Assembly (NCBI RefSeq): GCF_946480305.1
Contig: NZ_CAMLJQ010000019.1
Location: forward strand, 13,501-77,500
DNA from: an uncultured Caldimonas sp.
GTDB lineage: Bacteria; Pseudomonadota; Gammaproteobacteria; Burkholderiales; Burkholderiaceae
DNA length: 64,000 nt
Direction: 5' to 3'
In this document: one piece after another, positions 1 to 64,000 of the stretch
How positions within the stretch are numbered: the stretch's first letter is position 1
Layout: every line of letters begins with the position of its first letter
The notes under the pieces: generated by a model
Databases searched by the model: none
What the model was told of the DNA's origin: nothing
Seen by the model: only the letters and a program-made list of their open reading frames with translations
Program-made: the position numbers and the translations under genes

Positions 1-345
1 GGCTTCGTCGGAGCCCATTTTCAAGCGGTGGCCGGCTGTGCTCATGTTGCTCGCCCGCGTTACGAAGATCAGGCAAGCGCATAGGTGAGGCGGGCGATCG
101 GCCCACTGACCGGTGTCTCCAGACTTTTCGAAGATTTCATTCACACGGATCGAAGCTCCCTTCTGAGGCTCCTTCTTCTCGTCCCACGTCCGGTTCTTGC
201 AGGTGGCTGCGAACTCGTAGCCCAGCAGATGGCTGACGAGGTGTGCGCAGTGGTTCTTGTCGTTCTCTTTGCCGAGAGAGAACGAACAGAAATGGCTGAT
301 GTGCTTCCCCACGGCATCTGCCAATGGCACGGATGTCTTGATCAT
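1..345 (-). CDS. Hypothetical protein, N-terminal 115 residues (cut by window edge)
   Basis: An open frame runs from an ATG at 345 on the minus strand to the window edge with no stop, so the C-terminus is missing. The start is supported by a strong AGGAGAGG ribosome site directly upstream. The protein is soluble, with no signal peptide or membrane segment. It carries the motif NHCAHLVSHLLGYEF around residues 37-51, followed by TCKN. A Cys-Ala-His context of this kind can be the active site of NlpC/P60- or CHAP-like cysteine hydrolases, but that is only a resemblance. The first gene to its right, fumC, points the other way. Function is unknown. Confidence 0.6.
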   Translation of the reverse strand, partial: MIKTSVPLADAVGKHISHFCSFSLGKENDKNHCAHLVSHLLGYEFAATCKNRTWDEKKEPQKGASIRVNEIFEKSGDTGQWADRPPHLCACLIFVTRASNMSTAGHRLKMGSDEA

Positions 346-558
346 CACCTCTCCTGTGGATCGTTGTACTTCTACAAAAAACCGCGGCCATCCTAAGCCG
401 CATCACGCCGTACGAACACCGGATGCGCCGTAGCAAGTTGTGTGGTTACGCGACAGCATGTTGGAATCTGCTGGCGAGCCCGCACCAGGGAGTTGCGCCG
501 GGCGGGTGGTGCATGCGGCTCATCGGCGCTATCGTCGGCGCCGAAAGGAGCACCCGCC

Positions 559-1959
559 ATGTCTCTCGTCACCCGGACCGAAACCGATTCGATGGGCGCG
601 ATCGAAGTGCCCGGCGACCGCTACTGGGGCGCGCAGACGCAGCGCTCGATGCACCACTTCCCGATCGGCGTCGATCGCTTCAAGTGGCAGCGGCCGGTGA
701 TCCGCGCGCTGGGGCTGCTGAAGAAGGCTGCCGCGCAGGCGAATGCAGAGCTCGGTGAGCTGCCGGAAGACGTCGCCCGCCTGATCGCTGCGGCAGCCGA
801 CGAGGTGATCGATGGCCGACTCGACGATCACTTCCCGCTCGTGGTGTTCCAGACCGGCTCGGGCACGCAGTCGAACATGAATGCCAACGAGGTGATCGCC
901 AACCGGGCGATCGAGATGGCCGGCGGCGTGATGGGCAGCAAGAAGCCGGTGCACCCGAACGATCACGTGAACCGTGGGCAGTCGTCGAACGACACCTTCC
1001 CGACCGCGATGCATGTGGCGGTGGTGGAGCAGTTGCATGCGCGGCTCTTCCCCACGGTGACGGCCTTGCGCAACACGCTGGCCGCCAAGGCGCGCACCTA
1101 CGACCACCTGGTGAAGACCGGCCGCACGCACCTGCAGGACGCCACGCCGATCACCCTGGGGCAGGAGATCGGCGCCTGGGTCGCGCAGATCGATTTCGGT
1201 TTGAAGGCGGTGAGCACCTGCCTGCCGGGCCTGCATGAGCTCGCGATCGGCGGCACGGCGGTCGGCACCGGCCTCAACGCGCACCCGGAGTTCGGCGACC
1301 GGGCGGCGCAACGGCTGGGCGATCTGACGGGCCAGCCTTTCGTGTCGGCACCCGACAAGTTCTTCGCGTTGTCGGCCCACGATGCGCTGGTGCAGACCTC
1401 AGCCGCGTTGCGCACGCTGGCCGGAGGCCTGATGAAGATGGCCAATGACGTGCGCTGGCTGGCGAGCGGCCCGCGCTGCGGCATCGGCGAGCTGCGCATC
1501 CCCGAGAACGAGCCGGGCTCGTCGATCATGCCTGGCAAGGTGAACCCCACGCAGTGCGAGGCGATGACGATGGTCTGCGTGCAGGTGTTCGGCAACGATG
1601 CGGCGGTGGCGTTTGCCGGCACGCAGGGCAACTTCCAGTTGAACGTCTACAAGCCGGTGATGGTGCACAACGTGCTGGAGAGCCTGGAGCTGATCGCCGA
1701 TGCGTGCGCGGCCTTCGATGCGTATTGCGCGCGCGGGCTGGAGCCGAACGAGGCGGTGATCGACGAGCACCTGGAGCGCAACCTGATGCTGGTGACGGCG
1801 CTGAACCGCCACATCGGCTATGACCTCGCGGCGCAGATTGCCAAGCGCGCGCATCACGACGGGTTGACGCTGCGCGAGGCGGCGCTGGCGTCGGGCCATG
1901 TCAGCGCGGAAGACTACGACCGCTGGATCGATCCGTTGGAAATGACCCGGCCGGGATAG
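559..1959 (+). CDS. fumC: Class II fumarate hydratase
   Basis: Reversibly hydrates fumarate to L-malate in the TCA cycle; cytosolic homotetramer. The 466-residue protein matches the usual 460-467 length. The superfamily signature [16 protein letters not shown] holds the catalytic serine loop, and the upstream [14 protein letters not shown] and [14 protein letters not shown] blocks are typical active-site segments. The ATG at 559 has AAAGGAG eight bases upstream and gives the standard N-terminus; the frame stays open further upstream, but that extension reads as noncoding. Class II enzymes are iron-independent. The gene stands alone and shares a convergent terminator with the RNA-binding protein gene downstream. 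Confidence 0.97.
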
Positions 1960-2075
1960 GCCGCGGGCAGGGGGGGCGCCAGCGCTGCGCTTTCGCCCCA
2001 TCAGCTGCCGTGGAGACGACGATGGGCGCGCCTTGCGCGATGCGCCTGGGCGTTGTTGCCCGGACGGGGCAATGA

Positions 2076-2107
2076 AAAAGCGGCGGGGCTGGCGCCGCGC
2101 CGCTTTT
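2076..2107. terminator. Bidirectional intrinsic terminator
   Basis: A perfect 10-bp stem AAAAGCGGCG / CGCCGCTTTT closes a 12-base GC-rich loop. It has a T-run on the right and an A-run on the left, so it can end transcription of fumC (plus) and of the RRM protein gene (minus). It lies between the two convergent stop codons. Confidence 0.8.
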
Positions 2108-2144
2108 GCTGGGGACGTGAGCCGAGGCTCAGAGTGACCGGGGA

Positions 2145-2570
2145 TCAGTAGCCGCCGCGGCCGCCACCGAAACCACCGCGGCCGCCACCACCGCCGCCGC
2201 CGAAGCCGCCGCGACCACCACCGCCGCCGCCGCCGTAACCACCTTCACGGCGGCCACCGCCACCGAAGCCGCCACCACCACCGCCGCCGCCACGCGGGCC
2301 GCCGAAGCCGCCCGGACGCTCTTCACGGGGACGGGCTTCGTTGACGACGATGGCGCGGCCGGACAGGGACTGGCCGTTCATGCCGTTGATGGCGGACTGG
2401 GCTTCCGCGTCGGAGCCCATTTCGACGAAACCGAAGCCCTTGGAGCGGCCGGTGTCGCGGTCCATCATGACCTTGGCGGAGGTCACGGTGCCGAATTGCG
2501 AGAAGGCGTCGTTGAGTTCTTCGTCGCGCACGGTGTAGGCGAGATTGCCCACGTAAAGCTTGTTGCCCAT
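2145..2570 (-). CDS. Glycine-rich RRM RNA-binding protein
   Basis: A 141-residue protein with one RNA recognition motif in about residues 1-80, then a Gly/Arg tail. RNP2 is seen as LYVGNL (residues 5-10) and RNP1 as KGFGFVEM (around 44-51). The tail is made of GGGG, GGFGGG and GGRGGF repeats. Proteins of this type bind single-stranded RNA in the cytosol and in several bacteria are cold-induced chaperones. The start is fixed by AAAGGAG just upstream. The tail codons are almost all GGN, giving a local GC-rich low-complexity stretch at 2150-2300. The specific target RNAs cannot be read from sequence. Confidence 0.92.
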   Translation of the reverse strand: MGNKLYVGNLAYTVRDEELNDAFSQFGTVTSAKVMMDRDTGRSKGFGFVEMGSDAEAQSAINGMNGQSLSGRAIVVNEARPREERPGGFGGPRGGGGGGGGFGGGGRREGGYGGGGGGGRGGFGGGGGGGRGGFGGGRGGY

Positions 2571-2928
2571 GAGAGAGCTCCTTTCAATACACGTCAGTCA
2601 GTTGGAGCTTCTACCCATCATGAACCACTCAGATCGAGGCGCCGCATCCAGACACACGAAGAGCCATTATGTGGTCAGTGGGGGGGGATGTGGACACCAT
2701 GTGTGAAAAAGTGTTGTTTCATTACGCTATCGGGCGGGCAGAATCGCACGCTCCCGGCCGGTTTTCCCCCTGGTGGGCGATTGGTGAACGCAGGGGGGCT
2801 GGGTATCATCGCCGCGCTGCTCCCGGCCTGGGACGCGGTTGCACAAGAACGTGGGCGCGTACTGCCGTTGCAGCGTGCTACCACAGCCCGATGCCCCAAG
2901 CGGCATGCGGGCTCTTCTGGAGGAAGAA
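2571..2928. other. Divergent intergenic region between RRM gene and zinc-ribbon gene
   Basis: 358 bases with no convincing gene. It must hold the promoter and leader of the RRM gene on the minus strand; a CATAAT hexamer on the minus strand (about 2667-2672) is a possible -10 box but has no good -35 partner. The plus-strand ribosome site GGAGGA of the next gene is at 2919-2924. Nothing else stands out. Confidence 0.4.
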
Positions 2929-4059
2929 ATGAGCTTGATCTGCCCGAAGTGCGGAACCGACAACCGCGAAAAGGCGAAGTTCTGCCGTGGATGCGGCGCG
3001 TCGCTGGCAGGGGTGGTTGCCGATGCGCCTGCACCGATCGAGCCGCCTCCGCCCGCCATGTCGACCATTCCGCTGAAGCCCTGCCCGGCGTGCGGCACGC
3101 CGAACGAGGTCGGCGCCGCGGAGTGCCGCGTGTGCGGCTTGCCGATGAATGCTCCCGCGCCGACGCCTGCCGCGGGCGACGTGGACCTGTTGCTGGGCCT
3201 GGGCAACACCGCGCCGTCGCCGCTCGATGCGGCACCGGTGCCGCCGATACCGCCTGCGCCGGAGCCTGTGCCCGCGCCCATGCCGGCACCCGCACCCGCC
3301 TTCGACCCGCTGGCGGCACTGCCGCCGCAGGAGCCTCCCGCCGCGCCGGTGCCTCCCCCGCCACCTGCGCCGACCCCTGCGTCGTTCGCGGAGCCGGCCC
3401 CGGGCGGCAAGAGCAAGGCGCCGCTGGTGCTGGCGGGGCTGGTCGTGGCCGGCGTGCTGGCCGGCGCCGGCGTCTGGTGGATGTTGCAAGGCGACAAGGC
3501 CGAGCCGGCCCCGGTGGCGGAAGTGCCCGCTCCGGCCCCGGCGCCTGCCGCTGCGCCGCCGGAACCGGTGGCGATGCCGCCGGCGACGCCGCCTGTCGTG
3601 GCCGAACCGGCCAGTGCAGAGCCCCCGCTGGCCGCTGCGTCGGAGCCCGCGCCTGCCACGGCCACGGCCGACCCGCTCGGCGCGTTGGCCAGCGACGACG
3701 CCGCGGCCCAGAAGAAGGCGCAGGAGGAGGCCCGTGCCAAGGCACGCGCCGAGGCCCGCGCGAAGGCGAAGGCGGAGGCGGAAGCCAAGGCGAAGGCCAA
3801 GGCCGATGCGGCCCGGGCGGCCGAGGCCAAGCGGGCCGAGTCCGCGAAGCCGACCTACGTGCCACCCCCCGCCCCGACACCGGCGGCCGCGCCGGCAGCG
3901 CCTGAAGTGCCCAAGGATGTCTGCGGTGGCCGCGTATTCATTGCGCTGCTCAGCTGTCTGAAGAACGAATGCCAGGACCCGGTGAAGGCGAAGCACCCGC
4001 GTTGCGTCGAGTTCCTCGAGGCTGAACGACGACGCGAGCAGCAGAACCAGTTCCGCTAA
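2929..4059 (+). CDS. Zinc-ribbon protein with Pro/Ala linker, one membrane span and Ala/Lys coiled segment
   Basis: A 376-residue protein. Two N-terminal zinc ribbons are visible: CPKC...CRGC (residues 4-25) and CPAC...CRVC (about 50-70). A long Pro/Ala-rich linker follows, then one membrane span (PLVLAGLVVAGVLAGAGVWW, about 165-184), another Pro-rich stretch, a TolA-like Ala/Lys/Glu helix (about 265-310) and a C-terminal domain with four cysteines (CGG, SCLKNEC, RCVEF). ATG 2929 has GGAGGA at 2919-2924. The zinc ribbons would be cytosolic and the coil periplasmic if N-in. The next gene also carries a zinc ribbon, so the two may work together. Function unknown. Confidence 0.8.
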   Translation: MSLICPKCGTDNREKAKFCRGCGASLAGVVADAPAPIEPPPPAMSTIPLKPCPACGTPNEVGAAECRVCGLPMNAPAPTPAAGDVDLLLGLGNTAPSPLDAAPVPPIPPAPEPVPAPMPAPAPAFDPLAALPPQEPPAAPVPPPPPAPTPASFAEPAPGGKSKAPLVLAGLVVAGVLAGAGVWWMLQGDKAEPAPVAEVPAPAPAPAAAPPEPVAMPPATPPVVAEPASAEPPLAAASEPAPATATADPLGALASDDAAAQKKAQEEARAKARAEARAKAKAEAEAKAKAKADAARAAEAKRAESAKPTYVPPPAPTPAAAPAAPEVPKDVCGGRVFIALLSCLKNECQDPVKAKHPRCVEFLEAERRREQQNQFR

Positions 4060-4077
4060 CGCGGAGAGCGGTGCCGT

Positions 4078-5337
4078 GTGACGTTGGCGCGGCATCGCTT
4101 TCCCCAGATCCCCATGTCTGCAAGCAACGACAAGCTCCGATCAGCTGCCGCCCTGTTGGGCTGCATCGACGCGGTGCGCAACGGCCCGGCACTGGCGGTG
4201 CTGCTCGGCACCTTTTCAGCCTCCGGCCTGCTGCTCGCGATGCTCGCGCAGGCGCTTGCAAGAGGGCAGGCGGCCACCTCCGTGCTCTACGGTCTGCTGG
4301 CGCTGGCGGTGGCGTTCTATGGCGGCAATGCGGCTGGCCTGCTGGTGATGGACGACGCCAAGGGCGTGCCCCGGCGCAGCGTGTTCGACGCATTCGGCGC
4401 CTCGCTGCGCACGGCGCACCGGCTGCTCGGCGCACTGCTGCTGATTGCGATCACCTATGCCGCCGGTGCCTTCGTGCTGGCCGTGGTGCTGCTGGTCTGC
4501 AAGACGCCGCTGCTGGGGCCGGTGGCCTTCACGCTCGTGCTGCCCGTTGCGGTGGTGGTGGTCGGCCTCGCGCTGCTGGCGCTGCCGACGGTCATCGTGC
4601 CGCTGGCGGCCCCCGCCGTCTGGGACGGAGCCGACACGCTGCAGTGCGTGAACCGCTTGTTCTCGATCGCCCGGCGCCAGTTGCTCGACGTGGCGTTGAT
4701 GATGTTGCTGGTCGGCGTGCTCGCCACGGTCATCGGGGCCCTGGTGATGTTCGTCGTGCTGGTCGGCGGGCAGACCGTGGCCCGGCTGTCGGCGCTGATC
4801 CTGGGGCCGGAGGCCTCGGCCGTGCAGCTGATGGCAGGGCTGAGGGGCTTCGGCGTGCGCAGCCTGGCCGGTGCCGGCGTGAACGTGGGGGCGAGTGCCT
4901 ACGCGGTGGCCGGAGTGATCGGGGGCGGCGTGGTGGCGACCATCGGCATGGTGCTGCCGGGCCTGGTGTATCTGCGTGGCGCCTGCGCGGTGTACCTGGT
5001 GCATCGCGACCGGGCAGCGCTGACGGCAGCGCCGGTGCAGCGCCCCATGCCGGCGCGCCACACGGCGGCACCGTCTGAACAACGCTCGCGCGGCCCGGCC
5101 CCACGCGGCATCCTGGAGCCGACGCGCGAGCCGAGCAGCCTCGACACGACGATCACGATGGCGCGGTCGCCGCTGCAGCACACGGAGCCGCACCCCCATA
5201 CGGTCGATGTGGACCTGCCGCTGGGCGACGTGGCGCCGGCAATGCGTTGTGCGGCATGCCGTCACCCGATGCTGGCCGCCGATCGCTTTTGCGGCGTGTG
5301 CGGCGCGCCGGTCGAGTCGCCACCCGGCGCAAGGTGA
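4078..5337 (+). CDS. Multi-pass membrane protein with C-terminal zinc ribbon
   Basis: A 419-residue protein with about five to six hydrophobic spans in residues 45-310, then a Pro/Arg-rich linker and a C-terminal zinc ribbon CAAC...CGVC (about 390-410). It starts 18 bases after the preceding zinc-ribbon gene. GTG 4078 has GGAG about 11 bases upstream. An ATG at 4114 is the alternative start but lacks a ribosome site. The stop TGA shares its A with the ATG of the next gene, so the two are translationally coupled. A membrane protein plus two zinc-ribbon proteins suggests an envelope-associated complex, but the function is not known. Confidence 0.75.
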   Translation: MTLARHRFPQIPMSASNDKLRSAAALLGCIDAVRNGPALAVLLGTFSASGLLLAMLAQALARGQAATSVLYGLLALAVAFYGGNAAGLLVMDDAKGVPRRSVFDAFGASLRTAHRLLGALLLIAITYAAGAFVLAVVLLVCKTPLLGPVAFTLVLPVAVVVVGLALLALPTVIVPLAAPAVWDGADTLQCVNRLFSIARRQLLDVALMMLLVGVLATVIGALVMFVVLVGGQTVARLSALILGPEASAVQLMAGLRGFGVRSLAGAGVNVGASAYAVAGVIGGGVVATIGMVLPGLVYLRGACAVYLVHRDRAALTAAPVQRPMPARHTAAPSEQRSRGPAPRGILEPTREPSSLDTTITMARSPLQHTEPHPHTVDVDLPLGDVAPAMRCAACRHPMLAADRFCGVCGAPVESPPGAR

Positions 5338-6137
5338 TGCCGCGCATCGCGAGCCTGGTGCCGTCGGTCACCGAGCTGCTCGTGGCGCTGGGGCTGGCGC
5401 CGTACCTGGTGGCGCGCACCGGGTTCTGCATCCACCCGCGCGAGGTCGTGTCCGCCGTCCCGAAGGTGGGCGGCACGAAGGACGTGAACCTGCCGAAGCT
5501 GCGCGCGCTCGCGCCCACGCACGTGGTGGTCAACGTCGACGAGAACGAGCTGGCGACCGTCGAGGCGTTGCGCGAGTTCGTGCCGCACGTGGTGGTGACG
5601 CACCCCTGCGCGCCGCAGGACAACATCGAGCTGTATCGGCAGATGGTCGAGTGGTTCGGCAACCTGCCTGGCGTGCGCGAGCGGGCCGAAGCGCTGCAGG
5701 CGGAGCTCGACGCGCAGCTGCGGCTCGCGGCGAGCCAGCGGTGGCCCGAGCGGCGGGTGCTGTATTGCATCTGGCGCGACCCCTGGATGACCGTGGCGCG
5801 CGACACCTACATCTCGCGCATGCTGGCGTTGGTCAACTGGCAGACCCTGCCCTCGATGGAAGGCGGCCCTTCGGGCGCGGCGCGCTACCCGGTGTTCGAT
5901 GGCAGCGAAGACTGGATCGCGAGCGTCGACGAGGTGTTGCTGAGCAGCGAGCCATACCGCTTCGGCAATCAGCACCTGGACGAAGTGCGTGCATGGCTGG
6001 GCCGGCGGGGCTGGCAAGGTGCGGTGCGGCGGGTCGACGGTGAGATGCTGAGCTGGTACGGCGCCCGGGCGCCGCAGGGCGTGGCCTACCTGTGCGGCTT
6101 GGCGCGTGATTCAAGTCCTGCCCCGGAGGGCCGATAA
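5337..6137 (+). CDS. Helical-backbone metal/corrinoid-binding protein (BtuF/TroA-like), no signal peptide
   Basis: A 266-residue protein of the periplasmic-binding-protein-like family used for cobalamin and iron-siderophore capture. The N-terminal PRIASLVPSVTELLVALGL is the typical beta-alpha start, followed by GGTKDVNLPKL, and by the second lobe from about residue 110 on. There is no signal peptide or lipobox, so unlike BtuF it is probably cytosolic; such signal-less members are common in Burkholderiales, and their role is not settled. Start ATG 5337 overlaps the upstream stop by one base. No ABC permease or ATPase lies nearby. Confidence 0.85.
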   Translation: MPRIASLVPSVTELLVALGLAPYLVARTGFCIHPREVVSAVPKVGGTKDVNLPKLRALAPTHVVVNVDENELATVEALREFVPHVVVTHPCAPQDNIELYRQMVEWFGNLPGVRERAEALQAELDAQLRLAASQRWPERRVLYCIWRDPWMTVARDTYISRMLALVNWQTLPSMEGGPSGAARYPVFDGSEDWIASVDEVLLSSEPYRFGNQHLDEVRAWLGRRGWQGAVRRVDGEMLSWYGARAPQGVAYLCGLARDSSPAPEGR

Positions 6138-6159
6138 CGAGAAGCCGTACCCTTGCATC

Positions 6160-7317
6160 ATGCTTGACGCCCAGACGCTCTTCTTCTCGATGTGGGTCAA
6201 CGTGACCCTGACGAGCATCGCGCTGGTCGTGGGGGTGCATTGGGGGCAGAAGACGCGGCGCAGCGGCATTCATGCATGGAGCGCGGCGCTGCTGTGCCAG
6301 TCGGTCGGCTGGGCGTTGCTGATGCTGGCCTTCAAGGGCTTGCCGCGCGAGCTCTCCACGCTGGGGGCCGGTGCCCTCGTGGGCAGTGTGAGCTTCATGT
6401 ACGTCGCGGCGCAGTCCTACCTGGGCCGGCGGGTTCGCATGTGGTGGGCGGTCGGGCCGCCGGCTGTCGCCACGCTGGCGCACTGGCTCGTGTTCCAGCA
6501 CTTCGGGGCCCGCATCGCGGTCGTCAACGGCGTGCTCGGCGCGCAGATGGCCTGGCTGGCCTGGCTGCTGTTGCGGGCCGGTGGCGCCACCGGATGGCGC
6601 TGGCGCTGGCTGGCCGGTGCGGGCCTTGCGGCCTCGGCGCCGCTCGTGCTCGGCCGCATGGCCCTGGTGCTGTGGGCGCCCGAGCATTACCCGGCGTTCG
6701 ATTCGCCGCACTGGCTCAATGTGCTGGGGCTGGTGGTGAACAACGCCTGCCTGACCATCGGCACGCTGGCCTTTCTGCTGGCGCATCGCGACGAAGCCGA
6801 GCAGGCCTTGAAGCGGCTCGCCACCGTCGATGGCCTCACCGGCGTGCTCAACCGCCGCACGCTGCTTGAACGGGCCGACGAGCAGGCCCAGCTGGCGCGG
6901 CGGCACGGCCAGCCGCTCACCGTGCTGATGCTGGACCTGGACCATTTCAAGCAGATCAACGACACGCGCGGGCACCCCGCGGGCGACCGCGCGCTGGAGT
7001 TGTTCGCCGAGGCGCTGCGGCTCACCGTGCGGCAGCCGGACCTGGTCGGTCGGTACGGCGGCGAGGAGTTCTGCGTGGTGTTGACGATGTCGGGCCTCGA
7101 CGCTGCGCGGGAGGTCTATGCACGCCTGCGCGAAAGGCTGGCCAACGAGGTCGGCCCGCTGCTCGGTTTCACGATCGGTTTCAGTGCCGGCGCGACCACG
7201 CTGCAACCCGGCGACGCCGACCTGCGCCCCGTGATCGCACGCGCCGACCGGGCGTTGTATGCCGCCAAGGCCGGCGGGCGGGGCCGGCTCGTGCTGGACG
7301 GCACACATTCCGCCTGA
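6160..7317 (+). CDS. Membrane-bound diguanylate cyclase (GGDEF)
   Basis: Makes cyclic di-GMP from two GTP at the inner membrane. The N-terminal half (about residues 1-200) has six or more hydrophobic spans and no recognised ligand domain. The C-terminal GGDEF domain begins at DGLTGVLNRRTL; its signature is GGEEF, which is catalytically competent. An inhibitory I-site RQPD sits exactly five residues before GGEEF, so product feedback is likely. ATG 6160 is chosen because GTG 6106 would overlap the upstream gene by 32 bases, but neither has a clear ribosome site. No EAL domain is present. Confidence 0.9.
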   Translation: MLDAQTLFFSMWVNVTLTSIALVVGVHWGQKTRRSGIHAWSAALLCQSVGWALLMLAFKGLPRELSTLGAGALVGSVSFMYVAAQSYLGRRVRMWWAVGPPAVATLAHWLVFQHFGARIAVVNGVLGAQMAWLAWLLLRAGGATGWRWRWLAGAGLAASAPLVLGRMALVLWAPEHYPAFDSPHWLNVLGLVVNNACLTIGTLAFLLAHRDEAEQALKRLATVDGLTGVLNRRTLLERADEQAQLARRHGQPLTVLMLDLDHFKQINDTRGHPAGDRALELFAEALRLTVRQPDLVGRYGGEEFCVVLTMSGLDAAREVYARLRERLANEVGPLLGFTIGFSAGATTLQPGDADLRPVIARADRALYAAKAGGRGRLVLDGTHSA

Positions 7318-7370
7318 CGCCGCGCCCCTGCTGGTCGCGCGGGGTTGGGGCCGACGCCTACAATCGATTC

Positions 7371-8834
7371 ATGATTTCGCGCGAACCCACCCTCGAACGC
7401 CTGGCCATTGCCAAGTCATTGCTGCTCGAACCCTTCGGGCTCGACGAGACACAGCTCGCGCAGGCGTTGCGGGTGATCGGCGAGCACCGCATCGACGACG
7501 CCGACCTCTACTTCCAGTACACGCGCAGCGAAGGCTGGAGCCTGGAGGAGGGCATCGTGAAGTCCGGCAGCTTCGGCATCGACCAGGGCGTGGGCGTGCG
7601 TGCGGTGGCCGGCGAGAAAACCGCGTTCGCGTATTCCGACGACATCTCCGAGGCCGCGCTGCTCGACGCGGCGCGCACCGTGCGCACCATCGCCGCCGCC
7701 GGCCAGAGCCGCCGCGTGAAGGTGGGCGGCGCCGGCAACGTGGCCGGCAGCCGGGTGCTCTATGCGCCGATGGACCCGATCGCCACGCTCGACAGCACGC
7801 AGAAGGTGGCGTTGCTCGAGCGCGTCGAGAAGCTGGCCCGCGCCCGCGACCCGCGCGTCGTGCAGGTCATGGCCGGCCTGATGGGCGAATACGACGTGGT
7901 GCTGGTGGCGCGCGCCGACGGCACCATCGCGGCCGACGTGCGGCCGCTCGTGCGCCTGTCGGTGACGGTGATCGCCGAGCAGAACGGGCGCCGGGAAGTC
8001 GGCTCCGGTGGCGGCGGCGGCCGCTTCGGGCTGGGCTACTTCCAGGACAACGTGATCGAGGAATACGTCAACGACGCCGTGAATGCCGCGCTGACCAACC
8101 TCGAAAGCCGCCCGGCCCCGGCCGGCGAGATGACCGTGGTGCTCGGCCCCGGCTGGCCGGGCGTGCTGCTGCACGAGGCGATCGGTCATGGCCTCGAAGG
8201 CGACTTCAACCGCAAAGGCTCGAGTGCGTTCTCGGGCCGCATCGGCGAGCGCGTGGCGGCCAAGGGTGTCACGGTGCTGGACGACGGCACCATCCCCGAC
8301 CGGCGCGGCTCGCTCAATATCGACGACGAAGGCAACGCGTCGCAGCGCAACGTGCTGATCGAGGACGGCATCCTGAAGGGCTACATCCAGGACGCGATGA
8401 ATGCGCGCCTGATGCGCGTCAAGCCCACCGGCAACGGCCGCCGCGAGAGCTATGCCCACGTCCCGATGCCGCGCATGACCAACACCTACATGCTGGCCGG
8501 CGACAAGACGCGCGACGAGATCGTCGCGAGCATGAAGAAGGGGCTGTACGCCACCAACTTCGGCGGCGGCCAGGTCGACATCACGAGTGGCAAGTTCGTG
8601 TTCTCGGCGAGCGAGGCCTACTGGGTCGAGAACGGCAAGATCCAGTACCCGGTGAAGGGCGCCACCATCATCGGCAACGGCCCCGACGCGCTGACCCGCG
8701 TGACGATGATCGGCAACGACCTCGAACTCGATACCGGCGTGGGCACCTGCGGCAAGGAAGGCCAGAGCGTGCCGGTCGGTGTCGGCCAGCCGACGCTGCG
8801 CATCGATGGGCTGACGGTCGGCGGCACCGCCTGA
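7371..8834 (+). CDS. tldD: Metalloprotease TldD
   Basis: 487 residues, the usual length for TldD, which pairs with TldE (PmbA) to form a zinc protease that degrades unfolded peptides and processes microcin or antitoxin substrates. The HExxxH zinc motif is seen in LLHEAIGHGLEGDFNRK (about residue 265), and the C-terminal glycine-rich QPTLRIDGLTVGG is typical. No tldE/pmbA gene is in the window; in many proteobacteria it lies elsewhere. The frame opens at ATG 7371, 53 bases after the GGDEF gene. Confidence 0.95.
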   Translation: MISREPTLERLAIAKSLLLEPFGLDETQLAQALRVIGEHRIDDADLYFQYTRSEGWSLEEGIVKSGSFGIDQGVGVRAVAGEKTAFAYSDDISEAALLDAARTVRTIAAAGQSRRVKVGGAGNVAGSRVLYAPMDPIATLDSTQKVALLERVEKLARARDPRVVQVMAGLMGEYDVVLVARADGTIAADVRPLVRLSVTVIAEQNGRREVGSGGGGGRFGLGYFQDNVIEEYVNDAVNAALTNLESRPAPAGEMTVVLGPGWPGVLLHEAIGHGLEGDFNRKGSSAFSGRIGERVAAKGVTVLDDGTIPDRRGSLNIDDEGNASQRNVLIEDGILKGYIQDAMNARLMRVKPTGNGRRESYAHVPMPRMTNTYMLAGDKTRDEIVASMKKGLYATNFGGGQVDITSGKFVFSASEAYWVENGKIQYPVKGATIIGNGPDALTRVTMIGNDLELDTGVGTCGKEGQSVPVGVGQPTLRIDGLTVGGTA

Positions 8835-8964
8835 CCTGCGCCATCCCGCGCGGCTTCGAGAGCTTTCTCACGCCGGCCGCCGCTGTAGGACGGCATGCCT
8901 TGCACCCCCGTGGGCGAGCCGCTACGCTGGTGCGTCCAGGGGCCCCCATGCCTTTGGGTCTGCC

Positions 8965-9459
8965 ATGTCCGAAGATCCGCCGCCGCCCCCTGCACCACGC
9001 CCTCCGCCCGACCCGGCGGTGCTGGAGCGTGCCGAGCGCGTCAACAACGACCTGATGAAGTTCGTGCGCCAGGTGCGCACGGCCACGGGGCCGGTGCGCG
9101 CCAAGCTGCAGCAGGACATGCGCGCGCGGCTCGAGGCCGAGCGCGCCGCGCTGCTCGGCGGGCGGCACGTGCTGCCCGAGACGCTGCGCCACTATGCGGT
9201 GACCTTCACCGAGGTGCAGTGGATGCTCGATGCGTGGATCGAAGCCACCGAGCGCAACAAGGACGACCAGGAGTACCGCCGCGATTTCGTCGACGTGGCG
9301 ACCCGCATGCTCGGTGAACTCGAGGTGCTGCGGCAGCCCGACCCGGCGCTCGATCCGCCCGGGCGCCGCCCCGGCTGGTGGTCGGCCATCACCCGCGGCC
9401 TGCGCCCCGGCGAGGCCCCGGACGCGCGAGACCCCGGCGATCCGGACCTGGTCATTTGA
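8965..9459 (+). CDS. Hypothetical acidic, Pro-rich-ended protein
   Basis: A 164-residue soluble protein with a Pro-rich start (PPPPPAPRPPPDP), a helical middle (residues 20-125, many Glu/Arg/Leu) and an Asp/Pro-rich end. There is no signal peptide or membrane segment, and I do not recognise the family. ATG 8965 has only a weak ribosome site, so the start is uncertain. Codon use matches the neighbours. Confidence 0.7.
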   Translation: MSEDPPPPPAPRPPPDPAVLERAERVNNDLMKFVRQVRTATGPVRAKLQQDMRARLEAERAALLGGRHVLPETLRHYAVTFTEVQWMLDAWIEATERNKDDQEYRRDFVDVATRMLGELEVLRQPDPALDPPGRRPGWWSAITRGLRPGEAPDARDPGDPDLVI

Positions 9460-9469
9460 CCCACCCCTA

Positions 9470-9532
9470 CGGCCTTCGGCCGCCCCTCGAGGGGCGACGC
9501 TGACGGACCGGCGAAGCCGGATCCGTGGCGTC
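9470..9532. repeat. Three-hairpin intergenic palindromic element
   Basis: Just after the stop at 9459 lie CGGCC-TTC-GGCCG (9470-9482), a perfect 16-bp palindrome CGCCCCTCGAGGGGCG (9481-9496), and a long hairpin at 9496-9532 with arms GACGC, ACGGA, CCGGC against GCCGG, TCCGT, GCGTC around a GAA loop. There is no T-run, so it is not a simple intrinsic terminator. The build resembles REP-type elements of betaproteobacteria, but only one copy is seen here. Confidence 0.6.
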
Positions 9533-9574
9533 ACTCGGGCGGAGCCGTTGCTGATCGTGCGGTTGCTTGTGCGC

Positions 9575-9605
9575 TTGACGCGCTGTGGCGGGTGCGTGCT
9601 ACATT
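9575..9605 (+). promoter_or_regulatory. Candidate promoter for the aroG leader
   Basis: TTGACG at 9575-9580 matches a -35 box. TGCTACATT at 9597-9605 reads as an extended -10 (TG-N-TACATT). The 19-base spacing is long but tolerable with an extended -10. The predicted start of transcription, about 9611-9613, coincides with the ATG of the leader peptide, which has no ribosome site; the leader could therefore be read from a leaderless RNA. Confidence 0.5.
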
Positions 9606-9612
9606 ACCGCCC

Positions 9613-9690
9613 ATGCTTCGCGCAGCCCGCTTCTTCTTCTTTTACTTTTGGTTCTCGCACCGCACCGGCGGAGGAGAGGCAAGCGCGTAA
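9613..9690 (+). CDS. aroG leader peptide (25 aa, aromatic-rich)
   Basis: A 25-codon frame from ATG 9613 to TAA 9690. Codons 7-14 read FFFFYFWF, so six Phe plus one Tyr and one Trp codon occur in a row, in a genome where Phe/Tyr/Trp runs are rare. It sits 130 bases before aroG, is followed by mutually exclusive RNA hairpins, and has the build of the PheL-type attenuation peptides. Shortage of charged tRNA for any of the three aromatic amino acids, chiefly Phe, would stall the ribosome at 9631-9654. No Shine-Dalgarno site is seen; an in-frame GTG at 9592 is a second possible start. Confidence 0.8.
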   Translation: MLRAARFFFFYFWFSHRTGGGEASA

Positions 9691-9726
9691 CCGAAGACGA
9701 GCGAACCGAATCCGAGAAACCGCCGG
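9665..9726 (+). promoter_or_regulatory. Antiterminator pairing of the aroG attenuator
   Basis: CCGGCGG at 9665-9671, inside the leader frame, is perfectly complementary to CCGCCGG at 9720-9726, which is also the 5' arm of the terminator. A ribosome stalled on the Phe/Tyr/Trp codons leaves 9665-9671 free to form this antiterminator. A ribosome that reaches the stop at 9690 covers it, and the terminator forms instead. Confidence 0.75.
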
Positions 9727-9749
9727 CAGTGCCCGGCGGTTTTTTTTTT
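9717..9749 (+). terminator. Attenuator terminator before aroG
   Basis: A perfect 10-bp stem AAACCGCCGG / CCGGCGGTTT with a six-base loop (CAGTGC) is followed by an unbroken run of ten T (9740-9749). It lies between the leader peptide and aroG, with no other gene start between, so it must act on aroG transcription itself. Confidence 0.88.
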
Positions 9750-9820
9750 GCCCCGGCGCCCGTCTCGAGAAGCAGGAACGCTCCCCCTCAACGACACACA
9801 CCGATAGGAGCCCGAGTCCC

Positions 9821-10939
9821 ATGAACGCCAAGTCCACCAGCGCCGTCGAGGGTTGGTATGCGCCGATCGACAAGACCTCGCAGACCGACGACGAAAGGAT
9901 CAAGGACGTGACCCCGCTGCCGCCGCCGGAGCACCTGATCCGCTTCTTCCCCATCCGGGGCACCTCGGTCGAGACGCTGGTGGGCGACACGCGCCAGCAC
10001 ATCCGCAAGATCATGAACCACAAGGACGACCGGTTGCTGGTCGTCATCGGGCCGTGTTCCATCCACGATCCGGCCGCCGCGGTGGACTACGCGCGGCGCC
10101 TGCTGGTGCAGCGCGAGAAGTACGCCGGCACGCTGGAGATCGTGATGCGCGTGTACTTCGAGAAGCCGCGCACCACGGTCGGCTGGAAGGGGCTGATCAA
10201 CGACCCCTACCTCGACGAGAGCTACCGCATCGACGAAGGCCTGCGCATCGCGCGCCAGCTGCTGATCGACATCAACCGCCTCGGGATGCCGGCCGGCAGC
10301 GAGTTCCTCGACGTGATCTCGCCGCAGTACATCGGCGACCTGATTGCCTGGGGCGCGATCGGTGCGCGCACCACGGAAAGCCAGGTACATCGCGAACTGG
10401 CCTCCGGCATCTCGGCGCCGATCGGCTTCAAGAACGGCACCGACGGCAACATCAAGATCGCGACCGACGCGATCCAGGCTGCGGGCCGCCCGCACCACTT
10501 CCTGTCGGTGCACAAGAACGGGCAGGTGGCGATCGTCGAGACCAAGGGCAACAAGGACTGCCACGTGATCCTGCGCGGCGGCAAGGCGCCGAACTATGAC
10601 GCGCAAAGCGTCGAGGCGGCCTGCCGTGACCTCGAGGCGGCCAAGCTGCCGTGCTCGCTGATGGTGGACTGCTCGCATGCCAACTCCAGCAAGCAGCATG
10701 AGCGCCAGATCGACGTGGCGCGCGACATCGCCGGTCAGATCGCTGGAGGCTCCAAGCGCGTCTTCGGCGTGATGGTGGAAAGCCACCTGCACGGCGGCGC
10801 CCAGAAGTTCACGCCTGGGAAGGACGACCCGCGCAAGCTGGAATACGGCAAGAGCATCACCGATGCCTGTATCGGCTGGGACGACTCGCTCGAGGTGCTC
10901 GAGGTGTTGTCGAACGCTGTGAAGCGCCGTCGCGGCTGA
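9821..10939 (+). CDS. aroG: 3-deoxy-7-phosphoheptulonate (DAHP) synthase, class I
   Basis: Condenses phosphoenolpyruvate and erythrose-4-phosphate in the first step of the shikimate pathway to Phe, Tyr and Trp; cytosolic. The 372-residue protein has the AroF/G/H blocks: VVIGPCSIHDP (PEP and metal), YFEKPRTTVGWKGL, GFKNGTDG, and VDCSHANSSK near the metal-binding end. ATG 9821 has TAGGAG ten bases upstream. Whether it is the Phe-, Tyr- or Trp-inhibited isozyme cannot be told with confidence. The aromatic leader upstream implies transcriptional attenuation by charged aromatic tRNAs. Confidence 0.95.
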   Translation: MNAKSTSAVEGWYAPIDKTSQTDDERIKDVTPLPPPEHLIRFFPIRGTSVETLVGDTRQHIRKIMNHKDDRLLVVIGPCSIHDPAAAVDYARRLLVQREKYAGTLEIVMRVYFEKPRTTVGWKGLINDPYLDESYRIDEGLRIARQLLIDINRLGMPAGSEFLDVISPQYIGDLIAWGAIGARTTESQVHRELASGISAPIGFKNGTDGNIKIATDAIQAAGRPHHFLSVHKNGQVAIVETKGNKDCHVILRGGKAPNYDAQSVEAACRDLEAAKLPCSLMVDCSHANSSKQHERQIDVARDIAGQIAGGSKRVFGVMVESHLHGGAQKFTPGKDDPRKLEYGKSITDACIGWDDSLEVLEVLSNAVKRRRG

Positions 10940-11173
10940 AACAAGGCCCGGGGCTCTGCTGGCGGTGTTTGTAAAGCCGGTAAGGGGCGGCAAGAAGGCT
11001 GGCTTGGCACGATCGGGTGTAGTGCAATCGTTTTGTGCGAGCCGCGCGGTCGGGGTTTTCGGTGCTCTGGCGCCGTGGCGGTGCGGGGCACATGGAGCGT
11101 CGGGTGCATGACCGTCGCTCGTCTCCTTGTTGAACTGATTTCCCTCAGCAGAGCCCACGTCGAGTGGGATACG
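10940..11173. other. Gap after aroG with no convincing gene
   Basis: About 234 bases between aroG and a strong plus-strand terminator at 11174-11213. No frame here has a good start or a family resemblance. Either the aroG transcript has a long 3' end or a small RNA is made here and ends at that terminator. Confidence 0.4.
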
Positions 11174-11213
11174 CCCGCCTCGGTCCCCACCAGGACCTTG
11201 GCGGGATTTTTTT
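11174..11213 (+). terminator. Intrinsic terminator downstream of aroG
   Basis: A two-part stem, CCCGCC(11174-11179)/GGCGGG(11200-11205) and GGTCC(11182-11186)/GGACC(11193-11197), is followed by A and seven T (11207-11213). It is about 235 bases past the aroG stop and 160 bases before the next gene, in the plus direction. Confidence 0.8.
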
Positions 11214-11372
11214 GCCCTTCCGCTTCGGCAGGCACGTTAGTGAGTGTGTGCTCGCTATGATGCTGTGGTTGAAATCTTGTTGTAAGCCGCGTAAAGCAGC
11301 GCAAAACCGCGTGCATCGCACGCCGGGCCCCGGTTCAATGGCCGCTTGTTCAACGAGACTGAGGAACGCTCC

Positions 11373-11711
11373 ATGACGCGACCCTCCGAACGCCTTGAGC
11401 GTTGTTTCGACAAGACGATGGTGGTGCACGCGAAGCGCGTGGTCGCCCTGACGCTGGCCGCGCTGGCGGTGACCGCACACGCCCAGACCACGCCGGCGCC
11501 CGGTCAGCGCTCGGCGGGTCAAGGGCCGAGCGACGCGTCGATCGAGGCCTTGTTCAAGCGTGTCGACACGAACGGCGACGGTCAACTCAGCGCTGAGGAA
11601 GCGACCCGCCTGCCGGCGATTTCGGCCCGCTTCGAAGAGATCGACGCGGATCGCGACGGCCAGCTGAACGCGTCGGAATTCCACACCGGCGCAACGGCGC
11701 CGATGCGGTGA
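11373..11711 (+). CDS. Exported EF-hand calcium-binding protein
   Basis: A 112-residue protein with two EF-hand loops, DTNGDGQLSAEE and DADRDGQLNASE, with Asp/Asn at positions 1, 3 and 5 and Glu at 12. A hydrophobic segment ending ...ALAVTAHAQ looks like a signal peptide cut after AHA, so the protein is probably periplasmic. ATG 11373 has GAGGAA six bases upstream; an ATG at 11418 would give a more usual signal peptide and is the alternative start. Small EF-hand proteins of this sort are common in Burkholderiales and their role is mostly unknown. The stop is four bases from the convergent adenosyltransferase gene. Confidence 0.8.
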   Translation: MTRPSERLERCFDKTMVVHAKRVVALTLAALAVTAHAQTTPAPGQRSAGQGPSDASIEALFKRVDTNGDGQLSAEEATRLPAISARFEEIDADRDGQLNASEFHTGATAPMR

Positions 11712-11715
11712 GGGC

Positions 11716-12291
11716 TCAGCCTTCCGAACGCTTCAGGCGTTCGCTGTTCCAGTAGACGTCGTCCCCGCCCAAACCGTCGAGGTTGGCGCGGTTCAGCACG
11801 CGCGCCAGCACGAACAGCAGGTCGGACAGGCGGTTGAGGTAATGCCGCGGTGCTTCCCGCACTGCCTCCGCGCCGCCGAGTGCCACCACGGCACGTTCCG
11901 CCCGCCGGGCGATGGTGCGTGCCACGTGCGCCAACGCGGCGCTGCGGGTGCCGGCGGGCAGGATGAATTCCTTCAGCCGCGGCAGCGTGGCGTTGTAGTG
12001 CGCCAAGGCTTCGTCGAGCTGCGCCACCGCCTCGGTCTTGAGCAGCTCGTAGCCGGGCATCGACAGCTCCCCGCCCAGGTTGAACAGCTCGTGCTGGATC
12101 GTGACGAGCAGTGCGCGCACGTCGTCCGGCAGTGGTTCGGCCAGCAGCACGCCGAGCTGCGAGTTGAGTTCGTCGACGTCGCCCATCGCCTGGATGCGCA
12201 GGTGGTCCTTGGGGACGCGCGTGCCGTCGCCGAGGCCGGTGGTGCCATCGTCGCCCGTGCGGGTGGCGATCTGTGTGAGACGGTTGCCCAT
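11716..12291 (-). CDS. pduO: PduO-type ATP:cob(I)alamin adenosyltransferase
   Basis: Transfers the adenosyl group of ATP to cob(I)alamin, making coenzyme B12. The 191-residue length, TRTGDDGTTGLGDG (ATP-binding N-terminal loop) and RRAER...NRLSDLLFVLAR are the hallmarks of the PduO/MMAB family, unlike the BtuR/CobA type. ATG 12291 has AAAGGAG about ten bases upstream. It is divergent from the FAD oxidase gene, with an 83-base shared promoter region. No other cobalamin gene is adjacent. Confidence 0.93.
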   Translation of the reverse strand: MGNRLTQIATRTGDDGTTGLGDGTRVPKDHLRIQAMGDVDELNSQLGVLLAEPLPDDVRALLVTIQHELFNLGGELSMPGYELLKTEAVAQLDEALAHYNATLPRLKEFILPAGTRSAALAHVARTIARRAERAVVALGGAEAVREAPRHYLNRLSDLLFVLARVLNRANLDGLGGDDVYWNSERLKRSEG

Positions 12292-12374
12292 GGTGGGTGG
12301 TGCTCCTTTTCAGCCCGAGTTTAGGGGGCGACTCCTAGAATGGGTTCAAACACCATTCGATCCGGAGACACGCC

Positions 12375-13796
12375 ATGAACGCACCGCTGGCAAGCCACCT
12401 GCTGCCGCATCTCGAGCCGCGCAATGCGCCGGCCGAAATGATCGAGGCCCTGAAGGCGCGGTTCGGCGACCGATGCTCGGTGGCCCTGGCAGTGCGCGAG
12501 CAGCATGGTCGCGACGAATCGCCGTTCGATGTGCCGCCGCCCGATGCCGTTGTTTATGCGCAAAGCACCGAGGATGTTGCCTTTGTCGTCGCGCTGGCCG
12601 ACCAGCATGCGGTGCCGGTGATCCCGTTCGGCGTGGGCTCGTCGCTCGAGGGGCATCTGCTCGCGGTGCAGGGCGGCATCAGCATCGACCTCAGCCGCAT
12701 GAACCGCGTGCTGAGCGTCAACGCGGAAGACTTGACCGTCACCGTGCAGGCCGGCGTGACGCGCACGCAACTCAACAACGAGATTCGCCATACGGGCCTG
12801 TTCTTCCCGATCGACCCGGGTGCCGATGCTTCACTTGGCGGCATGACCGCCACGCGCGCCAGCGGCACGAACGCGGTGCGCTACGGCACGATGCGCGAGA
12901 ACGTGCTGGGGCTGACGGTGGTCACGGCCAGCGGCGAGGTCGTGCACACCGGCACGCGCGCCAAGAAGTCGAGCGCCGGCTACGACCTCACGCGGCTGTA
13001 TGTGGGCAGCGAGGGCACCCTGGGCGTGATGACCGAGATCACGCTGAAGCTCTATCCGCAGCCCGAGGCCATCTCGGCCGCGGTGTGCAGCTTCTCGACG
13101 CTGGAAGGGGCAGTGCGCACGACCATCCAGATCATTCAGATGGGCGTGCCGATCGCCCGCTGCGAGTTGCTCGACACGAACGCCGTGCGCGCGGTCAACC
13201 GGCACGACAAGCTGACGCTGCGCGAAGGGCCGATGCTGCTGATGGAGTTCCATGGCACCGAAGCCGGTGTCAAGGAGCAGGCGGAACTGGTGCAGGAGAT
13301 CGCCCGCGAGCTGGGCGGCGAAGACTTCCAATGGGCCACCACGCCCGAGGATCGGACGCGGCTGTGGACCGCGCGGCACCACGCGTATTTCGCCGCGCTG
13401 CAGATGAAGCCCGGCTGCCGCGCGATCACCACCGACACCTGCGTGCCGATCTCGCGCCTGGCCGAATGCCTGCTCGAGACGATCGCCGAGGCCGATGCGG
13501 CCGGCCTGCCGTACTTCGTGGTGGGCCATGTGGGCGACGGCAACTTCCATGTCGGCTACCTGATCGACCCGGCCAGGCCGGACGAGCGCGAACTGGCGGA
13601 GTCGCTGAACCTCAAGCTGGTCTCGCGCGCCATCCGGCTCGAAGGCACATGCACGGGCGAGCACGGCATCGGGCTGCACAAGATGGGCTTTCTGCTCGAC
13701 GAGGCGGGCCCGGGTGCGGTGGCACTGATGCGCTCGATCAAGCAGGCGCTGGATCCGAAGAACATCTTCAACCCGGGCAAGATCTTTTCGCTCTGA
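12375..13796 (+). CDS. FAD-linked oxidase, D-lactate dehydrogenase (cytochrome)/glycolate oxidase type
   Basis: 473 residues, the usual size of GlcD/Dld-like enzymes that oxidise a D-2-hydroxy acid (D-lactate or glycolate) and pass electrons to the respiratory chain. The PCMH FAD fold is seen in PFGVGSSLEGH, and in GTNAVRYGTMRENVLGL, which lines the flavin. The C-terminal HVGDGNFH and GTCTGEHGIGLHK are the substrate and metal-binding blocks; the final PKNIFNPGKI is typical. No glcE or glcF lies beside it, which favours the stand-alone D-lactate dehydrogenase type. The exact substrate is inferred. Confidence 0.9.
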   Translation: MNAPLASHLLPHLEPRNAPAEMIEALKARFGDRCSVALAVREQHGRDESPFDVPPPDAVVYAQSTEDVAFVVALADQHAVPVIPFGVGSSLEGHLLAVQGGISIDLSRMNRVLSVNAEDLTVTVQAGVTRTQLNNEIRHTGLFFPIDPGADASLGGMTATRASGTNAVRYGTMRENVLGLTVVTASGEVVHTGTRAKKSSAGYDLTRLYVGSEGTLGVMTEITLKLYPQPEAISAAVCSFSTLEGAVRTTIQIIQMGVPIARCELLDTNAVRAVNRHDKLTLREGPMLLMEFHGTEAGVKEQAELVQEIARELGGEDFQWATTPEDRTRLWTARHHAYFAALQMKPGCRAITTDTCVPISRLAECLLETIAEADAAGLPYFVVGHVGDGNFHVGYLIDPARPDERELAESLNLKLVSRAIRLEGTCTGEHGIGLHKMGFLLDEAGPGAVALMRSIKQALDPKNIFNPGKIFSL

Positions 13797-14023
13797 TGTT
13801 GCTCGACGTTGCGCGACGGTGGCAGTGCGCGTTTCAACTGCAAGCGTTGGCAAGCGAGGCTTGCGCTTCGCCTTGAACCTGTCACCCTTGCTGCACAACG
13901 CTGGGGCCGGCGTTGCACGTGATGTGTGCAGTAGCTTCGCTGCGAGCGGCCTTCAGCGTTTTCTCACATCTTGGGCTGGCAACTGCGCCACGATGTTCCA
14001 TCGGACCACGGGGAGGCGATGAG

Positions 14024-14614
14024 ATGACGACCGCGATGTTCCTGAAGCAGGCCTTGGTGCGGCCCAAACGCATCGGCGCGGTGCTGCCGTCGTCGCGTTA
14101 CCTTGCAGCGGCGATGGCGAGCGAAGCATCGGGCGCCGGCCTGCTGGTGGAGCTCGGCGCGGGCACGGGCGCGGTGACCCAGGTGTTGCGCGAGACGTGC
14201 CCCGACGCCCCTCTGGTGGCGGCAGAGATCGACTCCGACCTCGCCTGGCATCTGCACCTGCGATTTCCCGGTGTCGACGTCCGCGCCACGCAGGCGCATC
14301 GGCTGATCGCTGAGCTGCGCCGTGAGGCCTTGCCGGCCGAGACGGTGATCGTGTCGTCCCTGCCGTTCCGCTCGCTGCCGCGCAAGCTGCACGCGCGCAC
14401 GGTGGACGCGGTCTGCAACTTCCTCGAAGAAGACCCGACCCGCCGACTGGTGCAGTACACCTACCAACCGCGCCGGCCGTTCAGCCTGCCGGAGCACAGC
14501 CGCTTGTTGTGGCGGTGGCGCCGCACGGTGTGGCGCAACGTGCCGCCGGCCGGCGTATGGGTGTTGCAGCGCACGCCCGAGGCGGACGCAGAAGCGCCCG
14601 CGGCGCCGGATTGA
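14024..14614 (+). CDS. SAM-dependent methyltransferase, phospholipid N-methyltransferase-like
   Basis: A 196-residue protein. The SAM-binding motif I is LLVELGAGTGAVTQVL (about residues 43-58), then a typical acidic loop (AEIDSDLA). The early block FLKQALVRPKRIGAVLPSS is the N-terminal signature of the PmtA-like group that methylates phosphatidylethanolamine. The cytosolic enzyme would act on the inner membrane. ATG 14024 has GGGGAGG upstream. A related rRNA-type methyltransferase cannot be excluded. Confidence 0.85.
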   Translation: MTTAMFLKQALVRPKRIGAVLPSSRYLAAAMASEASGAGLLVELGAGTGAVTQVLRETCPDAPLVAAEIDSDLAWHLHLRFPGVDVRATQAHRLIAELRREALPAETVIVSSLPFRSLPRKLHARTVDAVCNFLEEDPTRRLVQYTYQPRRPFSLPEHSRLLWRWRRTVWRNVPPAGVWVLQRTPEADAEAPAAPD

Positions 14615-14626
14615 CGCGGAAAGGCG

Positions 14627-16144
14627 TCAGGTGCGCGGTGCGTGCACCGTCCACTGGCGCGACACGCTGCCCTGGCCGTCGACGCTTTCGAGGTGCACGT
14701 CGAAGCCCCACAGCCGCGCCACGTGCTTCAGCACTTCCTGTGCATCGTCGTTGAGCGGGCGGTTGTTGTGCTGCGTATGACGCAGCGTCAAGGAGCGATC
14801 GCCGCGCAGGTTGACGCTCCACACCTGGATGTTCGGCTCGCGGTGGTTGAGGTCGTACTGGCGCGAGAGCGACTCGCGCAGCTGGCGGTAGCCGCTGTCG
14901 TCGTGGATGGCCGCCACTTCCAGTTCCTCTTCGTTCTCGTCGTCCCGGATCGCGAAGAAGCGGAAGTCGCGCATCAGCTTGGGGCTGAGGAACTGCCCGA
15001 CGAAGCTCTCGTCCTTGAAGTTGCGCATCGCGTAGTCGAGCGTGGGCAACCAGTCTGAGCCGGCGATGTCGGGGAACCAGCGGCGGTCTTCCTCAGTGGG
15101 GTTTTCGCAGATGCGCTTCAGGTCCGTGTACATCGCGAAGCCGAGCGCATACGGGTTGATGCCGCTGTAGGCGCGGTGGCCCACCGGGGGCTGGTAGATG
15201 ACGTTGGTGTGCGACTTCAGGCACTCGAGCATGAAGCCGTCGGCCAGCAGGCCGCGGTCGTACATCGTGTTCAGCAGCGTGTAGTGCCAGAAGGTGGCCC
15301 AGCCTTCGTTCATCACCTGCGTCTGGCGCTGCGGGTAGAAGTACTGCGCGACCTTGCGCACGATGCGCACGATCTCGCGCTGCCACGGTTCCAGCAGCGG
15401 CGCGTTCTTCTCGATGAAGTAGAGGATGTTCTCCTGCGGCTCGCTCGGGAAGCGGCGCGCTGCTTCCTCTTCCTCGCTGGAGCGGTCGGCCTTGCGGGGC
15501 AGGGTGCGCCACAGGTCGTTGATCTGCTGCTGCAGATACGCTTCGCGCTCGGTGCGGCGGGCTTGTTCCTGCGCGAGCGAGAGTTTCTGCGGGCGGCGGT
15601 AGCGGTCGACGCCGTGGTTCATCAGTGCATGGCACGAGTCGAGCAGGTCTTCGACCGCGTCGACGCCATGGCGCTCTTCGCATTCGGCGATGTAGTTCTT
15701 CGCATAGACGAGGTAGTCGATGATCGACGACGCGTCCGTCCACATGCGGAACAGGTAGTTGCCCTTGAAGAAGCTGTTGTGGCCATACGCCGCGTGCGCG
15801 ATCACGAGCGCCTGCATGGCCATCGTGTTCTCCTCCATCAGGTAGGAGATGCACGGGTCGGAGTTGATGACGATCTCGTAGGCCAGGCCCATGAAGCCGC
15901 GGCGGTAGTTCTTCTCCGTCGCGATGAACTGCTTGCCGTACGACCAGTGGCGGTAGATCACCGGCATGCCGACCGACGCATACGCGTCCATCATCTGCTC
16001 GGCGGTGATGATCTCGAGCTGGTTCGCATACGTGTCGAGCTTGTACTCGCGTGCGGTGCGCGCGATCTCGTCGTGGTACGTCTCGATCAGGTCGAAGGTC
16101 CAGTCCGACGGGCTGGGCAACTGCTCATGGGCGCGTTCTTTCAT
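14627..16144 (-). CDS. SpoVR family protein
   Basis: 505 residues, matching SpoVR/YcgB proteins (about 500-510). The family blocks WSYGKQF, MGLAYEIVINSDPCISYL, AHAAYGHNSFFKGNYLF, NEGWATFWHYTLLN and GINPYALGFAMYTDL are all present. The name comes from Bacillus spore cortex, but in proteobacteria it is part of the prkA-yeaH-spoVR stress set, whose molecular role is poorly known. It starts at ATG 16144, overlapping the yeaH stop by four bases (ATGA), so it is coupled to yeaH. The stop is 12 bases from the convergent methyltransferase gene. Confidence 0.93.
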   Translation of the reverse strand: MKERAHEQLPSPSDWTFDLIETYHDEIARTAREYKLDTYANQLEIITAEQMMDAYASVGMPVIYRHWSYGKQFIATEKNYRRGFMGLAYEIVINSDPCISYLMEENTMAMQALVIAHAAYGHNSFFKGNYLFRMWTDASSIIDYLVYAKNYIAECEERHGVDAVEDLLDSCHALMNHGVDRYRRPQKLSLAQEQARRTEREAYLQQQINDLWRTLPRKADRSSEEEEAARRFPSEPQENILYFIEKNAPLLEPWQREIVRIVRKVAQYFYPQRQTQVMNEGWATFWHYTLLNTMYDRGLLADGFMLECLKSHTNVIYQPPVGHRAYSGINPYALGFAMYTDLKRICENPTEEDRRWFPDIAGSDWLPTLDYAMRNFKDESFVGQFLSPKLMRDFRFFAIRDDENEEELEVAAIHDDSGYRQLRESLSRQYDLNHREPNIQVWSVNLRGDRSLTLRHTQHNNRPLNDDAQEVLKHVARLWGFDVHLESVDGQGSVSRQWTVHAPRT

Positions 16145-17430
16145 GCGGGCGCCCCCTCTTTCTTGAACAGGTCGCGGAAGACCGGGTAGATCTCGGCGGC
16201 ATCCGAGACCTTGCGCATCGCGAAGTTCTTGTGGCTTTCGAGCAGCTGGGTGTATTCCTCCCAGAGGTTCTGCTCGGCCTCGGCCACCTGCACGTATGCG
16301 TAGTAACGGCACAGCGGCAGGATGTCGTTCGCCAGCAGCTCGCGGCAGCGCCCGCTGTCGTGATGCCAGTTGTCGCCGTCGCTGGCCTGCGCGCCGTAGA
16401 TGTTCCACTCGCCGCTGGGGTAGCGGGCCTTGATGACGTCGTGCATCAGCGTCAGCGCGCTCGACACCACGGTGCCGCCGGTTTCGGTGGCGTGGAAGAA
16501 CTCGTCCTCGGTCACTTCGGCCGCCTGGGTGTGGTGGCGGATGAAGACGAGGTCGATCTTCTCGTAGTGCTTCGTCAGGAACAGATACAGCAGCATGAAG
16601 AAGCGCTTGGACATGTCCTTGCGCGCTTCGTCCATCGAGCCGGAAACGTCCATCAGGCAGAACATCACCGCCTTGGCGGTGGGCACCGGCACGCGCACGC
16701 GGCTGCGGTAGCGCAGGTCGATCGGATCGAGGTAGGGCACCTTCTTCAGGTGCTGGCGCAACTCGGCGATGCGGGCTTCGGTTTCGCGGATCTCGCGCTC
16801 GATCATCGCGTCCGGCGGGCCGGGGCGTTCGAGCAGGCGGGCGAGGTGGTGTTCGAGGTGGCGCAGCTCCTTGCGGGCATCGCCGCCGAGCGCGATGCGA
16901 CGCGCAAGCGCACCGCGCATGGAGCGCACCACGTGCAGGTTGTTGGGCGTGCCATCGCTCGTGAAACCGGCGCGATGGCTCTTCCATTCGGGCACGTCGG
17001 CGAGCTGCGTGCGGATCAGGTGGGGCAGTGCGAGGTCTTCGAAGAAGACCTGCATGAACTCTTCCTTGCTGAGGTGGAAGACGAAATCGTCTTCGCCCTC
17101 GCCGCTGTCGCTCGCGTTGGAGCCGCCGCCCTGGCCACCGCCGCCCTGGGGCCGCTCGATGCGATCGCCCTTGACGTATTCCTTGTTGCCGGGGTGCACG
17201 TAGTCGCGCGAACCGCCCTGGCCGTGGCTGAACACGGGCTCGGACACGTCGCGCTTGGGCAGCGTGATGTCCTCGCCCTGTTCGAGGTTGCGGATGCCGC
17301 GGCCACTGACCGCCTTGCGCACCGCCTCGCGGATCTGCTCGCGGTAGCGGCGCAGGAAGCGCTCGCGGTTGCCGATGGACTTGTTCTTGCCCGACAGCCG
17401 CCGATCGATGATCTGCTGGAGCATGGGCAT
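16141..17430 (-). CDS. yeaH: YeaH/YhbH family protein (DUF444)
   Basis: A 429-residue protein, close to E. coli YeaH (427). IIDRRLSGKNKSIGNRERFL near the start and a von Willebrand-like MIDAS segment DVSGSM in MFCLMDVSGSMDEARKDMSK are diagnostic. It is usually co-transcribed with the kinase PrkA and thought to act with it in stress and starvation responses. ATG 17430 gives the family N-terminus; a longer frame to 17490 exists but its extra residues are atypical. It follows prkA after 108 bases that contain a hairpin, and overlaps spoVR by four bases. Confidence 0.93.
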   Translation of the reverse strand: MPMLQQIIDRRLSGKNKSIGNRERFLRRYREQIREAVRKAVSGRGIRNLEQGEDITLPKRDVSEPVFSHGQGGSRDYVHPGNKEYVKGDRIERPQGGGGQGGGSNASDSGEGEDDFVFHLSKEEFMQVFFEDLALPHLIRTQLADVPEWKSHRAGFTSDGTPNNLHVVRSMRGALARRIALGGDARKELRHLEHHLARLLERPGPPDAMIEREIRETEARIAELRQHLKKVPYLDPIDLRYRSRVRVPVPTAKAVMFCLMDVSGSMDEARKDMSKRFFMLLYLFLTKHYEKIDLVFIRHHTQAAEVTEDEFFHATETGGTVVSSALTLMHDVIKARYPSGEWNIYGAQASDGDNWHHDSGRCRELLANDILPLCRYYAYVQVAEAEQNLWEEYTQLLESHKNFAMRKVSDAAEIYPVFRDLFKKEGAPA

Positions 17431-17482
17431 CTGGATCAGCCTTTCTTCAGTGAGTCGCGTGCCGAGCGCCGGGCCGTCCCAA

Positions 17483-17516
17483 GCCGGCACGCTCCCTCCT
17501 CGGGAGGGTGGCCGGC
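17483..17516. repeat. Inverted repeat between prkA and yeaH
   Basis: GCCGGC (17483-17488) and CTCCC (17492-17496) pair with GGGAG (17502-17506) and GCCGGC (17511-17516) around a five-base loop. There is no T-run. It may stabilise or process the prkA-yeaH-spoVR message and so set unequal gene expression. Confidence 0.5.
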
Positions 17517-17538
17517 GTACTCGACGGGCGGGAGGTCA

Positions 17539-19461
17539 TCACGAGCTCTTCCGCACGCGCAGATACCACTCGCACAACAGCCGCACCTGCTTGGCCGTGT
17601 AGCCCTTCTGCACCATGCGGTTGACGAAGTCCTCGTGCTTCTTCTGCTCGTCGGCGCTCGACTTGGCGTTGAAGCTGATGACCGGCAGCAGCTCCTCGGT
17701 GTTCGAGAACATCTTCTTCTCGATCACCGTGCGCAGCTTCTCGTAGCTGGTCCACAGCGGGTTCTTGCCGGCGTTGTTGGCGCGCGCGCGCAGCACGAAG
17801 TTGACGATCTCGTTGCGGAAGTCCTTCGGGTTGCTGATGCCGGCCGGCTTCTCGATCTTCTCGAGCTCGGCGTTGAGCGACGAGCGGTCGAAGATCTCGC
17901 CGGTGTCGGGGTCGCGGTACTCCTGGTCCTGGATCCAGTAGTCGGCATACGTGACGTAGCGGTCGAAGATGTTCTGACCGTACTCGCTGTAGCTCTCGAG
18001 GTAGGCCGTCTGGATCTCCTTGCCGATGAACTCGGCATAGCGTGGCGCCAGCAGCTCCTTGATGTACGACAGGTACTTCTGCTCGACTTCAGCCGGGAAC
18101 TGCTCGCGCTCGATCTGCTGTTCGAGCACGTACATCAGGTGCACCGGGTTGGCCGCGACTTCGGTGGAGTCGAAGTTGAAGACCTTGGAGATGATCTTGA
18201 ACGCGAAGCGCGTCGAGACGCCGCTCATGCCTTCGTCGACACCCGCGTAGTCGCGGTATTCCTGCATCGACTTGGCCTTGGGGTCGGTGTCTTTCAGGTT
18301 GTCGCCGTCGTAGATCTGCATCTTGCTGAAGATGCTCGAGTTCTCGGGCTCCTTCAGGCGCGTCAGCACCGAGAACTGCGCCATCATCTTCAGCGTGCCG
18401 GGAGCACACGGCGCCTGCGACAGCGACGAGTTGCGCACCAGCTTCTCGTAGATCTTGATCTCTTCGGTCACGCGCAGGCAGTAGGGCACCTTGACGATGT
18501 AGATGCGGTCGAGGAAGGCCTCGTTGTTCTTGTTGTTGCGGAAGGTCTTCCACTCGCTCTCGTTCGAGTGGGCCAGGATGATGCCGTCGAAGGGAATCGC
18601 GCCGAAGCCCTCGGTGCCCTTGAAGTTGCCTTCCTGCGTGGCGGTCAGCAGCGGGTGCAGCACCTTGATCGGCGCCTTGAACATCTCGACGAACTCGAGC
18701 AGGCCCTGGTTGGCCAGGCACAGGCCGCCGGAGTAGCTGTAGGCGTCCGGGTCGTCCTGCGCGAAGGTTTCGAGCTTGCGGATGTCGACCTTGCCGACCA
18801 GGGAAGAGATGTCCTGGTTGTTCTCGTCGCCCGGTTCCGTCTTGGCCACCGCGATCTGCCGCAGCACCGACGGATAACGCTTGACCACCTTGAACTGGCG
18901 GATGTCGCCGCCGAATTCTTCGAGGCGTTTCACGGCCCACGGCGACAGGATGCGCTGCAGGTAGCGGCGCGGGATGCCGTATTCCTTTTCGAGGATGGCG
19001 CCGTCCTCGTCGGGGTCGAACAGGCCCAGCGGCGATTCGTTCACCGGCGAGCCCTTGATCGAATAGAAGGGCACGTGCTCCATCAGCTGCTTCAGGCGCT
19101 CGGCGATCGAGCTCTTGCCGCCGCCCACCGGGCCGAGCAGATACAGGATCTGCTTTTTCTCTTCGAGGCCTTGCGCGGCGTGGCGGAAGTACGAGACGAC
19201 CTGCTCGATCGCTTCTTCCATGCCATAGAACTCGCGGAAGGCCGGGTAGATCTTGATGACCTTGTTCGCAAAGATCCGCGACAGCCGCGTGTCGTTGCGC
19301 GTATCGACCAGCTCGGGTTCGCCGATGGCCTTGAGCATGCGCTCGGCCGCCGTGGCGTAGGCCAGGGGGTCGCGCTTGCAAATGTCGAGGTACTCCTGGA
19401 GGGAGAGTTCCTCTTCCCGGGTGCGCTCGTAGCGAGCAGCGAAGTTGCTGATGACATCCAT
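17539..19461 (-). CDS. prkA: Serine protein kinase PrkA (YeaG)
   Basis: A 640-residue protein, like E. coli YeaG (644). The N-terminal AAA-like P-loop is GPVGGGKSS (about residues 109-117), the C-terminal PrkA kinase domain is complete, and ASIKGSPV-type (here YSIKGSPVNESPLGLF) and LAHSNESEW blocks are present. It phosphorylates itself and unknown partners on serine, and in enterics it is induced by nitrogen and carbon starvation. First gene of prkA-yeaH-spoVR. A near-consensus sigma54 promoter lies about 134 bases upstream of its start. Confidence 0.95.
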   Translation of the reverse strand: MDVISNFAARYERTREEELSLQEYLDICKRDPLAYATAAERMLKAIGEPELVDTRNDTRLSRIFANKVIKIYPAFREFYGMEEAIEQVVSYFRHAAQGLEEKKQILYLLGPVGGGKSSIAERLKQLMEHVPFYSIKGSPVNESPLGLFDPDEDGAILEKEYGIPRRYLQRILSPWAVKRLEEFGGDIRQFKVVKRYPSVLRQIAVAKTEPGDENNQDISSLVGKVDIRKLETFAQDDPDAYSYSGGLCLANQGLLEFVEMFKAPIKVLHPLLTATQEGNFKGTEGFGAIPFDGIILAHSNESEWKTFRNNKNNEAFLDRIYIVKVPYCLRVTEEIKIYEKLVRNSSLSQAPCAPGTLKMMAQFSVLTRLKEPENSSIFSKMQIYDGDNLKDTDPKAKSMQEYRDYAGVDEGMSGVSTRFAFKIISKVFNFDSTEVAANPVHLMYVLEQQIEREQFPAEVEQKYLSYIKELLAPRYAEFIGKEIQTAYLESYSEYGQNIFDRYVTYADYWIQDQEYRDPDTGEIFDRSSLNAELEKIEKPAGISNPKDFRNEIVNFVLRARANNAGKNPLWTSYEKLRTVIEKKMFSNTEELLPVISFNAKSSADEQKKHEDFVNRMVQKGYTAKQVRLLCEWYLRVRKSS

Positions 19462-19605
19462 CGCAGACCTCCTAGATCCCTTTCCGACTCGACGTTGCCG
19501 CTGCTGCGGCGCCGCGCCTCGTCATGATTTCAGCATGGGCGAAATCGCTGGCATGCATGCCGTGAACAGAGGGTAAAACACGCGCTTGTTTAACGAGTCT
19601 TGTAG

Positions 19606-19621
19606 TGCAAGGAGCGTGCCC
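19606..19621 (-). promoter_or_regulatory. Sigma54 (RpoN) -24/-12 promoter of prkA-yeaH-spoVR
   Basis: Read on the minus strand, GGGCACG-CTCC-TTGCA fits the consensus TGGCACG-N4-TTGCA with one mismatch and exact spacing. Transcription would begin near 19595 and give a leader of about 134 bases before prkA. In E. coli the homologous yeaGH operon is known to be sigma54/NtrC dependent, which supports the call. I could not identify an enhancer site for the activator. Confidence 0.72.
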
Positions 19622-20074
19622 TGAAAAGAGGGTCCTTGCGTATACACCACATACTCTTTCCTACTGTCTGAAGGAGAGCACAGCAGGAGGGAAAGTTCCA
19701 CCGGGTATGTGCGGTCATCCCCGCGTATGCGTGTGACAAGTTGCGCGTGTGAGCGCGTTGTTTCCCGTGGTTGAGGTGTCGTCGCCTGGCGCTGCGCGAA
19801 TGCTCGCGACGCAATGGGGCTGAACGTGGGCGTCGATGCCGATGACGCTGGCGCATCGTGCGGCAAGTCCTGCTGTACCGCATGCCCGGGCGAGGGCGGC
19901 GCGCGCAGTACAGCACCAGGGTGAGGCGCACCGCAATCGTGTGTCGCCAGCGCCGACGGCCTTCAGTGCGGGATCGGCGGTGGTGGCAACAATCGAGCCG
20001 GCAAGCGGCGCACTTTTGGGCTGAGGGGTCGCAATCGGCGCCTTCAGTTGGTGCGCCGTGATGGTGAGCCGATG
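19622..20074. other. Intergenic region upstream of the prkA promoter
   Basis: About 450 bases between the prkA promoter and the end of parB. Minus-strand open frames occur here, but none has a ribosome site or recognisable protein. The stretch is less GC-rich than its surroundings (GTATAC, TTTCCTACTG near 19640-19670), which fits an activator-binding or bent region upstream of a sigma54 promoter. No defined site is claimed. Confidence 0.35.
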
Positions 20075-20974
20075 CTAGCGGCTGCCGAGGCCGAGTTTCT
20101 CCAGCACGCCGTTCAGTTCGTCCAGCGAGCCGAAGCCGATCGCGATTTCACCCTGTTCTCCGCGCTTCGTACGCTTTTTGACGCGAATTTCGACCTGTGC
20201 GGTCAGATGGTCGGACAGTTCTTCTTCGATCCGGGCGAGGTCGCGCGGCTTTTCTTTCTTGACCCGCAGCAGCGGCGACTGGCGGGCGTGGCCAACCCGG
20301 GTGACCAGTTTTTCGGCTTCGCGCACGCTCAGCTTCTTCGCGACGATCTCGTTGGCGCTCAGGATCTGCTGTGCGGCATCGAGCGGCAGCAGCGCGCGGG
20401 CGTGGCCCATGTCGAGGTCGCCGGCCATCAGCATGTTCTGCACCGGCTCGGCCAGGTGCAGCAGGCGCAGCAGGTTGGAGGCGGCACTGCGCGAGCGGCC
20501 TACCGCCTGCGCGGCCTGTTCGTGCGTGAGGCCGAATTCGTTGACCAGACGCTGCAGGCCCTGCGCCTCCTCGAGCGGGTTGAGGTCTTCGCGCTGGATG
20601 TTCTCGATCAGCGCCATCGCCGCGGCGGCCTCGTCCGGCACCTCCTTCACCAGCACCGGCACTTCGTCCAGCCCGGCGAGCTTGGCGGCCCGGGAGCGGC
20701 GCTCGCCCGCGATGATTTCGTACTTGCTCGGGCCGACCGGTCGCACCAGGATGGGCTGCATGACGCCCTGGGCCTTGATGCTTTCCGCCAGTTCATAGAG
20801 CGAGCCTTCGTCCATGCGCGTGCGCGGCTGGTACTTGCCCGGCTGCAGCTGCGAGAGCTTCAGCACGGACGGCGTGCCGTCTTTTTGGGGTGTGGCAGCC
20901 AGGGTGTCGCTGACTTTGGGGCCGAGCAGTGCTTCGAGGCCCAGGCCGAGGCCTTTCGGTTTTTTGGTGACCAT
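20075..20974 (-). CDS. parB: Chromosome partitioning protein ParB
   Basis: 299 residues. ParB binds parS and spreads along DNA as a CTP-dependent clamp, working with ParA to segregate the origin region. The CTP-binding box GERRSRAAK and the ENIQREDLNPLEEA block are visible in the N-terminal domain; the helix-turn-helix is LTHEQAAQAVGRSRSAASNLLRL. The start MVTKKPKGLGLGLEALL is classic chromosomal ParB. It is the last gene of the mnmG-to-parB cluster, and three parS sites lie 3-4 kb upstream. Confidence 0.97.
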   Translation of the reverse strand: MVTKKPKGLGLGLEALLGPKVSDTLAATPQKDGTPSVLKLSQLQPGKYQPRTRMDEGSLYELAESIKAQGVMQPILVRPVGPSKYEIIAGERRSRAAKLAGLDEVPVLVKEVPDEAAAAMALIENIQREDLNPLEEAQGLQRLVNEFGLTHEQAAQAVGRSRSAASNLLRLLHLAEPVQNMLMAGDLDMGHARALLPLDAAQQILSANEIVAKKLSVREAEKLVTRVGHARQSPLLRVKKEKPRDLARIEEELSDHLTAQVEIRVKKRTKRGEQGEIAIGFGSLDELNGVLEKLGLGSR

Positions 20975-21001
20975 GAGGGGTGTGTCGGTATTCGAGGAAA
21001 G

Positions 21002-21547
21002 TCAGTCGGTGGCGCACAGCGCCTGCAGCAATGCGCGGCCCTCGGCCCAGTCACCCAGGCCCGACTCGGCATTGATGTGGCCACGGGGGCCGATGTTCAC
21101 GAGCGTGGCATGCCACTGCGCGGCCGTTTCGGCGGCCCGCTCGGGCGAGCAGAAGGGGTCGTTCGTGCTGATCACTGCGGTGGCAGGGAAGGGCAGCGGC
21201 TGGCGCACGACGGGGCGCCAGGAGTAGAGCTGCGGCGGCGTGTCCTCGCGTTCGGGGTCCGGAACGGCGACCAGGAGGGCCGCACGCACGCGCTGCGTGT
21301 GTCGTGAGTGGGCGGCCCAGGAGGCCACGAGCTGGCAGCCGAGGCTGTGGGCGACCAGCACGGCGGGCCGTTCATCGGCGAGCAGCACTTCTTCGAGGCG
21401 GGCCATCCAGTCGCCGCGCCGCGGCCATTCCCAGTCGTCTTGCTGCACGCGCTGGTCGCCGTACAGCGCTTCCCAGCGGCTTTGCCAATGTTCGGGGCCG
21501 GAGCTGAGCCAGCCCGGCAGGGTGAGGATGCGCAACGGCGGCGACAT
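21002..21547 (-). CDS. RBBP9/YdeN-like serine hydrolase
   Basis: A 181-residue alpha/beta hydrolase. LPGWLSSGPEHWQSRW at the start, the nucleophile elbow VAHSLGC (Ser about 68), the Asp of NDPFCSPE and the His of GHINAES make up the family triad. Substrate unknown; members are small cytosolic esterases. It sits between parA and parB, 27 bases before parB, so it is very likely co-transcribed with the partition genes. A direct role in segregation is not implied. Confidence 0.88.
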   Translation of the reverse strand: MSPPLRILTLPGWLSSGPEHWQSRWEALYGDQRVQQDDWEWPRRGDWMARLEEVLLADERPAVLVAHSLGCQLVASWAAHSRHTQRVRAALLVAVPDPEREDTPPQLYSWRPVVRQPLPFPATAVISTNDPFCSPERAAETAAQWHATLVNIGPRGHINAESGLGDWAEGRALLQALCATD

Positions 21548-21598
21548 GCGATGGGGTGGGTGCGAAACGGAGGTGGGTTGGGCCGGCTGCTGCCGGCA

Positions 21599-22120
21599 TC
21601 AGCGCATTGTGCCGGCAGCCGGTCCGGACACCTGGACCCTGCCTTCCGAAGATTGCATCACGACGCTTCCGTCGAGCATGCCGAAGGTGTCGGTCGTCAC
21701 CGAGTCGATGATGACGGCATTGGCAAGGCTGAGGCGCGAGCGGGTCTGGGTCGTCGCGTGCTTCTTGTCATCGCTGATCTCGACGCGGTCAATGTTGATC
21801 GCGAAGTCGACGCCAAACTCGGAGCCGGCAGGCAGGGTGCGGTCCATCGCGGCCTTGGCCTCGAAGAACTGGCGCATGTTCTCGCAGCTTTGTTCGCGGT
21901 CGATGTACTGCTGCTGGACCGCGCCGGCGACGACGTGGACGAACTGGCCCTCGAAGTCCGGGGCGAGCTGCTCGCACAGCGCCTCGGCGTCCTTGCGTTG
22001 CATCGCGTCGACGTGCGCGCGGACATACCGCATCAGCTTGGCTTCGCTGATCTCGCGCTGGTCTTTCCAGTAATAGCCGCCCGCCGCTGCAAGGAGGATG
22101 AGCAGAACGACGATCCTCAT
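21599..22120 (-). CDS. Membrane-anchored NTF2-like protein
   Basis: A 173-residue protein: an N-terminal hydrophobic anchor (MRIVVLLILLAAAGGYYW) then a soluble domain that looks NTF2/SnoaL-like (MRYVRAHVDAMQRKDAEALCEQL helices, then beta-rich segments). ATG 22120 has GAGGGAG upstream. It lies 47 bases after the parA stop on the same strand, so it belongs to the partition operon. It is probably periplasmic. No catalytic residue is evident and the function is unknown. Confidence 0.78.
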   Translation of the reverse strand: MRIVVLLILLAAAGGYYWKDQREISEAKLMRYVRAHVDAMQRKDAEALCEQLAPDFEGQFVHVVAGAVQQQYIDREQSCENMRQFFEAKAAMDRTLPAGSEFGVDFAINIDRVEISDDKKHATTQTRSRLSLANAVIIDSVTTDTFGMLDGSVVMQSSEGRVQVSGPAAGTMR

Positions 22121-22167
22121 GTCGGTCTCCCTCGGTTTGTTGTTTTGTTTTCGATGTGAGTGGGTGC

Positions 22168-22938
22168 CTACATAGATGCGATCCGGGCCACCATCTCCTT
22201 GGCGAATTCGACGTACGACTGCGCGCCGCGGGACGCAGGATCGAAGACCACGCCGGGTTGGCCGTAGCTGGGGGCCTCGGCCAGCCGCACGTTGCGCGGG
22301 ATCACGCTGTGGAAGACCTTGTCGCCGAAATGCTGCTTGAGCTGCTCGCTGACCTGGCTTTGCAGCGTGATGCGGGGGTCGTACATCACGCGCAGCAGGC
22401 CGATGATCTTGAGATCCGGGTTCAGGTTGGCATGCACCTGCTTGATGGTGTTGACCAGATCGGACAGCCCTTCGAGCGCGAAGTACTCGCACTGCATCGG
22501 CACGATCACGCCATGGGCACAGACGAGTCCATTGAGCGTGAGCATCGAAAGCGAAGGCGGGCAATCGATCAGCACGAAGTCGTAATCGCCGTCGGCGGCT
22601 TCGAGGGCGGCTTTGAGTCGGCGCTCGCGCCGCTCCTGGTCCACCAGTTCGACCTCGGCGCCGGCCAGTTCGCGGTTGGCGCCCAGCACGTCGTAGCCGC
22701 CCAGCTCGGACCGGGCCTTGGCTTCGCTGACGCTGGCCGATTCGAGCAGCACGTCGTACACCGTGGTCGGCAAGGCTCGCTTGTCGACGCCGGAGCCCAT
22801 CGTGGCATTGCCTTGCGGATCGAGGTCTACCAGCAGCACGCGCTGGCCGACCTTGGCGAGGCCGGCGGCGAGGTTCACGGCGGTGGTCGTCTTGCCGACC
22901 CCGCCTTTCTGGTTGGCAATGCAGAAGATCTTGGCCAT
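22168..22938 (-). CDS. parA: Chromosome partitioning ATPase ParA
   Basis: 256 residues, the usual length for chromosomal ParA/Soj. The deviant Walker A motif KGGVGKTTT (residues 11-19), the Walker A' [14 protein letters not shown] and Walker [11 protein letters not shown] are all present. It binds DNA nonspecifically as an ATP dimer and is released by ParB. It is preceded by lysE after 163 bases, which leaves room for a promoter, and followed by the anchored NTF2-like protein. Confidence 0.97.
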
Positions 22939-23101
22939 CTATTCCAGTCAGCTCAGGTGCAGGGGCGCTAAAAGGCACGCGCCGACAAGGGCGATGCGTT
23001 GGCGTGGTGTTCGGGATGGGGCGCCGAAGGCGGGCGCCGAAAGGCTGGGGCGAACGGGTGGATTTTCCCGGGCAGGGGTTGCGAGCGTCAAGGACGTGCA
23101 C

Positions 23102-23713
23102 TCACTGCGTTGTCAGTTTGATGCCGAAACCGACCAGGAAAACGCCAGCCAAGCGCTCGAGCCACTTCGCGAACCGCCGGTGCGCCTTGACCCGGGCGGC
23201 CACCGCGTCGGCGAACGCGCACAGGGTGAGGCAATAGGCGAGGGTGATGGTGGCGATGGTGGCGGCCATGGCGACAAAGGTGGTGGTGCCTTGATGCGTG
23301 GCGGGGTCGATGAACAGCGGGAAGAAGGCCATGTAGAAGATGATGGCCTTCGGATTGAGAAGCGTGATCAGGCAGGTCTGGCGCAAGTAGCGGCCGGCCT
23401 GCATCTCGACCCCGGGTGTTGCGCCATCGCGCGCGCGGATCAGCTTGAAGCCGATCCAGGCCAGGTAGGCGGCGCCTGCGTACTGAATGAAGTGGAACGC
23501 GGCCGGGTGCGCGGCGAGCAGCGCGGCCACGCCGCCGACGGCAAGCCACATCAGGGCTTGGTCGCCCGCGATGATCCCGAGGGTTGCGGCCGCTCCGCCG
23601 CGTAGCCCTCCTTTGCCGGTGGCGGCGAGGAGCGCGAACGTGCCCGGGCCGGGCAGCGCCAGGAACACCAGCACGGCGGCGCAGAAGGCGGGGTAATCGG
23701 AGATGCCGAACAT
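23102..23713 (-). CDS. LysE family amino-acid exporter
   Basis: 203 residues with about six membrane spans. The family entry block ALPGPGTFALLAATGKGGLRGG (residues about 20-41) is clear, as is LITLLNPKAIIFYMAFFPLF. Exports an amino acid or homoserine-like metabolite across the inner membrane; substrate not predictable. It begins four bases after the rsmG stop, in the typical betaproteobacterial order rsmG-lysE-parA. Confidence 0.92.
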   Translation of the reverse strand: MFGISDYPAFCAAVLVFLALPGPGTFALLAATGKGGLRGGAAATLGIIAGDQALMWLAVGGVAALLAAHPAAFHFIQYAGAAYLAWIGFKLIRARDGATPGVEMQAGRYLRQTCLITLLNPKAIIFYMAFFPLFIDPATHQGTTTFVAMAATIATITLAYCLTLCAFADAVAARVKAHRRFAKWLERLAGVFLVGFGIKLTTQ

Positions 23714-23717
23714 CGTG

Positions 23718-24395
23718 TCAGAGCAGGGTGGGTTGTACGGGTCGAATCCAGACGAGGCAACGGTCTGCGTCCAGCTGCGGTACGGTCAGTTGTTCCACGT
23801 GAAACACGTCGAGGTCGTCGTTCAATTCGGCGAGTTCACTGGCCGATGGTTTGCCCTTCATCGCCATCCAACGCCCGCTGGGTGCGAGGTGAACGCGGCT
23901 CAGCGAGGTGAAGTCGTGGAGTGACGCAAATGCGCGCGAGGTGACGACATCGGCCTCGGCGGGATCCATGTTCTCGACGCGCGCGTGCTTCGCCGTCAGG
24001 TTGGGAAGTTTCAGCTGGGCCGCAACCTGCTGGATGAACGTCGCCTTCTTCGCCACCGTGTCGACGCAAATGACCTCGGCTTGGGGTAGAGCGATGGCGA
24101 TCACCACGCCAGGCAGCCCTGCGCCGCTGCCGACATCCAGCAATCGGAACGGCCGCGTGCCTATCTCTCTCAGCAGCGCGGGGACGCAGGCCAGGCTGTC
24201 GAGAATGTGTTGCGCCAGCATCTCCCGGGGGTCGCGGACCGCCGTCAGGTTGTATACCCGGTTCCACTTGGCGATCAGCGCGACATAGTCGAGCAGGTGC
24301 TGCAGTTGTGACGGGGAGAGGTCGACGCCGAGTGCGGTCGCGCTGCTACGAAGGTGCTCAAGGTCGGCGGGAGAGGGCAGGGTTTGATGGGGCAT
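23718..24395 (-). CDS. rsmG: 16S rRNA (guanine527-N7)-methyltransferase RsmG
   Basis: Methylates N7 of G527 in 16S rRNA; loss gives low-level streptomycin resistance. SAM-binding LLDVGSGAGLPGVVIAIALP and the block KWNRVYNLTAVRDPREML are diagnostic. ATG 24395 follows the mnmG stop TGA after a single base and gives 225 residues. An ATG at 24428 would overlap mnmG by 32 bases and is the alternative. Near the C-terminus its coding sequence contains a parS-like site (VFHVEQL codons). Confidence 0.95.
   Translation of the reverse strand: MPHQTLPSPADLEHLRSSATALGVDLSPSQLQHLLDYVALIAKWNRVYNLTAVRDPREMLAQHILDSLACVPALLREIGTRPFRLLDVGSGAGLPGVVIAIALPQAEVICVDTVAKKATFIQQVAAQLKLPNLTAKHARVENMDPAEADVVTSRAFASLHDFTSLSRVHLAPSGRWMAMKGKPSASELAELNDDLDVFHVEQLTVPQLDADRCLVWIRPVQPTLL
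23791..23806. promoter_or_regulatory. parS site 1 (one mismatch), inside rsmG
   Basis: TGTTCCACGTGAAACA differs from the ParB consensus TGTTTCACGTGAAACA at one position. It lies within the rsmG coding sequence, about 2.8 kb upstream of parB. Two perfect copies lie in mnmG. Confidence 0.85.
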
Positions 24396-24396
24396 G

Positions 24397-26370
24397 TCAC
24401 GCGGCATCGGCGGGGTCGGTGTTGTCATTCGCGGCCCGGTCGAAGCCCCGGAAGCGGCCCTTCTTCAAATGCACCAACAGCAACGAGATGGCGGCGGGCG
24501 TGATGCCTGAGATTCGGCTGGCCTGCCCGAGTGTCTCAGGGCGGTGCTTGTTCAGCTTCTGTCGCGCCTCAAAGCTCAACGCTTTCACTTCCATGTAGTC
24601 CAGTTCAGCCGGTAGCCGCAGGTTTTCGTAGTGCGTGGCGCGTTGCACTTCTTCGTTCTGCTTGTCGATGTAGCCGGCGTACTTGATGCTGATCTCGACC
24701 TGTTCCACAACGGCGTCGGCCAGCGTCGCGCCCAACTCATCCCGCAGTGTTTCACGTGAAACACCGCTGTCCGGCTTCGCGATGCGGGCTACTTCGGCGA
24801 CCTGCTCGAAGCCGACCGCGGGCCGGCGCAGCAAGTCCGTGAGGTTGTATTCGCGCTCCAACGGTTTGCCGAGCAAGCGCTCAGCGTCCTCGGCTGGAAG
24901 GATGCCGGGGTGTACCCACGTGGAACGAAGCCGCTCTGTTTCACGTGAAACAGCGTCGCGCTTGCGGTTGAACGCGGCCCAGCGCGCATCGTCCACCAAG
25001 CCCAGTTCGCGACCGATCTCGGTCAAGCGCATGTCAGCGTTGTCTTCACGGAGCTGCAGGCGGAACTCGGCCCGGCTGGTGAACATCCGGTAGGGCTCGG
25101 TCACGCCCTTGGTGATCAGGTCGTCCACCAGCACGCCCAGGTACGCTTGGTCGCGGCGTGGCACCCAAGCCTCCTGCCCCCGCGCGAGCAGGGCGGCGTT
25201 GAGCCCGGCGAACAGGCCCTGTGCAGCTGCTTCCTCGTAGCCGGTGGTGCCGTTGATCTGCCCGGCGAAGAACAGGCCGCCGATGGCGCGGGTTTCAAAA
25301 CTCGCCTTCAGCTCCCGCGGGTCGAAGTAGTCGTACTCGATGGCGTAGCCCGGGCGCAGGATGTGCGCGTCTTCCAGGCCGGGCATCGAGCGCACCGCGG
25401 CGAGCTGCACGTCGAAGGGCAGGGAGGTCGAAATGCCGTTCGGATAGAACTCGTTCGTGGTCAGCCCTTCCGGCTCGAGAAAGATCTGGTGCGAGTCCTT
25501 GTCGGCAAAGCGATTGATCTTGTCTTCGATGCTGGGGCAATAGCGAGGGCCCACCCCTTCGATCACGCCGGTGAACATCGGGCTGCGGTCGAAGCCGGAG
25601 CGGATGATCTCGTGCGTGCGTTCGTTGGTGTGCGTGATCCAGCAGGGCACCTGACGCGGGTGTTGATCGGCCGAGCCCAGGAAGCTGAACACGGGCACAG
25701 GGTCCAGGTCGCCCGGCTGTTCGGTCAGCTCGGAGAAGTCGATCGAGCGGCCGTCGATGCGCGGCGGCGTGCCGGTCTTCAGGCGACCCTGTGGCAGCTT
25801 CAACTCTTTCAAGCGGCCGGACAGCGACACCGCGGGCGGGTCGCCGGCGCGACCGGCCGCGTAGTTCTGCAGCCCGACGTGGATCTTGCCGTCGAGGAAG
25901 GTGCCGGCGGTGAGCACGACGGCCCGGGCGCGAAAGCGTATGCCCACCTGCGTCACGGCGCCCACCACGCGGTCGCCCTCCAGCATCAGGTCGTCGACCG
26001 CCTGCTGGAACAACCACAGGTTGGGCTGGTTCTCGAGCCGCCGTCGGATCGCAGCCTTGTAGAGAATGCGGTCTGCTTGCGCCCGCGTCGCACGCACGGC
26101 GGGGCCCTTCGAGCTGTTGAGGATGCGGAACTGGATGCCCGCCTCGTCGGTGGCTGCGGCCATCGCGCCGCCCAGCGCGTCGATTTCCTTCACCAGGTGG
26201 CCCTTGCCGATGCCGCCGATCGACGGGTTGCAGCTCATCTGCCCCAGCGTCTCGATGTTGTGCGTCAGCAGCAGCGTGGCGCAGCCCATGCGGGCGGCTG
26301 CGAGCGCGGCTTCCGTGCCGGCGTGCCCGCCACCGACCACGATCACGTCGAATTCCTTGGGGTAGAGCAT
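24397..26370 (-). CDS. mnmG: tRNA uridine-5-carboxymethylaminomethyl modification enzyme MnmG
   Basis: 657 residues (E. coli MnmG 629). With MnmE it installs the carboxymethylaminomethyl group at wobble U34 of tRNAs, using FAD and methylenetetrahydrofolate. The FAD motif [20 protein letters not shown] is at the N-terminus; [37 protein letters not shown] and the C-terminal [12 protein letters not shown] block follow. ATG 26370 has GAGGT upstream; the frame is open to 26418 but those residues are atypical. Two perfect parS sites are embedded in its coding sequence. Confidence 0.97.
24748..24763. promoter_or_regulatory. parS site 2 (perfect), inside mnmG
   Basis: TGTTTCACGTGAAACA, the exact 16-bp ParB consensus, extended to an 18-bp palindrome by flanking G and C (24747-24764). 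Confidence 0.95.
24937..24952. promoter_or_regulatory. parS site 3 (perfect), inside mnmG
   Basis: A second exact TGTTTCACGTGAAACA, 189 bases from site 2. The cluster marks the ParB loading zone, normally within a few kb to tens of kb of the replication origin. Confidence 0.95.
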
Positions 26371-26533
26371 GTTGTACCTCGTGGGGCTGTGGCGCCAGGA
26401 GGAAGCGGCGCGGCCCATGGGCCCGAGTGTGCTCCCGAAGGCGGAGCGTGGGCAAACGGCGGATTTTAAGTTTCCGGCCGAAGGAAGTCACCCGCTGGGG
26501 CTACTGCGGTCGGCAGGGCGTTCCGTGTTGGCA

Positions 26534-26586
26534 CATCAGGTGTAGCCCGCCCCCCAAAAAGAGGGGAGGGTGGGCTAGACCTGATG
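26534..26586. repeat. 53-base inverted repeat between divergent genes
   Basis: CATCAGGT-g-TAGCCC at 26534-26548 pairs exactly with GGGCTA-g-ACCTGATG at 26572-26586, and the inner bases CCCCCC/GGGG add to the stem around an AAAAAGA loop. It lies between mnmG (minus) and a small hypothetical gene (plus). There is no T-run after either arm, so a terminator is unlikely; it may be a cruciform-forming regulatory element or a decayed mobile tip. Confidence 0.6.
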
Positions 26587-26646
26587 CGGCGCACGGGTGT
26601 TCTTTTTGAGAATCGGCACCTTCCCTTTTTCCAACAAGGGCGAAAG

Positions 26647-26997
26647 ATGGCTTCGGCGACGGATACCCCCAGCCTCGACGAGCGCACGCCGGCTCCCGAC
26701 AGCTGGCAGGCCAGCACGGTGTGCTTCACCGAGTTGCACCGTGCGTGGGCCGTGCTTCACCGCGCGGGTGCACCGGAGCTGTCGTGGGAGCAGCGCCTGC
26801 TGGTGCTCACCGGCCTGTTCGAGCACCGGCCCAGCACCTGGGTCGTCGCGCTCGAAGCCCGGCTGCGTGCACTCGAAGCGCAGACCTCGTTGCTCGGCAA
26901 GCCGCCCGATGAGGCGGCCTTCCGCCAGGCAGCCGAGGCGCGGCTGCAGGCGCGCGATGCCGACTTCCGTTTTGCGCCCGGCACGTGTTGTTGGTGA
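26647..26997 (+). CDS. Hypothetical protein
   Basis: A 116-residue soluble protein with Leu/Ala/Arg-rich helices and the phrase ELSWEQRLLVLTGLFEHRPSTWVVALEARLRALE; no signal peptide or membrane segment. ATG 26647 has AAGGGCGAAAG upstream. I do not recognise the family. It could form a two-gene unit with the cysteine-cluster protein 84 bases downstream. Confidence 0.6.
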   Translation: MASATDTPSLDERTPAPDSWQASTVCFTELHRAWAVLHRAGAPELSWEQRLLVLTGLFEHRPSTWVVALEARLRALEAQTSLLGKPPDEAAFRQAAEARLQARDADFRFAPGTCCW

Positions 26998-27081
26998 TCG
27001 CGCCGACCGGCCGGCCGTGCGTTCCTTGCTCGCGGCGGGCTGGGGGCTGACCTAAAGTAGCGCTTTTCCCGAAAGCCGCCC

Positions 27082-27339
27082 ATGGACTGCCGGCCGCGCT
27101 GCGCCGCCTGCTGCATCGCCCCTTCGATCTCCAGCCCGATTCCCGGCATGCCGAACGGCAAGCCGGCCGGCGTGCGTTGCGTTCAACTCGACGAACTCGA
27201 CCGCTGCAGGATCTTCGGCCAGCCCGAGCGCCCGATGGTGTGCGGCTCGTTGCAGCCCGACGAATCGATGTGCGGCGACAGCCGCGAGCAGGCGATGCGG
27301 TGGTTGGGTTGGATGGAGGATCAGACGCAGCCGGAGTAG
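27082..27339 (+). CDS. YkgJ-family cysteine cluster protein
   Basis: An 85-residue protein starting [15 protein letters not shown], with further cysteines at [15 protein letters not shown] and MCGDS. This is the Zn/Fe-chelating cysteine cluster seen in YkgJ-like proteins of E. coli and many proteobacteria. The function is unknown; metal binding is inferred from the cysteines. The stop is 26 bases from the convergent mscS-type gene. Confidence 0.82.
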
Positions 27340-27365
27340 GGGCGAGCTCGGCCGTCGGGGCAGGC

Positions 27366-28325
27366 TCAATTCGCCAACCGCGGCGCCCGCGCCGAGCCGT
27401 TGCCGGCCCCATCCGGTGCATTGGCCGCTTCCTGCGGCCGGAAGTGGAACGGCGGTGCGCTGCCGTCCTTGCCGACGCCGGCATAGATGGTGAGGTGCGG
27501 GAACGGGATCTCGATGCCGCGGGCGTCGAAGGCCTTCTTCAGGCGTCGCAGGTACTCGCGTTTCACGCCCCACTGCTCCAGCGGCGCGACCTTGAAGCGG
27601 CAGCGGATCACCACGGCCGAGTCGTCCCACTTCTCGACGCCGGCCATCTCCAGGTCGTCGAGGATGCGCGTGGCAAACCCCGGGTCGGCACGCATCTCGG
27701 CGCCGACCTGCTTCATCACCTCCATCACCTCGTCGACGTCTTCGCGGTAGGCCACGCCGGCGTCGATCACGGCCTGTGCAAAGCCGCGGCTCATGTTGAC
27801 CACGGTGGTGATTTCGCTGTTGGGTACGAAGTGCACGTTGCCGTCGTAGTCGCGCAGCTGCACGTAGCGCAGCGTCACTTCCTCGACCAGGCCGCCGTGG
27901 CCGCCGACGGTCACCACGTCGCCCTGCCGCACCTGGTTCTCGAGCAGGATGAAGAAGCCGGTGAAGTAGTCCTTCACCAGACTCTGCGCACCAAAGCCGA
28001 CGGCGAGGCCGACCACGCCGGCCGCGCCGAGGATGGGCGCGACGGAAATGCCGAGCTCGGCCAGGATCAGCATCACCGCGATCAGCGAGACGATCACGGC
28101 GACGAGGTAGCGTGCCACGCGGCCCAGCGTCTCGGCGCGCTTGATCTGCTCGCGGTCGGCCATGCGCGCGGCGAGCCGCATGCGGAAGCCGCGGATCATG
28201 CGCTGCAGCACCGCGATCGCGATCCATGCGGCCACGGCGATCAGCACGATGCGCAGGCTGGTCGTGGCAGCCACGCCCATGCTGGCCCAGCCTTGTTGCA
28301 GGGTGGCGGTGAAGTTCTCTTCCAT
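27366..28325 (-). CDS. MscS-type mechanosensitive ion channel
   Basis: A 319-residue inner-membrane protein. Spans at about 20-40, 70-95 and the pore helix in AAGVVGLAVGFGAQSLVKDYFTGFFILLENQ, which is the conserved TM3 of MscS. The cytosolic vestibule follows (FVPNSEI, GIEIPFPH). It opens on hypo-osmotic shock to release solutes. Start ATG 28325 has GGAGAAG upstream. It follows otsA by 32 bases, so the osmoprotectant trehalose and its safety valve share a transcription unit. Confidence 0.93.
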   Translation of the reverse strand: MEENFTATLQQGWASMGVAATTSLRIVLIAVAAWIAIAVLQRMIRGFRMRLAARMADREQIKRAETLGRVARYLVAVIVSLIAVMLILAELGISVAPILGAAGVVGLAVGFGAQSLVKDYFTGFFILLENQVRQGDVVTVGGHGGLVEEVTLRYVQLRDYDGNVHFVPNSEITTVVNMSRGFAQAVIDAGVAYREDVDEVMEVMKQVGAEMRADPGFATRILDDLEMAGVEKWDDSAVVIRCRFKVAPLEQWGVKREYLRRLKKAFDARGIEIPFPHLTIYAGVGKDGSAPPFHFRPQEAANAPDGAGNGSARAPRLAN

Positions 28326-28357
28326 CGGTTCTTCTCCAGGGTCGGGTTCTTTGGGGC

Positions 28358-29746
28358 TCAGCGGTCGGCGTTCTCGAGCGCATGCAGGAAGGTCCGCCGC
28401 CACCAATGCACGTCCTGCGTGCGGATGCGCTCGAGCAGCTTCTGGTGGCGGGCCTGCCGTTCTTCGAGCGGCATCTGCAGTGCGCGCTGGATGGCCTGCG
28501 CGGTGCCTTCGGTGTCGTAGGGGTTCACGAGCAGCGCTTCCTTCAGCTGCTCGGCGGCACCGGCGAAGCGCGACAGCACGAGCACGCCGGGGTCGGCCGG
28601 GTCCTGTGCGGCGATGTATTCCTTGGCGACGAGGTTCATGCCGTCGCGCAGCGGCGTGACGAGCGCGACGCAGCCCGCGCGGCACAGCCCGGGCAGCCGT
28701 TTACGGGCGACGGTGCGGTGGATGTAGCGCACCGGCATCCAGTCGAGCTCGCCGTAGTCGCCGTTGATCTGACCGCACAGGTGCTCCAGCTCGTGGCGGA
28801 TGTCGGCATACGCGTCGACGCTCTCGCGTGTGGGCGATGCGATCTGGATCAGCGTGGCGCTTTTGCGGTTCTCGGGGTAGCTGGCGAGCAGCTCCTGGAA
28901 GGCCTTGATCCGCTGCGGCAGGCCCTTGGAGTAGTCGAGCCGGTCGATGCCGATCAGCAGGCGGCGGCGCGAGTACTGCTCGCGCATGGTCTCGTAGGTG
29001 TCGCGTGCTTCCTTGCCGTGGGTGAGCTGCGCGAATTCATCGACGTCGATCCCGATCGGGAACGCGCGGGCCAGCACCATGCGGTTGAAGGCGCGGTAGT
29101 AGCCGTCGCCCACCACCTCGGCGTCGGCCTCGCTCTGCACGTAGCGCTCGAAGTGGTTGACGTCGGCCTGCGCCTGGAAGCCGACCACGTCGTACGCGAA
29201 CAGCGCCCGGATCAGCCACTCGTGCCCGGGCAGCGCGGCCAGCATCAGCGGCGGCGGCAGCGGAATGTGCAGGAAGAACCCGATCCGGTTGCCGCAGCCC
29301 ATCGAGCGCAGCTCGGCGGCCAGCGGGATCAGGTGGTAGTCGTGGATCCAGATCAGGTCGTCGGGCTTGAGCAGCGGCATCAGCTTGCGGGCGAACAGCT
29401 GGTTGACGCGGCGGTAGCCGGCGAGCGACTGCTTGTTGAAGTCGGCCAGGTCGAGCCGGTAGTGGAACATCGGCCACAGCACGCGGTTGGCGTAGCCGAG
29501 GTAGTAGCTGTCGTGGTCCTCCTTGCAGAGGTCCACGGTGGCGAGCGTCACATTGCCCGCCTGATGCATGTGCAGCTCGCCCTCGCCGGGCGTGCCGCCC
29601 TCGCTTTCTTCGACGACCTTGCCGCTCCAGCCGAACCACAACCCGCCGGTTGCATTGAGCGTTTCGCCCAATGCAACGGCCAGGCCACCTGCGGCCGCCT
29701 TGCGGGGGTCCGCCAGGCGGTTCGAGACGACGACCACGCGTGCCAT
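28358..29746 (-). CDS. otsA: Trehalose-6-phosphate synthase OtsA
   Basis: A 462-residue GT20 enzyme that joins UDP-glucose and glucose-6-phosphate. The N-terminal [19 protein letters not shown] is the nucleotide-sugar entry; [24 protein letters not shown] and [17 protein letters not shown] are family blocks. ATG 29746 has AAAGGA upstream. Trehalose is made as a compatible solute and for desiccation protection. Together with otsB and GH15 it makes the cluster otsB-GH15-otsA-mscS, all on the minus strand. Confidence 0.97.
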
Positions 29747-29823
29747 CACTGTTCCTTTCTCATGATCGAAAAAGGAAGCACTGAAGATGCCCGCGCGCGG
29801 GCGCCTGTCCCTCCGGTGCTTCC

Positions 29824-31638
29824 TTAGATCTGTGTGTCCCAGGGCACTGACAGGCGCACCGCGCCATTGATCAGGCCCACCATCGAGTAGGTCTGCGGGA
29901 AGTTGCCCCACATCTCTCGTGTCACCGGGTGCGTGTCTTCCGACAGCAGCCCCAGGTGGTTGCGCGCGGCGAGCATCGCCTCGAAGATCTCGCGCGCCTG
30001 CTCCTTGCGGCCGATGCGCGCGAGCGCATCGATGCGCCAGAAGGTGCAGATGTTGAACGCCGTCTCCGGCTTGCCGAAGTCGTCCGGCGCCTCGTAGCGG
30101 CGCATGTACGGCCCGTCGCACAACGAGCGCTCAAGGGCATCCACGGTCGACACGAAACGCGGGTCGCGCGGGTCGATGAAGCCGACTTCGGCCATCAGCA
30201 GCGCGCTGGCATCGAGGTCGCGGCCGCCGAAGCTTTCGGCGAAGGCCTGGCGCTCGTCGCTCCACGCCTCGCGCAGGATGCGCTCGCGGATCGTGCTGGC
30301 GCGCTCGTGCCAGAAGCGGGCGCGGTCGGTCACGCCGAAGCGCGCGGCGATCTTGCCCAGCCGGTCGCAGGCGGCCCAGCTCATCAGCGCGGACGACGTG
30401 TGGATGCGTGCACGCGTGCGCAGCTCCCACATGCCGGCGTCGGGCGAGTCGTACACCCGCCAGGCCTGTTCGCCCACCAGTTCGAGCTGCTGGAATTCGG
30501 CCAGGCCGGCGGGCCGCAGCAGGCGCCGGTCGTGGAAGGCCTGCGCGGCGCCGAGGATGATGTTGCCGTAGACGTCGTGCTGGAAGTGCTCGTGCGCCTG
30601 GTTGCCGACGCGCACCGGACCCATGCCGCGGTAGCCCGGCAGGTGCGGCACGAAACCTTCGGTGAGGTCGAGCTCCAGCCCGATGCCGTACAGCGGCTTG
30701 ATGTGCCCGCCGGCCGCCTGCGACACCACGTTGCCGAGCCAGCGCAGGTAGTCCTCCATCGTGCCGATCTCGGACAGGCTGTTCAGTGCGCGCACCACGA
30801 AGAATGCGTCGCGCAGCCAGCAGAAGCGGTAGTCCCAGTTGCGCTCGCTGTGCGGCGCCTCCGGGATGCTGGTGGTCATTGCCGCGATGATCGCGCCGGT
30901 GTCTTCGAACAGTGACAGCTTCAGCGTGATGGCCGCGCGGATGGTGGCTTCCTGCCATTCGAGCGGAATGTGCAGGCGGCTGCTCCAGGTGCGCCAGTAC
31001 GAGGCGGTGTCCTGCTCGAACGAGCGGGCCACCTCGCGGATGCCTTCGGTCAGCGTTTCATCGGGCCCGAGGATGAAGTCCATCGGCCGGTCGGCGACGA
31101 AGGTGGTTTCGGCCAGGATGTAGCTCAGCGGCGCGTTGGTGGTGAGCCGCAGCGTCTGGTTCGGCCCCACGTAGCGGATGTGGTGGCTGCCCTGCGTGAT
31201 GGTGGGCTGCGCGGCGCCCCACTCGAAGCGCGGACGCATCACGACCTTGATGCGCGGCGTGCCGGCGATCGGCTTGACGCGGCGCACCAGCGTGAGCGGC
31301 CGGAACATGCGGTTGCGGCTGAAGAAGCGCGGCGCGAAGTCCACCACTTCGATGCCCTGGCCACGGGAGTCGAACAGCCGCGTGCGCAGGATGGCGGTGT
31401 TGGGCTCGTAGAACTGCTCGCTGCGCGCGAAGTCTTCCAGCTCGAAGCTCCACAGCGCGCCATTGGGCGAGGGGTCGATCAGGGCGTTGAAGACCGGGTC
31501 GCCGTCGAAACGGGGCAGGCAGCACCAGACGATGCGGGCGTAGCGGTCGATCAGTGCGCTGTAAGCGCAGTTGCCGATGGCGCCAACCTCCAGCGACGAC
31601 GTGGGCGGCAGGGCCGGCGACTCAGGACGCGTGCTCAT
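29824..31638 (-). CDS. Glycoside hydrolase family 15 protein (glucoamylase/trehalase-like)
   Basis: 604 residues, cytosolic (no signal peptide), with the (alpha/alpha)6 GH15 core. Blocks DYRFCWLRDAFF, GIRPLYGIG-type (here KPLYGIGLELDLTEG) and the late MWGNFPQTYSMVGLINGAVRLS are typical of the group found beside ots genes. Such proteins hydrolyse alpha-glucosides or trehalose; which one cannot be told from sequence. It sits between otsB and otsA, so a role in trehalose or glycogen turnover is inferred. Confidence 0.9.
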   Translation of the reverse strand: MSTRPESPALPPTSSLEVGAIGNCAYSALIDRYARIVWCCLPRFDGDPVFNALIDPSPNGALWSFELEDFARSEQFYEPNTAILRTRLFDSRGQGIEVVDFAPRFFSRNRMFRPLTLVRRVKPIAGTPRIKVVMRPRFEWGAAQPTITQGSHHIRYVGPNQTLRLTTNAPLSYILAETTFVADRPMDFILGPDETLTEGIREVARSFEQDTASYWRTWSSRLHIPLEWQEATIRAAITLKLSLFEDTGAIIAAMTTSIPEAPHSERNWDYRFCWLRDAFFVVRALNSLSEIGTMEDYLRWLGNVVSQAAGGHIKPLYGIGLELDLTEGFVPHLPGYRGMGPVRVGNQAHEHFQHDVYGNIILGAAQAFHDRRLLRPAGLAEFQQLELVGEQAWRVYDSPDAGMWELRTRARIHTSSALMSWAACDRLGKIAARFGVTDRARFWHERASTIRERILREAWSDERQAFAESFGGRDLDASALLMAEVGFIDPRDPRFVSTVDALERSLCDGPYMRRYEAPDDFGKPETAFNICTFWRIDALARIGRKEQAREIFEAMLAARNHLGLLSEDTHPVTREMWGNFPQTYSMVGLINGAVRLSVPWDTQI

Positions 31639-31705
31639 GAAGAGGATCCTTCGAAAGTTTGCGGAGCCGCGATTCTGTCGAGCCGGTGTTGACGGCAGAT
31701 TTCAC

Positions 31706-32500
31706 TCATGTCGCCGGAGCCAGGGCCTCCGGCGCCCGCCCGCGGTCGAGCGCCGCGGCGGCCTGGGCCAGCCAGGCACGCAATTCGGTGGGGTTGCCCA
31801 GGCGGTGGGTTGCGGCGCTCTCGCCGTCACCGATCTTGATCGCGATGCCGCCGGCCGCCTGCACGGCGGCAAAGCCCGCTTCGTCGGTCACGTCGTCGCC
31901 GGCGAAGACCGCGTGGCGGCCGAGAAACGGCGGCTCACGCAGGTAGGCCTCGATGGCGTAGCCCTTGCCGGCGTTCTGCGGCTTGGCCTCCAGCACCATC
32001 TTGCCGTGCAGCAGCATCAGCCCGTTCGATTCGGCGACGGCCGCCTCCATCACCTGGCGGCAGCGCTCGGCCCAGTCGGGCGCCTGCCGGTAGTGCAGCG
32101 CGACGGCGCCCGGCTTGTGTTCCACGCGCAGGCCCGAATGCTGCGCCGCCAGCGTTCGTGCAGCGGTTTCGACGCGCTCCAGCCCGGGGGCGGCCAGGCG
32201 CTGCAGGTACCCGTCGGCGCTGCGGCGCTCCACACCGTGCACACCGGCGATCGGCAGCTGCAGCGGCTGCAGCAGGCGGTCGAGCTGCTCGATCGGGCGG
32301 CCGGAGACGATCGCCACCGCGCCGTGCAGTGCGCGTTGCAACTGCTGCAGCGTGAGCAGCAGGTCGTCCGCGATTTGCACCGACTCAGGCGTCGGCGAGA
32401 TGTCGGCGAGGGTGCCGTCGAAGTCGAGAAACAGGGCGCTTTGCGCGTTCAGGTGAGGGGGGCGGATGGAGGTGGGCCTCGATTGCATGGCCCCGACCAT
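31706..32500 (-). CDS. otsB: Trehalose-6-phosphate phosphatase OtsB
   Basis: A 264-residue HAD phosphatase that completes trehalose synthesis. DFDGTLAD (nucleophile Asp), VAIVSGRP, and GDDVTDEAGF are the HAD motifs I, II and IV. The start may be ATG 32500 or ATG 32488, which are only four codons apart. First gene of the trehalose block; a 67-base gap separates it from the GH15 gene. Confidence 0.95.
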   Translation of the reverse strand: MVGAMQSRPTSIRPPHLNAQSALFLDFDGTLADISPTPESVQIADDLLLTLQQLQRALHGAVAIVSGRPIEQLDRLLQPLQLPIAGVHGVERRSADGYLQRLAAPGLERVETAARTLAAQHSGLRVEHKPGAVALHYRQAPDWAERCRQVMEAAVAESNGLMLLHGKMVLEAKPQNAGKGYAIEAYLREPPFLGRHAVFAGDDVTDEAGFAAVQAAGGIAIKIGDGESAATHRLGNPTELRAWLAQAAAALDRGRAPEALAPAT

Positions 32501-32524
32501 AGGGCAAAAAGCGCTCCCTGGCCG

Positions 32525-32764
32525 TCAGACGCCCACCGACGCGGCGGGGCTTTGTTGCCGCGTCAGCACCCTTCGCCACGATTGAAGGCGAGCGACCACT
32601 TTCGGATGGACCCAGTATTTGTCGAAGAAATAGTGCGCCACCGTGTTGCACAACGGCTCGATCAGCGTGATCGCACCGCTGATAGCAACGCTTCCCGTCA
32701 AAATGTAACTGACCGAGAAGGCGATCCCGAGGTGCATGACACCGAAGCTGGCAGTCTTGGCCAT
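32525..32764 (-). CDS. DUF2061 small membrane protein
   Basis: A 79-residue protein with two membrane spans (SFGVMHLGIAFSVSYILTG; AITLIEPLCNTVAHYFFD). The HLGIAFSVSYILTGSV and EPLCNTVAHYFFDKYW blocks match the DUF2061 family, which often occurs near sulfate or stress genes but has no fixed function. Divergent from the dioxygenase gene to its right. Confidence 0.85.
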   Translation of the reverse strand: MAKTASFGVMHLGIAFSVSYILTGSVAISGAITLIEPLCNTVAHYFFDKYWVHPKVVARLQSWRRVLTRQQSPAASVGV

Positions 32765-32920
32765 GAGTGACTCCTTGATCAGATGGGAAGGCAGTTGAGA
32801 ACGATACTTGTTCGATAGTTTGCAGCTTTTGTGTTGTCATAACCAATCAGTTTTTTCGATGTCATGAATAGCCCTCGTCGGCGCAGCTGCTACCGTAGCG
32901 GCTGCCGACCGCCGCAAGCC

Positions 32921-33964
32921 ATGCCCTACACCTTCAAGACTGCCGCCCTCGCTCCTTTCCATGCCCTTGCCTTGCTGACCGGGGCGAAGTCCTTTCGAGA
33001 CAACCCGCTGATCGGTTCGCGCCGCCTGAACGAGCACGGCCTGCACGCGCTGCGCGTGCGCTGGGCCCACGCGATGGCGGCATCGCGGCGGCAGCGGCTC
33101 GCGCATCTCGTCGACCCGGGCGACCGGGCGGCTTTCGATCGCGACGGCTTCGTGATCCGCCATGACGTGCTGCCGCGCGACGAGTTCGAGCGGCTGCGCG
33201 AGGCCGTGCTGGGGCAACGTGCGCCCGCCCGCGAGATGGTTCAGGGCGACACCATCACGCGCCGCATCGCACTCGACCCGGCCTTTCTGCGCGCCGTGCC
33301 GGCGGCCGGCCGCTTCATCGCGTCACCGCTGTGGCGGGGGCTGACGCGCTACGTGGGCAGCTACGACCAGGAAGCGGTGGCCTACGTGCAGACCATCCTC
33401 TCGAAAGTGGTTGCCGCGCCGCCCGATCCGCAGACTTCGCTGCATGCCGACACGTTCCACCCCACCGTGAAGGCCTGGTACTTCCTGACCGACGTGGCCG
33501 AGGATGCCGGACCGTTCTGCTACGTTCCCGGCTCCCACCGGCTGACGCCCGAGCGCCTGGCCTGGGAGCGCGAGATGAGCCTGCGCGCGGCGACGGCGGA
33601 CCGCCTCACGGCACGCGGTTCATTTCGAGTGGAGCCGACGGCGCTCGGTGCGCTCGGGCTGCCCGCGCCGCGGTTGTTCGCCGTGCCGGCCAACACGCTG
33701 GTGGTGGCCGACACCTATGGCTTCCACGCTCGCGGCCCGTCGCTGCGGCCGGCGGTGCGCATCGAGCTGTGGGGCTACGGGCGGCGCAACCCCTTCCTGC
33801 CCTGGGCAGGGGGCGATCTGCTGTCGTGCCCCGGCATCGCCGAGCGTCGGGCGCCCTGGTACTGGCAGGCGCTCGACCGGTTCGAGCAGCGCGGCGGCAA
33901 GCGCAATCCGTGGCGCGATGCGGGCGTGCTGACGCCGGACGCCCCCTCTCCACGGCAAGGCTGA
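32921..33964 (+). CDS. Phytanoyl-CoA dioxygenase (PhyH) family protein
   Basis: A 347-residue Fe(II)/2-oxoglutarate oxygenase-like protein. The iron triad is seen as H-A-D in SLHADTFHPTVKAWYFLTD and a distal His in DTYGFHARGPS, with a following Arg-rich strand for 2-oxoglutarate. ATG 32921 (MPYTFKTAA) is preferred; an ATG at 32864 adds 19 Arg/Cys-rich residues that look noncoding. Substrate unknown. A second PhyH protein lies at 56901-57590. Confidence 0.85.
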   Translation: MPYTFKTAALAPFHALALLTGAKSFRDNPLIGSRRLNEHGLHALRVRWAHAMAASRRQRLAHLVDPGDRAAFDRDGFVIRHDVLPRDEFERLREAVLGQRAPAREMVQGDTITRRIALDPAFLRAVPAAGRFIASPLWRGLTRYVGSYDQEAVAYVQTILSKVVAAPPDPQTSLHADTFHPTVKAWYFLTDVAEDAGPFCYVPGSHRLTPERLAWEREMSLRAATADRLTARGSFRVEPTALGALGLPAPRLFAVPANTLVVADTYGFHARGPSLRPAVRIELWGYGRRNPFLPWAGGDLLSCPGIAERRAPWYWQALDRFEQRGGKRNPWRDAGVLTPDAPSPRQG

Positions 33965-34094
33965 AAGCCTTCGAGTGCCGACTCGCGGCTCGGGACCGTT
34001 CCTTGCTTCTGCTGCTTGTCGGCGTCTCCAAACGGCGACATCCGGGCCGAATGCCGTAAGAAGAGCAGCAGGCCCGTGCAAGTCTTACACCCTC

Positions 34095-34571
34095 ATGGCT
34101 CGGCATCCAGGCAACCTCTCCCACGAAGACCCGCCGCCCCAAGGCGTCGACCTCGGCGCGGCCGAAGCGGCCGCCGGCCTGCCGGCGGCGGAGGAGCGCC
34201 GCCCGCGCGTGCTGATCGTCGACGACAACCGCGACGCCGCCGACAGCCTCGCCATGCTGTTCGGCCTGCTCTCGTGCGAAACCCGCGTGGCCTACGACGG
34301 CATGCATGGCGCACGCGAGGCGGCCGATTTCCACCCCGACATGGCGGTGCTCGACATCTCGATGCCGTTGATGGACGGCTACCAGCTGGCCGCGCTGCTG
34401 CGCCGTGAAATGCCGGACGACGCGCCCGTGCTCGTCGCGCTGACCGCCCTCAACACCGACCGCGACAAGGCCGAGGCCAAGCGGGCCGGCTTCGACTACC
34501 ACCTCTCCAAGCCGGTCGACAGCGCCAGCCTGTGCCACCTGGTGATGCGCGCCATCGGCCAGCGGCACTGA
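34095..34571 (+). CDS. Single-domain response regulator (CheY-like)
   Basis: A 158-residue protein: a Pro/Ala/Glu-rich head of about 40 residues, then a receiver domain with VLIVDDNRDAADSLAMLF, phospho-acceptor Asp in VLDISMPLMDGYQLA and Lys in HLSKPVD. No output domain. ATG 34095 (MARHPG). No histidine kinase is adjacent; the nearest is at 42343-44325. Convergent with the LuxR-type regulator gene. Confidence 0.88.
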   Translation: MARHPGNLSHEDPPPQGVDLGAAEAAAGLPAAEERRPRVLIVDDNRDAADSLAMLFGLLSCETRVAYDGMHGAREAADFHPDMAVLDISMPLMDGYQLAALLRREMPDDAPVLVALTALNTDRDKAEAKRAGFDYHLSKPVDSASLCHLVMRAIGQRH

Positions 34572-34591
34572 GCGGTTGAGAGGCTCGCGCC

Positions 34592-35398
34592 TCAAGCCAT
34601 CGCTGCGCCCGGCCGGAACAGCCCCAGCCGCTGCGCCTCGAGCGCGGCTTCCGCGCGCGATGACACGTTGAGCTTGCGGTAGATGTTCTTCAGGTAGTCC
34701 GAGATGGTGTGGCGCGACAGCCCCAGCTGCTGCGCGATCTCGGGCAACGTGTAGCCCTTGGCCACCCGCAGCAGCACGTCGGATTCGCGGTCGGTGAGGC
34801 GCACCTCGGGCAACGAGAGCCGCTCCGGTGCGCGGCGCGTGCGCCCATACGCGACGAAGTGCGAGATCACGCGGCGCGCCACCGAGGGCGTCAGCGGCGG
34901 CTCGCCGTGCGTGATGCGCTGCAGCTGCTCCGCGAGCTCGTCGCGCGACTGGTCCTTCAATAGGTAGCCGAAGGCCCCGGCCTGCAGCGCCGAGAACAGG
35001 CAGTCGTCTTCGGCATGGATGGTCACGACGACCGACTGCGCGCGGGGCTGAGCCTCGTGCAGGGCGGCCACCACTTCGAGGCCGGAGCCGTCGGGCAGGC
35101 CCAGGTCGAGCAGCGCGAGGTCGAAGCGCGCCAGCGTGATGTGCTCCAGCGCATCGCGCACGCGCGAGCACTCGGTGATGAACGCTTGCGGGAAGAGCTC
35201 GGACACCAGCGACTTCAACCACTCCCGGACCTGCGGGATGTCTTCCAGCAGCAGGATGTTGTTGATCTCGTGCCGCGGGGCCCGGAACGCGCCGGTGCCG
35301 ATGGCGACCGAGCCGGCACCCACGCGCTCGGGCGGGCGGGTGAGGATCTGCGCGCTCAAGGCCGCTGCCCCTCGCGGCCGCGGTGCGCGTCGTGCCAT
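34592..35398 (-). CDS. NarL/LuxR-type response regulator
   Basis: A receiver domain (ILLLEDIPQV; phospho-acceptor in LALLDLGLPDGSG; Lys in YLLKDQS) is followed by a LuxR helix-turn-helix, LTDRESDVLLRVAKGYTLPEIAQQLGLSRHTISDYLKNIYRKL. It binds DNA after phosphorylation by an unseen kinase. The start is uncertain: ATG 35398 gives a 45-residue head and overlaps the upstream gene by 43 bases. A GTG at 35323 is possible; neither has a clear ribosome site. Convergent with the CheY-like gene. Confidence 0.9.
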   Translation of the reverse strand: MARRAPRPRGAAALSAQILTRPPERVGAGSVAIGTGAFRAPRHEINNILLLEDIPQVREWLKSLVSELFPQAFITECSRVRDALEHITLARFDLALLDLGLPDGSGLEVVAALHEAQPRAQSVVVTIHAEDDCLFSALQAGAFGYLLKDQSRDELAEQLQRITHGEPPLTPSVARRVISHFVAYGRTRRAPERLSLPEVRLTDRESDVLLRVAKGYTLPEIAQQLGLSRHTISDYLKNIYRKLNVSSRAEAALEAQRLGLFRPGAAMA

Positions 35399-35841
35399 GC
35401 GGCCTGGTGCGGCGCGGCCTCCTTGCGATGCAGGAACTGCAGCGCCGGCGCGGCGGGTGCCTGCAGCCCGCCATGTCCCGGGCGGGGCGCGGGGGTGCCG
35501 GCCCAGGGGGCGGCCGCCTCGTCACGGCCCGGCCAAGCGGCGGGCAGCGCCTCGGCGGTCTCGTCCATCGCCACCGCCTCCGGAGGGTGCTCTTCGGCAG
35601 TCGCGCGTTGCTTCAGCGCGTCCACCCACAGTTGCAGCACCACGATCACCGCGGTGATGACCATGATCGAGTGCAGCAGCGCCGCATTCGGTCGCTCGCT
35701 CGCCGCCTCGGGAATGAGCATGCACAAGCCCAGCGCGCCCCAGGAGATCGCCCGGTTGTCGCGCCAATAGCACATCGCAATCACCGGCAATGCCAGCAGC
35801 ATTGCCGCTGTCAGCAGGACCTCGAGTTCGTTCGCAGCCAT
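35356..35841 (-). CDS. Membrane protein with Pro-rich cytosolic tail
   Basis: A 161-residue protein with about three hydrophobic spans in residues 1-75 (LEVLLTAAMLLALPVIAMCYW; WGALGLCMLIP; IMVITAVIVVLQLWV), then a hydrophilic Pro/Ala/Glu-rich tail. Overlaps the LuxR-type gene if that begins at 35398, suggesting coupling. It could be the membrane partner of that regulator, but no kinase motif is seen. Family not recognised. Confidence 0.6.
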   Translation of the reverse strand: MAANELEVLLTAAMLLALPVIAMCYWRDNRAISWGALGLCMLIPEAASERPNAALLHSIMVITAVIVVLQLWVDALKQRATAEEHPPEAVAMDETAEALPAAWPGRDEAAAPWAGTPAPRPGHGGLQAPAAPALQFLHRKEAAPHQAAWHDAHRGREGQRP

Positions 35842-36090
35842 GAAACGTTCTCCCTGTCAGCCGCACCATGCGGCGGGAGAAATTAGCAAGGCCGATGCCG
35901 GAATTCGCGTGCCCGATGCTAGTGCGTCCCAACTTGCGTGCGGGGGCAGGCACGGCGCCGATACAACCGATACGACTTGCAGCCGTCATGCCCGCATGCG
36001 TGGCGCCAGGCCGCGCCGGAGCCCGTAGCGTCGGTAAGTTTGGCTGTGTCGGAAAGCAAAAAGTATCGGCAAGTCGTGCGGTTCTTCACG

Positions 36091-37092
36091 CTACGGGTGC
36101 GTCGGCCAGCGGCCGGTCGCTGCCAGCTGGGGTGCAGGTTGCGGGGCCGACCAGCGCGGCGGCAGTGCATGCCGCAGCCACAGGGCCTCGTCCACTTCGA
36201 GTTGCAGCAGCCGCTCGGCGCCGTCGAAGGCAGCGACCTCCGGGCCGTCCCAGATCACGCGCGCCGAGCCGGTGAGCGACAGCAGGTGGCCGCGTTCGAA
36301 GTCGATGAACAGCAAGCCTGCACGCGGGTGCTCGGCAATGTTGCCCAGCGTGTTGAAGAAGTAGTTGCCGCGAAAGTCCGGCGCGGTCAGTACGGTGCGC
36401 GTGCCCTGGCGTTGCACGCGCACGAAACCGGGCCGGCCGCCGCGGTGCGAGACGTCCGCGCCGCCGGTGGTGTCACCGCGCAGCGCGGCGGTTGCGATGA
36501 AGAAGGTGTCGGCATCGCGCACCAGCGCCTCGGCCTCCGGGCCCAGCGCGGCGCCTTCATGCTCGGCCGCGACGGGTGGAGCGGTCGACAGCGCGCTGTC
36601 CCAGGGGGCGAGCGGCGCGCGTGTCTGTATGTATTGCGGGCAGTTGCCGAAACTCTGCTGCACCCGCACCGTGAAGCCTTCGGCATGCACGGCGAGCACT
36701 TCACCGTTCATGCGGTTGCGCCGGCGGGTCGGCAGCTCGATGCCGAGCAGCCCCAGCGGCGCCCCCACGCGCAGTTGCTGCGCCAGCGGGTCGCCCGCGG
36801 CGGGGAGTGTGCCGATGGCGAGCGTGCGTGCGTCCGGCGAGGCGGCGAACCCCGGCCGACCGACCAGCAGCGAGGCCCACGGGCGGCCCTGCGCATCGAC
36901 GCTGCCGGCCACCAGGAACGGCAGCTTCTCGAACAGCTCGCGGTGCTGCTCGGGCATGAAGTCGCGGATCACCTTGCGGCCGACCTGCGCCATGCGCTCG
37001 CGCAGGCCGGCCCGCGCCTGCAGCGACTGCTCGCCCGGGTGGAAGGGCTCGGCGTCGCCCGGCCAGCCGGGCAGGGGCGCGGTGTCCATCAT
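36091..37092 (-). CDS. Pyridoxamine 5'-phosphate oxidase-fold (PPOX) flavin-binding protein
   Basis: A 333-residue protein with a split-barrel flavin fold. The blocks LPFLVAGSVDAQGRPWASLLVGRPGF and, in a second half, RGNYFFNTLGNIAEHPRAGLLFIDFERGHLLSLTG are typical of COG3576-like PPOX proteins. Redox or FMN-binding role is inferred. ATG 37092 overlaps the GST stop by four bases (ATGA), so it is coupled to the upstream gst gene. It is co-regulated with it by the divergent LysR gene, if that arrangement is functional. Confidence 0.85.
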   Translation of the reverse strand: MMDTAPLPGWPGDAEPFHPGEQSLQARAGLRERMAQVGRKVIRDFMPEQHRELFEKLPFLVAGSVDAQGRPWASLLVGRPGFAASPDARTLAIGTLPAAGDPLAQQLRVGAPLGLLGIELPTRRRNRMNGEVLAVHAEGFTVRVQQSFGNCPQYIQTRAPLAPWDSALSTAPPVAAEHEGAALGPEAEALVRDADTFFIATAALRGDTTGGADVSHRGGRPGFVRVQRQGTRTVLTAPDFRGNYFFNTLGNIAEHPRAGLLFIDFERGHLLSLTGSARVIWDGPEVAAFDGAERLLQLEVDEALWLRHALPPRWSAPQPAPQLAATGRWPTHP

Positions 37093-37733
37093 GCGGCTCC
37101 GAGGGGGGTGGGCAGCGGCGAGCGCACCATCGGCACGAAGCCCGGCAGTGCTTCGATGCGCGCCAGCCACGCGCGCACGTGCGGGTAGGGCTCGAGCGAG
37201 ACGCCGCCCTCGGGGGCGTGCGCGGTGTAGGTGTACAGCGCAATGTCGGCGATCGTCGGGTGGTCGGCAGCCAAGTAATCGCGGTTGCCCAGGTGCTCGT
37301 TCATCACCTGGAACAACTGTGCGGCGATCTCGTGCATGCGCGGCTCCAGCGGGCGCTTGAACAGCACGGCCACTCGCGCGGCGCCAGGGCCCTGGGCCAG
37401 CTGGCCGGCGGCGATGCTGAGCCACTGCTGCACCCGGGCGGCGGTGGCGGGCTCCTGGGGCAGCCAGCGCCCGCTCGGGTCGTAGGCCCGTGCCAGGTAG
37501 ACGAGGATGGCATTGCTGTCCGGCAGCGTCAGCTCGCCGTCTTCGATCACCGGCACCTGGCCGAAGGGGTTGCGTGCGATGAACTCGGGCGTCTTGTGCT
37601 CGCGCCGCAGCAGGTCGACGTCGATGGCCTCGAACGGCAGGCCGAGCAGCGACAGGAACAACTCGGCGCGATGCGCGTGGCCTGACAGCGCAAAGCGGTA
37701 CAGGCGGATCGGGGCGGCGGGGCGTGGGGTCAT
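37089..37733 (-). CDS. Glutathione S-transferase
   Basis: A 214-residue cytosolic GST. N-terminal thioredoxin-like lobe: LYRFALSGHAHRAELFLSLLGLPFE, NPFGQVPVIEDGEL and the glutathione-binding LPDSNAILVYLA; C-terminal helical lobe ends ADHPTIADIALYTYTA. ATG 37733 has AAAGGAG seven bases upstream; a longer frame to 37775 lacks this. First gene of the gst-PPOX pair, divergent from a LysR regulator. Confidence 0.93.
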   Translation of the reverse strand: MTPRPAAPIRLYRFALSGHAHRAELFLSLLGLPFEAIDVDLLRREHKTPEFIARNPFGQVPVIEDGELTLPDSNAILVYLARAYDPSGRWLPQEPATAARVQQWLSIAAGQLAQGPGAARVAVLFKRPLEPRMHEIAAQLFQVMNEHLGNRDYLAADHPTIADIALYTYTAHAPEGGVSLEPYPHVRAWLARIEALPGFVPMVRSPLPTPLGAA

Positions 37734-37748
37734 GCGTGGCTCCTTTGA

Positions 37749-37818
37749 AACGGTGAACGCATGCATCTTGGCCATTCCGCGCGAGAACCGGAATCACCGC
37801 AGTTGACACTTCACCGTT
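37749..37818. promoter_or_regulatory. Divergent gst/lysR control region with 9-bp inverted pair
   Basis: AACGGTGAA (37749-37757) is the exact reverse complement of TTCACCGTT (37810-37818), with 52 bases between them, in the space between the divergent gst and lysR genes. TTGACA at 37803-37808 could be a -35 box for lysR. The pair may be LysR-binding half-sites, looped or bound as recognition and activation sites. Confidence 0.45.
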
Positions 37819-37838
37819 CCGCCGCGTGAAATGCCGCC

Positions 37839-38756
37839 ATGGACCGTCTCGACACGATGAAGGTGTTCGTCGCCGTGGCCGAAGCTGAAGGGTTTGCGGC
37901 GGCGGCTCGCCGGCTGCGCATGTCGCCGCCCGCCGTGACGCGGGCCGTCGTGGCGCTGGAGCAGCGCATCGGCGCGCGGCTGCTGCACCGCACGACGCGC
38001 AGCGTGCGGCTCACCGAAGCGGGCGAGCGCTTCCTGGCCGACTGCCGCCGGCTGCTGGCCGAGATCGACGAAGCCGAGGCCTCTGCGGGCGGCGCTCATG
38101 CGCAACCGCAGGGTCAGCTCACCGTCACGGCTTCAACGATGTTCGGCCGCATGTACGTGGCCCCGCTGCTGCTGGGTTTTCTGAGCGAGTACCCGCGCGT
38201 CACGGCCCGCGCGGTGTTTGTCGACCGCATCGTGAACCTGTTCGACGAAGGCCTGGACGTGGCGATCCGCATCGCGCGGCTGCCGGATTCGTCGCTCACG
38301 GCCGTGAGGGTGGGCGCGGTGCGCCGCGTGGTGGTGGCTTCGCCGGCATACCTGCGCGAGCGTGGCACCCCGGCCAGCCCGGCCGACCTGGCCATGCACG
38401 ACGCGATCGGCTTCACGCCGAGCGCCGGCATGCCGGCGCCCTGGGTGTTTCGCAGCGCGGACGGATCGGCGAGCGAAACCGCCGAACCCCGGGTGCGGCT
38501 CGAGGCGAATGCGGGCGAGGTCGGCATCCAGGCGGCGATCGCCGGCCACGGGTTGACGCGGGCGTTGTCGTACCAGGTGGCGCCGCACGTGCGTGCCGGC
38601 GAGTTGCAGATCGTGCTGGCCGACCATGAACCGCCGCCCATTCCCATCCACATCGTCTATCCGGAGGGGCGGCGCGCGGCGGCCAAGGTGCGCGCGTTCG
38701 TCGACTTTGCCGCCGAGCGACTGCGCGGCGACGCGCGGCTCACGCTCGATCTGTGA
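37839..38756 (+). CDS. LysR-type transcriptional regulator
   Basis: A 305-residue protein: winged helix-turn-helix MKVFVAVAEAEGFAAAARRLRMSPPAVTRAVVALEQRIG, then a periplasmic-binding-protein-like effector domain (residues about 90-300). It faces gst, so it is probably the regulator of the gst-PPOX pair. Effector unknown. Confidence 0.93.
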   Translation: MDRLDTMKVFVAVAEAEGFAAAARRLRMSPPAVTRAVVALEQRIGARLLHRTTRSVRLTEAGERFLADCRRLLAEIDEAEASAGGAHAQPQGQLTVTASTMFGRMYVAPLLLGFLSEYPRVTARAVFVDRIVNLFDEGLDVAIRIARLPDSSLTAVRVGAVRRVVVASPAYLRERGTPASPADLAMHDAIGFTPSAGMPAPWVFRSADGSASETAEPRVRLEANAGEVGIQAAIAGHGLTRALSYQVAPHVRAGELQIVLADHEPPPIPIHIVYPEGRRAAAKVRAFVDFAAERLRGDARLTLDL

Positions 38757-39090
38757 CGGTGCGCTGGCAAGTGCTTTCAGTGCTGCGGCGGCAGGCATAC
38801 CCGCCGATCGCGTGGCGTTGCGAGGGCGGCAACGAGCGCGTGCCCGTCGCCGCCGCTTTCAGTGCAACCGGCGGTATTGCTCCGACTCGCAGCGTGCTTG
38901 GCGCGCGATGTCCCGCCGACTCCCCCCGTCAGACCAGCCCAGGGCCCCGTTGATCGTTCGATGACAGCTGACCACCCTGGAAGGACTGCTTCCCGAGCGG
39001 CTTGTGCGAATCGTAACCAGCCGCGCGGTGCCGGTGTCGCCTGGGTGACAGGCGGGCCGCCCGATGCGACGGGTGGCGGTGGCCGCTGGC
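38757..39090. other. Gap between convergent lysR and tetR genes
   Basis: 334 bases. Open frames here are short and lack ribosome sites. I see no terminator with a T-run and no repeat. Confidence 0.4.
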
Positions 39091-39705
39091 TCACTTCCTG
39101 CCGCCACGCGGCGGCATGGCAGGGCGGGCAAACGCCGTCATCAGTGCGCGCACGGCGGCGGTCCACTCGTCGCGTGGCACCTGCGCGCCCGGTGCGCCGA
39201 CGCGCAGGGCCACGGCATTGAGGGCGCCGTTCAGCAGCGTTGCCAGCATCTCGCGGCTGCAGTTCACATCGATCGCGCCGGCGTCGATGGCCGCGTCGAC
39301 CCCCGCCCGCAGCGCGGCATAGCTGAGTTGCCGGTCCAGCGCCTCCCACCGCGCCCAGCCCAGCACGGTGGGCGCGTCGACGGCGAGGATGCGGCGCACG
39401 TCGGGGCGGGTCATGAAGTCGATCCATGCCACGGCGCCGAGCACCAGGGCTTCCACCGGGTCGTCCACGCCGGCGGTGGCCTGATCGACGCGCGGCACCG
39501 CCTGCTCGCTGAGTGCGAGGCAGACCGCTTCGAACAGCGCGGCCTTGTCGGCGAAGTGGTGGTAGAGCGCGCCGCGCCGCACGCCCGCGCCGGCGAGGAT
39601 GGCCTCGGTACCGGTCGCGGCATAGCCGTGCTCGGCAAACAGCGCATGCGCCGCGGCGATGAGCCGCGCGCGGGTGGCGGCAGAACGTTCGGGGTTGGTG
39701 GCCAT
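39091..39705 (-). CDS. TetR family transcriptional regulator
   Basis: A 204-residue repressor. N-terminal helix-turn-helix: ATRARLIAAAHALFAEHGYAATGTEAILAGAGVRRGALYHHFADKAALFEAV. ATG 39705 is chosen because the longer frame to 39747 would run through its own operator. The twin 13-bp palindromes just upstream are probably its binding sites, so it would repress itself and the divergent VOC gene. Ligand unknown. Confidence 0.93.
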   Translation of the reverse strand: MATNPERSAATRARLIAAAHALFAEHGYAATGTEAILAGAGVRRGALYHHFADKAALFEAVCLALSEQAVPRVDQATAGVDDPVEALVLGAVAWIDFMTRPDVRRILAVDAPTVLGWARWEALDRQLSYAALRAGVDAAIDAGAIDVNCSREMLATLLNGALNAVALRVGAPGAQVPRDEWTAAVRALMTAFARPAMPPRGGRK

Positions 39706-39722
39706 GCCTGAGATGCTATTTG

Positions 39723-39771
39723 ACAGACTGTCTGTCTGTAAATACATTGAGGAAACAGACAGACCGTTTGT
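39723..39771. promoter_or_regulatory. Twin TetR operators
   Basis: ACAGAC-T-GTCTGT at 39723-39735 is a perfect 13-bp palindrome. ACAGAC-C-GTTTGT at 39759-39771 is the same sequence with one mismatch. Their centres are 36 bases apart, between the tetR start (39705) and the VOC gene start (39789). The size and position are typical of TetR operators. Confidence 0.75.
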
Positions 39772-39788
39772 TTTGTGAAAGGACCGCC

Positions 39789-40205
39789 ATGCACTGCACC
39801 GACCGCTACCCGATCATCGTCACCCCGCGCAAAAACGACTGCCGGGACTTCTGGTGCCGTCACCTCGGTTTCCAGGTCGGCTTCGACAGCCAGTGGTTCA
39901 CGTGGCTCAGCAGCGCCGATGGTTCCGCCTCGATCGCCTTCATGACGCCCGATCACCCCTCGGCGCCTCCCGGGCCCGAGCCGTTCTCCGGCCGGGGCCT
40001 GTGCTTCGAGCTGCAGGTCGACGACGCCGATGAGGCCCACAGCGACATCACCGCGACCGGGTTGCACGCCGAGTACCCGCTGACCACCGAGCCCTTCGGC
40101 CAGCGTCGCTTCGGCTTCACCGACCCATCGGGCCTGTGGGTCGACGTGGTGCAGCAGGTCGATCCGCAGGCCGGATGGTGGGACCGCTACCTGCAGCCTG
40201 CCTGA
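39789..40205 (+). CDS. VOC (glyoxalase/bleomycin-resistance-like) protein
   Basis: A 138-residue protein with the VOC fold: RYPIIVTPRKNDCRDFWCRHLGFQVGFDSQW, a middle strand (CFELQVDDADEAHSDI) and a C-terminal metal-region block, FGQRRFGFTDPSGLWVDVVQQ. Members include glyoxalases, dioxygenases and drug-binding proteins. ATG 39789 has AAAGGA upstream. It lies divergent to tetR across two operators, so repression by that regulator is likely. Confidence 0.88.
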   Translation: MHCTDRYPIIVTPRKNDCRDFWCRHLGFQVGFDSQWFTWLSSADGSASIAFMTPDHPSAPPGPEPFSGRGLCFELQVDDADEAHSDITATGLHAEYPLTTEPFGQRRFGFTDPSGLWVDVVQQVDPQAGWWDRYLQPA

Positions 40206-40282
40206 TGGCCCGCGCAGTGCGAGTGCCGCCGGGCCGATAGACTCGCCCCGTTTGCCGTCCAACGGCGTGACCCCTTGTGTCG

Positions 40283-41803
40283 ATGAACCTCTACACCGCC
40301 TTGCGTGCCGGCTTTCCTGCCGACCTCGATACCGTTGCCATCGAAACCGATCAGGGCCTGCACTACCGCTGGCGCGACCTCGAGCGCGGCAGCGCGATGA
40401 TCGCGAACCTGCTCGCCTCGCTCGACCTGCCCGAAGGCGCGCGCGTCGCGGTGCAGACGGAAAAATCCGTCGAGGCGCTGATGCTCTACCTCGCGGTGCT
40501 GCGCGCAGGCTACGTGTACCTGCCCCTCAACACCGCCTATCAGCAAAGCGAGCTCGAATACTTCATCGGCAATGCCGAGCCCAGCGTGGTCGTGTGCGCC
40601 GGCCGCAACTTCTCGTGGGTGAGCAAGCTCGCGTTCAAGGCCGGCACGCGCAGCGTGTTCACGCTCAACGAAGACCGCAGCGGCACGCTGCTCGAACGCG
40701 CCTCGCATTGCGCGGACGTGCATCAACCCGTCGACCGCGCGGCGGACGATCTCGCCTGCATCCTCTACACCAGCGGCACCACCGGGCGCAGCAAGGGCGC
40801 GATGCTCACGCACGGCAACATGCTCAGCAATGCGCTCACGCTCAAGAGCTACTGGGACTGGCAGCCGGGCGACGTGCTGATCCACGCACTGCCCATCTTC
40901 CACGTGCACGGCCTGTTCGTCGCGATCCACGGCGCGCTGCTCAACGGCAGCAAGATGATCTGGCTCGGCAAGTTCGAGCCGCGCGCCGTCATCGAGCACC
41001 TGCCGCGTGCCACCGTCTTCATGGGCGTGCCCACGCTCTACGTGCGCCTGCTCGGCGAGCCGGGCCTGACGCGCGATGCCTGCCGCTCCATGCGGCTCTT
41101 CATCAGCGGCTCCGCGCCGCTGCTGCTCGAGACCTTCCGTGAGTTCCAGCAGCGCACCGGCCACACCATCCTCGAGCGCTACGGCATGAGCGAGACGGTG
41201 ATGCTCACCTCCAACCCCTGCCGCGCAGAAGACGGCGAGCGCATCGGCGGCACGGTGGGCAAGCCGCTGCCCGGCGTGGGCGTGCGTGTGGTCGACGATG
41301 CGGGTGCACCGTGCGCCGCCGGCGAGATCGGCAATGTGCAGGTGCGCGGGCCCAACGTCTTCAAAGGCTATTGGCGCATGCCCGAGAAGACCGCCGAAGA
41401 GTTCACCGCCGACGGCTGGTTCAAGACCGGCGACGTCGGCCGCTTCGACGAACGCGGCTACCTCACCATCGTCGGTCGCAGCAAGGACCTCATCATCAGC
41501 GGCGGCTACAACGTCTACCCCGCCGAGATCGAGGGCTACCTCAACGAGATGGACGGCGTGGCCGAGTCCGCCGTCGTCGGCGTGCCCCACCCCGACTTCG
41601 GCGAAGCCGTGATCGCCATCGTCGTGCCCAAGCCCCGCGTGCAGCTCGATGCCGGCGCGATGGTCGCATCACTGAAGCAACGCATCGCCAACTTCAAGGT
41701 GCCCAAGCACGTGTTCATCGCCGGCGAGTTGCCGCGCAACACGATGGGGAAGGTGCAGAAGAACCTGCTGCGCGAGGCGCATCAGAGGGCGTTTCTCGCA
41801 TGA
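40283..41803 (+). CDS. matB: Malonyl-CoA synthetase (MatB-like) / AMP-dependent acid-CoA ligase
   Basis: 506 residues. ANL-superfamily signatures: LYTSGTTGRSKGAMLTHGN (P-loop), ERYGMSETVMLTSNP, GWFKTGDVGRFDERGYL, and the acyl-transfer Lys in RNTMGKVQKNLL. The MLTSNP block and GTVGKPLPGVGVRVV favour malonyl-CoA synthetase (MatB/ACSF3) over longer-chain acid ligases, but the substrate is inferred. No malonyl-CoA decarboxylase is adjacent. Start is ATG 40283 or GTG 40277; neither has a good ribosome site. It overlaps the following lipoprotein gene by four bases. Confidence 0.85.
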   Translation: MNLYTALRAGFPADLDTVAIETDQGLHYRWRDLERGSAMIANLLASLDLPEGARVAVQTEKSVEALMLYLAVLRAGYVYLPLNTAYQQSELEYFIGNAEPSVVVCAGRNFSWVSKLAFKAGTRSVFTLNEDRSGTLLERASHCADVHQPVDRAADDLACILYTSGTTGRSKGAMLTHGNMLSNALTLKSYWDWQPGDVLIHALPIFHVHGLFVAIHGALLNGSKMIWLGKFEPRAVIEHLPRATVFMGVPTLYVRLLGEPGLTRDACRSMRLFISGSAPLLLETFREFQQRTGHTILERYGMSETVMLTSNPCRAEDGERIGGTVGKPLPGVGVRVVDDAGAPCAAGEIGNVQVRGPNVFKGYWRMPEKTAEEFTADGWFKTGDVGRFDERGYLTIVGRSKDLIISGGYNVYPAEIEGYLNEMDGVAESAVVGVPHPDFGEAVIAIVVPKPRVQLDAGAMVASLKQRIANFKVPKHVFIAGELPRNTMGKVQKNLLREAHQRAFLA

Positions 41804-42336
41804 CAGGTCTGCGCTTGAGGGCAGGGGCGGTACTGCTCCTTGGTGCTTCAGTGCTGCCACTTGCAGCCTGTTCATCCAGCGAGAAACAGTTGACGGCCGA
41901 GCGCCTGGCTGTAGAGCTTCGCGAGCGAGGGGCGCAGGACGTGCTCAGCCGCTACTTTCCGTGCGATGCCTACGAAGGCTCCGGCTATGAGCAGGTTGCG
42001 CAGGGGTCCGGCGTCTGGGTGCAGTTGGCGACGCAACTGCTCGAACATTCCGACGCCTGCTACACGACTGGCCTGCAGGACGCGCTGGGCAGCGCGATGC
42101 AGGCGGCGCCGGAGAACGTGCTGCCTTATGTCGGCCGCAACGCGCAGCTGGCACCCGAGCGCATCTGCCTGCCTTTCATTTCCGCGGAGATCCCGACCGC
42201 TGAACAACTCAAGCCGCTCAGCCTGGCGCGGGGCAAGATCGAACCGGTGCGCGAACCCCGCCTGCAGGCGCAGCGCGACGCATGCCTGGCGGAGATCCAA
42301 CGGGTCGAACGGATGATCCTGGGCCACAGGCCCTAG
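41800..42336 (+). CDS. Hypothetical lipoprotein
   Basis: A 178-residue protein with a lipoprotein signal peptide: MTGLRLRAGAVLLL then a lipobox LAAC-S at about residues 21-24. The mature part is acidic and holds three Cys (FPCDAY, ACYTT, RICLPF) and no known domain. ATG 41800 overlaps the matB stop by four bases (ATGA), so the two are translationally coupled. Function unknown. Confidence 0.8.
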   Translation: MTGLRLRAGAVLLLGASVLPLAACSSSEKQLTAERLAVELRERGAQDVLSRYFPCDAYEGSGYEQVAQGSGVWVQLATQLLEHSDACYTTGLQDALGSAMQAAPENVLPYVGRNAQLAPERICLPFISAEIPTAEQLKPLSLARGKIEPVREPRLQAQRDACLAEIQRVERMILGHRP

Positions 42337-42342
42337 CAGCGG

Positions 42343-44325
42343 TCACGGGCTGTGCGCGGCGGTCTCGGCAGGCCCCGGCCACGAAGAGCCTTCGAGCGAC
42401 CGGGCCGCCGAGGCGTCGTGCGGTTGTGCGCGGGGCAGCGCGAAGTAGAAGCACGCGCCGCCGCCCGGCTGACCCTCGGCCCACACCCGCCCGCCATGGC
42501 GCGACACCACGCGTTTGACGATCGACAGGCCGATACCGGTGCCGGGAAAGTCCGCCGCCGAATGCAGGCGCTGGAACACGCCGAACAGCCGGTCGGCCTG
42601 GCGCATGTCGAAGCCGGTGCCGTTGTCGCGCACGCTGTAGACGATCTCCTGCTCATGCGTTTCGGCGCGCACGGTCACTTGCGGGTGCGGCGTGCGTCGG
42701 CTGAACTTCACCGCGTTGCTCAACAGGTTCTGCCACACCTGCCGCAGCAGCAGCGCATCGCCCTGTGTCCCGGGCAGCGAGCCGATGTCGAAGTGCACCT
42801 CCGGGGCAGGGGGGGCAGTCTGCTGCAAGGAGCCCGTCACGTCGGCCACGGTGTCGACGACGAGGGCGTGCATGTCCACGGGTTGCAGGTGCAGCGCCTG
42901 CTGCTCCACGCGCGCCAGCACGAGCAGCTCGTCGACCAGCTTCACGAGCCGCTCGCATTCCGACTCGACCAGCGACAGCATCTGGCGCGAGCGGGGGTCG
43001 ATCTGCAAGCCTGCGCGCTCGGCCACCATGCGTGCAGCGGCACCGATGGAGTTGATCGGGCCCTTCAGGTCATGGGAGACGGTGCGGCTGAAGCTGCGCA
43101 TGTCCGCATTGGCCTGTTCGAGCGCCTCGGTGCGTTCGGTCACGCGTGCCTCGAGCGTGGCGGTGAGGGCCATCAGCTCGCGCTCGCGTTGGCGCAACTG
43201 CGTGACCAGCGCCGTCAGCGAGGTGGCCAGCTGTGCCACCTCCTGCGGGCCGTCGGTGCCGGCGGCACCCGGTTCCGCCTGGGCCCCGCCGGCCAGCGCT
43301 TCCGCACGGCGCACCACGCGCTGCAGTGGTGCCGTCAACCAACCCGCGAGCCACCAGCCGAGCAGGCCGAACGCCACGACACCGACGAGCCCGAAGCCCC
43401 AGATCTGCCGCTGCAACTGCACGGCCGTCGCCACGGCGGTGTCTGCTGGCTGCCGCACCAGCACCGTCCATCCCAGGCCGGGGAAGTCGAGTTCACCATC
43501 GCTGCGCGCGGCTGCCGTCAGGTACTCCTGGCCGTCGGCCCAGCGCATCACCTGGGGCCCGCCCGCGAGCACGGTCTCAACGGCGGCAGGCTCCAGGTGT
43601 CTCGGGGCGCTGCGCGGGCCCAGCAGCAGCTCGCCCGCGCGGGTCACCACGACGATCTCCACCTTGCGCGACGCTTCGATCGGTTCGAGCACCTCGTGGC
43701 TGACCTGGCGCGCCCACTCCCAGCTGAGGTGCGCGCCCAGCACCCCGGTGAGCCGGTCGCCGTCGCGGATGGGAGCGGACACGTCCACCAGCCGCAGCGG
43801 CTCACCGCTCGGTGCAGTGGGCAACAGGCTGGCGAGCAGCACCGCGTCGTGCACGTCGCCCGCGAAGGGCCGCGCCCTGCCTTCGACGAACCACGGGCGC
43901 TGCGAGACGTCGCGACCCTCGAGCACGCCGTTGGTCGCAGCCACGACGCTCCCGCCCGGCTCCGCGACGCCGATCCACGCGTAGTGCCCGAAGGTCTTCT
44001 GCAGCTGGTCGACCGCCCGCCGCCACGGCGCGGCGTCGAGCGACGGATCGGGCGCGAGGCTCAGGCTCGCCAGGTTGCGTATCTCGCGGTGCCGCTCGGC
44101 CATCCCCATCTCCAGCGTCGACGACATCTGCTGCGCGAGATGCGACAGGCTGCGGCCCGCATCGGCCATCACCTGCCGATGCGCCCAGTTGCCGGAACCC
44201 CACCCGACGACGGAGAACACGATGAGCGCCAGCGCACCGAACGCGATGCTCGTGCGCATGCGTGTCGTGAGACCGGCGTGCGAACCGGCTGCGAGGCGAG
44301 GGTGGGATGGAAGGGGGGACTGCAT
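42343..44325 (-). CDS. Sensor histidine kinase with periplasmic dCACHE-like domain
   Basis: A 660-residue inner-membrane protein. A first span at about 25-47, a large periplasmic sensing domain (about 50-295, with the YAWIGVAEPGGSVVAATNG and RPWFVEGRA blocks typical of CACHE), a second span near 300-325, a HAMP linker and a coiled segment. HisKA has FSRTVSHDLKGPINSIGA (phospho-His) and HATPase has NLLSNAVKFS (N box) and GTGIGLSIVKR (G box). No cognate response regulator is adjacent; the ligand is unknown. Divergent from a LysR gene across 150 bases. Confidence 0.92.
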   Translation of the reverse strand: MQSPLPSHPRLAAGSHAGLTTRMRTSIAFGALALIVFSVVGWGSGNWAHRQVMADAGRSLSHLAQQMSSTLEMGMAERHREIRNLASLSLAPDPSLDAAPWRRAVDQLQKTFGHYAWIGVAEPGGSVVAATNGVLEGRDVSQRPWFVEGRARPFAGDVHDAVLLASLLPTAPSGEPLRLVDVSAPIRDGDRLTGVLGAHLSWEWARQVSHEVLEPIEASRKVEIVVVTRAGELLLGPRSAPRHLEPAAVETVLAGGPQVMRWADGQEYLTAAARSDGELDFPGLGWTVLVRQPADTAVATAVQLQRQIWGFGLVGVVAFGLLGWWLAGWLTAPLQRVVRRAEALAGGAQAEPGAAGTDGPQEVAQLATSLTALVTQLRQRERELMALTATLEARVTERTEALEQANADMRSFSRTVSHDLKGPINSIGAAARMVAERAGLQIDPRSRQMLSLVESECERLVKLVDELLVLARVEQQALHLQPVDMHALVVDTVADVTGSLQQTAPPAPEVHFDIGSLPGTQGDALLLRQVWQNLLSNAVKFSRRTPHPQVTVRAETHEQEIVYSVRDNGTGFDMRQADRLFGVFQRLHSAADFPGTGIGLSIVKRVVSRHGGRVWAEGQPGGGACFYFALPRAQPHDASAARSLEGSSWPGPAETAAHSP

Positions 44326-44475
44326 CGTCGTCGTGGCCGCGGCCGCTCATGCAAGTGGAGCGCGGGTGCTTCCCGGCGGCCGTAACATGATGTTGCCCGC
44401 CTCCCGGTCATTTGCGACCCTGGCAACCTTCACAGGTGAACAATCGCGGGCGCCCTTGCGCACCGGAGCCCGCAC

Positions 44476-45441
44476 GTGAACCTGCGTTTTGTCGAAGCCT
44501 TCTACTGGGTCGCCACCTTCAAGAGCATGACGCGCGCGGCCGAGAAGTTGTCGCTCACCCAAGGCGCCATCTCCAGCCGCGTCGCATGCCTCGAGCAGGA
44601 GCTGGGCACCAGCCTGATCGACCGGCGCGACAAGCAGCTGCGCCTCACGGCGAGCGGGCAGCGCTTCCTGTCGTATGCCGAGCGTTTCCTGACGATGCAG
44701 CGCCAGCTGCGGCGCGAGATGGGCTCGCCCGAGCAGAGCGCGACCAACCTGCGCATCGGGGCGATCGAATCGGTGCTGCACACCTGGCTCGTGCCGCTGC
44801 TCGACCGCCTGCGCGAAGACAGCCCCCAAGTGGAGCTGGAGCTGACGATCGAGATGACGCCGGTGATCCTCGAGCAGCTCAAGCGCGGCAGCCTCGACCT
44901 CGTGTTCGCCGCCGCGCCACTGGCCGCCGATGGCGTGCGCAGCGTGGCGCTGCCGCCGTTGGAGATGGTGTTCGTCGGCGGTGCTCATCTCGGCGCGCGG
45001 CGCGTGCACGAGCTGCAGGATCTCGCCGACCAGGAGCTGCTCACCTTCCAGCGCGGCTCGCAGCCGCACGTCGGGCTCGTGGACCTGCTGCGCTCGCAGG
45101 GCGTGAAGCCGCGCAAGCTGCATTCGGTGTCATCGATCTCGGCGATGCAGAAGCTGCTCGAAAGCGGCCTCGGCATCGCGACGCTGCCATATGAAGCGGC
45201 CCGCAACTTCATCACCCACGACCCGCGCTTCGTGATGCTCAAGTGCGCGACGCCGCTGCCGCCGTTGCCGGTGCACGCGAGCTATCGCAGCGGCCCCACG
45301 TCCACCGCCATCGAGGTGATCGTCGACGACGCGCTGCAGTTCGTGAGCCGCGTCACACCCGGCTCTGCCGGGCGCACCAAAAAGGTTGCCAGCGCACCGG
45401 CACGGCGCAGAAAGACCCAGGCCGGTCATCAAATTTCTTGA
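44476..45441 (+). CDS. LysR-type transcriptional regulator of the TRAP operon
   Basis: A 321-residue protein with helix-turn-helix FVEAFYWVATFKSMTRAAEKLSLTQGAISSRVACLEQELG and effector-binding domain. It ends 88 bases before a DUF1445 gene and the TRAP transporter on the same strand, so it may regulate them. The extreme C-terminus is a basic Ala/Lys/Arg tail. Effector unknown. Confidence 0.93.
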   Translation: MNLRFVEAFYWVATFKSMTRAAEKLSLTQGAISSRVACLEQELGTSLIDRRDKQLRLTASGQRFLSYAERFLTMQRQLRREMGSPEQSATNLRIGAIESVLHTWLVPLLDRLREDSPQVELELTIEMTPVILEQLKRGSLDLVFAAAPLAADGVRSVALPPLEMVFVGGAHLGARRVHELQDLADQELLTFQRGSQPHVGLVDLLRSQGVKPRKLHSVSSISAMQKLLESGLGIATLPYEAARNFITHDPRFVMLKCATPLPPLPVHASYRSGPTSTAIEVIVDDALQFVSRVTPGSAGRTKKVASAPARRRKTQAGHQIS

Positions 45442-45529
45442 TGACGTGATCCAAAAATAATTCGTTTGCGGGCCATGGCGGCCGCGCAGAAACTGCGACC
45501 AATCGTCACAGTTCCTTCACGTGCCAGCC

Positions 45530-46363
45530 ATGCAAAGCCTCGCTTGCCCTCCCACCCGGGTTAACCCGCCCCTTCGGGCCGTTCACGCGCTCGACGCAGT
45601 CGATGCGCGCCTGATGATCCGCAGCGGCGAGTGGACGGGCCACACCAGCGGCCTGGCCACGCGCCACGTGCAGGGCAACGTGGTCGTGCTGCCCGCGTCC
45701 CATGCGCACGACTTCCTGCTGTACTGCCAGCGCAACCCACGGCCGTGTCCGCTGCTGGCCGTCTCGGAGACCGGCAGCCCGGCGCTGCCCGAACTCGGGG
45801 AAAACCTGGACATCCGCACCGACGTGCCGCTGTACCGTGTGTGGCGCCACGGGCAGTTGGTGGAAGAAGTGCGAGATGTCCGCTCTCTGTGGCGCGAAGA
45901 CCTCGTGACCTTCGTGCTCGGTTGTTCCTTTTCGTTCGAGCATGCCTTGCTCGACGCGGGCGTGCCCCTGCGCCACGTGGCGCAGTCGCGCAACGTCGCG
46001 ATGTTCCGCACGAGCATCGCCACCGAAGCAGCCGGTCCCTTCGCGGGCCCGATGGTCGTGACCATGCGGCCATTCAAGCCCGCCGATGCGATCCGTGCGG
46101 TGCAGATCACTTCACGCTTTCCTGGCGTGCACGGCGCCCCGGTGCACATCGGCAAGCCGGAGTTGATCGGCATCCGCGACATCACCCAACCGGACTACGG
46201 CGATCCGGTGGAACTTCTCGACGACGAGTTGCCGGTGTTCTGGGCCTGCGGCGTCACCCCGCAAGCGGCGGTGATGGAGGCACGGCCCAGTTTCTGCATC
46301 ACCCACGCGCCAGGGGCGATGCTGATCACCGACCTTCTCAACTATCAACTCGCCACTCTTTGA
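45530..46363 (+). CDS. Putative hydro-lyase, DUF1445 (D-glutamate cyclase-like)
   Basis: A 277-residue protein of the YcsI/DUF1445 family, related to the mammalian D-glutamate cyclase that turns D-glutamate into 5-oxoproline. The blocks [46 protein letters not shown] and [12 protein letters not shown] are typical. ATG 45530 is used; a GTG nine bases upstream is possible, and neither has a clear ribosome site. It precedes the TRAP genes by 16 bases. Association with an uptake system suggests catabolism of the imported acid. Confidence 0.85.
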
Positions 46364-46379
46364 ACCGAAGGAGACACAC

Positions 46380-47429
46380 ATGAAGCTGAAGCATTTGCTG
46401 GTGGGGGCATGCCTGGTCGCAACCGGCATGACGGGAGCGATCGCCCAGAGCCTGCCCAAGACGCACCTGCGGGTGGTCGGCAGCATCTCGACCTTGCCGC
46501 AGTACAAGGACTTCGAGCAGCCGTTCTGGACCAAGGAACTGGCCGAGCGTTCGGGCGGGGCCGTCACCGGTGAGATCCGCGGCTTCAACGAGATGGGGCT
46601 CAAGGGGCCCGAGGTGCTGCGGATGATGGGCATGGGCGCGATGGAGGTCGGTGCCACGTCGCTGTTCTACCTGGCAGCCGACGATCCCATCAACGAGATG
46701 ATCGACATCGCCGGCATGCTGCCCGACGTGCAGAGCGCCCGCAAGGCGACCGATGCGAGCAAGCCGGTGTACGAAAAGCTGTTCCGCGAGAAGTTCGGCG
46801 TCGAACTGCTCGGCTTCGGCACCTACCCGGGCCAGGTGGTGTACTGCAACGCCGAACTCAAGGGCCTGGCCGACCTCAAGGGCAAGAAGGTGCGCGTTGC
46901 CGGCCGCTCGCAATCGGAGCTGATCGAGGCGCTGGGCGCCACGCCCGTCACGATGGCGTTCGGTGAGGTCGTGCCGGCGATGCAGAACAAGACGGTCGAC
47001 TGCGCCGTCACCGGCACGCTCTCGGGCAACCTGGCCAAGTGGCACGAGGTGGCGACCCACATGATCGCCACCCCGATCAGCTGGGGGCAGATCGTCTACG
47101 CGGTCAATGCCAAGACGTGGGCCCGCATGGACCCCAAGGTGCGCGAGTTCATCGATGCCGAGGTCAAGCGCCTCGAGAAGAACGTGTGGGACGCAGCGGC
47201 GCAATTCACCGAGCAGGGCTACGCCTGCAACGCCGGGCGGCCGGACTGCAAGCTCGGCACGCCGGGCAAGATGACGCTGGTTCAGCTGTCGAAAGCCGAC
47301 CGCGAGCAGCTGCAGAAGGTCGTCAAAGACGTGATGCTGCCGAAGTGGGCTGCCCGCTGCTCGGCCGAGTGCGTGAGCGAATTCAACGCCACGGTCGGCA
47401 AGACGATGAACCTGACGGCGAGCAAGTAA
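46380..47429 (+). CDS. dctP: TRAP transporter substrate-binding protein (DctP family), copy 1
   Basis: A 349-residue periplasmic binding protein. The signal peptide ends ...MTGAIAQSLP (about residue 22). The TRAP-type core has RVAGRSQSELIEALGATPV and the MQNKTVDCAVTG block with conserved Arg for carboxylates. GAAGGAG precedes ATG 46380. With the permease subunits it imports an organic acid with a sodium gradient. A second binding protein (49517-50527) is in the same operon and is only distantly like it. Substrate unknown. Confidence 0.92.
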   Translation: MKLKHLLVGACLVATGMTGAIAQSLPKTHLRVVGSISTLPQYKDFEQPFWTKELAERSGGAVTGEIRGFNEMGLKGPEVLRMMGMGAMEVGATSLFYLAADDPINEMIDIAGMLPDVQSARKATDASKPVYEKLFREKFGVELLGFGTYPGQVVYCNAELKGLADLKGKKVRVAGRSQSELIEALGATPVTMAFGEVVPAMQNKTVDCAVTGTLSGNLAKWHEVATHMIATPISWGQIVYAVNAKTWARMDPKVREFIDAEVKRLEKNVWDAAAQFTEQGYACNAGRPDCKLGTPGKMTLVQLSKADREQLQKVVKDVMLPKWAARCSAECVSEFNATVGKTMNLTASK

Positions 47430-47495
47430 GCAAAGAGGGGCACCCGAGGGGCCGCTCGCCGGCTCCCGCGGTGCTGCCGAGAGAGGTGCAGGACC

Positions 47496-48125
47496 ATGAA
47501 ACAAGATCTTTTGGCATCGGCGCTGGCGGTCGCCGAGCGTATCGCGACCGTCGCGATCCGCACCGGCGGCTGCGTGATGCTCGCGGCCGCACTGCTGGTG
47601 GCGCTCGACGTCACGGTACGCAAGCTCTTCAACGTCACGCTCGGCGGTGCCGACGAGCTGGCGGGCTACGCGTTCGCGATCGCGACCTCATGGTCCTTCG
47701 CGTTCGTGCTGATCAAGCGCGGCAACGTGCGCATCGACGCGCTGTACATGCACCTGCCCAAGCGGCTGTGCGCGGTGCTCGACTTCCTCGCGGTGCTGGC
47801 ACTCGGCACCTTCGCGATCGTGCTGACCCGCCATGCCTATGAGGTGATGGCGTTCTCGTGGTCGTTGAACGCGCGGTCCAACTCGTCGTTGCAGATTCCG
47901 CTGTGGCTGCCCCAGGCCGCGTGGTGGGCAGGGCTGGCGCTGTACGTCGTCACGCTGGCCTTGCTGCTGCTGCGCTCGGCCAGCCTGCTGCTCACCGGGC
48001 GGTTCGAGGAGGTGCATGCGATGCTCGGTGCCCGCACCACCGAGGAGGAGGCCGCGGACGAGGCCACCCAGGCCCGCGAACGCGACCTGCAGCACGCCAC
48101 GCACCTTGCGGGAGTTCAATCATGA
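47496..48125 (+). CDS. dctQ: TRAP transporter small permease (DctQ)
   Basis: 209 residues with four membrane spans (AAALLVALDVTVRKLFNVTLGGADELAGYAFAIATSW; AVLDFLAVLALGTFAIVL; QAAWWAGLALYVVTLALLLL). The VRKLFNVTLGGADELAGYA segment is typical of DctQ. It ends four bases into the next gene (ATGA overlap), so it is coupled to dctM. Confidence 0.93.
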   Translation: MKQDLLASALAVAERIATVAIRTGGCVMLAAALLVALDVTVRKLFNVTLGGADELAGYAFAIATSWSFAFVLIKRGNVRIDALYMHLPKRLCAVLDFLAVLALGTFAIVLTRHAYEVMAFSWSLNARSNSSLQIPLWLPQAAWWAGLALYVVTLALLLLRSASLLLTGRFEEVHAMLGARTTEEEAADEATQARERDLQHATHLAGVQS

Positions 48126-49411
48126 TCGGCGTCGCCCTGACCCTGATGCTGGTGCTGATGGCGCTGGCCATCCCGGTGGCGGCCTCGCTCGGCACGCTGG
48201 GCCTCGCGCTCGACCAGCTCTACGGCTTCCTGCCGCTGTCGCGCGCGATCGGCGAGATCTCGTGGAACGCGAGCACGGAGTTCCTGCTGGTCTCGCTGCC
48301 GCTGTTCATCATGCTGGGCGAGATCCTGCTGCGCGCCGGCATCGCCGAGAAGATGTACGCCGCGCTCGTGAAGTGGATGAACTGGCTGCCCGGCGGCTTG
48401 ATGCATTCCAACATCGCCTCGTGCGGGCTGTTCGCGGCCACCTCGGGCTCCAGCGTGGCCACCGCCGCGACGGTCGGCACCGTGGCGCTGCCGCAGGCGC
48501 GCCGCTACGGCTACAACGAGCGCTTGTTCCTCGGCACGCTGGCGGCCGGCGGCACGCTCGGCATCCTGATCCCGCCGTCGATCAACATGATCATCTACGC
48601 GGTGCTGACCAACACCTCGGTGCCCAAGCTGTACCTGGCCGGCATCTTCCCGGGCCTGCTGCTGATGACCTTGTTCAGCCTGGTCGTCATCGGGGCCTGC
48701 GTGCTGCGCCCCGCCTGGGGCGGGCAGCGGCAGGTCTCGAGCTGGGCCGAGCGCATCGCGAGCCTGGTGCACCTGGTGCCGCCGCTCGGCATCTTCGGCG
48801 TGGTGGTCGGCTCCATCTATGCGGGCATCGCCACACCTACCGAGGCGGCCTCGCTCGGCGTCGTGGCCGGTCTGGCCCTGGCCGCCTGGAGCCGCCGCCT
48901 GAACTGGAAGATGCTGATGGAATGCATGGAGGGCACGATGCGCTCCACCGGCATGGTGATGCTGATCATCGTGGCGGCGTATTTCCTCAACTTCGTGATG
49001 TCGTCGATCGGCCTGACCGACCGGATCACGCAGTTCATGCAGGGGCTGGGCTGGTCGCCGATGATGATGATGCTCGCGGTGGTGGTGTTCTATCTGATCC
49101 TCGGCTGCTTCATGGAAACGCTCGCGATGATGATCACCACCATCCCGATCATTGCGCCGGTCATGTTCAGCCTGGGCTTCGATCCGGTGTGGTTCGGCAT
49201 CGTCGTCATCGTGCTCGTCGAAGCGGCGCTGATCACGCCGCCCGTGGGGCTCAACCTGTTCGTCGTGCAGAACCTGCGCAAGGGGGGCTCGATGAACGAC
49301 GTGATTGCCGGTGCGCTACCGTTCGTCGCGGCCATGTTCCTGCTGCTCGCGTTGCTGGCGGTGTTCCCGCAGCTCGCCACCTGGCTGCCGTCGGTGGTGA
49401 GCGCCACTTAG
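48122..49411 (+). CDS. dctM: TRAP transporter large permease (DctM)
   Basis: 429 residues and about twelve membrane spans, the transport-catalysing subunit. SGSSVATAATVGTVALPQARRYGYNERL and LAAGGTLGILIPPSINMIIYAVLT are the family blocks. ATG 48122 overlaps dctQ. It is followed after 105 bases by a second binding-protein gene, not by another permease. Confidence 0.95.
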   Translation: MIGVALTLMLVLMALAIPVAASLGTLGLALDQLYGFLPLSRAIGEISWNASTEFLLVSLPLFIMLGEILLRAGIAEKMYAALVKWMNWLPGGLMHSNIASCGLFAATSGSSVATAATVGTVALPQARRYGYNERLFLGTLAAGGTLGILIPPSINMIIYAVLTNTSVPKLYLAGIFPGLLLMTLFSLVVIGACVLRPAWGGQRQVSSWAERIASLVHLVPPLGIFGVVVGSIYAGIATPTEAASLGVVAGLALAAWSRRLNWKMLMECMEGTMRSTGMVMLIIVAAYFLNFVMSSIGLTDRITQFMQGLGWSPMMMMLAVVVFYLILGCFMETLAMMITTIPIIAPVMFSLGFDPVWFGIVVIVLVEAALITPPVGLNLFVVQNLRKGGSMNDVIAGALPFVAAMFLLLALLAVFPQLATWLPSVVSAT

Positions 49412-49516
49412 GTCAGCAAACCGCTCCCTGTTCCGTTTCCTCGTCCCGCTCGCCGCCACCGCGGCGGCGTGGGGATGGGTCCGCCTGTCGATTCGTTGGT
49501 TGTACGGAGGTGCGAG

Positions 49517-50527
49517 ATGAAACCCAAGTGTTGGCGCTGGATGGCCGCGATCGCGATGGCGGCGACCTGCATGCAGGGGGCCTGGGCGCAGGCTGAATGG
49601 AAGGCGGCCACGAGCTACAGCGCCAGCTCCTTCCAGACCGAGAACATCCGCCTGTTCGCGCAGGACGTGCAGGCCGCCACGGCAGGCAGGGTGCGCATCG
49701 CGGTGCATCCCGCCAACTCGCTCGTGCCGTCCGCGCAGATCCGCGCCGAGGTGGAGGCGGGCAACGTGCAGGCGGGCGAGGTGATCATGTCGTCGCTCGC
49801 CGCGCAGATGCCGCTGGCCGAGGCCGACAGCGTGCCCTTCATCGTCGGCTCGTATGCCGACGCGCAGCGGCTGTGGAAGTACCAGCGCCCGCTGATCGAG
49901 AAGGAATTCGAGCGCCGCGGGCTGGCGGTGCTCTACGCCGTGCCGTGGCCGGCGCAGGGCCTGTACACCCGGCAGCCGGTGCGCACCACGCGCGACCTCA
50001 AGGGCCTGAACATGCGCACCTACAACGCCACGACGGAGCGCATCGCCGAGCTGGTCGGTGCCCGGCCGGTCGACGTGCCGATGACCGACGTGGGCCGGGC
50101 GCTCGCGCAAGGGCGCTTCGACGCGATGGTCACCTCCAGCGTCACCGGCGCGGAGAACAAGGTCTCGGCGCACCTGAAGTACTTCTATGCGATCTACGCG
50201 TGGATGCCCAAGAACGTCGTGTTCGTGAACCGCCGCGCGTACGAGGCGCTGCCTCCGGTCGACCGTGAGGCGTTGCACCGTGCCGCCGAGGCGGCCGAGG
50301 CGCGCGGCTGGGCCATGAGCGAAGCGGCCGACCGCCAGGCCCTGGCGCAGCTGGTGAAAGAGGGCATGACGGTCGAGCCGACGCCGCTGGAGCTGCGGCA
50401 GGAGCTGCGCCGCCATGGCGAGCGCTTTTCGCTGGAGTGGCTGCGCAAGGTGCCCAAGGAGGCCAACCTGCTGTTCGTGCCTTACTTCACCGGGCACGTG
50501 GCGCTGCCGGGAGACACCGCACGTTGA
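49517..50527 (+). CDS. dctP: TRAP transporter substrate-binding protein (DctP family), copy 2
   Basis: A 336-residue protein with a signal peptide ending ...QGAWAQAEW and the TRAP core (VEAGNVQAGEVIMSSLAAQMPLAEADSVPF, LKGLNMRTYNATTERIAELVGARPV). ACGGAGG lies just upstream of ATG 49517. It differs strongly from copy 1, so the two may offer different ligands to the one permease, or have specialised separately. Substrate unknown. Confidence 0.9.
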   Translation: MKPKCWRWMAAIAMAATCMQGAWAQAEWKAATSYSASSFQTENIRLFAQDVQAATAGRVRIAVHPANSLVPSAQIRAEVEAGNVQAGEVIMSSLAAQMPLAEADSVPFIVGSYADAQRLWKYQRPLIEKEFERRGLAVLYAVPWPAQGLYTRQPVRTTRDLKGLNMRTYNATTERIAELVGARPVDVPMTDVGRALAQGRFDAMVTSSVTGAENKVSAHLKYFYAIYAWMPKNVVFVNRRAYEALPPVDREALHRAAEAAEARGWAMSEAADRQALAQLVKEGMTVEPTPLELRQELRRHGERFSLEWLRKVPKEANLLFVPYFTGHVALPGDTAR

Positions 50528-50540
50528 GGAGCCCGCACCG

Positions 50541-50762
50541 ATGAGGAACGAAAACCACCTTGAGCCCACCTTGCGATCCGGCCGGCTGCTGCTGCGGCTG
50601 CCGGCCGAGCTGCACACCCGCGCCGCCGAGCAGGCTGCCGCGCGCGGCATGAGCCTGAACCGCTGGTTGCTGGATATGCTCGCGGTGTCGCTGGCCGACC
50701 CGGCCCGCGATGCCGTGCGAGACACGGGCCGATCCGCCTCACGCCGCCCCCACACGCGATGA
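50541..50762 (+). CDS. Small ribbon-helix-helix (HicB/Arc-type) protein
   Basis: A 73-residue basic protein with LRLPAELHTRAAEQAAARGMSLNRWLLDML, the fold of Arc/MetJ-type DNA-binding dimers and HicB-like antitoxins. No toxin gene is beside it, so it is probably an orphan regulator or remnant. ATG 50541 has GAGGAG upstream. It overlaps the next gene by four bases. Confidence 0.72.
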   Translation: MRNENHLEPTLRSGRLLLRLPAELHTRAAEQAAARGMSLNRWLLDMLAVSLADPARDAVRDTGRSASRRPHTR

Positions 50763-51289
50763 CCGTCCTCACCCCCGAAGCCACGCTGCGCACCTACATC
50801 CATGCAAAGGACGAGAACCGCCCGCACCTCATGGCGCGGGCCTTCTCGCCGGACGCCCACCTGGTGGTGCAGCTGCGCACCAACAACATTGCCTTCCCGT
50901 CGTGCACGCGCGGCCGCGGCCGCATCGCCGACGTGCTCGTCAGCAGCTTCGCGCTCGCCTACGAGAACATCTACACCTTCTGCATGGACCGGCCGCCGCC
51001 GCACGCGGACACCTTTTCGTGCAACTGGATGGTGGCCATGTCCGAGAAAGGCACCGGCCGCCCACGCGTGGGGTGTGGCCGCTACGACTGGGAGTTCGAG
51101 GCCGGGACCGGCCTCGCGGCGCGGCTCGGCATCGCGATCGAGGCGATGGAGATCCTGCCGCCGACCGAGGCAGACGCCGTGTTCGCGTGGGTGGAGCCGC
51201 TGGCCTATCCGTGGGCCGACGCCGGGCAGGTTTGCGCCTCGGCGCCCGAGCTGCCCTCGCTGAAGCCCGTGCTCGACTACCTGCGATAG
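50759..51289 (+). CDS. NTF2/SnoaL-like domain protein
   Basis: A 176-residue soluble protein starting MTVLTPEATLRTYIHAKDENRPHLMARAF, with a beta-rich body and Cys (CTRGRGRI, FCMDRP, CGRYDW). The overall pattern looks like the SnoaL/NTF2 fold often found as a small hydrolase or isomerase. ATG 50759 overlaps the RHH gene stop by four bases. It is the last gene of the LysR-TRAP group. The function is not known. Confidence 0.7.
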   Translation: MTVLTPEATLRTYIHAKDENRPHLMARAFSPDAHLVVQLRTNNIAFPSCTRGRGRIADVLVSSFALAYENIYTFCMDRPPPHADTFSCNWMVAMSEKGTGRPRVGCGRYDWEFEAGTGLAARLGIAIEAMEILPPTEADAVFAWVEPLAYPWADAGQVCASAPELPSLKPVLDYLR

Positions 51290-51315
51290 GCGTGCGTAGG
51301 CGTGCGCAGGCGGCG

Positions 51316-51828
51316 TCAGCGCTGCGGCAACTCCAGCGCCGTGAGCCACAGCCGCAGGTCGAATTCGAGCTGGTGGTAGTCGGGCTCCATGTGCACGCAC
51401 AAGGCATAGAAGGCCTTGTCGTGCTCGCGCTCCTTCAGGTGCGCGAGTTCGTGCACGACGATCATGCGCAGGAAGTCCGCCGGCGCGTCCTTGAACAGCG
51501 AAGCGATCCGGATCTCGCGCTTGGCCTTGAGCTGCCCGCCCTGCACGCGCGAGACGGCGGTGTGCGTGCCCAGCGCGTTCCTGACGACGTGCAGCTTCGG
51601 GTCGAACACCACCTTGGCCAGCGGCGGCGCGCTCTTCATGTGGCGAGCCTTCATCTCGCAGACGTAGTCGTACAGCGCGCGTTCGTTGCGCACGGCCGAA
51701 GGCTCCGGGTGCCGACGCGCCACCACGTCGGCGAGACGGCCCGCCTCGATCAGCGCCTCCACCTCGGCCAGCAGTGCGGGCGGGTATCCCTGCAGGTACT
51801 TCAGCTTCACGGCGCGTACGGCCTTCAC
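51316..51828 (-). CDS. YgjP/SprT-like zinc metallopeptidase (DUF45)
   Basis: 170 residues from a GTG at 51828. The zinc motif VHELAHLKEREH (HExxH with a third His six residues later, around residue 125-136) is typical of the YgjP-like domain. GTG overlaps the RIO kinase stop by four bases (GTGA), so it is coupled to that gene. No export signal; cytosolic. Natural substrate unknown. Confidence 0.85.
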   Translation of the reverse strand: MKAVRAVKLKYLQGYPPALLAEVEALIEAGRLADVVARRHPEPSAVRNERALYDYVCEMKARHMKSAPPLAKVVFDPKLHVVRNALGTHTAVSRVQGGQLKAKREIRIASLFKDAPADFLRMIVVHELAHLKEREHDKAFYALCVHMEPDYHQLEFDLRLWLTALELPQR

Positions 51829-52664
51829 CCCATGCGTTGCAGCCGCGCCGCCTCTTCCAGCCGCGCGTCCTCGATCTCGCGCAGCACGGCCGTCAGGTCC
51901 ACGGCACCCGGTGGCGGTTCGTAGCGGCCGGTCAGTGCCATGCCGGGCGTGAGCAGTCCGCCGGCATAGAGCGACCAGATCTCCGGGCCGTATCGGGTGG
52001 CGAGCAGGGCGGGCGCAAACCGGCCGAAGAAGTTGCGCAGGTTGTCGACGTCGCGGATCAGCATGCGCGGCGCGTGGTTGTTGCCGGCCGCGTCGACGGC
52101 CTGCGGCAGGTCGATGATCACCGGCCCGTCGGCTGCCAGCAGGATGTTGAACTCCGACAGGTCGGCGTGGATCACGCCGGCGCACAGCATGCGCACCACC
52201 TCGCCGATCAGCGTGGCATGGTGCTGCTCGGCCTCCGCCGCGCTGAAGCTCAGGTCGTTCAGGCGCGGCGCCGCGTCGCCATGCGCGTCGGTCACCAGCT
52301 CCATCAGCAGCACGCCGTCCAGGAAGTTGCCCGGCCGCGGCACCCGAACGCCGGCGGCCGCCAGGCGGTACAGCGCGTCCACCTCGGCGCTCTGCCACGC
52401 CGCTTCCTGCTGCTGACGCCCGAACGCCGTCCCCTTGGCCATCGCGCGCGCCTGCCGGCTGTTGCGCACCTTGCGGTTCTCGGTGTAGTCCACCGCCTGG
52501 CGGAAGCTGCGCTTGTGCGATTCCTTGTAGACCTTGGCTGCACGTGTCTCGTCGCCGCACCGCACGACGTAGACGTCGGCTTCCTTGCCGCTCTTGAGCT
52601 GGCGCACGACGCTGTCGATGAGGCCTTCGGCGACCAGCGTCTGCAGACGGGCAGGGATTTTCAT
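51825..52664 (-). CDS. RIO1-type serine protein kinase
   Basis: 279 residues. The compact RIO kinase core is seen: KEADVYVVRCGDETRAAKVYKE (nucleotide lobe), catalytic HADLSEFNILL and metal loop VIIDLPQAVD. In archaea and eukaryotes RIO kinases mature small ribosomal subunits; bacterial members are less well known. It is coupled to the metallopeptidase gene downstream. Confidence 0.92.
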   Translation of the reverse strand: MKIPARLQTLVAEGLIDSVVRQLKSGKEADVYVVRCGDETRAAKVYKESHKRSFRQAVDYTENRKVRNSRQARAMAKGTAFGRQQQEAAWQSAEVDALYRLAAAGVRVPRPGNFLDGVLLMELVTDAHGDAAPRLNDLSFSAAEAEQHHATLIGEVVRMLCAGVIHADLSEFNILLAADGPVIIDLPQAVDAAGNNHAPRMLIRDVDNLRNFFGRFAPALLATRYGPEIWSLYAGGLLTPGMALTGRYEPPPGAVDLTAVLREIEDARLEEAARLQRMG

Positions 52665-52733
52665 CGCCCGATTGTGGCCGGTTTCGCCACGCCGCCGCCG
52701 CTGCAGGCGGGCGCAACGCGGTGCGAACAGGTA

Positions 52734-53633
52734 CTAGTCGGCGCAGGCCGACATCAGCGGTACCGGCTCGTCGCCACCTTTCAGGAACACCTTTTCACCG
52801 GCGGCACATGCAGTGCGGATCGCGTCCATGCGATTCAACAGATCGTCGAGGTGGTCGTCGTTGATGGTCCGGCTCGGAGCCGAGATGCACACCGGCTGCT
52901 GCAGCACGGCGCACAGCGTGGCGGCGGCCGCACCTTGCAGCGTGGTGATGTCGCCCCGCTTCGAGACCTTTTCGTCGCCCACCGAACACCCCATCAGGAA
53001 GAGGTGGAAGTAGCCCGTCGGGGCAAGGTCCACGTAGGGTTGGATCGACGCGAACGCGCCGGTCCACAGGTCGAGGTTCTTCGTGTTCAGGTCGCGGATC
53101 CGGTTGGGTTCGGGCATCTCGCCCTGGCTGCGCTTGTCGAGGCCGAAGACCTCGCGGATGTTCTTGCGAGCTTCATACCGCTTGTGCCCATAGGGCTTGG
53201 GCTGCCCGATGCCGATCTTGCCGAGCCCGAGGTTGACCGAGCCCGGCAGTCCATGCCCGTAGACGATCAAGCTCTCGAAACGGTCGGCCACGTTGGCGAG
53301 GCCATAGGCCGCCATGTACTTCATCAGCGAGTTCAGCGAACTGGCCATCGACACCCGCAGGTTCGGGTACCGGCGTGCCGAGAGCAGCTTCAGCACGTAG
53401 TCGCGGTTGCCGATGGTGTCGTCGACCATCAACCGGGCAACGCCCTCCGGCAGGTTCGCCGCCCGGTAAGCGTATTTGTTGTTGCTGCTGAGCGCGTACT
53501 TCGAGGCGTCCTGCGTGGTCTTGCTCACGTGCTTCAGCGGGTCGAGATCCTGCTTGCGCGTGACGACGCCGCGTACCTTGGGGCCCAGCACGCCCAACGG
53601 GTTTTCAATGGCAAGAAAGGTCAGGTCGGGCAT
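52734..53633 (-). CDS. Hypothetical protein with caspase-like His/Cys dyad (DUF4347-like)
   Basis: A 299-residue protein. Residue His127 lies in IVYGHGLPGSVNLGLG and Cys216 in LFLMGCSVGD, followed by a small-residue run TLQGAAAATLCAVL and ISAPSRTI. A His-Gly followed about 90 residues later by Gly-Cys-Ser is the dyad pattern of clan CD (caspase/gingipain) peptidases and of DUF4347 domains. There is no signal peptide. ATG 53633 starts MPDLTFLAIE; the frame is open further, to 53684, without a better start. No partner gene is evident. Peptidase activity is a guess. Confidence 0.65.
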   Translation of the reverse strand: MPDLTFLAIENPLGVLGPKVRGVVTRKQDLDPLKHVSKTTQDASKYALSSNNKYAYRAANLPEGVARLMVDDTIGNRDYVLKLLSARRYPNLRVSMASSLNSLMKYMAAYGLANVADRFESLIVYGHGLPGSVNLGLGKIGIGQPKPYGHKRYEARKNIREVFGLDKRSQGEMPEPNRIRDLNTKNLDLWTGAFASIQPYVDLAPTGYFHLFLMGCSVGDEKVSKRGDITTLQGAAAATLCAVLQQPVCISAPSRTINDDHLDDLLNRMDAIRTACAAGEKVFLKGGDEPVPLMSACAD

Positions 53634-53717
53634 GCACGGCTCCAGGGTCGGGCGAGGTCGGGTGCGCAGCCTAGGGCTTCGCACCGGCCCACGACACTGG
53701 CAGACCTGACAGCAGGC

Positions 53718-54479
53718 TCAGAGCGCCAATGCGTCGTAGCCCGTCTTCAGGATGAGCGCGCCGACCACCACCATGAACACCACGCGCACGAAGCCCGCGC
53801 CGTGCTTCAGCGCGAGCCGCGTGCCGAGCAGGCTGCCGATCACGTTGGCAATGGCCATCGCCAGCGCGAAGTGCCACCAGATGTGGCCCTTGGCGATGAA
53901 CAGCGCCAGCGCCGACAGGTTGGTGGCCGTGTTCAACAGCTTCGCGCTGGCCGAGGCGTGCAGGAAGTCGTAACCCAGCACGCGCACGAACAGGAACACG
54001 AAGAAGCTGCCGGTGCCGGGTCCGAAGAAGCCGTCGTAGAAGCCGATCACCAGCCCGATGGCCGAGGCCACCAGCGCTTCGGTGCGGCCGGTGAAGCGCC
54101 GCGCATGGTCGCGCCCCATGTCCTTCTTGACCAGCGTATAGAGAAACACCGCCAGCAGGATGAGCGGCAACGCCTTGCGCAAGCCGGTGGGCGGCACCAT
54201 CGTCACGGTCCATGCGCCGAGCGCGCTGCCCACGAGGGCCGCAGCCGCCGCCGGCAGCAGGGCCGACCACACCATCTGCACACGCCGCGCGAACTGCACC
54301 GTGGCCCATGCGGTGCCCCACACCGCGGCGCCCTTGTTGGTGCCGAACAGCGTGGCCGGCGGCGCTGCGGGGAACATCGTGAACATGGCCGGGATGAGGA
54401 TCAACCCGCCGCCACCGACGATGGAATCGATGAAGCCGGCAAACAGCGAAGCGAGCGTGACGACCGCGAGTTCGAGCAT
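53718..54479 (-). CDS. TSUP family permease (TauE/SafE-like)
   Basis: A 253-residue membrane protein with about eight spans. SLFAGFIDSIVGGGGLILIPAMF and the second repeat YDGFFGPGTGSFFVFLFV are the paired TauE signatures. Transports sulfite, sulfoacetate or related anions; the substrate is unknown. ATG 54479 (MLELAVV) begins the first span; a frame to 54536 exists but its start would lie inside a hairpin. A minus-strand terminator-like hairpin is 37-69 bases upstream of ATG 54479. Confidence 0.88.
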   Translation of the reverse strand: MLELAVVTLASLFAGFIDSIVGGGGLILIPAMFTMFPAAPPATLFGTNKGAAVWGTAWATVQFARRVQMVWSALLPAAAAALVGSALGAWTVTMVPPTGLRKALPLILLAVFLYTLVKKDMGRDHARRFTGRTEALVASAIGLVIGFYDGFFGPGTGSFFVFLFVRVLGYDFLHASASAKLLNTATNLSALALFIAKGHIWWHFALAMAIANVIGSLLGTRLALKHGAGFVRVVFMVVVGALILKTGYDALAL

Positions 54480-54515
54480 GAGGGGAGGGAGATAAGACGC
54501 GGGGCGCGCGGCCCC

Positions 54516-54548
54516 AAAAACAAAGGGCGCTGGCATCGGCCAGCGCCC
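54516..54548 (-). terminator. Intrinsic terminator / leader hairpin before the TSUP gene
   Basis: On the minus strand, a perfect 10-bp stem GGGCGCTGGC / GCCAGCGCCC with a 4-base loop (54525-54548) is followed by TTTGTTTTT. It would stop minus-strand RNA arriving from the paiB gene. Because it lies just before the TSUP start, it could also act as an attenuator in that gene's leader. Confidence 0.75.
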
Positions 54549-54821
54549 CGGAATTGTGACATTCGTTGTGCGTCACAGAGTCTCTTGTGCTGCTTCTCTG
54601 TGTCTCCTCAGTTCCCCGCCCCATTTGCAAGCGCACCCTGGTGGGGCGGCTCGCTGCGAGTGACGAGACTGTAGGGCGCAGGCGATTCCCTAGCACTAGG
54701 GGTTTTCCTGCCCTTTTTTGCAGCACATTGCACGAAACCGCAACGTTCCTGGCGCGACCCTAGGGCAATCCCTGATGCCTGCCGCGCACCGCGGGCCTAC
54801 GTTTGCGGGTTCTCCCGGAGG
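54549..54821. other. Intergenic region between paiB and the TSUP gene
   Basis: About 270 bases with no convincing gene. A TGTGAC...GTCACA inverted repeat (54555-54577) is present, but its spacing does not fit the CRP site. Some AT-richer stretches (ATTCCCTAGCACTAGGGG, CTTTTTTGCAG) may hold a promoter. Confidence 0.35.
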
Positions 54822-55463
54822 TCACTCCCGCGCCGCGAGGCGGCCCACCAGCTCCGCCATGGCGTGGCTCTCATCGCCGCCGCGCCCCTGCAGACCGGCC
54901 ATGACGCCCAGCTTGTCCGCCTGCGGCCGGTTCTGGCTCATCTTCCATTTGCCTTCGAGCCGCGTGATCGGGATCTCGATGCCCACGATGGCGCCCAGCA
55001 GCTTCTCGATGAAGTCGGCCGGCGCATCGCTCACCTGCCACGGCACGGCGGCGCCGGCTTCGTGCGTTGCGCTCATCTCGCTCACGTGCGCCAGCACCCA
55101 CTGCGGGTCTTCGATCGCGCGCGGCGTACCGTGCGCGTGCACCACCGCGTAGTTCCAGGTCGGCACCGCCTTGCCGGTGGCGTGCTTGCTCGGGTACCAC
55201 GACGGCGTGATGTAGCCCTGCGGCCCCTGGAACACCACCACCGAGGGTTGCGTGCGCGAGAACGACCGCCACACCGGGTTGGCGCGTGCCACATGGGCGA
55301 CGAGCGTGCCGTGCTCGCCGCGCTCGGGGTGCAGCAGAAAGGGCACGTGGTTGACGAGCAGTTCGCCCTCGGCCTGGGTGACCCAGGTGCCGAGCGGATG
55401 CGCACGCACCAGCCCATGCAGCATGCTGCGGTCGTGTACCTCGAAGTGCTGCGGGACGTACAT
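54822..55463 (-). CDS. paiB: FMN-binding negative transcriptional regulator (PaiB-like)
   Basis: 213 residues. MYVPQHFEVHDRSMLHGLVRAHPLGTWVT and IEKLLGAIVGIEIPITRLEGKWKMSQNR are the PaiB blocks, the latter conserved to the end of the family. Binds FMN; in Bacillus it restrains protease and sporulation genes. ATG 55463 has CAGGAG upstream. Lies 28 bases after the GNAT-VOC gene stop. Confidence 0.93.
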   Translation of the reverse strand: MYVPQHFEVHDRSMLHGLVRAHPLGTWVTQAEGELLVNHVPFLLHPERGEHGTLVAHVARANPVWRSFSRTQPSVVVFQGPQGYITPSWYPSKHATGKAVPTWNYAVVHAHGTPRAIEDPQWVLAHVSEMSATHEAGAAVPWQVSDAPADFIEKLLGAIVGIEIPITRLEGKWKMSQNRPQADKLGVMAGLQGRGGDESHAMAELVGRLAARE

Positions 55464-55491
55464 CTGTCGCTCCTGTCGGGGTCGGGCCGTT

Positions 55492-56457
55492 TCAGGCCGG
55501 CAACTCGTCCCAGCGGTCATGCCGCTCGCGCCGTTCCTGCCGGTAGTTGGTGATCTCGAGCCGGATGCCGTCCGGGTCGGTGAAGAAGGTGGCCCAGTAG
55601 TCTGGCGCATAGCCGGGGTGCAGGTGCGGCTCGCTCGCATCGATGCCGGCCGCCTTGAGTGCTGCCGCCGCGGCGTGCACGTCTTCCACGGTGTCGACGC
55701 GCAGGCAGAAGTGATGCAGCCCCGGCGCATAAGGGTCGTGGGCCTGCATCGAGCGCGCGGGCCGCAGCACATAGCCGAAGTGGCGGTTGTAGTACTGCAC
55801 GTGCGGCTCGCCATTCAGCGCAAAGCGGTTCTTGCGGTAGCCGAGCGCGGGCAGCACGCGGTCATAGAAGGCTTCGGAGCGTGCGATGTCGGACACCGTG
55901 ACGTAGAGGTGGTCGATACCGGTCACCTCGGGCGTGCGTGGGTGTCGAACGGCCGCGTCGGCGCCCAAGGTCTTGAACATCACGTAGGCATCGACCTCGC
56001 CGAGCCGCGCATGCCGGTAGGCGCGCGGCAACGTGCCGACGATCGCAAAACCCAGCTTCTTCCACAACCGCACGGCGCCTTCGTTGGTCGACACCACGAA
56101 GTTGAACTGCATCGCACGGAAACCTCGTGCCACCGCCTCGCGCTGCGAGTGCTCGCACATCGCAGAGGCCACGCCCAGTCCGCGCGCGTTCTCGTCGACC
56201 ACGTAGCCGCAATTGCACACGTGCGAGCCCAGCCCCGGCTGGTTGGGCTTGATGAAGTAGGTGCCGACGATGCGCTGCGCCTCGTCGAGCGCGACGAAGG
56301 TGGCGCTGGGCAGCTCGATCCAGAGCTGCCGTGCCTCGGCTTCGGAGATGTCGGGCGCGAAGGTGTAGGTCTCGCCGGCGCGGAAGGTGGGCTCGAGCAA
56401 GGCCCAGACGGCAGGCCAGTCGGTGGCTTGACAGGGGCGGATCGTGAGCGGGGGCAT
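55492..56457 (-). CDS. Fusion of GNAT acetyltransferase and VOC domain
   Basis: A 321-residue protein in one uninterrupted frame. Residues about 1-160 are a GNAT fold (IRPCQATDWPAVWALLEPTF; acetyl-CoA loop VVDENARGLGVASAMCEHSQ; GAVRLWKKLGFAIVGTLPRA). Residues about 175-321 are a VOC domain (GIDHLYVTVSDIARSEAFYDRVLPALGY; HHFCLRVDTVEDVHAAA; TDPDGIRLEITNYR). The two are joined by a short linker and normally occur as separate proteins. The VOC half may bind the substrate that the GNAT half acetylates. Start ATG 56457 lacks a strong ribosome site. Confidence 0.88.
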   Translation of the reverse strand: MPPLTIRPCQATDWPAVWALLEPTFRAGETYTFAPDISEAEARQLWIELPSATFVALDEAQRIVGTYFIKPNQPGLGSHVCNCGYVVDENARGLGVASAMCEHSQREAVARGFRAMQFNFVVSTNEGAVRLWKKLGFAIVGTLPRAYRHARLGEVDAYVMFKTLGADAAVRHPRTPEVTGIDHLYVTVSDIARSEAFYDRVLPALGYRKNRFALNGEPHVQYYNRHFGYVLRPARSMQAHDPYAPGLHHFCLRVDTVEDVHAAAAALKAAGIDASEPHLHPGYAPDYWATFFTDPDGIRLEITNYRQERRERHDRWDELPA

Positions 56458-56489
56458 GGTGCGTACCGTAGGGGGAGGCACCGCGAGTA

Positions 56490-56888
56490 TCAAGGATGCC
56501 CGGGATCCTTGCAGCAGGGCTGCCAAGGCAGCGACGGGTCGCGCAGGTCCACGTCTTCGATGTCGGCCATCGTGGGGAAGGGGTCGAAGCGCGTATCGAG
56601 TTCGAGCGAGAGCGTCGTTCCTTCGAAGCCACGTGGACTGCCCTGCGGAAACTCGAGCCAGCGCAACTCGTGCAGGTCGACGACGCACGTGACGTGGTCG
56701 TCGCGCAGCACCGCGACGTAACGGCGGTCGTTGCTCCAGTGCGCATAGACCCAGCCCGACGGTTGCCCGCGTGCGGCCCAGTGAGGTGCGAGCAGCCGCA
56801 GCGCCGTGTCCAACTCCGCAGGATGTCGGGCCTCCGGTCGCGGGGGCGCACCGAAGATGGCGCGGAGCCGGGCCCACATCAGCCGCAT
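56490..56888 (-). CDS. Hypothetical protein
   Basis: A 132-residue soluble protein: MRLMWARLRAIFGA, then RRYVAVLRDDHVTCVVDLHELRWLEFPQGS, PTMADIEDVDLRD. No membrane segment after the first residues and no known domain. Lies between the PhyH gene and the GNAT-VOC gene, on the same strand with short spaces (12 and 32 bases). Confidence 0.6.
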   Translation of the reverse strand: MRLMWARLRAIFGAPPRPEARHPAELDTALRLLAPHWAARGQPSGWVYAHWSNDRRYVAVLRDDHVTCVVDLHELRWLEFPQGSPRGFEGTTLSLELDTRFDPFPTMADIEDVDLRDPSLPWQPCCKDPGHP

Positions 56889-56900
56889 CGCCTCAGCCTC

Positions 56901-57590
56901 TCAGGCCGCTTCGCGCCAGCGCAGTCCCAGCGGCAACTGCGCCGGCCCGTAGACGAAATGGAGCACGCGGCGCCGGCTCCGGCCCGTGGCCTTGGACGAA
57001 GCGTGCAACAGCAGCGGGCGCATCACCAGCACGTCGCCGGCTGCGGCCGTGCATGCCACGGCGGGGTGGGTGGCGCGCAGCGCGGCGATCGCCTCGTCAT
57101 CGAGTCGACCTAAACGGTGCGTGTCAGGCAGCACGTTCAACGGGCCATCGAACTCGCCGCAGTCGTCCAGGTGCAGGCGCACCGCCACCAGTTGTTCGAG
57201 CACCGTGGCCGGAGCTTGCACGTACCACACCCCTTCCTTCTGCGACCAGCCGTTCAAGCCCGGCGCATCCACCGGCTCGGCCACCGCGATGCTCAGATCC
57301 TGGTGCGTCGCGACGAGCCAATTGCGGTGGGCCGACTTCTCGAAGAACGTGCATTGCGTGGCAACGTGCCCTGCCGGCAGCAAGGCTTGCAGCGCAGCGT
57401 GTTGCCGTAGCGTGGCCGCCAGGTCGCGGCACCACTGGTGCTGCAGCAGGCATCGGGTGCCGGCGCTGGCGGGTGGCAGCTCGGCGAGTGCGTGCGCCAC
57501 CGCGCCGCAGGCGGGTACGTCCAGCACGCCGACGGCCAACGCATGACCGTCACGCTCGAACACCGCCGCCAGATCAGGCCGCGCCTGCAC
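56901..57590 (-). CDS. Phytanoyl-CoA dioxygenase (PhyH) family protein, 2
   Basis: 229 residues from GTG 57590, which has GGGGG eight bases upstream. The Fe(II) site is HQD in LVATHQDLSIAVAEP with a distal His in LLLHASSKATGRSRRRVLHF, where the Arg run would bind 2-oxoglutarate. It starts two bases after the YdcF-like gene stop, so it is part of one message with the desaturase-like gene. Possible tailoring of a lipid or carotenoid is suggested only by context. Confidence 0.82.
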   Translation of the reverse strand: MQARPDLAAVFERDGHALAVGVLDVPACGAVAHALAELPPASAGTRCLLQHQWCRDLAATLRQHAALQALLPAGHVATQCTFFEKSAHRNWLVATHQDLSIAVAEPVDAPGLNGWSQKEGVWYVQAPATVLEQLVAVRLHLDDCGEFDGPLNVLPDTHRLGRLDDEAIAALRATHPAVACTAAAGDVLVMRPLLLHASSKATGRSRRRVLHFVYGPAQLPLGLRWREAA

Positions 57591-57592
57591 CG

Positions 57593-58222
57593 TCAGGGCC
57601 CCCACAGCAACAACCGGGTCGTGAAGTAGAGCTCGCGCGCGAGCTGCCGTGCTTGCGGTGCCCAGCCGACGTAGCGCGTGCTCGGGGTCGGCGAGCAGAC
57701 GTGTTCGAGCCCGAGCCTGCGCGCGATCATGCCAGCGCGGCGCAGGTGGTGCGGGTCGCTGACGATGACGACCGAGCGCAGCCCGTTCGCGGTCAGCAGC
57801 GGTTGCGCCAACGCGAGGTTGTCCCAGGTGGTGCGCGACGCCGCTTCCACCAGCACGGCTTCGGCCGGCACGCCGCGCGCGATGGCATACCGCGCAGCCA
57901 CTGCGCCTTCGGCAGCCGTGTCGCCATTGCCCACGCCACCGGTGAACACCAGCGAGCGCACCTGGCCCAGCTGGTACAGCGTGATTGCATGGTGGATGCG
58001 CTCGGCAAACACCGGCGAAGGCCTGCCGTTCCACACCGCGGCGCCGAGCACCAGTGCCGCATCGGCGCGTGCGTCGGGGTTGGGCTGCCCGCCGGCCACG
58101 ATGCAGCCGGCCAGCATCGCGCTCCAGAGCAGCACGGCGCCCAGCGCCCACGCAGCGAACTGCAAGGTGCGCCGCCATCGCGGGCGGGACGCATGGGGGA
58201 GGGGTGTGGCGCGACACCGCAT
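57593..58222 (-). CDS. YdcF/SanA-like membrane protein (DUF218)
   Basis: A 209-residue protein: one N-terminal span (FAAWALGAVLLWSAMLAGCIVAGG) then a DUF218 domain with DAALVLGAAVWNGRPSPVFAERI, VFTGGVGNGD and VVIVSDPHHLRRAG. Homologues bind S-adenosylmethionine or act in cell-envelope integrity. ATG 58222 is used; GTG 58246 would overlap the previous stop by four bases (GTGA) and is the alternative. Confidence 0.82.
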   Translation of the reverse strand: MRCRATPLPHASRPRWRRTLQFAAWALGAVLLWSAMLAGCIVAGGQPNPDARADAALVLGAAVWNGRPSPVFAERIHHAITLYQLGQVRSLVFTGGVGNGDTAAEGAVAARYAIARGVPAEAVLVEAASRTTWDNLALAQPLLTANGLRSVVIVSDPHHLRRAGMIARRLGLEHVCSPTPSTRYVGWAPQARQLARELYFTTRLLLWGP

Positions 58223-58242
58223 CAGCGAGCTCACCCGCACGC

Positions 58243-59805
58243 TCACTTCGCTGCCGCACCGGGCAACGTGGCTGGTCGCGGTCGCAGCATCTCGCCGCGG
58301 CTCGTGGGGCGCGGGCTGCGCCGCGCCGCCAAGGCCTGCACGCCTGCTGCTACGTGCGTCGCACCGAGCACGCAGGCCACGGTGCCGAGTCCGGGCCACG
58401 TGGTGTCGCCCGCCAGCCAGAACCCCGGGCGGCCGAGTGCATACGGCACCGCATGCTGGTTGGCGTTGTGCATCGACAACCGGGCGCCGCCGATGGCGCC
58501 ACGCGGCCGGCTGGTGAAGTTCGCGTAGCTGCGCGGCGTGCCCAGCTCCATCACGCGTGCCTGTGCGCCGAGGTTCGGGTACACGCGCCGCGCATAGCCG
58601 AGCAGTCGCTGCGTGGCCTCTTGCTTGGCATGTGCATAGTCGGCTTCCCCCAGGCCTTCCCAGTCGGTCAGCTCGCAATGGGTCGACACCATCACGGCAT
58701 GCCACCCCTGCGGGGCGCTCAAGCCATCGCCTGGCGCCGACACCGAGATGAACATGTTGTTCCCGTTGCCCAACGGCGCGTCGTAGTGCTGCAGCAACTG
58801 GTGGTGGCGATGCCCGCGCGGGGGGTTCGACACTTCGGCCTCGGGCACGCCGAGGCACAGCACGAGCCCGCCGCCCTGCGCGGCAGCGTCGCGGTCGATG
58901 TATTTGTCGAGCGACGAGCCGACGCAGTCGCGCGCAATGCGCTGCGTGCTCTGTACCGGTAGCGCGCACACCACCTGCCCCGCTTGCACGAGGCCATGCC
59001 GCTGCGTACGCAGCGTGTACTGCCCGAGGCGCCCCTCGATCTGCTCCACACGCGTCATCAGCTTCAAATGGCCGCCCAGCTCCACGTAGCGCGCGGCCAG
59101 CGAGCGCCAGAAGCCGCGCATGCCGCCGATCGGGCGCGCGAGCCCCGCACCACGAATCGAGATGCCCAGCGCGGCGTTGATCAACGGCGCCGAACGCAAC
59201 TGCGCATGCACGGTGTCCTCGACCATCATCGACAGCAGCCCGGTGAGCGGTCGGTCGTCGGCCAGCCCATGGCGGTCGAGCGCATCGCCCATCGACCAGT
59301 TGAGGTAGCGTGCATTGCCCAGTGCGCCCCAGCCCAGCGCGTGCCAGTTCTGTCGCACGTCGGCGAGCGAGCGCAATGGCATGCGCAGGCCGCGCCGCGT
59401 GGCCGGCCAGAAGGTGTCCGAGAGGGTGTCCAGCAATCGCCAGAACCGGGCGTGGCGATCGGAGTGGCCGACCATCGATAGCCGCTCCCGCGCCCATATC
59501 CGCGGGTCACGGGCGACCTCCACGGTTCGATCCGGCAGCCACGCCAGGTAGCCGGGCAGGAATTCGCCTTCCAGTGGCGGCAGCCCCACGTCGCGCAGCC
59601 AATGCCCGCCCAGTCCGTCTTCGTGAAAGTCGACCAGCGTGGTGGCGCCGATGTCGAAGCTGAAGCCGCTGCGCGCGTAGAACCCTGCGCAACCGCCCAA
59701 CCGCGAGTGCGCCTCGATCAATACGGTCGACAGACCCCTTGCTTGCAGCAGCAGTGCGGTTGCCATGCCGGCCAGCCCGCCGCCGACGATGGCGACGTCA
59801 TGCAT
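58243..59805 (-). CDS. FAD-dependent phytoene desaturase-like oxidoreductase
   Basis: A 520-residue protein. The dinucleotide-binding start IVGGGLAGMATALLLQARGLSTVLIE is followed by LGGCAGFYARSGFSFDIGATTL, and the C-terminal ALGRPGFWLAGDTTWPGLGTVACVLGA block resembles CrtI/COG1233 desaturases and isomerases. It may dehydrogenate or isomerise a polyene lipid. ATG 59805 has GGAGGCGACCG upstream. No phytoene synthase is in the window, so a carotenoid role is unproven. Confidence 0.85.
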   Translation of the reverse strand: MHDVAIVGGGLAGMATALLLQARGLSTVLIEAHSRLGGCAGFYARSGFSFDIGATTLVDFHEDGLGGHWLRDVGLPPLEGEFLPGYLAWLPDRTVEVARDPRIWARERLSMVGHSDRHARFWRLLDTLSDTFWPATRRGLRMPLRSLADVRQNWHALGWGALGNARYLNWSMGDALDRHGLADDRPLTGLLSMMVEDTVHAQLRSAPLINAALGISIRGAGLARPIGGMRGFWRSLAARYVELGGHLKLMTRVEQIEGRLGQYTLRTQRHGLVQAGQVVCALPVQSTQRIARDCVGSSLDKYIDRDAAAQGGGLVLCLGVPEAEVSNPPRGHRHHQLLQHYDAPLGNGNNMFISVSAPGDGLSAPQGWHAVMVSTHCELTDWEGLGEADYAHAKQEATQRLLGYARRVYPNLGAQARVMELGTPRSYANFTSRPRGAIGGARLSMHNANQHAVPYALGRPGFWLAGDTTWPGLGTVACVLGATHVAAGVQALAARRSPRPTSRGEMLRPRPATLPGAAAK

Positions 59806-59965
59806 CGGTCGCCTCCGGCGCGATGCCGCGGACCGGCTTCGCAGCTGCTGGTGCGTGCAGTGGGTGCATGGATCCTCCCTCGTGCGGTCGTGTCGCCGCT
59901 GGCTGTGGCTCGAAGCCCCGCAGTGTGCGCGATGGCTGCGGCGTCGAACACCCTGCACCTGAGGG

Positions 59966-60364
59966 CTACTCGCGCCGGGAATGGACGGCTGCTGCCGCGT
60001 GCAGGCGGGCGTCGGTTCGTCGTCCGTATGCCGCGCCGATCACGTAGGCCAAGGCGAAGCTGAGCACGGCGAGTGTGCCGAAGCCAAAGATCGCCACCCG
60101 GCGCAGCGAAAAAAGGACGGTCGACATGTTTCGTTCATTGGCGTGGACGCGACCCACGCTCCTTTCGAACCGAACCGCCTCTTCCGGGCTCAACTGCGCC
60201 CGCTGGCGCACCATGAGCTGCATGGATTGCAGTTCCCATGCCGTGGGGAACTTGGTGACGGGCAGATGCAATAGCGACGCAATGCCAAGCAGCATCGCAA
60301 TGACGCCGGTTGCCAACGCAAGCCAGAAGGCGAAGCGCGCAAAACTGGAAGACATGGGTTTCAT
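59966..60364 (-). CDS. Two-span membrane protein
   Basis: 132 residues with hydrophobic spans at about 10-32 (FAFWLALATGVIAMLLGIASLL) and 88-112 (VAIFGFGTLAVLSFALAYVIGAAY) and a charged helical middle (MVRQRAQLSPEEAVRFERSVGRVHANERNMS). No known family. First of a run of small membrane and accessory genes on the minus strand. Confidence 0.65.
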   Translation of the reverse strand: MKPMSSSFARFAFWLALATGVIAMLLGIASLLHLPVTKFPTAWELQSMQLMVRQRAQLSPEEAVRFERSVGRVHANERNMSTVLFSLRRVAIFGFGTLAVLSFALAYVIGAAYGRRTDARLHAAAAVHSRRE

Positions 60365-60403
60365 GCACCCCCGTCGACGGCCAACGTGGGGCCGCGGTTC
60401 CCT

Positions 60404-61054
60404 TCAGCAGGGCATCGAGTTCCGGCCACAGTGGCTGCCTTTGTCGCGCACGGTGCCCGCCGGTTCGGTCGAGTGCAAATGCTCTTCGATGAACAGCCGC
60501 GCGGTGGCGTCCAGGTCGTGCGGCGCGTTCGCGTCGATCGAGATGCGGTACTTCAGCAGCTTGCCGTCGCGGCCGGTGAGATAGGTCGTCGACGCCATGG
60601 CCCGCCCGTCCCGCACGAAGCGGAACGAGATCGTGCGGAACACGTGGCCGGCGACGTTCACGTCGTGCGGGTTGCCGATCTCCAGCTCCGCATAGGCGCC
60701 GGCGCGGCCGTAGTGCCTCACCTCGTCGACCGTCATGTCGAAGTGGGCGCCGAACTGCGGATCGTCCACACCAATGCGCCAGTCGTTGCGCCGCAGGCCA
60801 TAGACGTACACGTCCGCCCAGCCGATCGCCGAGACATACCGGTCGCTGACGCCCAGCCCTGGTCGCTCCGCTTCATACGAATGGCGCCCCTGGTGCTGCC
60901 ACGACACTGTTGCCGGCGGTGTGGCCTGGTGTTGCGTCTGTGCCGTTGCACGAGCGCCGGGCGAGGCTGCGGTGGCCGCGGGGCCGAGTGCCAGGGCCGA
61001 TGCAAGGGCCATGACGATGGCGACATGCCCCAGCTTGAACGACGTGAGTCTCAT
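60404..61054 (-). CDS. Exported hypothetical protein
   Basis: 216 residues with a signal peptide (MRLTSFKLGHVAIVMALASALALGPAATAA). The mature part is beta-rich and contains no recognised domain (SDRYVSAIGWADVYVYGLRRNDWRIGVDDPQFGAHFD; LTGRDGKLLKYRISID), and two Cys close to the C-terminus. Probably periplasmic. Start is ATG 61054; the frame is open further without a better start. Confidence 0.65.
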   Translation of the reverse strand: MRLTSFKLGHVAIVMALASALALGPAATAASPGARATAQTQHQATPPATVSWQHQGRHSYEAERPGLGVSDRYVSAIGWADVYVYGLRRNDWRIGVDDPQFGAHFDMTVDEVRHYGRAGAYAELEIGNPHDVNVAGHVFRTISFRFVRDGRAMASTTYLTGRDGKLLKYRISIDANAPHDLDATARLFIEEHLHSTEPAGTVRDKGSHCGRNSMPC

Positions 61055-61137
61055 GTTTCTCCACACACCGGCGTGTCTGCCGCCTCGATGGCTGCCAGCA
61101 AGGCATCGGAGGCGTGGTGTCAACTTGCGCGCGGCGG

Positions 61138-61335
61138 CTACTGCCTCTGCGCACTCAGTGCGTCGCGGATCTTCTGGTCCGTCTTGTATTGGCTCAACGC
61201 ATACACCGACCAGATCGCGGCGGGGATCCAGCCGATCAGCGTGATCTGCAGGATCAGGCAGATGATGCCGGCGAAGGGGCGGCCGATCGTGAAGAACTGC
61301 AGCCACGGAAGAAAGATCGCAAGGATCAGGCGCAT
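61138..61335 (-). CDS. Pmp3/YqaE-type small membrane protein
   Basis: 65 residues with two spans: LILAIFLPWLQFFTIGRPFAGIICLILQITLIGWIPAAIWSVYALS is close to the Pmp3 family, whose members are linked to ion homeostasis and stress. The end is a charged tail (KTDQKIRDALSAQRQ). Confidence 0.8.
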   Translation of the reverse strand: MRLILAIFLPWLQFFTIGRPFAGIICLILQITLIGWIPAAIWSVYALSQYKTDQKIRDALSAQRQ

Positions 61336-61439
61336 CGGGAATCCTCCTGTTTTGATGGTTCGGTCATGGTCGCGATGGTGCCGTGCGGGGCACGCACTGG
61401 CAAGGGGCGGGCGGTCGCACACCGACGCGACGCCCGCGC

Positions 61440-61829
61440 TCACATGTAGAGCCCCAACTCCACAAGGACGGCTGCCCCCAGCAGCCCAGCCCAGCCCAGG
61501 TGCTTGCCCTGGGTCCCTACCAGGACCAGGAGCGAGCTTGCCAGCAGTGCCACCGCAATGGCTTGCGCCAGCGGTGGTACGGCAGGCGAAGGCGGCGAGG
61601 AAAGCGCCATCCAGGCCAGCACGCCCCCCACGGCCCACCCCAGCACCGTGACGATGTGCCAGCTTGCCCACAGGATGCGAACGTGAGGCTCGCGCAGCAG
61701 TGAACCGCCATTGGTTGGAATCAAGCCGGTGGAGCGCAGGCGCCTGAAGATCAACCGTTCGCCGAGGACCGAATGAACCAACCCAATGGCGAATGCAAGC
61801 GCCGCAGCGGCAAGGAAGTACCAGTTCAT
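61440..61829 (-). CDS. Four-span membrane protein
   Basis: 129 residues with spans MNWYFLAAAALAFAIGLVHSVLG, WASWHIVTVLGWAVGGVLAWM, QAIAVALLASSLLVLVGT and HLGWAGLLGAAVLVELGLYM. Family not recognised. Its ATG (61829) is eight bases after the stop of the 46-residue gene upstream. Confidence 0.65.
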   Translation of the reverse strand: MNWYFLAAAALAFAIGLVHSVLGERLIFRRLRSTGLIPTNGGSLLREPHVRILWASWHIVTVLGWAVGGVLAWMALSSPPSPAVPPLAQAIAVALLASSLLVLVGTQGKHLGWAGLLGAAVLVELGLYM

Positions 61830-61836
61830 GTCATCG

Positions 61837-61977
61837 CTACCGTTCCAGGGCGGCCCACATGCCGGCCGCGCGCCGCGTGTGTTCGAGGAACGATCCAGCA
61901 GCCACCACCACACGGCCTGTGCGGATCAGCAGCACGTCCACGAACAGCCATACGAGACAGGCAAACAGTTCTTCCAT
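61837..61977 (-). CDS. 46-residue small membrane protein
   Basis: Starts MEELFACLVWLFVDVLLIRTG, with one hydrophobic segment, and ends AAGMWAALER. It lies between two genes of the minus-strand run and stops seven bases before the ATG of the next one, so it fits an operon. Short length and the weak AAGCG ribosome site make it provisional. Confidence 0.5.
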   Translation of the reverse strand: MEELFACLVWLFVDVLLIRTGRVVVAAGSFLEHTRRAAGMWAALER

Positions 61978-62022
61978 TTCGCTTCATGGTGGTGCGGAAC
62001 GCGGGTGCGATCCGGGTCCGTA

Positions 62023-62373
62023 TCACTTCGACCGACCGTCGAAGTGATGTACCGGTACGGTGGCCAGGTCCAGGTTCTCGATGCACCGCAGGTTGATGGC
62101 CGCCACCGCGTTCCCCTTCGGGTCGACGCCCTCACCGTAGGGGTGGATGCCGCACGTCGGGCAGAAGCGATGTTTGATCACGTGCTTGTTGAAGGTGTAG
62201 GTGCTCGCCGCAGATTCGGGCGTCTTGAGATGCAGGTTGGCCCGCGGCACGAACCACAGCAGAGAGCCTTTGCGCGAGCAGATCGAACAGTTGCACGCGA
62301 GGCCGCTGTCGATCTCGCCTTCTACTTCGAAAGAGACGTTGCCGCAGTGGCAGCTTCCGGTGTAGGTCGTCAT
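62023..62373 (-). CDS. GFA family zinc protein (glutathione-dependent formaldehyde-activating-like)
   Basis: 116 residues. The zinc pattern is clear: GSCHCGNVSFEVEG, CNCSICSRKG and FCPTCGIHPY. GFA enzymes or their relatives catalyse glutathione-formaldehyde adduct formation, but many GFA proteins have other substrates. ATG 62373. Confidence 0.92.
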   Translation of the reverse strand: MTTYTGSCHCGNVSFEVEGEIDSGLACNCSICSRKGSLLWFVPRANLHLKTPESAASTYTFNKHVIKHRFCPTCGIHPYGEGVDPKGNAVAAINLRCIENLDLATVPVHHFDGRSK

Positions 62374-62437
62374 GTTTGCAGTTCCTCGCAGCGGTAGTGT
62401 CGATGGGTGCTGATGATGCCGCCGGCCGAGGGGCGTG

Positions 62438-62911
62438 TCACGTCGCCGCCGCCGCATCGCCTGCTTCTTTCGCAGGCAAGAGCCGCTGGGATACAAGGCC
62501 GACGCATGCCCCGAAAACGATGTGCACCACCAGACTCGGTATCACGTAGCCGATGCCCAGCTGCCATGGCATCCGGTCCCCAAAGTAAAGAGGAAGAGCC
62601 AGCGCGTTGACGAGCACGTAGTACGCAGCACCGTAGAGCGAACCCAGCAACACCGGCGAGGCACGGCGCTCCATGCTTGCGAAGAGCACCAGCAGCGGCA
62701 AGGCCGAGACCCAGCCCAGGACGATGTGCTGCATGAACAGAAAGCCGCGGCCGGGGTCGTCCACGAACAAGGCGGCGAACTTGGGCCCGTAATGGCCGAC
62801 CCGCATGCCGAGTGCACGGAACGCCAGGCCAAACGGCATCATCGCCAGCGCGGCGATGGTGCCGGACTTCACGGCTTCGATCAGCAGGCGGCTCAATGGA
62901 AAGCGGTTCAT
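62438..62911 (-). CDS. Membrane protein, four or five spans
   Basis: 157 residues with spans near IAALAMMPFGLAFRALGM, FMQHIVLGWVSALPLLVLFAS, SLYGAAYYVLVNALALPLYFG and IPSLVVHIVFGACVGLVSQRL. No family recognised with confidence. ATG 62911 (MNRFPLS). Confidence 0.68.
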   Translation of the reverse strand: MNRFPLSRLLIEAVKSGTIAALAMMPFGLAFRALGMRVGHYGPKFAALFVDDPGRGFLFMQHIVLGWVSALPLLVLFASMERRASPVLLGSLYGAAYYVLVNALALPLYFGDRMPWQLGIGYVIPSLVVHIVFGACVGLVSQRLLPAKEAGDAAAAT

Positions 62912-62949
62912 CGTGGTCCAGTCAGTGGATGGCGGTCGGTTGGTACACG

Positions 62950-63360
62950 TCAGGTCGCCGGCAATGCACCAGCCACCTGAACGAGATAGCCCCACAACCC
63001 GAGCACGGCCAGGAAGTTGACCATGAACACGAGGCCCCTGAGCCGGACGTTGCTGGTGAGGATGTGGACCGCGCTGTGCACCACCCGCCCGGCGACAATG
63101 ACCCAGGCCAGCACGAGAGCCTCGGCGCCGACTTCGAGTTGAAGCAGAACCAGGCAGGCAACGTGAAAGAACAGCGGCCATTCGAATTGGTTCGACAGGT
63201 TGGCGCTGATGCGAGGTTCGACCGCGGCCCAGGGGTTGCCACCATCCGGACGGCGCCCCACGCCCCACACGGCCGGCGCGCGCGCAATGGTGAGCAGCAC
63301 ATAAAGCAAGGCCGCGAGCGCGACGTGCGCCGTCATCGGAAGGATCAAGGCTTGCGACAT
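62950..63360 (-). CDS. MAPEG family membrane protein
   Basis: 136 residues and four spans. The MAPEG-like NLSNQFEWPLFFHVACLVL and AWVIVAGRVVHSAVHILTSNVRLRG motifs resemble the eicosanoid/glutathione metabolism family; bacterial members often have unknown substrates. It begins two bases after the 45-residue gene stop. Confidence 0.85.
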   Translation of the reverse strand: MSQALILPMTAHVALAALLYVLLTIARAPAVWGVGRRPDGGNPWAAVEPRISANLSNQFEWPLFFHVACLVLLQLEVGAEALVLAWVIVAGRVVHSAVHILTSNVRLRGLVFMVNFLAVLGLWGYLVQVAGALPAT

Positions 63361-63362
63361 GT

Positions 63363-63500
63363 TCAGCTCTCGTGGGCTTGCGACAGACCGCGCACGTACT
63401 GCAGCGCTTCGCGGCAGTAGGGCGGCCATCCGTCACTTTCCACTTCAAGCACCTTGGCAAGCCGGGCAAAGCCTGCTTGTGCCGCTTCGATACCAACCAC
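63363..63500 (-). CDS. 45-residue hypothetical protein
   Basis: GTG 63500 has an excellent GGGAGG eight bases upstream. The product is MVGIEAAQAGFARLAKVLE followed by ESDGWPPYCREALQYVRG, soluble and slightly acidic. The stop TGA is two bases before the MAPEG start, so the two genes are coupled. Too short for a family call. Confidence 0.55.
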   Translation of the reverse strand: MVGIEAAQAGFARLAKVLEVESDGWPPYCREALQYVRGLSQAHES

Positions 63501-63555
63501 GGCTGGCCTCCCTCTTGAGCGAACAGGTAGATTCAAAAATGCGAACGGCAGGCGT

Positions 63556-63774
63556 TCACTCGAGTCTGCGAACCTCACCGTTGGTCGGCGTGGCCTCTTC
63601 ATGGAAGAGATCGAACAGGTACTGCTCCAGTTCATCTTCTTCGATGAACGCCGGCACCACGAACCCCGCCGGCGCGCGCTTGCCGTCCGCCCCGATGGAG
63701 TAAGCGACCCATACAGCGCCCTCTCGCTGAATGCTGACGATTCTTCCAAAGACATTGAAGCGATGACCTTGCAT
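63556..63774 (-). CDS. Small conserved hypothetical protein (about 70 aa)
   Basis: A 72-residue protein with FNVFGRIVSIQREGAVW, GADGKRAPAGFVVPAFIEE and ELEQYLFDLFHEEATP. This pattern occurs in a widespread family of small bacterial proteins of unknown role. ATG 63774 has AGAGG upstream; a longer frame to 63855 starts with an implausible head. Confidence 0.72.
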   Translation of the reverse strand: MQGHRFNVFGRIVSIQREGAVWVAYSIGADGKRAPAGFVVPAFIEEDELEQYLFDLFHEEATPTNGEVRRLE

Positions 63775-63881
63775 GAGGTGCCTCTCGTGTGGATCAACGG
63801 GAGCCGTGAGGTGTGTTGCGATCTCGCATCTAGACGCTAGAGCCCATTGCCGCACGACGGCACGGTTGCATCGGCTTCATT

Positions 63882-64000
63882 TCAAAGCGACGCAATGCGC
63901 CGAATGTACGAGAGCTTCTCTTCCGAGAGCCGTGTCAGCTGCGCTTCTTGGACGCGGCCTTCGCGTAGCAACCTTCCAAACACCGTGATCAGCTGCGAGT
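63882..64000 (-). CDS. C-terminal end of a truncated gene at the window edge
   Basis: A minus-strand frame enters from the right edge and ends at TGA 63882-63884. The visible 38 residues read SQLITVFGRLLREGRVQEA and LTRLSEEKLSYIRRIASL, helical and charged as in real proteins. No family can be named. Confidence 0.5.
   Translation of the reverse strand, partial: SQLITVFGRLLREGRVQEAQLTRLSEEKLSYIRRIASL

Follow-up and report, generated by a model that had tools for sequence, protein, structure and literature searches.

A putative ribosome-mediated attenuator with a tri-aromatic leader peptide upstream of aroG in Burkholderiales

Background

Does the short reading frame that precedes the DAHP synthase gene aroG, with its uninterrupted run of aromatic codons, set the transcription of this gene by the supply of aromatic amino acids, and if so, of which ones? 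The question is raised by a stretch of 64,000 nucleotides from an uncultured Caldimonas sp. (hereafter the window, i.e. the whole stretch of DNA that was analysed; positions refer to it, and the parts of the putative attenuator and aroG lie on its plus strand). An initial annotation had recognized in this locus the logic of pheA and trp attenuation, sensing chiefly phenylalanine. Our comparative data make us highly confident, as far as an argument from sequence can, that the leader belongs to a transcription attenuator that works through the ribosome, as trpL and pheL do, and in which the charging of tRNA-Phe, tRNA-Tyr and tRNA-Trp would jointly determine how far aroG is transcribed.

Results and Discussion

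The leader and its competing pairings

The gene aroG (9821..10939) encodes a type I DAHP synthase of 372 amino acids, which scores 529.2 bits with TIGR00034 (aroFGH; curated cut-off 173.2) and 311 bits with PF00793, and does not reach the cut-off of NF006723, a narrower AroG model (546 vs. 568); the motif AGGAG at 9806..9810 reads as its Shine-Dalgarno sequence. Upstream of it lies a leader ORF (9613..9690; ATG at 9613, TAA at 9688-9690) with the predicted peptide MLRAARFFFFYFWFSHRTGGGEASA, and the 25-codon frame with FFFFYFWF at codons 7-14 (9631..9654), as originally described, is borne out to the base. Among 2041 start-to-stop frames of 10-60 amino acids on both strands of the window, nested starts being counted apart, only this leader (counted twice, with two starts) holds eight aromatic residues in eight, and the runner-up holds five in eight. 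The peptide has no match in NCBIfam or Pfam.

Segment 2 (CCGGCGG, 9665..9671), the 5' arm of the antiterminator, lies within the leader. Segment 3 (9717..9726) is the 5' arm of the terminator and can pair through 9720-9726 (CCGCCGG) either with segment 2 or with 9733-9739 (CCGGCGG) in segment 4, which together with the T run occupies 9733..9749. Both 7-bp pairings are exact and mutually exclusive, as had been claimed. The terminator stem of 10 bp (9717-9726 with 9733-9742) also holds, whereas the ten T said to follow it (9740-9749) do not all do so: three lie within the stem and seven after it. The terminator hairpin is given by both the folding program and our own script. The MFE structure of 9605-9750 (-53.1 kcal/mol; z -1.68 against shuffles, of which 10/200 fold as well) holds the terminator and a separate upstream hairpin; in this structure a local hairpin 1:2 (9660..9671; 9660-9663 with 9668-9671) would sequester segment 2. 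A purine-rich box AGGAGAG follows directly 3' of segment 2 (9672..9678), and its GAGAG is found in most close relatives. The leader and its competing segments are thereby confirmed, and an antiterminator and a terminator, both exact in the window, stand between leader and gene as in an attenuator. A consensus scan of 9440-9840 listed neither a terminator nor a sigma-70 promoter; the scanner may have missed the terminator because the stem that it assumes takes up too many T.

Near relatives and spread over the order

The best 80 of 590 confirmed stretches from the named genomes that were scanned (80-85% protein identity) served as the nearest aroG loci. In 79 of them a frame upstream of the gene carries a run of aromatic residues, in most cases closed by YFWF; the leader of L006 lies at 1332-1403. 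The exception is L072, whose contig ends 178 nt before aroG. By eye, this stretch directly 5' of the gene (L072:1-178), which holds no leader, looks like the 3' terminus of a group II intron. In each of the 79 rows scored (78 loci and the window; L062, whose match starts inside the leader region, and L072 are left out), a terminator separates the leader from aroG, and the leader itself contains a stretch of 5-10 nt complementary to the 5' arm of this terminator. Alignment A1 of 44 rows contains as conserved blocks TGCTACATT 5' of the ATG, the aromatic codons, CGGCGG..GAGAG and the terminator. The RNAalifold consensus of the alignment retained only the terminator stem, and the antiterminator was therefore judged by scripts. 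Aromatic codons, register, antiterminator and terminator are kept together upstream of aroG orthologues, with broken pairs in single rows; the opposite pattern, a terminator kept where the aromatic codons or the competing pairing are lost, was looked for in the orthologues, and the outcome does not refute the reading.

An even sample of 399 genomes was taken from the order to which a Rhizobacter genome belongs. The covariance model R1, built from the 44 aligned rows, matched 97 of them, and in all 30 loci fetched from these 97 matches an aroG gene is preceded by an aromatic leader. A separate search for AroG in the first 160 sampled genomes found it in 124; 130 upstream regions from 110 of these 124 (the 30 loci and 100 fetched stretches) were read, leaving out 14 AroG-bearing genomes with only more distant matches, as well as further matches. 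An ATG frame with at least five aromatic residues in eight occurs in 37 of the 130 regions, compared to 1/130 reverse complements and 6/2600 block shuffles at the same score. Three of these frames (L192, L228, L233) were judged to be chance, and two R1 matches were added, L218 (score 4) and L156 (GTG start; not among the 128 leaders analysed below), which gives an aromatic leader in 36 of 130 regions or 36 of 110 genomes. Such a leader was not seen upstream of aroG in the other 74 of the 110 genomes read, so that the device appears widespread but patchy. In distant loci the leader peptides are much altered (MSAKFYFYFFWHLKPLADREG, MSLRAPHWFFFGFFLPLAEGIDRRC) and the architecture is retained. At class level R1 matched 7 of 369 genomes. 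All seven matches precede a DAHP synthase gene, and the encoded enzymes share 60-85% identity with that of the window.

The repertoire of DAHP synthases bears on what such a leader may control. Among the 36 leader-bearing genomes of the order sample, 22 have one TIGR00034 enzyme over the cut-off and 14 have two; a PF01474 enzyme is present in a single genome, one of these 14. None of the 22 genomes with a single TIGR00034 enzyme has a PF01474 enzyme or a TIGR01361 enzyme over the cut-off. Weaker TIGR01361 matches, which are presumably mostly KdsA, are found in 21 of the 22, the strongest (in G119) reaching 203 bits against a cut-off of 268. Given this single enzyme in 22 of 36 genomes, it is plausible that one enzyme is gated by three products. 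Two arrangements deserve separate mention: tandem aroG-type genes occur at G028:C1:2636369-2638526 and G158:C1:2562486-2564623, where one leader may control both genes, and genome G164 has two AroG copies, of which the one closer to that of the window (77%; L127, G164:C15) is without a leader and the other (63%; L150, G164:C170) has one.

The start of the leader transcript

An extended -10 element, TGC-TACATT (9597..9605), ends 7 nt before the leader ATG, with a spacing that is conserved in relatives; a possible, weak -35 element, TTGACG (9575..9580), lies 19 bp from it. In 103 of 125 leaders (L012, L065 and L099, for which an inner ATG had been picked, are excluded from this count) a hexamer TANNNT ends 6-9 nt 5' of the ATG, preceded in 94 of the 103 by the TG of an extended -10 element, and the other 56 spacings up to 59 have 24 occurrences altogether. 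The 22 leaders in which the hexamer is missing at 6-9 nt belong mostly to divergent loci. A Shine-Dalgarno-like word accompanies 2 of the 125 leader ATGs, compared to 60 of 69 aroG ATGs. Because the -10 element keeps this spacing to an ATG that almost never has a Shine-Dalgarno sequence, transcription very probably begins at or beside the leader ATG, and we are fairly confident that the leader is leaderless. Leaderless starts are documented for Burkholderia cenocepacia generally (PMC4603805). Several short GC-rich inverted repeats were seen by eye at 9465-9540, in the interval that separates the aroG promoter from the upstream frame (8965-9459).

Register of the stalled ribosome

The distance between the last aromatic codon and the GGCGG core of segment 2 is 8-12 nt in 116 of 128 leaders (the rows exclude L117 and L118, with core GGTGG, as well as L062 and the chance frames L192, L228 and L233). 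We modelled the equilibrium folding of the transcript as far as segment 3, masking the bases under a ribosome whose footprint was assumed to extend from -14 to +14 of the P site (+12 and +16 were also run), and scored the antiterminator as formed when over half of its seven pairs were present. In 31 close rows (every third of 91) and in all 37 divergent rows, the last codon at which a stall is still permissive was compared with the last aromatic codon. The two are at most one codon apart in 24/31 close and 34/37 divergent rows at +12, in 29/31 and 34/37 at +14, and in 29/31 and 33/37 at +16. At +14, modelled stalls at aromatic codons permit the pairing in 199/213 close and 247/268 divergent cases, compared to 157/484 and 165/567 for stalls at other codons. 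For the 71 rows that hold FWF (L055 is left out), the antiterminator is predicted to form in all 71 with the A site on Trp and in 61 with the A site on the last Phe, the codon after Trp; over the following codons the number drops to 35, 4 and 0. According to the fold model, a stall on the regulatory codons, those of the window included, would thus free segment 2, and a stall further downstream would not.

The initial annotation had placed segment 9665-9671 within the leader, free during a stall on the aromatic run and covered by a ribosome at the stop codon. Its position and its exposure at the aromatic stall agree with the sequence and the fold model; the stop-codon ribosome, however, would cover only 9671 with the footprint used. 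In the model of the window, segment 2 is withheld from segment 3 by the hairpin 9660-9663:9668-9671 and by ribosomes on codons 15-24, and the free RNA has 0.0 of 7 expected 2:3 pairs. Over 78 rows (77 loci and the window), less than half of the antiterminator is predicted to form in 43 when the RNA is free of ribosomes and in 32 when one sits at the stop codon. The 24 rows in which it would form in both states must therefore owe their off state to transit ribosomes or to kinetics.

Which amino acids are read

Phe is encoded in all 128 leaders, Tyr in 121 and Trp in 110, and all three are present in 106. These counts cast doubt on the earlier suggestion of a chiefly Phe-sensing device: since the leaders mostly contain Tyr and Trp besides Phe, the input is probably tri-aromatic, and a real response to all three amino acids is moderately likely to judge from the codons. 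An attenuator that responds to Phe only, with incidental Tyr and Trp codons, appears unlikely to us. It would accord with the excess of Phe in the runs (576 TTT and TTC codons vs. 221 TAT and TAC and 114 TGG) and with a few leaders that have only Phe before segment 2 (e.g. L134, L140 and L218), but it leaves the frequency of Tyr and of Trp, which has a single codon, without a role, and in close relatives Trp adjoins the very end of the run, where the modelled permissive stretch closes. Phe is written as TTT in 224 of 354 leader codons compared to 99 of 667 in the aroG genes behind them (79 close rows, from the window and L001-L080); this preference may reflect slower decoding or a run kept unstructured.

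Conservation of the pairings

At the base adjoining the core, segments 2, 3 and 4 read C/G/C in 86 of 128 rows and T/A/T in 16. At this variable position the 2:3 pairing is broken in 16 rows by script (15 without L099, which pairs) and the 3:4 pairing in 5. The core of segment 2 is GGCGG in 120 rows, seven have one mismatching core base, and L099 has GGTGG, its leader reading CCGGTGG as segment 2; the 128-row counts of pairing, register and frame may each be off by one owing to this locus. In L099, L117 and L118 the core GGTGG pairs with CCGCC only through G.U, and the terminator is intact. The 2:3 duplexes of the leaders themselves are more stable than swapped ones (-19.0 vs. -17.1 kcal/mol; 114 distinct rows; p 0.0002, uncorrected for kinship). 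On a tree of AroG (75 rows) the two states need at least four changes, of which strongly supported branches force two. In starred independent pairs 3:4 agrees in 4/4 and 2:3 in about 2/3, neither of which reaches 0.05. No independent pair was opposite in those two comparisons; in the reversed 2:3 comparison, a few of 200 random pairings included a single opposite pair. Covarying stems, proposed as a check on the reading, hence change in the right direction, but the independent changes are too few for significance after correction for the tree.

Codons, RNA motif and alternative readings

Relative to the leader, the segment 2 core lies in frame 0 in 79 rows, in frame 2 in 44 and in frame 1 in 5. 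Being read in all three frames, it is kept as RNA, whereas the aromatic run, which varies synonymously, is kept as codons. This distinction weighs on two further alternatives. One is nascent-peptide arrest, for which TnaC provides an example: the YFWF peptide itself, perhaps with a free ligand, would stall the ribosome instead of slow decoding. YFWF is indeed well kept in the nearest relatives, but over the order the motif shifts (e.g. FYFYFFWH, FFFGFF, FYFYFYG) with its register and aromatic content retained. This pattern suits codons better than an invariant arrest peptide and makes the alternative quite improbable. The other is an action in trans of the leader peptide or of the terminated RNA (about 135 nt), to which attenuation would be secondary. 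Such an action is reported for peTrpL/rnTrpL of Sinorhizobium meliloti (PMC7298713), and the terminated RNA would here be a leaderless mini-mRNA; the conserved RNA motif, though, encodes the C-terminus in three different frames, so that no C-terminal peptide is conserved, and we regard this explanation as very improbable. That an ordinary terminator of the upstream gene merely adjoins a chance frame deserves hardly any credence, since the scanner's silence on terminator and promoter is its one argument and the conservation with aroG, the register and the promoter spacing contradict it.

For the attenuator reading, which the codons, register, antiterminator and terminator kept in orthologues support as the extension of pheA/trp logic to aroG, we infer translation, stalling, termination and response to proceed as follows. 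RNA polymerase would start at or next to the leader ATG, and a ribosome would read the leader from the 5' end of the transcript. At any slow aromatic codon, the last one included, the ribosome would cover the 5' arm of the local hairpin (9660-9663) and not segment 2, which would be exposed and pair with segment 3 (9665-9671:9720-9726), so that the terminator would be blocked and aroG transcribed. With fast reading, ribosomes would pass over segment 2 or leave, segment 2 would be masked or locally folded, 9717-9726 would pair with 9733-9742, and transcription would end at the T run.

Comparison with known attenuators

The enterobacterial pheL-pheA attenuator consists of a Phe-rich leader ORF and a 2:3 antiterminator that competes with a 3:4 terminator. 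The aroG leader (compared here to RF01859) shares this anatomy before a gene of the aromatic pathway, but differs in that the gene is aroG, at the first step, that Tyr and Trp are also encoded and that the start is apparently leaderless. The thr (Thr and Ile) and ilvGMEDA (Leu, Val and Ile) attenuators likewise read several amino acids, with one leader for several products. They serve other pathways, whereas the aroG leader would serve three end products of one branched pathway at their common first step.

In Rfam, no family matches the window at its gathering score, and searches at E up to 10 gave only sub-threshold matches. The locus does not qualify as a member of RF01859 Phe_leader (16.5 bits vs. 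a gathering score of 55; E 2.5), and Ysr202, the minus-strand match with the lowest E-value (0.007; 17 bits vs. 315), was taken for chance.

The trpL RNA of S. meliloti begins with ATG (PMC7298713); it shares ribosome-mediated logic and a transcription start at the leader ATG with our leader, but reads Trp only, acts on trpE(G) and belongs to Alphaproteobacteria. Attenuation of another DAHP synthase gene, aroF, by tyrosine has been suggested according to a table in PMC2659441 (citing Camakaris 1980), in which the terminator and attenuator columns of Shewanella aroF are blank; that case would be Tyr-specific and gamma-proteobacterial. A regulon survey, in which TrpR regulons were reconstructed in eight lineages of gamma-proteobacteria, mentions attenuation for trp and pheA (PMC5343134). 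The available portions of PMC2965389, PMC4603805, PMC7298713, PMC1183508, PMC2659441, PMC1262725, PMC5343134 and PMC11878033 describe no aroG attenuator of Burkholderiales. In the literature searched, which mostly excludes subscription papers and may thus miss an earlier mention, the kind of device is known as trpL/pheL-type attenuation and its use on aroG was not found in print, in keeping with the initial remark that it is little described.

Conclusions

We lean slightly towards a broader reading, in which a leaderless tri-aromatic attenuator is a main and long-standing control over how Burkholderiales enter the shikimate pathway: a single DAHP synthase would be raised when any of Phe, Tyr or Trp is short, as a one-leader alternative to three amino-acid-specific isoenzymes under TyrR and TrpR. 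If the leader is indeed leaderless, its translation begins on a 5'-terminal AUG, and this step enters into the timing of attenuation. The loci also form a clean natural set for testing how the position of a stalled ribosome sets the decision, with the aromatic run conserved at the level of codons, segment 2 at that of the RNA whatever its frame, and the register to about one codon. To the known attenuators the finding adds one in which a single leader seems to read every end product of a branched pathway. For part of a large bacterial order, it also offers a concrete, testable account of the regulation of DAHP synthase.
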